Of a DNA stretch of 39,354 nucleotides, positions 1 to 39,354 are shown piece by piece. Position 1 is the stretch's first letter. Each line of letters opens with the position of its first letter. Made by a program: the position numbers and the translations under genes. The DNA comes from an uncultured Clostridia bacterium. GTDB lineage: Bacteria; Bacillota; Clostridia; Christensenellales; UBA1242. The stretch covers positions 1 to 39,354 of the forward strand of contig CAMVKM010000004.1 of the NCBI GenBank assembly GCA_947168085.1. Reading direction: 5' to 3'. A model generated the notes under the pieces. The model did no database searches and was not told the DNA's origin. It saw only the letters and a list, made by a program, of their open reading frames with translations.

Positions 1-380
1 AATAACAAAAATTTATGTTAAACACAAAATTGAATTTTTACGCAAAATTAATTTGTTTTAAGTAAAAATTTGGGGTCTTTTAAGTAAATTTATTTTATCC
101 AAAAATCAAAGTTTTTAAAGTAAATTTGTTTTATGTAAAAACTTAAATTTACTAAGCCATTTTGTTTTCACAACCAATCATGTTTTTAAGTGAAAAATGT
201 TTGAATTTTATGCTAAAAATTAAGTTGATTTCTTGAAAAACTTTTGCGCACATATTTATTTTTATTTTTTACTTAATTAATAATTAAATAAATAACTTTA
301 AAAAGTTATTTTATAACAAAAAATCTAAAGTTTAGAGCTGCGGCTTTTAAAAAAATTTTGAAAAATTTTGTCATGAACAT
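1..380. other. AT-rich region upstream of dnaA, probable part of oriC
   Basis: No gene is visible here. The stretch is extremely AT-rich and carries a set of near-identical motifs of the form TTTTAAGTAAA: 56-70, 78-90, 112-128 (as TTTTTAAAGTAAATTTG) and 184-198 (as TTTTAAGTGAAAA), plus one inverted copy near 140-154. One 8/9 match to the DnaA box TTATCCACA is seen at 95-103 (TTATCCAAA), but no clean DnaA-box cluster. A 10-base motif TTTACGCAAA occurs at 37-46 and again downstream of dnaA at 2026-2035. A 7-bp inverted repeat (AATAACT/AGTTATT) lies at about 290-310. The position before dnaA and the repeats suggest an origin; this is inference. Confidence 0.5.
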
Positions 381-410
381 TTGACTTTTACGTTTGTTTT
401 GTGGTATAGT
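381..410 (+). promoter_or_regulatory. dnaA promoter
   Basis: TTGACT (381-386), an 18-base spacer and TATAGT (405-410), with TG at 402-403 giving an extended -10. Transcription should start near 417. The upstream ATG at 394 lies inside this promoter, so it cannot be the dnaA start. Confidence 0.75.
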
Positions 411-468
411 TAAATCACACTGTCTTTTTTGCTTTTTTGTGGCAGGCAAAAAAGGCTTGTTTTTCACA

Positions 469-477
469 AAGGAGGTG
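469..477 (+). promoter_or_regulatory. Ribosome binding site that fixes the dnaA TTG start
   Basis: AAAGGAGGTG begins at 468/469 and ends eight bases before TTG at 484-486. It is the strongest Shine-Dalgarno in the leader and selects the TTG start. Confidence 0.8.
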
Positions 478-483
478 GTTTTT

Positions 484-1869
484 TTGCAGAACTTTTTAGA
501 CAAACAATGGGCACAGGCACTTGGTGACCTTGAACAAACAATTAGCGCAATTGGTTTTGATATGTGGATTAAAACCATGCGGCCAATCAACATTGAAGAT
601 GACAATTTGGTTTTTGTTTGTGGAAACGAAATGGCAATGAATGTTGTTCTTCGCAGTTTTAGTAAGCAGATTTTGGAAGCAATAAAAACACACTTTAAAT
701 TAGACAAGTTTAAAGTTATTTTAGAAAGCGAAAAAGATGAATATATTGAAAAACACCACCTTGTTGAAAAAAGTGAAAAAAACAAAGAAGAGTTGCCAAA
801 GGCAGTTACAAACGAAGAAGAGTTAACAAACCCATTAAATCCAAAATACACTTTTGATAATTTTGTTGTTGGAACAACAAACTCTTTAATTTATGCTGCC
901 ACCAGAAGCGTTGCTGAAAACCCAGGCAAGCGTTTTAATCCACTTTTTATTTATGGTGGAGTTGGTCTTGGAAAAACACACCTTTTGCACGCAATTGGAA
1001 ACTACATTTGGGACACAAAACGTGGAAAAGTTAAAATTGTTTACTCAACATCAGAAAACTTTACAAACGAGTTTTTGGAAATCTTGAAAAACAACAAAGA
1101 AAAAAGCACAATTGAATTTAGAAAAAAATATCGTCATGCAGACGTTCTTTTGATTGATGATGTTCAGTTTTTTGCAGACAAGAAAAAAGTTCAGGAAGAA
1201 TTTTTTAACACCTTTAATGACCTTTTTGCAGCAAACAAACAAATTATCATAGCATCAGACAGACCACCAAAAGAAATTTTTGGAATTGAAGAAAGGCTTT
1301 CTTCAAGGTTTTCTCAAGGGCTTGTTCAAGACATTCAAAAGCCAGATTTTGAAACAAGAGTTATGATTATTAAGAAAAAAATTGAACTTAATGGCTACAA
1401 ATTTGATGAAAACATCATTCCAACACTTGCGGAGCGTTTTGAAAAGTTTAACATTCGTGAAATTGAAGGTGCTTTAAACAAACTTTATGTTATTGCAAAC
1501 TTGTCTGGAAAATATGAAGTTGATGCTGAAATTTTAAACGAAGCTTTTGCTCATTCTCATGAGTTTGAAGCAAAGGTTGGCAGAGTGGCAACTCAAGAAA
1601 AAATTATTGAAGCAATTTGCATTAAGTTTAACTTAAAACGAGATGAACTTTTTGGAAAAAGAAGAACAAAAGAAATTGCCGAAGCAAGACAATACTGCAT
1701 TTACTTAATGTGGCGAAAACTAGACATTCCACTAACTTCAATTGCAAAACTTTTTAATCGTGACCACGCAACAGCAATTCATGCAAGAGACAAAGTTATG
1801 GAACTAATAAAAACCGACCCAACAATCAAAAAACTTGTTGAAGAACTTGAAGACCTTGTTGTTCACTAA
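484..1869 (+). CDS. dnaA: Chromosomal replication initiator protein DnaA
   Basis: Initiator ATPase that binds DnaA boxes at oriC, melts the origin and loads the replicative helicase. The 461-residue product has the full domain set: an N-terminal helicase-interaction domain, a Glu/Lys-rich linker (about 85-115), the AAA+ core with Walker A GGVGLGKTH (158-166) and Walker B LLIDD (222-226), and a C-terminal helix-turn-helix domain with the DnaA signature RDHATAIHA (from R426). The start is TTG at 484, chosen from the strong ribosome site and from a promoter that lies downstream of the next in-frame ATG (394). The gene is followed by its own terminator, so it is separate from the recF operon. dnaN, normally next, is missing. 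Confidence 0.97.
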   Translation: MQNFLDKQWAQALGDLEQTISAIGFDMWIKTMRPINIEDDNLVFVCGNEMAMNVVLRSFSKQILEAIKTHFKLDKFKVILESEKDEYIEKHHLVEKSEKNKEELPKAVTNEEELTNPLNPKYTFDNFVVGTTNSLIYAATRSVAENPGKRFNPLFIYGGVGLGKTHLLHAIGNYIWDTKRGKVKIVYSTSENFTNEFLEILKNNKEKSTIEFRKKYRHADVLLIDDVQFFADKKKVQEEFFNTFNDLFAANKQIIIASDRPPKEIFGIEERLSSRFSQGLVQDIQKPDFETRVMIIKKKIELNGYKFDENIIPTLAERFEKFNIREIEGALNKLYVIANLSGKYEVDAEILNEAFAHSHEFEAKVGRVATQEKIIEAICIKFNLKRDELFGKRRTKEIAEARQYCIYLMWRKLDIPLTSIAKLFNRDHATAIHARDKVMELIKTDPTIKKLVEELEDLVVH

Positions 1870-1870
1870 A

Positions 1871-1899
1871 AAAACACACCCAAAGTGGTGTGTTTTTTT
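1871..1899 (+). terminator. dnaA terminator
   Basis: Ten-base stem AAAACACACC / GGTGTGTTTT with loop CAAAGT, running into a T tract. It starts two bases after the dnaA stop. Confidence 0.85.
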
Positions 1900-2040
1900 G
1901 TTTTTTGGTTTTTAAAAGGTTTAGGGTTAGATTTAAAGATAGTCAAAAGTGGGGGTAAATTTTGCGAAATTTGAGTTTTTTTGATTTTTTGGGGTAATTT
2001 ATCGAGTTTTAAAATTTTTGAAAAATTTACGCAAATTTGC
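1900..2040. other. dnaA-recF intergenic AT-rich region
   Basis: The dnaA-recF gap (1870-2193) exceeds 300 bases. Apart from the terminator and the recF promoter it holds only AT-rich sequence with short G runs (1954-1958 and 1991-1994, each followed by TAA/TAAT) and a second copy of TTTACGCAAA at 2026-2035. It may be the second half of a bipartite origin, as in Bacillus, but no DnaA-box cluster or gene is visible. Confidence 0.35.
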
Positions 2041-2069
2041 TTGTTCTTTTGATTTGTTTGTGATATAAT
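2041..2069 (+). promoter_or_regulatory. Promoter of the recF-gyrB-gyrA operon
   Basis: TTGTTC (2041-2046), a 17-base spacer and TATAAT (2064-2069), with TG at 2061-2062 (extended -10). It is the only good promoter seen between dnaA and gyrA, so the whole run to 14081 may depend on it. Confidence 0.7.
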
Positions 2070-2085
2070 ACTTGCAAAAAGGGGT

Positions 2086-2109
2086 TTATAAATAATAAAT
2101 TATTTATAA
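2086..2109. repeat. 11-bp perfect inverted repeat in the recF leader
   Basis: TTATAAATAAT (2086-2096), two bases, ATTATTTATAA (2099-2109). It begins about 10 bases downstream of the predicted start of transcription, where an operator or a leader hairpin would sit. It lacks a T tract, so it is not a normal terminator. Confidence 0.6.
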
Positions 2110-2193
2110 GAAAGCATTTGGGTGCCTAAAAACTTTTTGTTTTAAATTTAAGCATTTAAACAACACACAAAACACTTAAAAGGAGCAAAGCGT

Positions 2194-3264
2194 ATGAACA
2201 TCGAAAGACTTTTTATTGACAACTTTAGAAATCTAAAAACTCAAACCATCGATTTTTCAAATGGTCTTAATGTTTTGTGTGGAAAAAATGCGCAAGGCAA
2301 AACAAACACCCTTGAAGCAATTTATCTTGCAACAATAGGCCGTTCTCCCCGCACCCGAAAAGATAGTGAAATGATTGCATTTTTTAACCCAGCACTAACA
2401 CTTGAATCAAAACTTGAATTTTGCCATCAAGATGTAAAACATTCAATTTCATTTAAGATAAAGGGCTCACAAAAACAAATTTTTGTTGATGATTTTAAGT
2501 TGGACAAACTTAGTGATGTTATTGGAAATTTTGGTTCTGTTTACTTTGATCCAAACACAATCGAACTCATTCATGGTGGCCCATCAAACAGACGAAAATT
2601 TATGGACATCATAAATTGCCAGATTTCAAAAAATTATTTAAAAGCCCTTCAAAACTTTCAACATATTTTGGAGCAAAGAAATGCGCTTTTAAAAACCGAC
2701 GGCGACACAAAAAACCAAATGCAAATTTGGGATGACCAGGTTGCAAAATATGGCACATATATTTACGAAGCACGAAAAACATTTTGCTCAAAACTTTTGC
2801 CTGTTGCAAAACGCATTCACAAAAGCCTTTCACAAGGTGAAGAGTTTGAACTTGACTACATCAGTTTTTTGGAAAATGAAAACACAGAAGATTGCTACAA
2901 AAAAAGTTTAAAAGAAACCTATGACAAAGACAAACTTTTGGGCTACACAAGTTTTGGAATTCAAAATGATGACTTTGTTGTAAAGATTAACGGAAAAGAT
3001 GCTAGACGAACAGGAAGTTATGGACAAATTAGAACGGTTGCACTTTCACTAAAACTTGCTGAACATGAACTTTTAAAAGATGAGTATGGTGATTTTCCTG
3101 TACTTTTGGTTGATGACATTTTAAGTTCATTAGACGAAGACAGAAGACAAAAACTTGTTGAGTACATAAGCCAATTTCAATGCATTCTTACATGCAATGA
3201 ATTTTTGGAAGACATTCCTTGCCAAAAGTTTTTGGTGGAAGATGGTGTGATTGAAAAACTTTGA
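2194..3264 (+). CDS. recF: DNA replication/repair protein RecF
   Basis: SMC-like ATPase that works with RecO and RecR to load RecA at single-strand gaps. The 356-residue protein has Walker A GKNAQGKTNT (30-39) and, near the C-terminus, the ABC-type Walker B and D-loop LLVDDILSSLDEDRR (about 304-318). Its length is typical. A good AAAGGAG site precedes the ATG. It is the first gene of a long co-directional unit that ends with gyrA; the next gene begins 18 bases after its stop. Confidence 0.96.
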   Translation: MNIERLFIDNFRNLKTQTIDFSNGLNVLCGKNAQGKTNTLEAIYLATIGRSPRTRKDSEMIAFFNPALTLESKLEFCHQDVKHSISFKIKGSQKQIFVDDFKLDKLSDVIGNFGSVYFDPNTIELIHGGPSNRRKFMDIINCQISKNYLKALQNFQHILEQRNALLKTDGDTKNQMQIWDDQVAKYGTYIYEARKTFCSKLLPVAKRIHKSLSQGEEFELDYISFLENENTEDCYKKSLKETYDKDKLLGYTSFGIQNDDFVVKINGKDARRTGSYGQIRTVALSLKLAEHELLKDEYGDFPVLLVDDILSSLDEDRRQKLVEYISQFQCILTCNEFLEDIPCQKFLVEDGVIEKL

Positions 3265-3282
3265 CATTAAAAGGAGGCAAAA

Positions 3283-4467
3283 ATGACAGACGCAGACAAA
3301 AAAGTAAAAATTGAAAAAGAAACATTTTTTGTTCATGGCGGTTTTGGAAAAAGAGTTCCAAAAACAGACCAAAATCCAAATGGTTGGGAAGAGTGTTTTT
3401 TTGACCTAGACAAAATTAACAGAAACAAAAAAACAATTCTTTACTTTGGTGGAAATGGAACCGTTGAGGCTGGACATGCGAATTTTGGCTGTAAACTTGT
3501 TGAGAGTTTGGTTGGACGAGCAGAAGAAAATGGTTTTGACCTTTTTGGGTTTTACTATTCTCATGAAAAAACAACAAAAAAATATATTGACACAAAAACA
3601 GGTAAACCAATTTTGGATGAAACAACAGGGCTTTTAATGGAAACAGAATCGGCAGACAATGCTTGTTTTGACGAAAAACAATTATCTCAAATTTACAACG
3701 CCTTTTTGTTTCCGCTTTTGGTTGATGAAAATGGAAATGTTTTTAAAGAAAATGAAATTAAAAAAAATTTGGGCAATTTAAGAATTTTTGCATATTGCAA
3801 AGGCAGTGAAGAAACAAACAAACTTTTGGATTGTGCAAATGAGTTTTTAACAAAAAATTTTGGTGAGCAAAAATCAAAAGAACTTTTAAGCAATGTGTTT
3901 GTTGTTCATTTTGCACCCTTTAAGGAGCCCAAATGGGGAACTAATGTTGAATTTAAAAGTTTGCGTGATTACTTAACATCTTTTCCAAACATTGCAAACA
4001 AACAAGGTTGGGGATTTAGTGTGGATGAACCGTTTTTGGGGGTTGCGCAAACAGACTTTAACAAAAACAAAAATGGAATTGAAGTGTTTTCCAATTCTTT
4101 TGTGTCTGTTGAAGATGTTTTAAGTGAAAATCATGCGGATGCACATTCAATTTCAAATTTTTTAAAAATTGATGGCGTAATTGATCGTCTTGCTTTGCCG
4201 GGAATTGATGATTTTAGTAAAGAAGAAAAGCAAGAATTGTATGAATTAAAAAAACAAGGGAAAACAGGAAAAAGACCTCAAGGTTACAGCAGGCAACAAG
4301 CCATATCGGACCTTATGAGTTCAGCGCTAAGTTATGGTCTTGTGCACGATAAACCAAACTTAGATGAAATTAAAATGATTTTGGACGCTCAACTAAAATT
4401 TGAAAATCAAATTCAACCAGAAAAACAGCAAAAAAAACTTTTTGAAGAAGGAATGAAAAAATCTTAA
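3283..4467 (+). CDS. Hydrolase-like hypothetical protein, paralogue 1
   Basis: I do not recognise a named family. The 394-residue soluble protein is a clear paralogue of the next gene: shared blocks include SLVGRAEENGFDL, the NLR(I/F) strand, LLSNVFVV, GVIDRL and YSRQQAISD. The order of elements suggests an alpha/beta-hydrolase fold: a strand KKTILYFGGNG (about 49-59) that could give the oxyanion hole, a possible nucleophile elbow AYCKG with Cys172, and a conserved His288 before the GVIDRL block. The Cys/His pair is kept in both copies. No signal peptide or membrane segment is seen. It sits between recF and gyrB, preceded by a strong AAAGGAGG site, so it is co-transcribed with replication genes. 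Function is unknown; the fold is inference. Confidence 0.85.
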   Translation: MTDADKKVKIEKETFFVHGGFGKRVPKTDQNPNGWEECFFDLDKINRNKKTILYFGGNGTVEAGHANFGCKLVESLVGRAEENGFDLFGFYYSHEKTTKKYIDTKTGKPILDETTGLLMETESADNACFDEKQLSQIYNAFLFPLLVDENGNVFKENEIKKNLGNLRIFAYCKGSEETNKLLDCANEFLTKNFGEQKSKELLSNVFVVHFAPFKEPKWGTNVEFKSLRDYLTSFPNIANKQGWGFSVDEPFLGVAQTDFNKNKNGIEVFSNSFVSVEDVLSENHADAHSISNFLKIDGVIDRLALPGIDDFSKEEKQELYELKKQGKTGKRPQGYSRQQAISDLMSSALSYGLVHDKPNLDEIKMILDAQLKFENQIQPEKQQKKLFEEGMKKS

Positions 4468-4509
4468 AATTTTTTAGGATACAAAATTTAAATTAAAAGG
4501 AGAAAAGCC

Positions 4510-5865
4510 ATGGACGAGTTAACCCCAGAAGAAATGATAAGAAAAAAACGTCAAGCTCAACAAGAACACCAAAAGAAGCGAGAAGAACAAATTAGGCAAG
4601 AAAAGCAAGACAAACTAAACAGCAATCCAGGAGGGGTTGGAAGGCGCATTAAACCATTGCCACCAAACGAGCTTGAAAGAATTTTGAAAACTGGCACAGA
4701 AGAAGAAAAAAGCAAGGCGTTTTTTGAAAATGGAAGGCCACGAAATTGGGAAGAATTAAGTTATGACAAAACAAAAATAAACAAAGACAAAAAAACGATT
4801 TTGGTTTTTCCTGGTGATGCTAGTGTTGAGCCATTTGATGCAAATTTTTATGCAAAATTTGTTGAAAGTTTGGTTGGACGAGCTGAAGAAAATGGTTTTG
4901 ATCTTTACTCGTTTTATCATGACAAATTTGAAAAGAACAAACGACGTGGAACTTTTTCGGATAAACATCTTGAAAAGATTTACAAAAGTTTTGTTGAGCC
5001 ACTAATTAAAGATGAAAATGGAAAGTTTTTTAAAGAAAAAGAAATTGCAAAAAATTTTGGGAATTTAAGATTTGTGACTCACTGTTTTGGTGATTTGGAA
5101 GTGGACAAACTTTTGGTTAAAACATCAGAAGTTTTGGCAGAAAAGTTTGATGAAGAAAAAACGCAGCAGTTGCTTTCAAATGTGTTTGTTGTGGGTTATG
5201 CTCCATGGATACCTTTTCACAAGTTTGGAACACATGTGCAGTTTCACAGCAAGCAAGACAAAAACTTGATGTTTCCAGACAAAAAGTTGGAAGCATTAAA
5301 AGATTTTGAAGGTTTTGCAAAAATTTTTGAAGAACCTCTTAAAAATTCAATAACAGTGATTTCAGACACTTTTGCCGATTTTTCAAAAAGTTTAGATGAA
5401 CACCAAATTGCACTTTTGCTAAAAGAAGGTGGAGTGATTGACCGTTTGCAATTTGCCGATGCTCAAAAGCTTTCAAAACAAAAGCAAGAAGAACTTAAAA
5501 GCCAAAAGAAAAATTATGCCAACAATGTTTTGCCAAGAACGGCTGATTACAGTAGGCAACAAGCCATTTCAGACATGTTTGCAAGTGTTCTTGCTTACAG
5601 CATTGTTACAGACAACTTAAGTTTGGAAGATGTGAAAATGATTTTACAAGCCCAAATAAACATGGAAAACAAAATTTGGCCAGAACAAAAAAGGATGAAA
5701 AAAGAAACCGAGAAAAAAAGGCAAAAAGATTTAGATGTGAATGTTAATAAAAACAGCATTGAAGAAGAATTAAAAAATCACACAGCATTAAATCCAAAAC
5801 AATTTTTTGCTTCGGCAAATGCCTATAAAAAATCTAAACCAAAAAACTTTGGAGACAAAGATTAA
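4510..5865 (+). CDS. Hydrolase-like hypothetical protein, paralogue 2
   Basis: The 451-residue paralogue of the preceding gene. It has an extra N-terminal charged helical segment (about 1-50, rich in Lys, Glu, Gln, Arg) and a longer basic C-terminal tail (about 390-451) ending FGDKD. The shared core has KKTILVFPGD, THCFG with Cys192 aligned to Cys172 of the first copy, LLSNVFVVGYAP, and His298 before GVIDRL. ADYSRQQAISD marks the end of the homologous core. Both tails and the absence of a signal peptide suggest a cytoplasmic protein. Start: ATG at 4510 after AAAAGGAGAAAA. It lies 31 bases upstream of gyrB. Function unknown. Confidence 0.85.
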   Translation: MDELTPEEMIRKKRQAQQEHQKKREEQIRQEKQDKLNSNPGGVGRRIKPLPPNELERILKTGTEEEKSKAFFENGRPRNWEELSYDKTKINKDKKTILVFPGDASVEPFDANFYAKFVESLVGRAEENGFDLYSFYHDKFEKNKRRGTFSDKHLEKIYKSFVEPLIKDENGKFFKEKEIAKNFGNLRFVTHCFGDLEVDKLLVKTSEVLAEKFDEEKTQQLLSNVFVVGYAPWIPFHKFGTHVQFHSKQDKNLMFPDKKLEALKDFEGFAKIFEEPLKNSITVISDTFADFSKSLDEHQIALLLKEGGVIDRLQFADAQKLSKQKQEELKSQKKNYANNVLPRTADYSRQQAISDMFASVLAYSIVTDNLSLEDVKMILQAQINMENKIWPEQKRMKKETEKKRQKDLDVNVNKNSIEEELKNHTALNPKQFFASANAYKKSKPKNFGDKD

Positions 5866-5872
5866 AATATAA

Positions 5873-7804
<1,932 letters not shown>

Positions 7805-7806
7805 TT

Positions 7807-7935
7807 ATGAAACAAAAATACACACCAACACTAAAAAAAGCAAAAGTAAAGCAAATTGTTGAAAGCCTAAAGACAAAACAAAAAATTGAAATTGCAGCAA
7901 AAATTGCAAACAAATTAAATGAGCAAACAAAGTAA
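7807..7935 (+). CDS. Very small basic ORF (42 aa) after gyrB
   Basis: An ATG two bases after the gyrB stop opens a 42-codon frame coding a Lys-rich, helix-prone peptide (begins MKQKYTPTLKKAK, ends KLNEQTK). No clear ribosome site is seen, so it would need coupling to gyrB translation. It ends 18 bases before the next gene and fills what would otherwise be a 149-base gap. It may be real or chance; it resembles no family I know. Confidence 0.35.
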   Translation: MKQKYTPTLKKAKVKQIVESLKTKQKIEIAAKIANKLNEQTK

Positions 7936-7953
7936 CAAAAGGAGCAAACTTTT

Positions 7954-9504
7954 ATGAACACCAAACAAAGACAGCACAAAATGCTTGACGAAATTTTTGC
8001 AAGCAAAGATTTTGAAAGAAATGTAACTTTTTTTAAAGATGAGTTTAAACAAATTGCAAAAGACTTTGTTGACGTCTTTGATTTGACTGATGAAAGCATT
8101 TTGATGTTAAAAAGTTTGTATGTAAAACCTTTTGGCTTTTTTGACAAACAGCAAGGTCAGTTTTATGGATTTTACAACTACTATCCATTAAAATTTGATG
8201 GCCAATTTGTTGGCAATTCAAAAATATCATTAAATCCAACAGGGTTTTTGGAAGATGATGATGAAGAACAAATTTTTGATTTGAGTTTGCTTGAAAAAAA
8301 TTTGCTTGATGAAGAAATTAAAAACGATGATTTGCTGCATGTTGATATTTGCCAGGCACTAACACATGAAATGAGCCACTTTTTTAGCAGAAAAGAAATG
8401 GAAATTTTGGATGAAAACCAAAATGAGTTAACGCAAAAAGACATTGGCACAGAAAAAGCAAAAAATGGAAATGTTTTGCTTTTTAATGGTGGAGTTGCGC
8501 ATGGCTTGATGCATTTGGATGAAAGTGGAAATTTGGTTTTGTTTGATGATGCAAATTTTAGTTTACAGCAAATTGTTGACGAGGAAATGCAAGAACAAGA
8601 TTTTGAAGAAAACAGCATCACACAAGACACTTTTCAAGATGATTATTTGGAAAACCAGTTTAATGAACAAACAGTTTTGATAGACAGGTTAGACGACACG
8701 GTTTTTGGAAAATATGCAACAAACTTTCATGAAGGCATGACTGAATTTTTTGCCCAAAAACTCATAAAAAACAGCACGGCAAAAGCATTAAAAAAACTAA
8801 GAGAAGATGAAAAATTATTTAATAATTTAAAAACCTACAACACAGAAGCTTCTTATGTTGCGATGATGCACGCACTTAACGGACAAGCGTTGGAAAAAGT
8901 TCATTTTCAAGGCCAAAAGTTTTGGAACATTCCTGTTTTGCAGCAAGAATTTGTTGATGATTTTCGCTTGATTTTTGAAAGTTTTGAAAAGGTGCAAGAA
9001 ATTTTGAATGAAAATGAAATGATTTGTGATGAACTTGATTTTTTGGATGAAATTGAAGAAACCACAAAACTTTCGAAAGAAGAGTTGCAACAACAACAAA
9101 AATTTGAACAACAGCTAAAAGAAAACAACGAAAAAATTGTAAGCGGTTTTGAAGAGTTTTGTGTTGAAACAAAATCAATTTTAAAGCGACAGCAAAAAAA
9201 TGTGAAAAAAGCACTTGATGATGGACAAATAAATTTGAATCAACTAAAAGATTACTTTGTTGCACGCAATGGGTTGGTGTCTGCAAAAAGTTGGTTTGAA
9301 GAATTTTTGTTTAATGAAGATGTTGAGTTTGAAAAAATTGAAGAGTTAACAAACAAACATTTTAAAGAATTTGAAGTTAGTTTTCAAGACAACAAAAATG
9401 AGTCGAACGAAATTGTGAAAAATGTTAAAATAAAACAAAAGCTAAAACAAGCACACCAAAACGCATTAAAACTAAAAAATGTTTTAGAGCAAAGAAAACT
9501 TTAA
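7954..9504 (+). CDS. HExxH zinc metallopeptidase-like protein, paralogue 1
   Basis: A 516-residue soluble protein without signal peptide. It carries the zinc-protease motif HEMSH (138-142) and, 117 residues later, HEGMTE (259-264), whose Glu260 is placed like the third zinc ligand of gluzincins. The next gene has the same pair of motifs at 26-residue spacing, so the acidic segment between them here (about 145-250) looks like an insertion. The C-terminal third is charged, rich in Gln, Glu and Lys, and helix-prone. The ATG follows AAAAGGAGC. Lying between gyrB and gyrA, it is presumably co-expressed with gyrase. The substrate is unknown; peptidase activity is inferred from motifs only. Confidence 0.85.
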   Translation: MNTKQRQHKMLDEIFASKDFERNVTFFKDEFKQIAKDFVDVFDLTDESILMLKSLYVKPFGFFDKQQGQFYGFYNYYPLKFDGQFVGNSKISLNPTGFLEDDDEEQIFDLSLLEKNLLDEEIKNDDLLHVDICQALTHEMSHFFSRKEMEILDENQNELTQKDIGTEKAKNGNVLLFNGGVAHGLMHLDESGNLVLFDDANFSLQQIVDEEMQEQDFEENSITQDTFQDDYLENQFNEQTVLIDRLDDTVFGKYATNFHEGMTEFFAQKLIKNSTAKALKKLREDEKLFNNLKTYNTEASYVAMMHALNGQALEKVHFQGQKFWNIPVLQQEFVDDFRLIFESFEKVQEILNENEMICDELDFLDEIEETTKLSKEELQQQQKFEQQLKENNEKIVSGFEEFCVETKSILKRQQKNVKKALDDGQINLNQLKDYFVARNGLVSAKSWFEEFLFNEDVEFEKIEELTNKHFKEFEVSFQDNKNESNEIVKNVKIKQKLKQAHQNALKLKNVLEQRKL

Positions 9505-9518
9505 AAGGAGAAAAAGAC

Positions 9519-11420
9519 ATGGCAAAACTAAGTGAACAAGAACAAGAAAACTTAAAGCAAGAAATTGACAAAATTGCAAGCAACAAAAAGTTTAACAAAA
9601 ATTGGCGAATAACAATGCATGGCAAGCAAAATCCAGAAACCAAAGAGTTTGAATTCGTATCTTTTTTTCCAGAAATTGTTAAAATGGTGGCGGAAGAATT
9701 TGGTGTTAAAAATTCTGCCGAAGTTTTAAAACACATAAAAGTAAAACCATTTGGTCGTTCGCAGATTAAACATCGAACGCAAAAAGTGATTACAAAAAAA
9801 CAAACAGAAAATGGCATTGAAGAAAAAAAACTTTATATGGCAAACGCAAGAGGCTTGGAGTATAAAGCAACAAGCATAAACAAAAACAGCACGAATCAAA
9901 GCATAAAATTAAATCAATTTGTTTTTGGTGGTCATACATTAAGAGATTTTGATCTTGATGAATTTCATTTGGATTTAGAAAACTTTAATTGTGCACACAA
10001 TGATGCAATGCAAGCTTGGAGACAAGAAGAAATTACACAAGGAAACAAAAAAGCAGAAAAGGCAATTTTTTTGAGTAACGATGAAAAACAAAATGTTGAA
10101 TATTTGCTAAAACACAACAAAGAAGTTGAACAAGCGGAACAATTGGCGGAAGAAGAATTTTTTGCTCAACTTGTGAAAGAAAAAAAGGAAAAAATGAAAA
10201 ACGACCCAAAAGGGTTTGCTGATTGGCTTGAAAACAAAGCAGCACAAGATGATTTTGTTTTGAAATCACTTGATGAATTTAGACAGCGACACAAAAAACA
10301 AGAGCAAGCAAAAAAACAGAAAAAAACAAAAAAATTAAAAGAATCAATTGTAACATCACCAAAAATTAAAGATGAACTTGTTGCCGAAGGATTTAGGGCC
10401 GTGTTTAATGATGAAGAACAAGAAAAGTTTGAACAAGCATTAAAAGAACTTAAAAAAAGAAATTTAAATCCCGGCGCAAAAATGGCAAAAAAGGCAAAGC
10501 TTCAGGAAAACTTTGCAAAAAAAGTTTTGTTTTCACCTTTTGTCAGTGATGTTGGCATAAATAGCGTTCAGGCAGCAATGAGAAAAACCACAACTCATGA
10601 ATGGCTACATGCTGTTGTAAAACAAGAAAAAAATGCGGGTGCAAAAGTTTGGGGTGGCGTAGATTTGGATCAGCAAAATCTTTTGCATGAGGGCATGACC
10701 GAGTGGCTTACGCAGCAAGTTTTAAAAAATCACCCAACATTTTACTTGACAAATGAGCAAATTAAAAACAACGAAAAACCAAATATGATTGCTTATGAGC
10801 CATATGTTGCTTATGTAGACATTATGGAAACATTGTTTCCGGGAAGTGTTGAAGATGTGTTTTTTAATGGCACACAAGCAAAAACAAATCACACTTGCCA
10901 AAGTGTTCAAGTAAAAACAGGTTTTGCTTTGGACAATGGTGAAACCAAAATAAAAGAACAACCATTTTCGTTTGAAATGTTGCAGCAAAAATTTCAACCC
11001 TTGGAAGAACTAGACAATCTAACAAATCAACAAGGTGAATTAGATTACAAAAAAATTAAGGAAAATTTGCTACAAATTTCAACAGATTTTGCTTTTATAA
11101 AAAAACAAGCACAAAAAATGCGAGATTTGGGCATTGTTGATGATGATGCGCTGATTAGAGTTTCGCAAGACACGGACACTTGTTGGGAAAAAATAGGCGC
11201 AAAACAACTTTGGAAAGTTGTTGAAGAGCAAGAAAGCAAAAACCAAAATTTGCCACAGTCGAAAGAAGAAGCCTTAAAACAGGCGGGTTTTGAGCAAGAG
11301 GAAAAACCAGAAAATTACAAAGAAGAAAATTTAAAGTTTGTGCCCGAAAAACTAAACAAATTTGACAGAGAAGAAAGAACAATAATCACAAAACCAGACG
11401 ATGAACTTGGTTTTTATTAA
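9519..11420 (+). CDS. HExxH zinc metallopeptidase-like protein, paralogue 2
   Basis: A 633-residue paralogue of the preceding protein. Shared features include the N-terminal VKPFG segment, HEWLH (360-364) and HEGMTE (390-395). The 26-residue gap between the HExxH and the HEG(x)TE Glu fits the gluzincin layout (HExxH ... E). A long charged insertion (about 165-330, Lys/Glu/Gln-rich, probably coiled-coil) precedes the catalytic core. There is no signal peptide, so a cytoplasmic substrate is likely. The gene starts 14 bases after its paralogue with its own AAAAGGAG site and ends 24 bases before gyrA. Known peptidases with this motif pair are diverse, so no substrate can be named. Confidence 0.85.
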   Translation: MAKLSEQEQENLKQEIDKIASNKKFNKNWRITMHGKQNPETKEFEFVSFFPEIVKMVAEEFGVKNSAEVLKHIKVKPFGRSQIKHRTQKVITKKQTENGIEEKKLYMANARGLEYKATSINKNSTNQSIKLNQFVFGGHTLRDFDLDEFHLDLENFNCAHNDAMQAWRQEEITQGNKKAEKAIFLSNDEKQNVEYLLKHNKEVEQAEQLAEEEFFAQLVKEKKEKMKNDPKGFADWLENKAAQDDFVLKSLDEFRQRHKKQEQAKKQKKTKKLKESIVTSPKIKDELVAEGFRAVFNDEEQEKFEQALKELKKRNLNPGAKMAKKAKLQENFAKKVLFSPFVSDVGINSVQAAMRKTTTHEWLHAVVKQEKNAGAKVWGGVDLDQQNLLHEGMTEWLTQQVLKNHPTFYLTNEQIKNNEKPNMIAYEPYVAYVDIMETLFPGSVEDVFFNGTQAKTNHTCQSVQVKTGFALDNGETKIKEQPFSFEMLQQKFQPLEELDNLTNQQGELDYKKIKENLLQISTDFAFIKKQAQKMRDLGIVDDDALIRVSQDTDTCWEKIGAKQLWKVVEEQESKNQNLPQSKEEALKQAGFEQEEKPENYKEENLKFVPEKLNKFDREERTIITKPDDELGFY

Positions 11421-11444
11421 AAATATTAAAATGGAGAAAAAATT

Positions 11445-14081
11445 ATGGAAGACGGAATTGAAACCATTATGGACAAAGACAGCCAGATGATCAAAGTGCC
11501 GGTTGTTGATGAAATGAAAAAAAGTTTTATTGCCTATGCAATGGCAGTAAATGTTTCGCGTGCAATCCCAGATGTGCGTGATGGACTTAAACCAGTTCAT
11601 CGAAGAATACTTTATTCAATGGGAGAACTTAACTTGTTTTCAGACAAGCCCTATCGTAAATGTGCCCGCATTGTTGGTGACGTTTTGGGTAAATATCACC
11701 CACATGGCGACAGTGCTGTTTATGAAGCATTGGTTAGGTTTGCTCAAGATTTTACTCTTAGAGCGCCACTTGTTGACGGACATGGAAACTTTGGTTCGGT
11801 TGATGGCGACCCAGCAGCAGCCATGCGTTACACCGAAGCACGTTTAAGTAAAATTGCTGCTGAAATGCTAAGAGATTTGGACAAAGACAGTGTTGACTTT
11901 GCTCCAAACTTTGACGACACACTCATGCAGCCAGTTGTGCTTCCTGCGCGTTTTCCAAACCTTTTGGTTAATGGTGCTGACGGAATTGCGGTTGGAATGG
12001 CAACAGCAATTCCAACACACAACTTGGGCGAAGTTATTGACGGAGTTGTGGCTCTTATTAACAATCCAGACATCACCATTGATCAGCTTATGGACTACAT
12101 AAAAGCGCCAGATTATCCAACTGGTGGAATCATTATGGGGCGCATGGGAATAAGGCAAGCCTACAAAACCGGACACGGAAAAGTTGTTGTTCGCGGAAGG
12201 TGCGAAATTGAAGAGGACGACAAAGAGCGTTTTCACATTGTAATTACAGAAATTCCACACCAAGTTAACAAGGCTCTGCTCATTCAACAAATGGCAAATC
12301 TTGTTAAAGACAAAAAGATTGAAGGAATTTCAGACATTCACGAAGAAAGTGACCGTGAAGGAATGCGCGTTGTTGTGGACATTAAAAAAGATGCAAACCC
12401 ACAAGTTGTGTTAAACCTTTTGTACAAGCACACACAACTGCAAACAAGTGCAGGAATCACATTTTTGGCATTAGTTGGAAAAGAACCAAAAATTTTGAAC
12501 TTAAAAGAAATGCTTTTCTACTACCTTGAACACCAAAAAGAAGTTATTGTTAGAAGAACAAAATTTGATTTAGCAAAAGCACAAGAGCGAGAACACATTG
12601 TTGAAGGTCTTGTAAAAGCGCTTCAAAACATTGACGAAGTTGTTAAAATCATAAAATCTTCAAAAGAGCGTTCTGATGCACTAAATGCCCTTATGACTAA
12701 ACTAGATTTAACAGAAAAACAAGCAAATGCAATTTTGGAAATGAGACTTGTGCGCCTTACTGCACTTGAAATTTCAAAACTTGAAAATGAACTTTTGGAA
12801 CTTCAAAAATTCTGCGCCGAAATGCAAAGTATTTTGGATAGCCCAACCAAAGTTTTAACAATTATTGCAAAAGAACTTTTGGAAATCAAGGCAAAATATG
12901 CAACTCCAAGAAAAAGTGAAATTAGCCATGATGTTGGTTCAATTGAAATTGAAGACCTTATTGCACGTGAAGACATGGTTGTTTCAATGACCAAACAGGG
13001 TTATGTTAAACGTATGGCAGTTAGTGAGTATCACACACAAAACCGTGGTGGAGTTGGAAACACCTTCCACAAAACAAAAGACAACGACTTTGTGGACAAC
13101 ATGTTTGTTGCAAACACTCATGACCAACTTATGTTCTTTACAAACAAAGGAAAAGTTTACTGCCTAAAAACCTATGAAGTGCCAGAAAGCACAAAAGGAA
13201 GCAAGGGCAGGGCAATTGTAAACCTACTTCAAGTTGACCAAGACGAAAAAGTTAATGCAATGATTTGCCGTAAAAAAGAAATGGATGGAGAAAAACTTTT
13301 CCTTGTTATGGCAACAAAAAAAGGCTTTATTAAAAAGACAAAACTTTCTGAGTTTGATTCAATTCGCCAAGTTGGTAAAAAAGCAATTGTTTTAGATGAA
13401 GATGATGAACTTATTTCTGTTCAAATTTCTGATGGCAGCCAAGACATTTTGGTTGCATCAAGCGCAGGACGATGCATGAGATTTTCGGAAAATGATGTTA
13501 GACAAAGTGGAAGATCAAGCCAAGGTGTTAAGGCAATGAAACTTCAAGAAGGCGCAACTCTTGTTGATATGGTTGTGGTTTTTGAGGGCAGCGAAATGCT
13601 TACTGTTACCGAAAACGGCTTTGGAAAACGTGTTAAGGTTGAAGATTACAGAAGGCAAGCAAGACGAGGAATGGGTGTTAGTGCCGGAAAACTTAACGAC
13701 AAAACTGGCATGGTTGTGGCACTAAAACAAATTACACCAGGTGACGACATTTTGCTTATTACAGACGCAGGTGTTGCAATTAGAATTAATTCTGAAAGCA
13801 TAAGGCTTTTGTCTAGAACAGCAATGGGCGTTAAGATGATGAGACTAAAAGGAAACAGCAAAGTGGCATCAGTTGCAGTTATGGCGCCAGACGACACTCA
13901 AACCCCAGTTGATGTTGAACAAGTGGCAAAAGAAATTCAAGAAGTTGAAGAACAAGTTGAAGGTGTTGTGGTTGCAACCCCAGACACTTCAAACCTTGAA
14001 ATGGACTATGAAATTCCAACCATGGATTTTGAAGACGAAGATGCCGACAAAGAAGAAAGCGAAGAAGACATTGAAGAATGA
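11445..14081 (+). CDS. gyrA: DNA gyrase subunit A
   Basis: DNA cleavage-rejoining subunit of gyrase. The 878-residue protein has the breakage-reunion domain with the opening [18 protein letters not shown], the quinolone-region motif [12 protein letters not shown] and catalytic Tyr129 in AMRYTEARL. The C-terminal beta-pinwheel repeats follow from about residue 510. The GyrA box, usually close to QRRGGKG, reads QARRGMG (738-744) here. The tail (about 820-878) is strongly acidic. A start at 11445 after a GGAG site gives a normal N-terminus. It is the last gene of the operon; a bidirectional hairpin follows. Confidence 0.96.
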
Positions 14082-14140
14082 TTTTGCAAAAAAATAAAGC
14101 AAAAAACACTCAAAAAACTTAAAATTTTTGATAAAAAACA

Positions 14141-14168
14141 AAAAAGTATGGAAAAATCCATACTTTTT
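14141..14168. terminator. Bidirectional terminator between gyrA and the HAD gene
   Basis: Stem AAAAAGTATGGA / TCCATACTTTTT around AAAA, with A and T tracts on both sides. It can end gyrA transcripts (+) and those of the convergent HAD-family gene (-). Confidence 0.85.
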
Positions 14169-16049
14169 TTAATTCCAAAAAAGTTTCTTTTTGCTAAAAT
14201 ATGCGGCATATCTAAACTTGAAATTAAGGTCACGAATGCGATAATTTAGTTTTCTAAAAAACTTTCCAAAACCTTTGTAGGTGTAGCCAACATAACCAAA
14301 TGAATCAACGTAAGTGTTTTGAACTGCATCATACCAATTTCGAGAGTTGTTGTTTGCTTCAATAATTGTTCTGTAAAACATGTTGGCAACAACTGATTCA
14401 AGATTTGAATAAACGCTTTCATCAACTTTCATGATTTGTTTGAATTTGTCCACAACTTTTTCTTGAAAGCCCTTTACCAAATTGTTGTAACACAAAGTTT
14501 CGGCAGTTTTTTGTGTGTCTAGAATTGGAGTGTTTGTTTTTGGATCATAGCCCTTGCATGTGTTTTCTGGACTTCTTAACACACTTTCATAATTAAGCAT
14601 GCGATAGGACAAAACTTTGTTATTTTTTCCAAGTTTGTGTTTTTTTGAAAACAACAATCCAAACAAATTTTGTTTTTGTGCGTTTTTTGTGTCCAGTCCA
14701 ACATAGCAACCAGAAAGGTTTGTGCCATCACCTAAAAACCACCCCAAAAATTGTTGCATTGAACCATGCCAGCCACTATCTACAACAAAAACATTTTTTG
14801 TGTTCTTTTTTATTCCACATTTTTTTGCATAAGTCCAAAGAGCTTCGTTTTGTGATTGATTGTATGGCACATATGCATTTTTAAAAGCGTTGGAATTGAT
14901 AAGAGTTTTGTAGGCGTTTGTTTTTCCAAAACAAAAGTGGAAAAAGTGCTCTTGAAGTTTTAAGTTTTTGCAGATACTTTTTATTTTTTGTTTTGGGATG
15001 TTAAGGGTTAACATAAAATTGTGTGGCGAGATAAAGGCACGGTGAGAAAGTTGTTTGAAACGTGTGTCATAAGGAGTTAAAACAGCATTTAAAAGACTGC
15101 TTCTAGAGCCCACAAAATAGTGTAATTTCATGTTCACACCTTTTGCTTTAATGTATTCTTCAAAAAGTGTTTTTAAAAATTTGCCCTCACGTGCCAAAAA
15201 CCAAATTTCATTGATGTTGTGTCGTTTTGTGTGGTCAAAAAGACGTTTGGTAAAAAGATAGAGTGGAAAAGCATAGTTTGTGTAAATGTTTTCTTTTTTT
15301 CCATCTTCAAAAATTTTGTTATATTCCTCAGGAATTTCAAGCTTTGTTTTTGTTTTTTGCAAATTGTTTGAAGGAAGTTTTATGTAAGGTGCTGCTGATT
15401 TTGTTTTTATACCAACTTTTGATGGCATTATTTTGTCAGACCAAATGTTGTCCCCAAACATCAAAACATTTTTTGGTTTTAAATGAAGTTTTTTCAAAAG
15501 GCAAGGATACAAACTGCCCGCTTTTTTTGAAAGTTTGAAATCACAAGAAACAAAAATGTCATCAAAAAAGTTTTTAACCCCAAGATTTTCAAGCCAACGA
15601 TTTAAAATTTCTTTTGTTGTGTAAAAATCGGAAACCATAAAAATTTTTTTGCCTAATTTTTTTTGTTTTTCCAAAAATTTAAAGTTTTTTGTTTTTAGGT
15701 AGTGGCTTTCATCTTCAGCTTTAAAATAGTTTTCACTTGCAATTTTTAAAAATTTTTGTTTGTCAAAATTTTTTTGCATTTTATATTTTAAAATTGTGTC
15801 TGCAATTTTAGAAAAAATGCAGTCAATGTTCATCAAAAATTCACAATTTTCAATTTCTAAAACATCAATATGTTCAAGTTCTTTCCAACAACTTTTAAAC
15901 AGTTTGAAAAATTTGTCACTTGAAATGCTGTTATATGTTTTGCTCATTTGTTTTGACCAATCAAAAATCACGTCGTCGGGGTGTTTTGTTCTCCCAATGA
16001 TTGTGTTAAAACAATCCACAAAAATTGTTGTAGTTTTTTTGTTTTGCAT
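14169..16049 (-). CDS. HAD-superfamily hydrolase, COG5610-like two-domain protein
   Basis: A 626-residue protein with an N-terminal haloacid-dehalogenase fold. Motif I is IFVDCFNT with Asp12 as nucleophile; motif II is MVSDFYT; a Lys in KLSKKAGS gives motif III; motif IV is FGDNIWSD. The residue two after the nucleophile is Phe, as in the DVFDT-type motif of the COG5610 group. The C-terminal half (from about 265) has the blocks NEIWFLAREGKFL and GSRSSLLNA seen in proteins of that group, often tied to surface polysaccharide synthesis. No transmembrane segment is seen. It is monocistronic, with its own promoter and a shared terminator. The role is inferred from family resemblance; the substrate is unknown. 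Confidence 0.85.
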   Translation of the reverse strand: MQNKKTTTIFVDCFNTIIGRTKHPDDVIFDWSKQMSKTYNSISSDKFFKLFKSCWKELEHIDVLEIENCEFLMNIDCIFSKIADTILKYKMQKNFDKQKFLKIASENYFKAEDESHYLKTKNFKFLEKQKKLGKKIFMVSDFYTTKEILNRWLENLGVKNFFDDIFVSCDFKLSKKAGSLYPCLLKKLHLKPKNVLMFGDNIWSDKIMPSKVGIKTKSAAPYIKLPSNNLQKTKTKLEIPEEYNKIFEDGKKENIYTNYAFPLYLFTKRLFDHTKRHNINEIWFLAREGKFLKTLFEEYIKAKGVNMKLHYFVGSRSSLLNAVLTPYDTRFKQLSHRAFISPHNFMLTLNIPKQKIKSICKNLKLQEHFFHFCFGKTNAYKTLINSNAFKNAYVPYNQSQNEALWTYAKKCGIKKNTKNVFVVDSGWHGSMQQFLGWFLGDGTNLSGCYVGLDTKNAQKQNLFGLLFSKKHKLGKNNKVLSYRMLNYESVLRSPENTCKGYDPKTNTPILDTQKTAETLCYNNLVKGFQEKVVDKFKQIMKVDESVYSNLESVVANMFYRTIIEANNNSRNWYDAVQNTYVDSFGYVGYTYKGFGKFFRKLNYRIRDLNFKFRYAAYFSKKKLFWN

Positions 16050-16074
16050 AAAAATTCCTCTAATTAGTAAATAT

Positions 16075-16103
16075 ATTATATAACAAAGTTATACAATTGT
16101 CAA
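16075..16103 (-). promoter_or_regulatory. Promoter of the HAD-family gene
   Basis: Minus-strand TTGACA (16098-16103), 17-base spacer, TATAAT (16075-16080): a consensus promoter. An AGAGGAAT ribosome site precedes the ATG at 16049. Confidence 0.85.
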
Positions 16104-16140
16104 CTTTTGTGAATGTTTTGTAAAAACATACAAAAAAATC

Positions 16141-16172
16141 ATAAAAAAACAAAAAGAGTGATGTTTCACTCT
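16141..16172 (-). terminator. Ferredoxin terminator
   Basis: On the minus strand GAGTGA / TCACTC closes over AACA and is followed by a T-rich tract. The stem overlaps the ferredoxin stop codon. Confidence 0.8.
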
Positions 16173-16345
16173 TTTATTTCAATTGCTGCAACTGGGCAAG
16201 ATGCTGCAGCGTCTTTTGCTTGGCTATCATTTTTGTTTGGCAAAGCTTTTGCTTTTCCGTCATCATCCAAAACAAAAACTTGTGGGCAAATGCTGGTGCA
16301 AAGGCCACAACCAATGCAAATGTCTTTGTTTACTTTTGCTTCCAT
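16166..16345 (-). CDS. Small [4Fe-4S] ferredoxin
   Basis: Small electron carrier of 59 residues. Cys10, Cys13 and Cys16 (CIGCGLC) with the remote Cys50 in SCPVAAI bind one [4Fe-4S] cluster. A fifth Cys20 (ICP) occupies the place that in two-cluster ferredoxins serves the second cluster. The acidic middle (VLDDDGKA) is typical of single-cluster clostridial/thermophile-type ferredoxins. The start at 16345 is set by AAAGGAGAAAACAC just upstream; longer frames lack a ribosome site and run through the promoter. It is monocistronic, so its redox partner cannot be told from context. Confidence 0.92.
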   Translation of the reverse strand: MEAKVNKDICIGCGLCTSICPQVFVLDDDGKAKALPNKNDSQAKDAAASCPVAAIEIKE

Positions 16346-16367
16346 GTGTTTTCTCCTTTTGTTTTTT

Positions 16368-16395
16368 ATTTTAACACATTTTATGAAAAAAGCAA
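16368..16395 (-). promoter_or_regulatory. Ferredoxin promoter
   Basis: Minus-strand TTGCTT (16390-16395), 16-base spacer, TAAAAT (16368-16373) with a TG one base upstream (extended -10). Confidence 0.65.
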
Positions 16396-16519
16396 AGCAA
16401 AAATGCAAAGTTTTTGTTTTTTTAAAAAGCAATTTGGCATTAAAAACAGTTTTTTGTGATACTTTAAAAAATGTTTTTTAAAATTTTAAGCATTTTTTAA
16501 TTTTTTTTGGTTAAAATTA

Positions 16520-16548
16520 TTGACAGACTTGTTTTTTTTTGTTACAAT
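16520..16548 (+). promoter_or_regulatory. tRNA-Asn promoter
   Basis: TTGACA (16520-16525), 17-base spacer, TACAAT (16543-16548), ending 34 bases before the tRNA. Confidence 0.85.
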
Positions 16549-16582
16549 ATACGAGTAATCTTAAAAAAAAGACTACCAGTAT

Positions 16583-16658
16583 TCCTCAATAGCTCAGCTG
16601 GTAGAGCACTCGGCTGTTAACCGATAGGTCGCAGGTTCAAGTCCTGCTTGAGGAGCCA
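16583..16658 (+). tRNA. tRNA-Asn (anticodon GTT)
   Basis: A cloverleaf can be drawn: acceptor stem TCCTCAA / TTGAGGA, D arm GCTC...GAGC, anticodon loop CTGTTAA with GTT at 16616-16618, T arm GCAGG TTCAAGT CCTGC, discriminator G at 16655 and an encoded CCA at 16656-16658. The outermost anticodon-stem pair (C27-U43) is mismatched. It has its own promoter and terminator and marks the left border of the toxin/immunity island. Confidence 0.96.
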
Positions 16659-16663
16659 AGCAG

Positions 16664-16694
16664 TCCACAATTCTTGCGAATTGTGGATTTTTTG
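16664..16694 (+). terminator. tRNA-Asn terminator
   Basis: Perfect 10-bp stem TCCACAATTC / GAATTGTGGA with loop TTGC, then a T tract; it starts six bases after the CCA end. Confidence 0.9.
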
Positions 16695-16706
16695 TTTCAC
16701 AAAAAA

Positions 16707-16825
16707 TGACTTGAATCTGCGCCGAAGTTTGTCTTGCAGTGCAAGCCAATCAATTTCACAAAACTCATAAAAACAAACAAGCTTGTTTTTACTGATTTTT
16801 GTTCATTGGACGCAGGTTAAGGCGT
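16707..16825 (+). other. Structured intergenic stretch downstream of tRNA-Asn
   Basis: The tRNA-to-17025 gap is over 360 bases and has no gene. CTTGAATCTGCG (about 16710-16721) can pair with CGCAGGTTAAG (about 16811-16821) with one bulge. Inside are a small hairpin CTTGC-AGT-GCAAG and the palindrome AAACAAGCTTGTTT. Both long-range arms resemble the tRNA T-arm sequence (one inverted, one direct), so the stretch may be a degraded tRNA-derived remnant or a small RNA. A terminator-like hairpin follows at 16846. Confidence 0.35.
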
Positions 16826-16845
16826 TGAAGAAGCTTGAGGATCAA

Positions 16846-16889
16846 AAAAAGTCTAATTCTAAATTTCAAAGTTTTGAGTTAGACTTTTT
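16846..16889. terminator. Terminator-like hairpin before the toxin gene
   Basis: AAAAAGTCTAA (16846-16856) pairs with TTAGACTTTTT (16879-16889) across a partly paired 22-base loop, flanked by an A tract and a T tract, so it could act in both directions. Confidence 0.6.
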
Positions 16890-16951
16890 CATTTTAAAGT
16901 AAATTATTAAATTTTTTTAAAAAGTTGACATTAAAAATTCAAAAACACTTG

Positions 16952-16968
16952 ACACAGTGTGTTATAAT
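16952..16968 (+). promoter_or_regulatory. Extended -10 promoter and operator-like repeat for the toxin/immunity pair
   Basis: TATAAT at 16963-16968 with TG at 16960-16961 forms an extended -10. No -35 is well placed: TTGACA occurs at 16925 and 16949, both at the wrong spacing. The inverted repeat ACACA-G-TGTGT (16952-16962) abuts the -10, where a repressor could bind. Confidence 0.5.
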
Positions 16969-17024
16969 ATAATTAGAAAATACTTTCTAAAATTCTTGAC
17001 AAACTAAAAAGGGAGATTTATAAT

Positions 17025-17666
17025 ATGAACATCTTAAAAGGTTATGAAGAACAATTAAGTGGAATTTTTAGTGATTGGATTAAAGTTCAAGACTTTAAAA
17101 ATCCACTCACACTAGACAATTTTTCTAAAAATGGTGTTCCCGCAGAAATGGTTAAACCACACTGTGCGGTTTGTACAACAGTAAACCAATGCTGGTTTAA
17201 AAATGAAGAAAACAAAAAACCAAAAGAAATGGACTATGACAGTTATTCCAAATTTAACAGAAAACAAAAAGGGCTTTATCACCCTTATTGCCACTGCCAA
17301 AAAAGGGGACTTAATCCACCAAAAGAAGAAGATATTAAAATTGTTCTAGACAAAAACAAAGAAAATTATTTTTTTAATTCAAAAGGAAATTGGTTTTATT
17401 CTTGGGGATATAAAGATAAAGACAAAAATGATTTTATAAAAACACTAAAAGAAAAAATCATAAAGGCCTATGTTAGAGGAAATTATATAAATGGAAAATA
17501 TGATTTTGAAGAACAAAAGAAATATGGTTTTAGAATAAATATTTTTGTTACCATTGATGGAGTAAATGAAAACAAAGGACATTTTTATGATATGAAATCT
17601 GGTTTTATTGTTTATCCAAATGGAAGATTAAAAAACACAACGCCACTTATAAGGAGGGAAAAATGA
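17025..17666 (+). CDS. Small toxin-like protein of a toxin/immunity pair
   Basis: A 213-residue protein without signal peptide or membrane segment. The N-terminal half has a putative zinc site: HCAVC (46-50), Cys56 and HPYCHC (86-91), which recalls the HPxCRC end of phage Mu F / SPP1 gp7-like head proteins. The C-terminal half (about 105-213) has a strand-rich domain with YSWGY and a closing block FRINIFVTI...SGFIVYPNGRLKNTTPL. That closing block recurs as a fragment at 18171, as expected of an exchangeable C-terminal toxin domain. The stop overlaps the ATG of the next gene (ATGA), so the two are translationally coupled. A toxin role is inferred from this layout and from the DUF4926-like neighbour; I recall DUF6883-like proteins next to DUF4926, unverified here. 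Confidence 0.7.
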   Translation: MNILKGYEEQLSGIFSDWIKVQDFKNPLTLDNFSKNGVPAEMVKPHCAVCTTVNQCWFKNEENKKPKEMDYDSYSKFNRKQKGLYHPYCHCQKRGLNPPKEEDIKIVLDKNKENYFFNSKGNWFYSWGYKDKDKNDFIKTLKEKIIKAYVRGNYINGKYDFEEQKKYGFRINIFVTIDGVNENKGHFYDMKSGFIVYPNGRLKNTTPLIRREK

Positions 17667-18013
17667 GAATAAAATATTTAGATAAAGTGAGAGTTTTAAA
17701 AGACAATGAGAATTATAAAAAATCTAATGTTTTTGCCGGAGATGTTGGAGTTGTTTGGCTTCCTGAAATTCGAGATAACACATTTTATGTTATGTTTGAA
17801 AATGGAGAACAAGATTTTGACAAATTGGATTGTGTTGAAACTTGCATAAAGATTGAAGATTTGGAATTGGTTGAAGACTATGGTTTAACAAACGAACAAA
17901 TTGCCGAATCTTTGCCTTCTGATGAGCTTTGGTGGTGCGTTGTTGAAGACGGGTTCATCAAAAATATTAAGGGCGAAAAAAAGAACAAAATCCCTTTTGA
18001 CTATGATTCTTAA
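17663..18013 (+). CDS. Putative immunity protein, SH3/DUF4926-like, with WWC tail
   Basis: A 116-residue acidic protein. Residues 1-70 form a small beta-barrel pattern (YLDKVRVL, then GDVGVVWLPEI, then FYVMFE) like KOW/SH3 or DUF4926 domains. A conserved C-terminal block follows (WWCVVEDGFIKN, KGEKKNKIPFDYDS). It overlaps the upstream toxin-like gene by four bases, the usual arrangement of a toxin and its antidote. The gene at 26003 is a close paralogue throughout, including the last 14 residues and the 3' untranslated bases. The start ATG follows AAGGAGGGAAAA. Confidence 0.75.
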   Translation: MRIKYLDKVRVLKDNENYKKSNVFAGDVGVVWLPEIRDNTFYVMFENGEQDFDKLDCVETCIKIEDLELVEDYGLTNEQIAESLPSDELWWCVVEDGFIKNIKGEKKNKIPFDYDS

Positions 18014-18036
18014 GTGTTTCAATTTAGAATTCTTGT

Positions 18037-18143
18037 GGTGAGCCAACAAAAGCACCCTTTGTGTGTTTTTTTGTTCCTCGCAGGACTGCACGCATTGAGC
18101 GTGCTGTTTTGCTTTTGCAAAACGAACCTGCTAAGGCAACATC
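18037..18143. repeat. Structured intergenic repeat, copy A
   Basis: The unit begins GGTGAGCCA, includes the hairpin above, then a three-way-junction pattern: GCAGG (18080-18084) pairs with CCTGC (18127-18131), enclosing GCACGC/GCGTGC (88-93/99-104) and TTTTGC/GCAAAA (107-112/117-122). It ends TAAGGCAACATC. Copy B at 19109-19208 keeps the same junction bases (ACT, TG, CGAA) and end while stem and loop lengths vary. This suggests a conserved RNA or a folded DNA site. No known family is recognised. Confidence 0.7.
18051..18073 (+). terminator. Weak terminator hairpin after the immunity gene (repeat copy A)
   Basis: CACCC TTT GTGTG followed by seven T. One internal pair is lost relative to the same hairpin at 26381 (CACCC/GGGTG), so this copy should be weaker. 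Confidence 0.55.
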
Positions 18144-18299
18144 TCAAATTATGAGTTAAGAAAATTAGATATGCACGGGCAAAGAGTTAACATTAAAATT
18201 ATTTTAAAAAACAACAATAGAGAATATGAAATTATCTCAGGTTGGATGGTAAAACCTAATGGTAAATTATTGTTGCTAACTCCTCTTGCAGATGATTAA
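18135..18299 (+). pseudogene. C-terminal toxin-domain fragment
   Basis: An open frame from the end of repeat A to TAA at 18299; the first ATG is at 18171 (42 codons) and no ribosome site is seen. Its peptide (GQRVNIKIIL, then SGWMVKPNGKLLLLTPL) matches the last 45 or so residues of the toxin-like protein at 17025 (FRINIFVTI, SGFIVYPNGRLKNTTPL). It lacks everything upstream, so it is a broken or silent toxin C-terminus. It lies 15 bases before an immunity-type gene, preserving the toxin-then-immunity order. Confidence 0.7.
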
Positions 18300-18313
18300 A
18301 AGGAGAAAATTAT

Positions 18314-18574
18314 ATGAAAGAATATGACTTAGTGGAATTAATTAGAATGAGACCAGAATATGAAAAAGAAGGCTTAAAGCTTGGTGATTTTGGCGCAGTT
18401 ATGTGTGAAAAGCCAATCAATGGTGAATGGCTTATAATATTTTCAGAATTTTATACTGGAAAAGACATTGCTGATATTTCAGTAAAAGAAGAAGACCTAA
18501 AAGTTTGGGATAAAGTGCCCGAAGAAAAATTGCCACCACGAAAAATAAAAATAAATAAACCGAAGGAGAAATAG
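18314..18574 (+). CDS. Putative immunity protein, DUF4926-like
   Basis: An 86-residue protein whose sequence runs like DUF4926: YDLVELI, then YEKEGLKLGDFGAV, a strand WLIIFSEFY, and VKEEDLKVWD. It is a shorter relative of the 17663 product, without the WWC tail and with a Lys/Pro-rich end. AAAAGGAG precedes the ATG by a good distance. It follows a C-terminal toxin fragment, so it probably guards against a toxin variant no longer encoded intact here. Family assignment is by pattern only. Confidence 0.72.
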   Translation: MKEYDLVELIRMRPEYEKEGLKLGDFGAVMCEKPINGEWLIIFSEFYTGKDIADISVKEEDLKVWDKVPEEKLPPRKIKINKPKEK

Positions 18575-18575
18575 T

Positions 18576-18596
18576 AAACACAACGCCATTTGGAGG
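18576..18596 (+). pseudogene. Vestige of a toxin 3' end
   Basis: AAACACAACGCCA (18576-18588) is identical to 17633-17645, which codes NTTP at the end of the toxin-like gene. It is followed by a GGAGG site and an immunity-type gene, as at 17663. It appears to be the last trace of a third toxin copy. Confidence 0.55.
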
Positions 18597-18605
18597 ATGG
18601 ATACA

Positions 18606-19073
18606 ATGAAAAAATTTGATTTAGTGGTTTTAAACAATGAAAAACCTTACATAAAACTTAATATTAAAGAAAAAACTTTGGGAATAGTTCTTGACTCTAA
18701 TCAAAACACGGCTCAAGTTTTGTTTTTTAATCCAAAAAACTTGGGTGAATATTTGATCGCAGAGATTTACCAAAAAGATTTGAATATACAACAAGAAGAA
18801 ATCTCAAAAGAAATCAAACAAGACATTGAAAAAAAATTAGATGAACTTATCAAAAAAGCAAAGCCGTTTTTTGATGTTCCAAAATTCAAATTATATGACA
18901 AAGTGAAACTTATTGTTGAAGATGAGAAATATACTAAATTTGGAATTCATAAAGGCGAAATTGGTGTTGTTGTTGATGATAATGCCGTGCAAAATTATGT
19001 TGAAGTTGATTTTGTGAATTTCAACGACTCAATTTCAGTTGATTTTAATGATTTAGAAATTATAAATAATTAA
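18606..19073 (+). CDS. Putative double-domain immunity protein
   Basis: A 155-residue protein with two SH3/DUF4926-like units. The first (about 1-60) runs KKFDLVVL, then KEKTLGIVLD, then AQVLFF. The second (about 97-155) runs KLYDKVKLIVED, then HKGEIGVVVDD, then VEVDF. An acidic/basic helical linker (about 65-92) joins them. The ATG at 18606 is preferred over 18597 because GGAGG (18592-18596) abuts the earlier ATG; the paralogue at 26003 has the same arrangement. Fusion of two immunity units is consistent with protection against related toxin variants; this is inference. Confidence 0.72.
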   Translation: MKKFDLVVLNNEKPYIKLNIKEKTLGIVLDSNQNTAQVLFFNPKNLGEYLIAEIYQKDLNIQQEEISKEIKQDIEKKLDELIKKAKPFFDVPKFKLYDKVKLIVEDEKYTKFGIHKGEIGVVVDDNAVQNYVEVDFVNFNDSISVDFNDLEIINN

Positions 19074-19102
19074 AAAAGCCTTGCGTTCTGCAAGGTTTTT
19101 TT
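19074..19102 (+). terminator. Terminator after the double-domain immunity gene
   Basis: AAGCCTTGC / GCAAGG stem with loop GTTCT and a run of seven T, directly after the stop codon. Confidence 0.85.
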
Positions 19103-19108
19103 AATTTT

Positions 19109-19208
19109 GGTGAGCCACAAAAAGCCCATTTGGGCTTTTTTTGTTACTTGCAGGACTGCACCATGTGCTGTTTTGCATAAGCAAAACGAACCTTGCTAAG
19201 GCAACATC
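19109..19208. repeat. Structured intergenic repeat, copy B
   Basis: Begins GGTGAGCCA and contains a terminator hairpin AAAAAGCCC / GGGCTTTTT (19119-19140). It then repeats the three-way junction of copy A: GCAGG (19150) with CCTTGC (19191, one bulge), GCAC/GTGC (58-61/65-68), TTTTGC/GCAAAA (71-76/81-86), and the end TAAGGCAACATC. Relative to copy A, the first inner stem is 6 bases shorter overall, while junction bases are unchanged. The rest of the 19074-19433 gap (over 300 bases) has no gene. Confidence 0.7.
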
Positions 19209-19401
19209 GTCAGTTGGTTAAAAGTGTTTAAGCACCTTATTGGACCATTAAAAAGGAATTATTGTTTTATCATCTATCTTATTTGTTTTTTGTGAACGCA
19301 TATTTTATTGCCAAGCGTTAGGTTAGTCACTTGTGTAAAAAGCACATGCTTAAATGTAAATTGAATTTTTTAAGTCATAACAAGACAAAATAAAAATTTT
19401 G

Positions 19402-19410
19402 TGATATAAT
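19402..19410 (+). promoter_or_regulatory. Extended -10 of the two-component system
   Basis: TGATATAAT at 19402-19410. No good -35 is visible 17 bases upstream, so the extended -10 probably carries it. Confidence 0.5.
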
Positions 19411-19433
19411 AAAAGAAAATTCGTGAGGTGATT

Positions 19434-20099
19434 ATGAAAGTTTTACTTGCAGAAGATGACAAACAAATTTCAAGTGCTGTTAAACAGATTTTAGAGATGT
19501 CTGGGTTTGAGGTAATACCAGTTTTTGATGGAGAAAGTGCCTTTGAATTAGTTTCAAAAACAAATTTTGATGCTGTAATTTTGGATGTTATGATGCCAAA
19601 GATGAATGGCTTTGATGTCCTTAAAAGCATAAGAGAAAATGAAAACGAGGTGCCAATTCTAATGCTTACAGCACTTTCGCAAATTGATGACAAAGTACAT
19701 GGTCTTGATTTAGGGGCTGATGATTATCTTCCAAAACCTTTTGAAGCGAAAGAACTTGTAGCAAGAGTAAAAGCACTCACAAGACGACAAAAACAAGAAA
19801 CAAAAGTTTTAAATTTTGAAAATTTGAGTTTAAATCCAAATACTTTTGAAATCAGTGCTAGCAAAACTTTGCAACTCACAAACAAAGAATTTAAAATTCT
19901 AATGCTTCTTTTAAATTCTCAAAACATGCTTATGTCCACAGAAAGTCTTATGGAAAAAGTGTGGGGATATGAAAGTGAAAGTGAATTAAATGTAGTTTGG
20001 GTGTTTATTTCTGGACTTAGAAAAAAACTTGAAAAAATTGGGGCAAACTGCACAATTAAAGCAGTTCGCGGAGTTGGATATAAATTGGAGAAATTATGA
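19434..20099 (+). CDS. OmpR-family response regulator
   Basis: A 221-residue transcription factor. The receiver domain has the acidic pair (AEDDK), phosphoacceptor Asp51 (VILDVMMPK), the Thr/Ala switch region and Lys101 (LPKPF). The C-terminal winged helix (about 127-221) includes LTNKEFKILMLLL and the closing VRGVGYKL. ATG at 19434 is chosen because GAGG lies five bases upstream. The stop overlaps the kinase start (ATGA). Direct TTTAAG repeats before the 21473 operon are a likely target. Confidence 0.93.
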   Translation: MKVLLAEDDKQISSAVKQILEMSGFEVIPVFDGESAFELVSKTNFDAVILDVMMPKMNGFDVLKSIRENENEVPILMLTALSQIDDKVHGLDLGADDYLPKPFEAKELVARVKALTRRQKQETKVLNFENLSLNPNTFEISASKTLQLTNKEFKILMLLLNSQNMLMSTESLMEKVWGYESESELNVVWVFISGLRKKLEKIGANCTIKAVRGVGYKLEKL

Positions 20100-21280
20100 T
20101 AAAAAAATTAAGGATAAGATTTGTTTGTGTTGCGATGGCTGCTGTGGTTTTGGTTTTGGGGCTGATGCTTTTTGTTATTAATATTACAAATTTTCAAAAT
20201 GTTATTAAAAATGCGGACAATGCTCTTTTAAGAATATCAGAAATGAATGCAGAAACTTTTGTTGTAAACGAAAATCCAGCGCCTCAACATGAACCAATGA
20301 GAGAAAGATTTTTTGTTGCCAGCATTGATGCAGATGGGAATTTGAGTGTAGATTTAACGCACTTAGAGTGGATTACAGAAGATGAAGCAAAGCAGATTGC
20401 TCAACAAGCATTTACGCTAAATCAAGAAAATGGTACAGTTAACGATTTTAGATTTTTAGTGTCTTCTGACAAAAAAACTGCGTGGCTTTTGGATTTGAAA
20501 AATGAATTTGAAAATTCAAACAACTTTTTGAAAAACAGTTTGATTGTTGGGGCGGTTGGAATAGTTTTTGTTTTTGTTTTGGTTGTTGTTTTTTCAAGAT
20601 TTGTTTTAAAGCCTGTTGAACAAAGTTATAAAAAACAAAAAGAGTTTATCACAAACGCTGCTCACGAACTCAAAACTCCGCTTACAGTAATTTCTCTTAA
20701 TAATGAACTCTGCGAGATGAAATTTGGAAAAAATGAAAACGCAGAAATTATTTCAATGCAAATAAAAAAACTCAAAGTTATGGTTCAAAATCTTTTAACA
20801 CTTTCACGAATTGACGAACAAGTTTTACAGCCAAAGAAAGAAAAACTTGATTTTTCAAATCTGTGTGAAAACTCTTTAAAAGAATTTGAAGAAGTTTTAA
20901 AAGCTGATGGTAAAACTTTTGAAAAGAAGATTGAAAAAGAATGTTTTATTCTGGGTGACGAAACATTTTTAAAACAACTTTTGTCTATATTTTTGGAAAA
21001 CGCATGCAAATATGCAGAAAACAAAACAGTTTTTGAGGTATTTAAAGAAAACAAGAAAATTATTTTAAGGATTTTGAATGATACAAAAATGGAAGATGGT
21101 AACATGGAAAAATGTTTTGACAGATTTTACAGAAGTGAAGATGCAAGGGCTTCAAATATTGAAGGAAGTGGAATTGGGCTTTCTGTGGCAAAAGAACTTT
21201 CCATTTTAGTTGGTGTAAAATTAAATGCGTTTGTTAAAGATAAAATGTTTGTGATTGAACTTGAGTTAAAACAGGCCTAA
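20096..21280 (+). CDS. Membrane sensor histidine kinase
   Basis: A 394-residue kinase partner of the preceding regulator. It has a transmembrane segment at about 7-30, an extracytoplasmic sensor region (about 31-142), a second transmembrane segment (about 145-167), the phosphoacceptor block NAAHELKTPLT with His190, an N box (LENACKYAE) and a G2 box (GSGIGLSVAKEL). The usual DxGxG of the G1 box is replaced by NDTKMEDGN, as in some other Clostridia kinases. No clear HAMP domain is seen. Translation is coupled to the regulator by a four-base overlap. Confidence 0.93.
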   Translation: MIKKLRIRFVCVAMAAVVLVLGLMLFVINITNFQNVIKNADNALLRISEMNAETFVVNENPAPQHEPMRERFFVASIDADGNLSVDLTHLEWITEDEAKQIAQQAFTLNQENGTVNDFRFLVSSDKKTAWLLDLKNEFENSNNFLKNSLIVGAVGIVFVFVLVVVFSRFVLKPVEQSYKKQKEFITNAAHELKTPLTVISLNNELCEMKFGKNENAEIISMQIKKLKVMVQNLLTLSRIDEQVLQPKKEKLDFSNLCENSLKEFEEVLKADGKTFEKKIEKECFILGDETFLKQLLSIFLENACKYAENKTVFEVFKENKKIILRILNDTKMEDGNMEKCFDRFYRSEDARASNIEGSGIGLSVAKELSILVGVKLNAFVKDKMFVIELELKQA

Positions 21281-21290
21281 ATGGTTATAT

Positions 21291-21316
21291 AAAAGGGATG
21301 TGATATCCCTTTTTTT
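21291..21316 (+). terminator. Terminator of the two-component operon
   Basis: AAAGGGAT / ATCCCTTT stem around GTGAT followed by T's, 10 bases after the kinase stop. Confidence 0.8.
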
Positions 21317-21353
21317 GAAAAAAAATAAAAGAATTTAAAAAAATAATTGAAAA

Positions 21354-21417
21354 AACTTAAAATTTTAAGTTAATTTAAGTTAATCTTTAAGTAAAATTAA
21401 GGTTTCTCCTTTAAAAT
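21354..21417 (+). promoter_or_regulatory. Regulator-binding repeats and -10 of the VTC operon
   Basis: An 18-bp perfect palindrome AACTTAAAATTTTAAGTT (21354-21371) overlaps the first of three direct repeats TTTAAGT(T/A)AA at 21364, 21374 and 21386, spaced about one helical turn. A TAAAAT at 21412-21417 is a possible -10, which puts the repeats over and upstream of the -35. This is the usual site geometry for an OmpR/PhoB-type activator, and such a regulator is encoded just upstream. Confidence 0.6.
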
Positions 21418-21472
21418 GTGGTTGTCTTAATCAAAAAGGCATAACAAAATCGCATTTTAGGAGGAATTAAAA

Positions 21473-22192
21473 ATGTCTAATACATTTGAAAGAAAAGAAA
21501 TTAAATATGTTTTAAGTAAAAAACAATATGAAGAAATTTTGAATGAGGTGGAAAAACACTGTACAAAAGATAATTTGTCTTTGTCTACAATACAAAGTAT
21601 TTACTATGACACACCAAACTATGAAATAATCAGAAAGTCCATTGAAAAGCCTGATTACAAAGAAAAATTAAGGTCTCGAAGCTATGGACTTGCAAATGAC
21701 AAAAGCGAAATATTTTTTGAATTAAAGAAAAAATATGACGGAATCGTTTACAAAAGAAGAATAAAAACAAATCAAACCAAAATAGACCAAATCCTAAAAT
21801 ATCCCTATTCTTTTGAAAATGCTGACCAAATAACAAGAGAAATTGCAAATTTTGCAACAAACTATGAAAATTTAGCACCCAAGTATTTGATTATTTATGA
21901 CAGGATTGCTTTAAAAGGTGAAAATGATTTAAGAATTACTTTTGACCAAAATCCAAGATATAGAACAACAGATTTAAATTTAACAACCAGTTTAGATGGA
22001 GCCCCTCTTTTGGGTGAGGGCGAAGTTATAATGGAAGTTAAAACAAGCACGGCTATGCCACTTTGGCTTGCTCATCTTTTGAGCGAGAAAAAGGCATACA
22101 AGCAAAGCTTTTCAAAGGTCGGCCAAGCCTATAAACTTGACATGTTAAGCAAACTTTCACTCAAACAGTCAAGAATGTTTGCTTGTGCTTAA
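21473..22192 (+). CDS. VTC-domain protein (polyphosphate polymerase-like)
   Basis: A 239-residue soluble protein of the VTC/CYTH triphosphate-tunnel type. Basic and acidic strand motifs run in the expected order: ERKEIKYVLS at the N-terminus, IYYDTPNY, KEKLRSRSYG, FFELKKKYDGIVYKRR, and VIMEVKTSTAMPLWL near the end. Family members in yeast make polyphosphate; bacterial ones are poorly characterised. It leads a three-gene set with a DUF4956 membrane protein and a carbohydrate-binding lipoprotein, a combination seen in Clostridia and thought to act at the cell surface. AGGAGG precedes the ATG. Confidence 0.88.
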   Translation: MSNTFERKEIKYVLSKKQYEEILNEVEKHCTKDNLSLSTIQSIYYDTPNYEIIRKSIEKPDYKEKLRSRSYGLANDKSEIFFELKKKYDGIVYKRRIKTNQTKIDQILKYPYSFENADQITREIANFATNYENLAPKYLIIYDRIALKGENDLRITFDQNPRYRTTDLNLTTSLDGAPLLGEGEVIMEVKTSTAMPLWLAHLLSEKKAYKQSFSKVGQAYKLDMLSKLSLKQSRMFACA

Positions 22193-22218
22193 AGATTAAA
22201 ATAAAAGGAGAAAATATT

Positions 22219-22896
22219 ATGGATATTTTTGCATCAATTTTTGATGGTGGGCTAACTGCTCTTACATTTTTAGAAATGTTTTTAGCTGCCATTGTAATGG
22301 GAGTTGCAATTGCTTTTATGAGCAAATATAAATCCAACTCCTCAAAAGGATTTTTTATAACACTTTCAATATTGCCGATATGTGTTGCTATGGTGATTTG
22401 CCTTGTAAGTGGAAATATTGGGGCTGGAATTGCTGTTGCTGGAGCGTTTGCTTTAATAAAATTTAGATCTGTTCAAGGAAAAGCGCAAGAAATCGTTTCA
22501 ATCTTTATTGCAATGGCGACAGGGCTTGCGTTTGGACTTGGTTATATTGCTTATGGTGTTATTTTTGGACTGATTGCTGGATTTTTTATGATGACACTTA
22601 CCAAACTACATGTTTTTGATAAAAAAACTGAATCTAATGATAAACTTATCAAAATAACAGTTCCAGAAGATATTGATTATGCAACAGCTTTTGAAGATGT
22701 TTTTCAAAAATACACTTTAAGTCATGAACTTTTAAAAGCAAAACTCACAAATCTTGGATCTATGTATAAGGCACATTTTAAAATTAAATTAAAAGATAAA
22801 AATGACCAAAAGAAATTTTTGGATGAAATAAGGGTTATAAATAAAAATTTAGAAATAAAAATAGAAAGCCCTGAACTAGACAGGCTTTCGCTTTAA
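22219..22896 (+). CDS. DUF4956-family membrane protein
   Basis: A 225-residue protein with about four transmembrane helices in residues 10-135 (for example the Gly/Ala-rich GNIGAGIAVAGAFALIKF segment) and a cytoplasmic C-terminal domain (about 145-225) with alternating strands. The ATG at 22219 is set by AAAAGGAG; an earlier in-frame ATG at 22183 lies inside the VTC gene and lacks a site. It follows VTC by 26 bases and precedes the lipoprotein by 10, so the three are one operon. The function of the family is not established. Confidence 0.85.
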   Translation: MDIFASIFDGGLTALTFLEMFLAAIVMGVAIAFMSKYKSNSSKGFFITLSILPICVAMVICLVSGNIGAGIAVAGAFALIKFRSVQGKAQEIVSIFIAMATGLAFGLGYIAYGVIFGLIAGFFMMTLTKLHVFDKKTESNDKLIKITVPEDIDYATAFEDVFQKYTLSHELLKAKLTNLGSMYKAHFKIKLKDKNDQKKFLDEIRVINKNLEIKIESPELDRLSL

Positions 22897-22906
22897 AGGA
22901 GATATT

Positions 22907-25747
22907 ATGATAAATTTAAAATCAAGAAAAAGTTTTTTAATAAGTTTTTTGGCGCTTCTTTTATTTGTGCCACTGATTTTTTGCGCGTGCAATTCCGAGA
23001 ACACAAAAACCGAAAAAGAAACACCTACTCTTGAAATTGCAGACATTTCAAAAACATATGACGGGACAGCGGCTGCTATAAGTTATGAAACCAATTCAAA
23101 CGGAGAAGTTACAATTGTCTATAAAGGATATGACGCTGATGATAGTACTTATACAGATACTGCCCCAACAAATGCTGGAACTTATGTGGTGAAAGTGTCT
23201 GTTGCTGAATCTGACACCTACAAAGCAATTTCAGGCATAAAATCATTTACAATTTCAAAAGCAACGCCAACATACACAACACCAGAAACTGTTGCATTAC
23301 TTTCTGGAGAAACACTTGACACAATAGACCTTTCCTCTTTTGGACTTGAATGGCAAACTCCAAAAGTTGTTGTAACAGAAGCTGGAATATATTATGCAAG
23401 TTTTACACCGACAGACACCTCAAACTTTGAAACAGTTCAAAATATAGCTATAAATGTTGAAATTGTACAAACACAGGTTGAAATTCCAACCGTTACAAAC
23501 ACTAGCTTTGAGTTTAATGGCTCTTTGCATGGCCCAAATATAAGTTATGATAGCACTCAAGTAGCTGTTTCTGGAACATTAACTGAAACAAATGTTGGAA
23601 CCTATTGCATTCAATTTTCAAGGCTTGAAGAAAATACTGCTTGGAGTGATGGGACTACTGGAGATAAAACTTTTTATTGGTCAATTGAAGCCATTTCTGT
23701 TGATTGCCCAACTTTAAGCGAAACAAGTTTTGATTATGACGAAACACAAAAAACAGTCAGCCTCTCAGGATTTGATTCAGACACCATGCAAATTGTATCA
23801 AGCACGCTAAGTGCTACAGAGCCTGGAACATATAGTGTGGTTGTTGCACTGCTTGATAATGTTAACTATTGTTGGAGTGATGGAACAACTTCAAACAAAA
23901 TTTTAACTTGGACAATTGTTGATACATCTTATGATTTTGAAATAACATGTTCTGAAGGAACACAAAATGCATACACCATAACTCAAGACGAAACAACCGG
24001 TGAATATATTGTTCAGTTTACAAATGTTTCTTCCGATAGTGTTTATTCAATATCTGGAAATTTAAATGGACACATTGAAATAGACACTGGTGATGATTAT
24101 AAATTTGAACTTGAATTAAATGGTGTTACAATCGCCAGTAACACAACTGCCCCAATTCAAATTCTTTCAGGAGATAAAGTTCAAATCACAGCAAAGAAAA
24201 ACACTACAAACACCATTTTAGATAGTCGTGAAAATATAAGCGAAGATGAGTCACAGTATTCTTCAGCAATCTATGCAACCGTTGATCTTGTTCTTGGAGG
24301 AAAAGGAACACTTAATGTTACAAGCGAAAATAATAACGGAATTCACACAAAAGATGATTTAGAAGTGAAAAATTTGACACTTAATGTAAGTTGTATCGAT
24401 AATGCTTTAAAAGGAAATGACAGCGTAACCATTACAAGCGGAACTTTAACTTTAATTGCAAGACAAGGCGATGGAATTAAAACAACAAATAGTGATATTT
24501 CATCAAAAGGAAATCAAAGAGGAACAATTGCTCTTGATGGCGGAACTATAACAATTTATGCTGCTTGTGATGGAATTGATGCTGCCTATGATGTTACAAT
24601 TGCCTCTGACGTTACACTAAATGTTTACACAGACAAATATTCAAGTTATTCTGAAGAAGTAACAGCTGTTACAGATGGAACATATTACATTCGCTCAACT
24701 TCTTCAAGTTATAAGTATTCATTAAAATACACAACCTCAAATGGAACTGTTTGGGCAAATGCAAGTTACTATACTTCTGTTCGAAGTGGTGGCCCAGGTG
24801 ATGGGAAAACTTATTATTACTACAAAGTTAACAAACCATCAAATGCAACAAGTTTTGTTGTCTATGCTTACACATCTTCTCAATCACAAGGACAATCAAG
24901 CTCTTATAGTGCAGTTTCTTCAACTAAGGCATTAAATTCAAGTTATGACACAATCGCAGTCACAGTTAGTTCATCCAGTATTTCAACGAGTTGGACAAAC
25001 TACACAACACAGCAAGGTCCTGGCGGAATAAATCAGGGTAATTCAAATAAAGGTGATTACTCAACAAAAGGTATAAAAGCAAACAATCAAATCACCATTT
25101 CTGGTGGAACAATTTTTATAAAATCTTATGATGACGCAATTCATGCAAACAATGATGAAAGCCTTGAAAATGGAAGTACACCTGTTGGAAACGTAACAAT
25201 TTCTGGTGGAACGATTACACTTTATTCAAATGACGACGCAATTCATGCCGATGGAACACTTTTAATTTCTGGCGGAACTACTATAATTACAACCGCCTAG
25301 GAAGGGATCGAAGGAAACATCATAACCATCACAGACGGTAGTATTACGGTTAAAGCAAGCGATGATGGAGTAAATGCCCAAAGCCAAATCAATGTTTCTG
25401 GAGGAAGGCTTGATGTATCAGTTAGTGCAAACGGAGATACTGATGGCATTGATTCAAATGGTGGCATAACAATCACTGGCGGAATTGTTATCACTCGTGG
25501 ACCAAACAGCGAAATGGCATCACCTATTGATGCTGATGGGACTATTAGAATTAGTGGTGGAACTCTTGTGGTAGTGGGGTATTGCCCAAATATTTCCTCA
25601 AACCTTACAAAAACGCAAAGTTCGAATGGACTAACATCAGGAAATCACACCATAAGTGTTGGAGGACAAACAATAAGTTATTCAAATGCAAGTTCTTATA
25701 GTGGAAAAACAACCGTGTTTGGTTCAAGTTCGGCCACAATAAACTAA
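22907..25747 (+). pseudogene. Cthe_2159/DUF4353-like carbohydrate-binding lipoprotein, interrupted by an in-frame TAG
   Basis: The N-terminus has a signal peptide with a lipobox-like CAC at residues 26-28. Residues about 35-340 hold MBG-like repeats (YDGTAAAISYE, PTNAGTYVVKV, FTISKATP). From about 345 on there is a right-handed beta-helix of the Cthe_2159 type with repeated DDAIHA, ISGGTI and DGI motifs. A TAG at 25298-25300 (codon 798) stops the frame, but the same frame continues without another stop for 148 codons (EGIEG, then ISGG repeats) to TAA at 25747. Family members usually read a tyrosine before EGIEG, so TAC/TAT to TAG is the likely change. The truncated product (797 aa) may still fold; readthrough or an assembly error are alternatives. 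Confidence 0.8.
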
Positions 25748-25750
25748 CAT

Positions 25751-25783
25751 AAAAGCATTACACAAAATGTAATGCTTTTTGTT
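25751..25783 (+). terminator. Terminator of the VTC operon
   Basis: AAAAGCATTAC / GTAATGCTTTT stem (11 bp) around ACAAAAT, followed by T's; it starts three bases after the distal stop codon. Its position supports the view that the gene originally ended there. Confidence 0.88.
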
Positions 25784-25811
25784 TTAAAAATAAGACAAAT
25801 AAAAAATTTTA

Positions 25812-25820
25812 TGTTATACT
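25812..25820 (+). promoter_or_regulatory. Extended -10 upstream of the orphan immunity-type gene
   Basis: TGTTATACT. A TAAGACA (25790s) lies roughly in -35 position. The transcript would cross a short ORF and a hairpin before reaching 26003. Confidence 0.45.
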
Positions 25821-25842
25821 CTTAAATAGAGGTAAAACAGAA

Positions 25843-25915
25843 ATGGAAACTATACAAAATTCTATTTTAAAAAAATAAAAGACTAGCAAATTGAGGAGAA
25901 TTTTTGGTCTTTTTT
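25843..25915 (+). promoter_or_regulatory. Possible leader peptide and attenuator-like hairpin
   Basis: An 11-codon ORF (25843-25878, METIQNSILKK) is followed by a hairpin: AAAAGAC (25877-25883) with GTCTTTT (25907-25913), extended by CAAATT/AATTT, then a T tract. A leader peptide followed by a terminator before a gene recalls attenuation. A simple upstream terminator is equally possible. Confidence 0.3.
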
Positions 25916-26002
25916 ATATGCAAAAAGTATGCAATAAAAATAGCAAAATATTTTACACTATGGAAAACTAAAAAATAATACATTATTAGGAGGATGGACA
26001 TA

Positions 26003-26341
26003 ATGATAATTTATGATAAAGTAAAGGTTATCAATGATAGACCAGAATATTTAGAATGGGGAGTAAAAAAGGGAATGATTGGAAGAATTTGCACAGCAGA
26101 AATTAGAGATAATGATTTTGAAGTTTGTTTTATAGATGAAAACATGATTAAAGATGATATAATCATTCCAATAAAAATAAAAGATTTAGAATTTGTTGAG
26201 CGTGGTTTTGGGACAATGGAAACTGTTTGGGATGAGCTTCCAAGCAAAGACCCAAGATGGTGGTGCCAGGTTGAAGATGGGTTTATAAAAAACTTTAAAG
26301 GAGAAAAGAAAAACAAGATTCCTTATGACTATGATTCTTAA
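26003..26341 (+). CDS. Orphan immunity-type protein, paralogue of the 17663 product
   Basis: A 112-residue protein with the same layout as the 17663 product: an SH3/DUF4926-like unit (MIIYDKVKVIND, KKGMIGRICTAEIRDNDFEVCF) and the WWCQVEDGFIKN ... DYDS tail. ATG at 26003 is preferred over 25994, since AGGAGG (25988-25993) touches the earlier ATG; the 18606 gene has the same GGAGGATGGA context. No toxin gene is next to it. Its 3' untranslated bases match those after 18013 at about nine positions in ten, better than the end of the coding region. Confidence 0.75.
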   Translation: MIIYDKVKVINDRPEYLEWGVKKGMIGRICTAEIRDNDFEVCFIDENMIKDDIIIPIKIKDLEFVERGFGTMETVWDELPSKDPRWWCQVEDGFIKNFKGEKKNKIPYDYDS

Positions 26342-26402
26342 ATGTTTCGATTTAGAATTCTTGTGGGTAGTCAACAAAAGCACCCTTTGGGTGTTTTTTT
26401 TG
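26342..26402. repeat. Copy C: 3' flank shared with the 17663 gene, with terminator
   Basis: Aligns with 18014-18073 with about six differences and includes the hairpin CACCC TTT GGGTG (26381-26393) plus eight T. It stops there: the three-way-junction part of copies A and B is missing. The other strand encodes the last residues of the YkvI-like protein. Confidence 0.7.
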
Positions 26403-27440
26403 TTTTGATTTTTTTGTTCTTTTTTTGGCTAGAAAAACAAAAAACATAAACACAAAGCCAAAAAACCCCAAAATTGGATAGACAACTTGAATAAACAAAT
26501 TAAAACCAATGCCGCTAAAAACAAGTGCCACAAGGCTTGCAAGGGTGGTCATTAAAATTGGGCTGCCAAAATAGGTTTTTAGCCAGTTTGAAATGGTGTA
26601 GAGCATTGCAAACGAAGTTGTGAGCAGCCCCAGCCAAATAACGCAAAGCGAAAAAATTCCAAGCATCAAATTTTGGCTTAGGGCAATGTCCACAACCGGC
26701 ATGTTTGAAGCAAAAGATGTTGGGTTTAAAAAAAGTAGCATCAAAAGAAACACAAGTGCCAAAAACAGCAAAATGGAGCCAATAAGACTTCCCAAAACAA
26801 TTTCTTTTTTTTCATATTCTTTGCCTATTCTTGAAAAAACAAAGCCAGCAAAAAACATGTTGCTGCCCAAAAACAAAAGTGAAAACAAAATGCTGTTTGA
26901 AAATTGTTTTGGGTTTGTTGCTTCAATTTGAAAAGAAGTGCCACTTTTGGCTTCAAACACAAAAACCAAAACAATCATTAAGATTAAAAGTGGAACAACA
27001 AAAGCATTTGTTTTTGTTAGCCCCCTAAAGCCAAAACAAACAACCAAAATGCAAACAAATGCGCTTAAAACTCCAGCAAGGCGATAAGGAAAGTTTGGCA
27101 CAACAATTTCAAACAAACTGTCTGCTCCGGCAAACATTGATGAAAGCATTGCAAGGTTTGAAAGCACTAAAAAAATTTCCATAACACTAGACAATTTGCC
27201 AAAAGAGATAAAAGTTGCTTCTTGCACACTTTTTATTTGAAATGTTTTGCCAAAAGAAAAAAACAAAAGGCACGAAAAGAAAAACAAAACACAAACCAAA
27301 ATTGCTGAAAAAATTGATGCTGAGCCAAACCTTGCAAAGTAAAACCAAATTTCTTTTCCGGAAGCAAAACCAGCGCCAACAAGTGTTCCAAAAATTGTGA
27401 TTCCAACAAACATTGCGTTACAAAAATTTTGTTTGGTCAT
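26352..27440 (-). CDS. YkvI-family membrane transporter-like protein
   Basis: A 362-residue protein with about ten hydrophobic segments. The first carries GTLVGAGFASGKEIWFYFARFG, characteristic of the YkvI group in the amino acid-polyamine-cation fold (B. subtilis YkvI, substrate unknown). The basic cytoplasmic tail ends KGAFVDYPQEF, and these last codons lie in the repeat shared with the immunity genes, so the original C-terminus seems to have been replaced. The start overlaps the TPR gene's stop by four bases (ATGA), making a two-gene operon on the minus strand. Confidence 0.85.
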   Translation of the reverse strand: MTKQNFCNAMFVGITIFGTLVGAGFASGKEIWFYFARFGSASIFSAILVCVLFFFSCLLFFSFGKTFQIKSVQEATFISFGKLSSVMEIFLVLSNLAMLSSMFAGADSLFEIVVPNFPYRLAGVLSAFVCILVVCFGFRGLTKTNAFVVPLLILMIVLVFVFEAKSGTSFQIEATNPKQFSNSILFSLLFLGSNMFFAGFVFSRIGKEYEKKEIVLGSLIGSILLFLALVFLLMLLFLNPTSFASNMPVVDIALSQNLMLGIFSLCVIWLGLLTTSFAMLYTISNWLKTYFGSPILMTTLASLVALVFSGIGFNLFIQVVYPILGFFGFVFMFFVFLAKKRTKKSKQKKHPKGAFVDYPQEF

Positions 27441-29020
27441 AATTTTTCCACCTGCTTTTGTGATAGTAACATATCTTTTAAAAATTTTTCATCAGTTTTA
27501 AAAAATTGGCAAGCAACAAAAAAAACTTTTGGCCACGGAAAAAGCAAAAAACAAGCAGCTGTTGATGAATTTTGTGGCACCAAAAACTGGTTGTTTTTGT
27601 TTTGTTTGGCTCTTTGCATAATTTGTTTTAAAAGTCCCATTTCAGGGAAAAAACACTCGCAAAAACTGATTGCTTTAGCGGCAGCTTTTTTAAGTTTTCC
27701 AAGGGATTGAAGTTCTTTTTGTGTTAAACAAAAACTTGAAACATGGTTGTTTGAAACCAAAAATATGTTGCAAAAATTTTCAGACAAAAGTGCGTTTTTG
27801 CAAATTGCAAATTTTTGTTTTGCTGGCATTTTTTGTATCAAAAGTTTTTGCATCAAAGTTTTTGTGTCTGCATTTTTAACACCACAAATTGCGCGTGATG
27901 CAACATTTGAAACATCAAAATTTTGAAGCGAAAAACACCATTCTGTGTCCAGCAAAAGTGTGTGCGATTTTTTTAAATGTTCAACAAAATTTCCAGAAAA
28001 AAACACTTCCATCAAGTTTTCAAGTTTTTGTTTTTCAATGTCTTTTGGCAATTTTTTTAGCATTTCAAAATCTTGCCGGTTTGATTTAAAAAGTTCTAAA
28101 AAAAACTCATAAATCGGGTTTTCAAAATCAAGCCATCTTGCGTTTTGAAGATGAAAAATTGCGTTTTGGCTGTCTTTTAAATTTTGGCAAACAAGGGCGC
28201 AAAAAAGATGTGATTTTGGGTTAAATTCATCAATTTTTTGCCATTTTTCAAAACAAGTTTTTGCAAAACTAAAATCTTTTTGTTTTGCAAAAAACACTCC
28301 AATTTTTTCTAGGTCTTTTGGTTTTTGTGTTTGAAGTTGTTTTAGTTTTTCGCAAATTTTTTGTTTTGAAATTGGGTTTTCATAGGCCGAAAACAAAACA
28401 AGGTTTGCTTCCACACTGCTGGGGTTTTGTTCAAGTGCTTTTTTTGCAAATTTTTTTGCGCTAAAAATGTCTTTTTCTTTTAGTGAACACACACTTAAAA
28501 GCACACATGTTCTTTCATCTTGCAAAAGTCCAAAAAGAATTGTTTTTGCTTCGTTTAGTTTGTTTTGCAAAATCAAAAGCTCGGCTTGTTTTTGCAAACT
28601 TTGTGTTTCAAATTTTGGATTGTCCATTTGCTTTTTTATGTGCTGGGTCCACGCAAGCACAGCACTTGAAAAAAGATTAAAAACATCAAAATCAAGTGTT
28701 TTTTCAAAATAGTCTAAAGCAAGTGAAAAATCTTTTTGCTCTGCCAAATTTTTTCCAATACCAAAAAATGCTGCGGCTTTCAGGCTTGGACATTTTAGTG
28801 TTTTAAAAAAGTAAAACAAACTTTGCTCATATTGTTTCATTGCAAAAAAAGTTTCTGCCAAAATCAAATTTAGTTCCATGCGTCCATTTTTTGTTTTTGC
28901 GTGAGCCATTGCCGCTTTTGCTGTTTCCAAAACACCCCAAAGGTCGTTTGCTTGTTTGCGCTTTTCCAAAAGTGTTAAGTAATATTTTAGGTTATGTTTA
29001 AACTTTAAAATTTTTGCCAT
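27437..29020 (-). CDS. TPR-repeat protein
   Basis: A 527-residue soluble, helix-rich protein. TPR-like units are clear in the N-terminal two thirds, for example LAETFFAMKQYEQSLFYFFK, GKNLAEQKDFSLALDYFEK, and later AFFAKQKDFSFAKTCFEKW-type repeats. The last third has several Cys and no recognised domain. No signal peptide is seen. No ribosome site precedes the ATG; a TACAAT box (29027-29032) puts the predicted start of transcription at about the start codon, so the message may be leaderless. It overlaps ykvI by four bases. It is likely a scaffold; partners are unknown. Confidence 0.78.
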   Translation of the reverse strand: MAKILKFKHNLKYYLTLLEKRKQANDLWGVLETAKAAMAHAKTKNGRMELNLILAETFFAMKQYEQSLFYFFKTLKCPSLKAAAFFGIGKNLAEQKDFSLALDYFEKTLDFDVFNLFSSAVLAWTQHIKKQMDNPKFETQSLQKQAELLILQNKLNEAKTILFGLLQDERTCVLLSVCSLKEKDIFSAKKFAKKALEQNPSSVEANLVLFSAYENPISKQKICEKLKQLQTQKPKDLEKIGVFFAKQKDFSFAKTCFEKWQKIDEFNPKSHLFCALVCQNLKDSQNAIFHLQNARWLDFENPIYEFFLELFKSNRQDFEMLKKLPKDIEKQKLENLMEVFFSGNFVEHLKKSHTLLLDTEWCFSLQNFDVSNVASRAICGVKNADTKTLMQKLLIQKMPAKQKFAICKNALLSENFCNIFLVSNNHVSSFCLTQKELQSLGKLKKAAAKAISFCECFFPEMGLLKQIMQRAKQNKNNQFLVPQNSSTAACFLLFPWPKVFFVACQFFKTDEKFLKDMLLSQKQVEKL

Positions 29021-29218
29021 AACAAGATTGTATGTTTTAACTTTTTTAAAAAGAATTTTAAAACAAAAAAAGCCTAGTTTTCTACTGTTTAAAACTAACA
29101 GAATATGGGCAAAAAAAGCACATTAATTAAAATTTAATTTGTTCTTTCCATTTTTAGTTTTTTGTTATGAAACAAAATATAAAAAATTTATGAACAAATA
29201 AAACATTTTTTGTTTTGC

Positions 29219-29247
29219 TTGCTAAAACATTAACTTTATGCTATAAT
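29219..29247 (+). promoter_or_regulatory. Promoter of the PHP-like gene
   Basis: TTGCTA (29219-29224), 17-base spacer, TATAAT (29242-29247), with TG at 29239-29240. The rest of the 29021-29275 gap shows nothing else. Confidence 0.75.
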
Positions 29248-29275
29248 GATGGTACAGTTTTTTGGAGGAAGTAAA

Positions 29276-30136
29276 ATGAAAAACGATTTACACATAAGAA
29301 CTAACATTTCTGCAAGCTCAAACAAAGAAATGAATTGGGAAAAAGTTTTGTTAAAAGCACAAGAAAATGGGCTTGAACGCATTTCTATCACCGATTTTGA
29401 CACGTGTCTTTTTTCTGTTATAAAAAAAATTGTTTCACCAACCAAGTTTTTTAAAGGTGAAATTATTGACGGAATGGAATGTGATGTTTGTTACAATGGA
29501 ATCACTTTTGAACTTCTTGCCTACAACTTTGATGTGGACAAAACTTTTGAGTGGTCAAAAAAAACATATGGAACTTTGGAGACTAGACAAACAAAACTCA
29601 AAGATCTTTTGCTGGCAAAACTAAACAAAACAAATCTTACACAAAACAAAGTAATAAGCTTTGATCCCAAACAAGAATTTGCACATAATTATGTTTATAA
29701 TCTTATTAATAACAAAAATAATGCAAAGTTTTTCGCTGAGTATGAAATTAAAACAAGTTCTGACTTTTATCGTCAAAGCACGACAAATCAAAAATTTCCA
29801 CTTTATATAAATACAGGAGCAATTTGGCCAGAACCAAGTAAAGTTATTAAATTTATTCATTCGGTTGGTGGAATTATTGTGCTTGCACATCCTTTTAAAT
29901 ATAAAAATAAAATTAAAGTTACAGATCTTTTGAATTTTGCAAAAGAAAATAAAATAGATGGAATTGAATGTTATCACCCAGACCACACTAAAGAAGAAAT
30001 TCAGCAACTTTTGAAATTTGCAAAGAACAACAAAATGCTTGTTACTGGCGGTAGTAATTTTAATGGTACAGAAAACTATAACACCATGGGCATAAAAAAC
30101 ATTGATGCTAAACAAAAAGAAATTTTTAAAAAATAA
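29276..30136 (+). CDS. PHP-domain protein with degenerate metal-binding site
   Basis: A 286-residue protein that follows the PHP phosphoesterase pattern but has lost key ligands. DLHxH(T/S) reads DLHIRT (His to Arg8); TDHDT reads TDFDT (His to Phe41); TGGSDFHG reads TGGSNFNG (Asp to Asn261, His to Asn263). Glu68, His205 (LAHPF), Glu231 and His234 remain. A normal trinuclear metal site is unlikely, so it may be a binding or regulatory pseudoenzyme. ATG at 29276 is chosen for its TTGGAGGAAGT site; an in-frame ATG upstream lies in the promoter. It is monocistronic. Confidence 0.82.
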   Translation: MKNDLHIRTNISASSNKEMNWEKVLLKAQENGLERISITDFDTCLFSVIKKIVSPTKFFKGEIIDGMECDVCYNGITFELLAYNFDVDKTFEWSKKTYGTLETRQTKLKDLLLAKLNKTNLTQNKVISFDPKQEFAHNYVYNLINNKNNAKFFAEYEIKTSSDFYRQSTTNQKFPLYINTGAIWPEPSKVIKFIHSVGGIIVLAHPFKYKNKIKVTDLLNFAKENKIDGIECYHPDHTKEEIQQLLKFAKNNKMLVTGGSNFNGTENYNTMGIKNIDAKQKEIFKK

Positions 30137-30154
30137 AATAGTAAATCTTATATA

Positions 30155-30197
30155 AAAAAAGAACCTAGCTAATTTTTGTTAGTTAGATTCTTTTTTA
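30155..30197. terminator. Bidirectional terminator
   Basis: AAAAAAGAA-CC-TAGCTAA pairs with TTAGTTA-GATTCTTTTTT around TTTTTG, with A and T tracts on either side. It serves the PHP-like gene (+) and the convergent membrane-protein gene (-). Confidence 0.75.
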
Positions 30198-30243
30198 TTT
30201 TGCTAGTTTCAAAATGGTTAACTCTTTTTAGACTTTTTGTTTT

Positions 30244-31344
30244 TTACTCTTGTGGCTTTTGTGGAAGTGGTGGAAGTGGTTTTCCGTGTTCGTCAATTCT
30301 TAGTTGAACAACTTTTCCGTTTGGAAGACGTTGTGTGATAAGACGATATTTTACTCCGTCTGGGCCAACTTGAAGTGGAGGAAGGTTTGGTCTTGGTGCT
30401 GCTTGTGGTTGTGCTGGCTGTGGGGCAGCTTGTGGCTGTGAAGCAGGTTGTGGCTGAGCTTCTGGTGCTGGAGCAGGTTGAGCGGCTGGTGTAGGTTGTG
30501 GTTGTGGTTGTGGTTGTGCGGCAGGCTCAGGAGCAGGGGCTGCTTTTGCTTGAGCTTTTGCATCCTTTTCTGCTTGTTTTGCTGCCATTGCTGCTTCTTT
30601 TTCAGCAAGTTTTGCTTGTTTTGCTTGTTCTTTTGCAAGTTTTTTGTCGCCTTTTTCTTTTGCAAATCTGCTTGGATCACCGCCAAATTCAAGTGGGTCA
30701 CGCTTCATCAAAACAAGCATCCAAACTCCGGCAATAACTCCGTAAAGACCATAGAAACATGTTGGGAAGTAATAGTAGTAGTTTGCTTCAAAAGCACTGC
30801 CAAATCCAAAGTATCTGTAGATTGCGTCAAAAATCACAACAACCATGAAGTAGATTGCGGTGAAAATGTGGAATGAGTTTGCACGATATGGTTGCGTTTT
30901 TCCTTCACCCTTAAACAAAAAGATAAATCCCAAAACAACAAACACAACACCAACAATTCCAATGATTAGTTCAATAATTTGTTTTATGCTGCTGTTAAGG
31001 CTGTCTAGTGGAATGTAGCGAACAAGAAGTGCAACCAAAAAACACATTATTGCAGATTTCATAAACACAGAACTTTTTGCTCTGCCAATAAAAAATGATG
31101 CACTAGTTGCAAGAATCAAAACAACCGGAAGAAGAGTGTTGATAAATTGATAGGAAACAAATTGAAGCATGTCTCCAGTGATGCCAATCGAGTTCCAATC
31201 CCAAGGGGCGTTCATGTTAAGACAGTATTTTAAAAGTCCTGGAATAAAAAGTCCAAGAGCAATAATACCAAACAAAAATGCAAAAATTCCGCCAGCAATA
31301 TAGGTTGGACGAAATTTGCTTTTTGGTATTTCTGGATAAATCAT
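30244..31344 (-). CDS. Membrane protein with Pro/Gln/Ala-rich cytoplasmic tail
   Basis: A 366-residue protein. Residues 1-215 contain about six hydrophobic helices (for example YIAGGIFAFLFGIIALGLF and IIGIVGVVFVVLGFIFLF). Then come a Lys/Ala/Glu helix (about 228-268), a low-complexity Pro-Gln-Ala segment (about 269-322) and a short closing domain YRLITQRLPNGKVVQLRI. No family is recognised. The low-complexity tail may be a flexible spacer for the closing domain. An AGGAGG site and a good promoter support the start. Confidence 0.75.
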   Translation of the reverse strand: MIYPEIPKSKFRPTYIAGGIFAFLFGIIALGLFIPGLLKYCLNMNAPWDWNSIGITGDMLQFVSYQFINTLLPVVLILATSASFFIGRAKSSVFMKSAIMCFLVALLVRYIPLDSLNSSIKQIIELIIGIVGVVFVVLGFIFLFKGEGKTQPYRANSFHIFTAIYFMVVVIFDAIYRYFGFGSAFEANYYYYFPTCFYGLYGVIAGVWMLVLMKRDPLEFGGDPSRFAKEKGDKKLAKEQAKQAKLAEKEAAMAAKQAEKDAKAQAKAAPAPEPAAQPQPQPQPTPAAQPAPAPEAQPQPASQPQAAPQPAQPQAAPRPNLPPLQVGPDGVKYRLITQRLPNGKVVQLRIDEHGKPLPPLPQKPQE

Positions 31345-31380
31345 AAAAAATCCTCCTAAATTTTTAATCTTTATGCATAT

Positions 31381-31409
31381 ATTTTAACAAAACAAAAAAA
31401 TTTTAGCAA
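31381..31409 (-). promoter_or_regulatory. Promoter of the Pro/Gln-rich membrane protein
   Basis: Minus-strand TTGCTA (31404-31409), 17-base spacer, TAAAAT (31381-31386) with an extended TG. Confidence 0.7.
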
Positions 31410-31522
31410 CTAAAAATAGGCATGTTTTTAGAAAATTTTGTTAATTTTTAATTTATTTTGCCTTAATCAGTTTAGTTTTTGCATCAAAGAAATATCTTTT
31501 TTTGTAAACAAATGGGTTTTGG

Positions 31523-31551
31523 TTGATTTTTTTGCTGGTTTGTTTTATAAT
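31523..31551 (+). promoter_or_regulatory. Promoter of the FAD oxidoreductase gene
   Basis: TTGATT (31523-31528), 17-base spacer, TATAAT (31546-31551). It lies downstream of an in-frame ATG at 31438, which rules that start out. Confidence 0.8.
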
Positions 31552-31578
31552 AAAAAAGACAGACAAAAGGAGGCTTTC

Positions 31579-32958
31579 ATGGAAAATTTTGAACTTGCAA
31601 TTATTGGTGGTGGAATTGTTGGATGTGCTTTGTTTTCTTGTGCTGTGCGTGAAGGCATAAGCACTGTTCTTTTGGAAAAAGGTGATGATGTTGCAAGTTA
31701 TGCAAGCAAGGCAAACAGTGGAATTGTTCATTCTGGCTATGATCCAATTCCAAATTCCAAAATGGCAAAATACAACGTTTTGGGAAATGCTTTGTATGAA
31801 TCCATGTGCAGGCGTCTTGGAGAAAAGATGATTAAGTGTGGCACTCTTACGGTTGGCAGAGAAAAAGATAGACTAAAGCTTGAAAAGCTTCTTGCTCGCG
31901 GAAAACAAAATGGAGTTAAAGGGCTTAGGATAATTGAAAAGAAAGAACTTTTTGAAATGGAGCCAAATTTAAATCCAGAAATTGAGTGTGCTCTTTTTGC
32001 GCCAACTGGCGCTGTGGTTAGCCCATTTGGAGTTTGCATTGGGCTTGTTGAAGAAGGCATTATAAACGGCGGAACAATTCTAACTAATTTTGATGTTGTT
32101 GATGCAAGCAAATGTGATGGGGGTTACCAAATTAAATCACAATACAAAAGAGAAGTTAACGCAAAGTTTGTTGTGAACTGCGCTGGTCCAAACGCAAGTT
32201 TTGTAAACGAACTTTTTGGGGACAAAGTTTTTGATTTGAGTTTTGTAAAAGGTGAATACATTTTGCTAGACAAATCTTCACAAGGTTTTGTTCATCACCC
32301 AATTTTTCCACTTCCAGACGAAAAGGGAAAAGGTGTGCTTGCAAACATAACAGTTTACGGAAACATTTTGCTTGGTCCAACCGCTGTTCCTTGCGAGCAA
32401 TCAGACACAAAAGTTGAAATTAAGGGCGTTGAAAAAATTCAATCAAGTGTTTTAAAAAGCATAAGGTCCCCAAACTTTAAACAAACCATAAAATTGTTTG
32501 CGGGGGTTAGAGTGAAAGCTGGAGACGATTTTGTTGTTGAGCGTTCGTCTAAAAACAAAAATTATTACTACGCTGTTGGAATTTGTTCGCCAGGGCTTAC
32601 CGCAGCTCCTGCAATTGCAGAAGAGTTTTTGGCATGGCTTAAACAAGATGGAATTAAAACAAACAAAATTGAAATAAAAAAAAGAAAGCCGTATGTTTGC
32701 ACAAGAGATTTAAACACACAAGAACTAAAAAAACTTGTAAAACAAAATCCAAGTTATGGAAAGGTTGTTTGCCGCTGTGAAAGTGTTAGTGAAGGTGAAA
32801 TTTTAGATGCACTTTCATCACCCCTTCCACCAACATCAATTGCGGCAATCAAAAGAAGAGTTAGCCCAACCATGGGGCGTTGCCAAGGAAGGGCATGCAT
32901 TCCAAAAATCATAAAAATTTGGGCAGAGTTTAGACGAAAACAAAAAAACAAAAATTAG
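31579..32958 (+). CDS. GlpA-like FAD-dependent oxidoreductase with BFD [2Fe-2S] domain
   Basis: A 459-residue flavoprotein. The FAD-binding Rossmann motif is AIIGGGIVGCALF (about residues 7-19) followed by VLLEKGDDVA. The middle region fits the DAO / glycerol-3-phosphate dehydrogenase type (KANSGIVHSGYD). The C-terminus has a BFD-like [2Fe-2S] unit: CRC (about 421-423) and CQGRAC (about 443-448). Clostridial relatives act in glycerol-3-phosphate oxidation, usually beside an NAD(P)/FAD partner and a DUF1667 protein; neither is here. The start is set by AGGAGG before 31579 and by the promoter. The substrate is not certain (2-hydroxyglutarate-type oxidases share the fold). Confidence 0.88.
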   Translation: MENFELAIIGGGIVGCALFSCAVREGISTVLLEKGDDVASYASKANSGIVHSGYDPIPNSKMAKYNVLGNALYESMCRRLGEKMIKCGTLTVGREKDRLKLEKLLARGKQNGVKGLRIIEKKELFEMEPNLNPEIECALFAPTGAVVSPFGVCIGLVEEGIINGGTILTNFDVVDASKCDGGYQIKSQYKREVNAKFVVNCAGPNASFVNELFGDKVFDLSFVKGEYILLDKSSQGFVHHPIFPLPDEKGKGVLANITVYGNILLGPTAVPCEQSDTKVEIKGVEKIQSSVLKSIRSPNFKQTIKLFAGVRVKAGDDFVVERSSKNKNYYYAVGICSPGLTAAPAIAEEFLAWLKQDGIKTNKIEIKKRKPYVCTRDLNTQELKKLVKQNPSYGKVVCRCESVSEGEILDALSSPLPPTSIAAIKRRVSPTMGRCQGRACIPKIIKIWAEFRRKQKNKN

Positions 32959-33002
32959 CATAACTTAGTAAAAAACATATAGCAAGAAAAAAGGAAGAAT
33001 CA

Positions 33003-33149
33003 ATGAAACAAGAAAAACAGTTTCAAAAAAAATGTGGCAAAACAAGAAATGCAAAAAAATATAAAAACGATAAAATTGTAAAAGAAAAAATTGATTGGAG
33101 AAAAATTAATGCAACAAACAAAGGAAAAAGTTTTGGAGATAAAGATTGA
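33003..33149 (+). CDS. Small basic ORF (48 aa)
   Basis: An ATG seven bases after AAAGGAAG opens a 48-codon frame ending in TGA. The peptide is very Lys-rich with one Cys and ends SFGDKD; the protein at 4510 also ends NFGDKD. It lies 44 bases after the oxidoreductase stop and 91 before dUTPase, so it could be part of that transcript. The ribosome site and AT-codon use match its neighbours, but no family is recognised. Confidence 0.5.
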   Translation: MKQEKQFQKKCGKTRNAKKYKNDKIVKEKIDWRKINATNKGKSFGDKD

Positions 33150-33240
33150 TTTGCAAAAATTCGTTTAAAAAATAACAAAAAAACATTAAAAAACATGAAA
33201 AATTTTAAGTTTTTTAAAATTTTTAAGGAGAAAAAGTTCT

Positions 33241-33699
33241 ATGAGAAAATTTTTTGAAGTAAAAAAAGAAGCAATGGAGTATGGAAAACAAAGTGCCACA
33301 TTGCCAAAAAGAGCAACACAGCACTCTGCTGGCTATGATTTTTTTGTGCCACAGCAAATTGAGTTAAAGCCACATCAAAGCACTCTTGTTTGGACAAACA
33401 TTAAGGCAAAATTTTTAGAAGATGAGTTTTTGATGCTTTGTGTAACCAGTGGCATGGGCAAGCGTGGCATTATGCTTGCAAACAACATTGGCATCATTGA
33501 TTGTGATTATTTTGAAAATCCGCAAAATGACGGCAACATTGGGTTTAGACTTTTTAATTTTTCTGATGAGCCCTACATTTTAAAAGAAGGCGAAAAAATG
33601 GGACAAGGCATTTTTTTAAAATATCTAAAAGTTGATGATGAAGAAATTGTCACTCAAACAAGACAAGGCGGTTTTGGTTCCACAGACAAAAAAGAGTGA
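33241..33699 (+). CDS. dut: dUTP diphosphatase
   Basis: Trimeric dUTPase hydrolyses dUTP to dUMP and pyrophosphate, keeping uracil out of DNA and supplying dTMP synthesis. The 152-residue protein has the five motifs: SAGYDF (1), SGMGKRG (2), NNIGIIDCDYFENPQNDG (3), GEKMGQGIF (4) and the C-terminal RQGGFGSTDK (5). The motif 3 insertion ENPQNDG is typical of Gram-positive enzymes. Motif 2 normally reads RSG/RSS; here the Arg is Thr69, which may weaken triphosphate contacts. The start follows AAGGAGAAAAAGTTCT. Confidence 0.92.
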   Translation: MRKFFEVKKEAMEYGKQSATLPKRATQHSAGYDFFVPQQIELKPHQSTLVWTNIKAKFLEDEFLMLCVTSGMGKRGIMLANNIGIIDCDYFENPQNDGNIGFRLFNFSDEPYILKEGEKMGQGIFLKYLKVDDEEIVTQTRQGGFGSTDKKE

Positions 33700-33717
33700 A
33701 AAATTCGCTCTTTTTTG
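33688..33717 (+). terminator. dUTPase terminator
   Basis: GAGTGAA / TTCGCTC stem (one G-U pair) around AAA with A and T tracts, overlapping the stop codon. Confidence 0.8.
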
Positions 33718-33738
33718 TTTTTCAAAAATTTGGGGGTA

Positions 33739-33767
33739 TTGACTTTTTTGGTCGTTTGTGTTAAAAT
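33739..33767 (+). promoter_or_regulatory. Promoter of the coiled-coil membrane protein pair
   Basis: TTGACT (33739-33744), 17-base spacer, TAAAAT (33762-33767), with TG at 33759-33760. Confidence 0.75.
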
Positions 33768-33817
33768 TATAGTCAGAAAATTGGGGTAGGGTTAAAAACA
33801 AAAAGGTGGAAAAAGTT

Positions 33818-34354
33818 ATGGCAAACGAAAACGCAAACAAAAAAAGTTTAAAAGAGCAAAAACAAGAGCTTTATGAAGTGAAATCTGATGTTGAAAGCGA
33901 CATCAAAGAACAATATCAAATTATTGCAAAGTTAAGAGCAAGAAAAAGAGAACTACAAAACAAATTAGAAAACAAAATTTTTGATTTTTGGTGGCAAACA
34001 GGCACAATTCTTAGTGCTGGCATTGGCGCAACTGCTGGAATGATTCCAGGTTCTTTAGACAGAGTTGGTGGTGAAATAACTCAAAACATGGCACTTGGTG
34101 GAATTGCTGGAGCACTTGTTGGTGGGGCCGTTCCAATTTTGATTCATTTTTATCAAAAAAGAAGCATTAGAAAACAAATTGAAAATTTAGACAACCAAAT
34201 TAAAGCTGAAAAACAAGATTTGAAAGACTACGGCGAAAAAAAGAGGGATTTTGATGAGAGTCTTCAAAAACTTGAATCAGCAAAAACAACAAAACAAGCT
34301 CGTAAACAAGCACGTAAACAATTTAGGGTTGAAGTAGGGTTAGAACGCAGATAA
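33818..34354 (+). CDS. Coiled-coil / glycine-rich membrane hairpin protein 1
   Basis: A 178-residue protein in three parts: a charged N-terminal coiled coil (about 8-55), two Gly/Ala-rich hydrophobic segments separated by a short turn (about 65-85 and 100-125), and a C-terminal charged coiled coil (about 130-178, ending Arg/Lys-rich). Gly zippers in the membrane part (GAGIGATAGM-like, GGIAGALVGGAV) suggest tight helix packing. No family is recognised. ATG at 33818 is preferred to GTG at 33806, which lies within the AGGTGG site. It is paralogous in layout to the next gene, 25 bases downstream. Confidence 0.75.
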   Translation: MANENANKKSLKEQKQELYEVKSDVESDIKEQYQIIAKLRARKRELQNKLENKIFDFWWQTGTILSAGIGATAGMIPGSLDRVGGEITQNMALGGIAGALVGGAVPILIHFYQKRSIRKQIENLDNQIKAEKQDLKDYGEKKRDFDESLQKLESAKTTKQARKQARKQFRVEVGLERR

Positions 34355-34379
34355 AAGACCAAATCAAAAGGAGTTTGTG

Positions 34380-35015
34380 ATGACAGAGCAAAAAACAGAA
34401 CTTGAACTTCAACAAGAAATTGTTGAAAACATGACTAAAAGGTTTTGGAAACTAAAAGAGAAACAGACACAAAAGACAGAAAAACTAACAGACGAATGGT
34501 CTTTGGCAAATGACCCAAGAATGCCAGTTTTAGGTGTGGGTGTTGGTTTGAGTGCAGGTGTTTTGTTGGGCTATTTAAAATATCTTAACAATTGTGGTGG
34601 TAATTTCAACAAGGTTGCTAATGTTAAGGAATATTTTTTGAACAATCCAGATGCCTTTGAACAAGCAAAAGAAGCTTTGCATTCAACTGACCTTAACTAC
34701 ATTTCTGGCTATGTGATGGGAGAAGATGGGTTGGCAACAGCACTTTGGCAATCAACTGGCCTTTATGATTTTTTTAGAAGTGCTGGTATAGATGCTTTTC
34801 AAACTGGTCTTGTTTCTGGGGCTGTAATTGGCTCGCTTCCTGTTGTTGCTTACTTTTTAAGAAAGAAAATTTTGAAAGCGCAATTAAAATCTTTGAAAAA
34901 TCAACAAGTTAAACTTGTTAAAGACATAAGAGAAGAAAAAGCAAAATTAAACGAAATGAAAACAAAACAAGAACAAAAAGTGTTAAACAAAAATGAAAAC
35001 GAATTTACAAGATAA
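34380..35015 (+). CDS. Coiled-coil / glycine-rich membrane hairpin protein 2
   Basis: A 211-residue protein of the same plan as its neighbour: N-terminal charged helix, hydrophobic GVGVGLSAGVLLGYL (about 52-66), an inserted soluble loop (about 70-140), a second hydrophobic segment TGLVSGAVIGSLPVVAYFL (about 142-160), then a C-terminal coiled coil of Lys/Glu/Gln. The ATG at 34380 directly follows a GTG codon; AAGGAG (34368-34373) is at the right distance for either. A shared terminator with groEL follows. The two proteins probably act together at the membrane; function is unknown. Confidence 0.72.
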   Translation: MTEQKTELELQQEIVENMTKRFWKLKEKQTQKTEKLTDEWSLANDPRMPVLGVGVGLSAGVLLGYLKYLNNCGGNFNKVANVKEYFLNNPDAFEQAKEALHSTDLNYISGYVMGEDGLATALWQSTGLYDFFRSAGIDAFQTGLVSGAVIGSLPVVAYFLRKKILKAQLKSLKNQQVKLVKDIREEKAKLNEMKTKQEQKVLNKNENEFTR

Positions 35016-35052
35016 GACTTTTCAACTTTTCCACATTAAAAAAATTTGAATT

Positions 35053-35086
35053 AAAAAAAGATATGGGCACTCCCATATCTTTTTTG
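35053..35086. terminator. Bidirectional terminator between 34380 and groEL
   Basis: GATATGGG / CCCATATC stem (35060-35079) around CACT with an A tract on the left and a T tract on the right; it ends both convergent transcripts. Confidence 0.9.
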
Positions 35087-37002
<1,916 letters not shown>

Positions 37003-37045
37003 TTTTTCACCTCTAAAAAATATTTTGGCTTTTGCCTCACAAAAA

Positions 37046-37073
37046 ATTATAACACACTTTTTTAAAATTGCAA
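37046..37073 (-). promoter_or_regulatory. groES-groEL promoter
   Basis: Minus-strand TTGCAA (37068-37073), 16-base spacer, TATAAT (37046-37051) with TG one base upstream. No CIRCE element (TTAGCACTC-N9-GAGTGCTAA) is visible between here and the groES start. Confidence 0.7.
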
Positions 37074-37148
37074 GCATGTGATGTCAACTTTTTAAAAAAT
37101 TCTACAAAAAAAGTGAAAATTTGCAAGGTTTTTAGCATAATTTTTTTT

Positions 37149-37862
37149 ATGCAAAATTTTTCAAAACCGTTTGTCATAAAACACAAATTTAGCAAAAAAG
37201 CAAAAATTTTTATGATTTTTTTAAGTTTTGTTTTTGTTTTTGCTTTACTTTGTTGGTTTTTGTTTCCAATTTTTAAAATTTTTAAAAATCAAAACACTTT
37301 GCAAGCAAATTTTTTTGTTGTTTTAAAACAAACGGGCCAAACACAAAAAAGTGAAGCAGAACAAGAAGCGCAAAGCCTAAAAACAAGGGGTGGTGCTGGC
37401 GTTTTGTTTTTTAAAAACACTTTTTTTGTGGCAATTTCGGTTTATGAAAACGAAAAAGATGCAATTTCTGTTGTAAACAAACTAAAAAGTGAAGGCCAAG
37501 AATTTGTTGTTAAAAAATTTGTGTTTAAAGCAAACATTGATGACCAAAATTTTTTTAATTTTTTAACAAGTGTTTTAAAAAATTTGTATGAACTGTCAAT
37601 CTTGCTTGAAAGCGGACAAATTTCTCCAGTTGCGGCAAATTTAAAACTTAGAAATCTTTTAACACAAACAACATTAACATATGAAAAAGCAAACAATTGT
37701 GATAACAAAATTTTTGCTGAAATTTTTTTAAACACAAAAAGCATTTTAGAGTATGCAACAAGTTTTCAGCTTTTGGACACAAGTTTGCTACCATACGCAA
37801 GTGTTGTTAGGGCAGCAGAAATTGAAATTTTGTCTGTTGCAGCAGAAAATGAGTTTTTTTAA
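37149..37862 (+). CDS. Membrane-anchored SPOR-like protein
   Basis: A 237-residue protein with a short basic N-terminus, one transmembrane helix (about 21-43) and an extracytoplasmic part. Residues about 52-125 resemble a SPOR-type fold: a strand FFVVLKQTG, a helix KSEAEQEAQSLKTRGGAG, a strand FFVAISVYENEKDA, a helix and a final strand. SPOR domains bind denuded septal peptidoglycan. The rest is helical and unrecognised. No clear ribosome site precedes ATG 37149; a CATAAT box at 37136 would leave almost no leader. The longer frame from 37068 lies across the divergent groES promoter. Confidence 0.65.
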   Translation: MQNFSKPFVIKHKFSKKAKIFMIFLSFVFVFALLCWFLFPIFKIFKNQNTLQANFFVVLKQTGQTQKSEAEQEAQSLKTRGGAGVLFFKNTFFVAISVYENEKDAISVVNKLKSEGQEFVVKKFVFKANIDDQNFFNFLTSVLKNLYELSILLESGQISPVAANLKLRNLLTQTTLTYEKANNCDNKIFAEIFLNTKSILEYATSFQLLDTSLLPYASVVRAAEIEILSVAAENEFF

Positions 37863-37891
37863 ATCAAAGTTTTTAAATCGCATAAAAATTG

Positions 37892-37920
37892 TTGACATAT
37901 GTCGAATTTTTTTGTATAAT
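37892..37920 (+). promoter_or_regulatory. Promoter of zinc-ribbon protein 1
   Basis: TTGACA (37892-37897), 17-base spacer, TATAAT (37915-37920): full consensus, implying strong expression. Confidence 0.85.
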
Positions 37921-37951
37921 TTTGAGTATACTTTTAAAGGGGGAGTTTAAA

Positions 37952-38290
37952 ATGGCATTTTGTAAAAACTGCGGAAACGAAATTGAAGACAACGCTCAAT
38001 TTTGTGGAAAGTGCGGAGCAGCACAAAACTCAAATGCACCTGTAAACGGAGCAAAAAAAGAAAGCAGTGCTTTGGGAATAGTTGCAATTGTGTTTGCTTG
38101 TTTGGGTGGACTTGTTGGACTTGTTCTTTCAATTGTTTCGCTTTGTGTTTACAAACAAGGTTCACCAAACCGCAAACTTGGATGGATTGCGTTTGGAATT
38201 TGCATGGCTTGGATTGCGATAGCTGTTGTTGTTTCTATTGTCTATGCGGCATTAGGTATTGACATTTCTCGCTTTTACGGTGGGATGTAA
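37952..38290 (+). CDS. Zinc-ribbon membrane protein 1
   Basis: A 112-residue protein. An N-terminal zinc ribbon uses two CxxC pairs (Cys4/Cys7 and Cys17/Cys20). A short polar linker leads to two transmembrane helices (about 42-65 and 77-100) with a Gly/Leu-rich character. The ATG at 37952 is set by the GGGGGAG site and promoter. The next gene is a paralogue with its own promoter and terminator. Proteins with this zinc-ribbon plus DUF4190-like pair of helices are common in Bacillota; function unknown. Confidence 0.85.
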   Translation: MAFCKNCGNEIEDNAQFCGKCGAAQNSNAPVNGAKKESSALGIVAIVFACLGGLVGLVLSIVSLCVYKQGSPNRKLGWIAFGICMAWIAIAVVVSIVYAALGIDISRFYGGM

Positions 38291-38315
38291 AAAAACGGAA
38301 AATTCCGTTTTTTTT
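38291..38315 (+). terminator. Terminator after zinc-ribbon protein 1
   Basis: AAAAACGGAA / TTCCGTTTTT with an AA loop and T tract, immediately after the stop codon. Confidence 0.85.
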
Positions 38316-38316
38316 A

Positions 38317-38346
38317 TTGACAAAATGTTGTTGTTTTTTGTATAAT
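38317..38346 (+). promoter_or_regulatory. Promoter of zinc-ribbon protein 2
   Basis: TTGACA (38317-38322), 18-base spacer, TATAAT (38341-38346). It starts directly after the previous terminator. Confidence 0.82.
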
Positions 38347-38372
38347 AAACTTATCAAAAGGAGAAAAAATTT

Positions 38373-38723
38373 ATGTTTTGCAAAAATTGTGGAAATCAAA
38401 TTGGGGATAGTGATGCATTTTGCTCAAAATGTGGAGCGGCAAACAATGCTCAAACACTAAGCAATCAACAAAATGAACAAAAACAAGAAAACCCTGTTTG
38501 GGGAATTTTGGCAATAGTTTTTGGTGCGCTTGGTGGCAGCACTTTGGGCCTTGTTTTTTCGATTGTTGGCCTTTGCATCTACAAGACACCAGAAAACAAA
38601 CAAAAAGCATGGATTGGTTTGGGGCTTACTATTGCATGGATGGTAATTGCAACAGTTTTGTTAATAATTTGGTTCCCGGCAATTGTGGAATGGATTAATC
38701 AACACATTCCAGCTGAGGTTTAA
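38373..38723 (+). CDS. Zinc-ribbon membrane protein 2
   Basis: A 116-residue paralogue of the preceding protein: two CxxC pairs at the N-terminus (CKNC, CSKC), a Gln/Asn-rich linker, and two transmembrane helices with WGILAIVFGALGG and GLTIAWMVIATVLLI. The separate strong promoters of the two copies mean that they can be regulated independently. AAAAGGAG precedes the ATG. Confidence 0.85.
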   Translation: MFCKNCGNQIGDSDAFCSKCGAANNAQTLSNQQNEQKQENPVWGILAIVFGALGGSTLGLVFSIVGLCIYKTPENKQKAWIGLGLTIAWMVIATVLLIIWFPAIVEWINQHIPAEV

Positions 38724-38727
38724 AAAC

Positions 38728-38752
38728 AAAAAGCGAAATTTTCGCTTTTTTG
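38728..38752 (+). terminator. Terminator after zinc-ribbon protein 2
   Basis: AAAAGCGA / TCGCTTTTTT hairpin around AATTT with a T tract. Confidence 0.75.
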
Positions 38753-38761
38753 TTTTTTTAG

Positions 38762-38790
38762 TTGCTTTTATTGTAACTTTTTGTTAAAAT
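38762..38790 (+). promoter_or_regulatory. Promoter of the YgjV-like gene
   Basis: TTGCTT (38762-38767), 17-base spacer, TAAAAT (38785-38790) with TG at 38782-38783. Confidence 0.7.
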
Positions 38791-38821
38791 AAAAAGAAAA
38801 ACAAAAGGAGAACAAAACAAA

Positions 38822-39354
38822 ATGAACATGATTTTGGCACATGTGTTTTTTTGCTTTGCTGTTTTAACTTATATCACAGCAATGCTTCAAAAAAACAGAA
38901 AAACATTTTTGATTGTTGTGATTGTGTGCGATTTGTTTTGGGTTCTTTACTATTTGTTTTTAGATCGCTACACGCCAACAATTTTAAATGCTGCCGAAGC
39001 GCTTTTAAATGTGGGGCTTTTCTTTTTTGAAAAATATAACAAAAGTCGAAAATGGGTACTTAGTGCTGTGGGCATAACATGGGCTGTTTACATAACTGCA
39101 ACAATTTTAACATGGACTGGGCCACTACAACTGCTGTCTTTCTTTGCTTCAAGCATGTTTTTGCTTGGGCTTGCTGTGGACAGATTGGTGTTTACAAAAA
39201 TCTTTGACATTTGTTCTGTTACTGCTGCCACAATTTACTGGTTTTGTGTTGCGTCAATCTTCACTGGTTGTGTGGGGATTTGTATGGGTATCGGGGCAAT
39301 TGTTGGTTTTGTTAGGTCACTTTTGTTTGAACTTAACAAAAGAAAACTTAGGGC
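38822..39354 (+). CDS. YgjV-like multi-pass membrane protein, cut by the window edge
   Basis: An open frame from ATG 38822, preceded by AAAAGGAG, runs to the right edge without a stop (177 codons). The product is almost all hydrophobic helices. The sequence MLQKNRKTFLIVVIVCDLFW, a short turn, then TPTILNAAEALLNVGLFFFEKY resembles the YgjV family (uncharacterised inner-membrane proteins). The last visible residues (FELNKRKLR) suggest that it is near its end. Assignment is by hydrophobic pattern and a few motifs only. Confidence 0.7.
   Translation, partial: MNMILAHVFFCFAVLTYITAMLQKNRKTFLIVVIVCDLFWVLYYLFLDRYTPTILNAAEALLNVGLFFFEKYNKSRKWVLSAVGITWAVYITATILTWTGPLQLLSFFASSMFLLGLAVDRLVFTKIFDICSVTAATIYWFCVASIFTGCVGICMGIGAIVGFVRSLLFELNKRKLR

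Follow-up and report, generated by a model that had tools for sequence, protein, structure and literature searches.

Why should two proteins carrying HExxH motifs lie between gyrB and gyrA? The locus offers a concrete case of fast-evolving genes settling in an essential operon, either as conflict genes in a safe harbour or with a replication function that has been missed. The window analysed here, a stretch of 39,354 nucleotides, comes from a 1.13 Mb Clostridia MAG that represents a small-genome rumen bacterium. The public relatives found are Clostridia MAGs, two of which carry reindeer or roe deer rumen in their names. The initial annotation had described two cytoplasmic HExxH proteins in this position, each with a later HEGMTE, at a spacing of 117 residues in one and 26 in the other. 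Both open reading frames and both motifs are confirmed, and the residue positions give the same spacings (Table 1). An HExxH is expected by chance about 0.007 times per 516 aa, and among all frames in the window with a length of 150 aa or more, none but P0001 and P0002 contains one. Simple hydropathy finds no hydrophobic segment or signal peptide in either protein, and the cytoplasmic assignment holds at that level.

Table 1. Positions of genes and motifs in the recF-gyrA region of the window.
Feature	Position	Strand	Remarks
recF (host operon)	2194..3264	+	
P0003, variable-family protein, recF-gyrB slot	3283..4467	+	no Pfam match
P0004, paralogue of P0003 (41% identical)	4510..5865	+	
gyrB	5897..7804	+	
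P0001, 516 aa, gluzincin-like, gyrB-gyrA slot, HEMSH...HEGMTE, spacing 117 residues	7954..9504	+	
P0001 HEMSH motif, residues 138-142 (H138-E139-H142)	8365..8379	+	
P0001 HEGMTE motif, residues 259-264	8728..8745	+	Glu 260 = putative third metal ligand; Glu 264 = conserved acid
P0001 conserved Tyr 295	8836..8838	+	Tyr in 44/45 family members
P0002, 633 aa, gluzincin-like, gyrB-gyrA slot, HEWLH...HEGMTE, spacing 26 residues	9519..11420	+	
P0002 HEWLH motif, residues 360-364 (H360-E361-H364)	10596..10610	+	inside predicted helix 345-366
P0002 HEGMTE motif, residues 390-395 (Glu 391 after HExxH)	10686..10703	+	inside predicted helix 383-404
P0002 conserved Tyr 426	10794..10796	+	
gyrA	11445..14081	+	

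The genes run in the order dnaA, recF, P0003, P0004, gyrB, P0001, P0002, gyrA, with gaps of 149, 14 and 24 nt between gyrB and P0001, P0001 and P0002, and P0002 and gyrA, respectively. AGGAG-type ribosome-binding sites are present upstream of both P0001 and P0002. A consensus scan of the window places a terminator-like site downstream of dnaA, and the sole such site on the + strand from recF to gyrA is a weak, chance-level match within the gyrB coding sequence. The scan fits a single transcript from recF to gyrA, without proving it. P0001 and P0002 are distant homologues of one another, with homology in the region C-terminal to HEGMTE. Recent horizontal import of the pair was rejected, since their codon-position GC is that of the host genes. 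A 42-codon Lys-rich frame (window 7807-7935) begins two bases past the gyrB stop and finishes 5' of P0001, and no such frame is found behind gyrB in the DNA of the relatives G002, G003 and G005.

We assessed the conservation of the motif residues in alignments of increasing depth. Relatives from the window's own genus lie in the same slot, and the eleven proteins of alignment A1 share H, E, H, G, G, H, E, T, E, Y and G without exception; the addition of distant members (alignment A6, 20 cores) reduces the invariant set to H, H, G, E, E and Y. Alignments A4 and A7, which place the P0001 HExxH out of register, were left out in favour of A1 and an alignment of 45 members. In the latter, the HExxH residues are retained in 43/44 (H), 42/44 (E) and 43/44 (H) sequences, the exceptions being degenerate copies. 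The third-ligand Glu is found in 42 of the 45, and an acid lies four residues beyond it in 44 (38 Glu, 6 Asp). The only columns above 80% are the start Met, H-E-H, the later Glu, the +4 acid, the Tyr and two Gly; most others fall below 70%. Gluzincins are defined by HExxH together with (E,H)xx(A,F,T,S,G) on the following helix (PMC7213743). The fourth position of the second motif is Thr in 22 members and Val in 20, the latter lying outside this published set. Taken as a whole, the residue set of the family reads as that of a gluzincin zinc peptidase. Thermolysin has Asp170 at the +4 position, and a Glu/Asp exchange there is what would be expected of gluzincins. The motif residues are thus the most conserved of the family, in A6 as among the 45 members, contrary to the refuting condition set by the initial annotation (no conservation in orthologues), and the description of the two proteins as metallopeptidase-like is well supported.

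The distance from HExxH to the later Glu takes values of 22, 26, 42-46, 55-75, 87, 97 and 117 across the family; it lies between 22 and about 97 in most members, and P0001 provides the value of 117. The two window proteins do differ in length here, as the initial annotation noted, but the single gain or loss of a segment that it proposed does not fit a spacing that varies continuously over the family. The difference is better described as a hypervariable loop between the motif helices, lying partly on each side of a conserved GG, with the active domain apparently unbroken. We consider that most family members are probably active metallopeptidases. If so, they form an undescribed metallopeptidase family in which hardly anything is conserved beyond the catalytic residues.

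Pfam (also at a permissive threshold), NCBIfam and PADLOC give no family match for these proteins, a PDB sequence search returns nothing relevant, and a literature search found no report of a metallopeptidase inside a gyrase operon. Gluzincins of clan MA(E) (thermolysin M4, M1, M61, PF13485) have in common with the family the HExxH, the later Glu on the next helix as putative third ligand and the +4 acid; the family differs in lacking a significant family-level match and in its unusually variable spacing, from 22 to over 100 residues. Peptidase_MA_2 (PF13485) is not matched by hmmscan, and hhalign spans the HExxH helix alone, although a low-threshold profile alignment sets the EG of HEGMTE against its TEG. 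ArdC-type peptidases of the MPTase-PolyVal family (PF18818) are ssDNA-binding gluzincins of mobile elements. They resemble the family in their HE[LM]xH and in their second motif, an EExxxE that is close to the EEAIVE and EEGVVE of the recF-slot branch, but their N-terminal DNA-binding domain is not recognised here. A single core of 20 gives a sub-threshold Pfam match to PF18818 (E 0.098), and among the genomes sampled from this bacterial family PF18818 has zero matches. Profile-profile scores against Peptidase_MA_2 and the ArdC type are 32.5 and 30.0, compared with maxima of 21.1 and 21.8 for motif-preserving column shuffles, and both alignments are confined to the HExxH helix. Membership in either family was rejected, the similarity being that of a helix and not of a domain. 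SprT/Spartan-type crosslink proteases share the HExxH and the idea of acting near a topoisomerase; they differ in that P0001 and P0002 have as putative third ligand a Glu on an ExxxE helix, and neither Pfam nor NCBIfam returns a match to SprT. Two AlphaFold models, built from 8-row alignments, have a mean pLDDT of 62-63 and carry local confidence only; in these low-confidence models HExxH and HEGMTE are predicted on separate helices. Three Foldseek searches gave no match at E <= 0.001, and a zincin fold with clustered ligands is not claimed.

The family is narrowly distributed. An A6 profile search finds members in 41/309 genomes and 11/42 genera of this Clostridia family, a lower bound since weak members in further genera could escape detection. 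Searches across the class (391 genomes from 222 genera) and across the order (215 genomes from 108 genera) return members from the window's own genus only. Plasmid records, phage records and viral contigs contain no match, and a phage or plasmid origin was rejected on this basis. The family is previously unclassified and, among the sampled families of the order and class, restricted to one Clostridia family.

We then compared the recF-gyrB-gyrA locus between the genus of the window (g1) and a second genus (g41), in which it is readable at least partly in nine and five genomes, respectively. The MAGs are fragmented, and one (G001) has 8% contamination. All 14 readable loci hold between one and five family copies, the copy seen in G008 being the C-terminal end of a recF-slot member at a contig edge. 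Arrays of three to five occur, and in g41 up to five copies lie in tandem in the recF-gyrB interval. A copy adjoins recF and/or polA in another three g41 genomes. In two g1 genomes the gyrB-gyrA interval contains no peptidase. In other genera gyrB and gyrA are adjacent in 20/20 genomes, no family member is found at the locus (0/20), and members are located away from gyrase. Peptidases in the gyrase operon, which the initial annotation called unusual, are so within this bacterial family. GyrB is 81-82% identical between g1 and g41, so occupation of the locus represents one or a few evolutionary events rather than 14 independent ones. In the tree, copies on the recF-gyrB side form one branch across both genera (SH-aLRT 96), which also contains one relocated g1 copy. 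The gyrB-gyrA copies group on another branch, found in g1 only, and the deep branches are poorly resolved. Since the recF-side branch contains both genera, the recF-gyrB position is probably ancestral to them. In these two related genera the family persists within a gene cluster that is among the most conserved in bacteria.

The sequences at this position have changed quickly. Family copies in g1 and g41 have a median identity of about 25%, while GyrB is 78-96% identical within g1 and 87-97% within g41. Ortholog pairs from G072 and G109 are 54-77% identical, with GyrB at 97%. dN/dS is 0.31-0.41 for g1 ortholog pairs of the family and 0.02 for GyrB, the latter measured in a g41 pair; among g41 copy pairs, synonymous sites are saturated in two of three and the third gives 0.09. 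Selection on the copies is purifying but loose. Some copies have lost the motif: a G006 copy reads HQLLH in place of HExxH (L028 7570-8877), and a member of the G109 tandem, 473 aa long, is without it (L096 8129-9550). Both are probably dead enzymes. Taken together, the low identity, the dN/dS values and the lost motifs indicate that in most copies selection keeps the active site intact and the remainder diverges.

The peptidases are not the only variable genes here. Proteins of the P0003/P0004 type occur at the locus in G000 (twice), G003 and G049; their family, likewise unclassified, is scattered over 74/306 genomes of the bacterial family, mostly elsewhere than this locus. By eye they have a conserved Y-C-x-G / H-C-x-G motif, which recalls Cys-nucleophile alpha/beta hydrolases. 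The slots of G004 and G008 contain short charged proteins. The recF-gyrB-gyrA locus is thus one that takes in several fast-evolving gene families, and the presence of unrelated variable genes in its slots is the main argument against a specific gyrase function of the position.

The P0003 homologue of G049 (L094 9711-11387), which lies in the gyrB-gyrA slot, is interrupted by a TAA stop in frame, and so would be a broken gene or a MAG error. A conserved protein of 150-165 aa with FYFGGFG lies between gyrB and gyrA in the g41 genomes G072 and G109 (L095 2117-2575; L096 565-1062); it has no Pfam match and by eye is possibly SLOG-like. A protein 3' of gyrB in G145 (L097 9941-12001), likewise without a Pfam match, has C..GYA, HAFN and D.CWD stretches and by eye looks like a transglutaminase-like peptidase; the next frame, again by eye, begins like the N-terminus of the same protein.

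Our preferred reading, to which we give a probability of roughly 40%, is that P0001 and P0002 are active cytoplasmic gluzincin-type peptidases of a conflict type, co-expressed from an essential operon. In the corresponding mechanism, zinc would be coordinated by the two HExxH His together with the first Glu of HE-G-x-T-E, and the HExxH Glu would serve as general base. One of the metal-binding His would be oriented by the acid at +4 from the third ligand, the part played by Asp170 in thermolysin, and the oxyanion would be stabilised by the invariant Tyr. A fixed catalytic core would sit in a fast-diversifying recognition shell, within a clade-restricted birth-and-death family with tandem duplicates and dead copies that would serve in intracellular defence, or in competition among strains or mobile elements. 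Copies that came to lie in the dnaA-recF-gyrB-gyrA cluster, next to the origin, would be co-transcribed with essential genes, constitutive and hard to lose. The gyrase operon would be the expression site of the peptidases and not their target. The argument for a conflict role is the family's style of evolution, since no defence model, plasmid, phage or viral contig was matched. The fuller proposal, that these new hypervariable intracellular zinc peptidases use the cluster as a protected, constitutive site and form an arms-race protease repertoire at the origin, is tentative and somewhat unlikely as it stands.

The position of the recF-gyrB copies, kept over two genera, is stabler than that of typical defence genes and could reflect a function tied to replication. 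Other non-gyrase genes are known near recF and gyrB. Bacillus subtilis has yaaB/remB between the two. Mycobacterial dciA, once a gene without known function and now known to encode the replication factor DciA, lies in a dnaN-recF operon beside gyrB-gyrA (PMC5720831). Both genes are small, conserved and non-peptidase, yet the P0001/P0002 family is large, hypervariable, multi-copy and peptidase-like, and it also splits gyrB from gyrA. A housekeeping peptidase that processes, regulates or clears gyrase, RecF or DNA-protein crosslinks, its position reflecting its function, would account for the copies at all 14 g1 and g41 loci, for those that adjoin recF and/or polA in three more g41 genomes, and for the single recF-side branch; ArdC, moreover, is a gluzincin able to act with DNA (PMC7213743). 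Such a role is hard to reconcile with copies at about 25% identity beside GyrB at 78-97%, with the two g1 genomes in which gyrB and gyrA enclose no peptidase, with members off the cluster in other genera and with the majority of genomes of the bacterial family, in which no member is detectable. Unrelated genes occupy the same slots, and no DNA-binding domain is recognised in the family. We regard a replication-linked role as unlikely, and it keeps the weight it has through the stable recF-side position and the DciA precedent. Dedicated processing of gyrase is disfavoured, since gyrase evolves much more slowly than the copies, certain of these have lost catalysis and the slots accept unrelated variable genes. 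The suggestion that the two proteins could process gyrase, guard it, or target DNA-protein crosslinks is unsupported and unlikely on these same grounds and by the limitation of the ArdC-type alignment to one helix. Of the initial interpretation, the metallopeptidase character and the unusual location stand, and no support was found for the gyrase or crosslink role.

The dead copies, their turnover, the unrelated cargo families and the frame-broken P0003 homologue of G049 could also point to largely passive cargo, made up of genes that are selfish or close to neutral and that tolerate the locus since the operon cannot be lost. However, dN/dS of 0.31-0.41 and the near invariance of the catalytic residues show that function is under selection, making this distinctly unlikely. 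Regulatory peptidases of the ImmA/IrrE type, cutting a repressor encoded elsewhere, are likewise cytoplasmic HExxH proteins without a signal peptide, and IrrE is reported to cleave DdrO (PMC5552922). We consider such a role improbable here, as Pfam M78 is not matched even at a permissive threshold and no partner repressor gene was recognised beside the copies at the loci read. It is similarly doubtful that the proteins are effectors for other cells, such as competitor bacteria or rumen protozoa, exported by an unrecognised route: rapid diversification, clade restriction, tandem arrays and neighbours that are hydrolase-like or (by eye only) transglutaminase-like would suit effectors, but the lack of a signal peptide or hydrophobic segment and the co-expression with gyrase would not.

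At window 17025-18013, a Cys/His-rich protein (PHC..C..VN.CWFKNEENKKP) is followed by a small acidic protein. The pair has no Pfam match and is also seen near g11 HExxH genes (L051 3824-5259, L052 2169-3183, L107 2569-3583 and L108 2550-3986).
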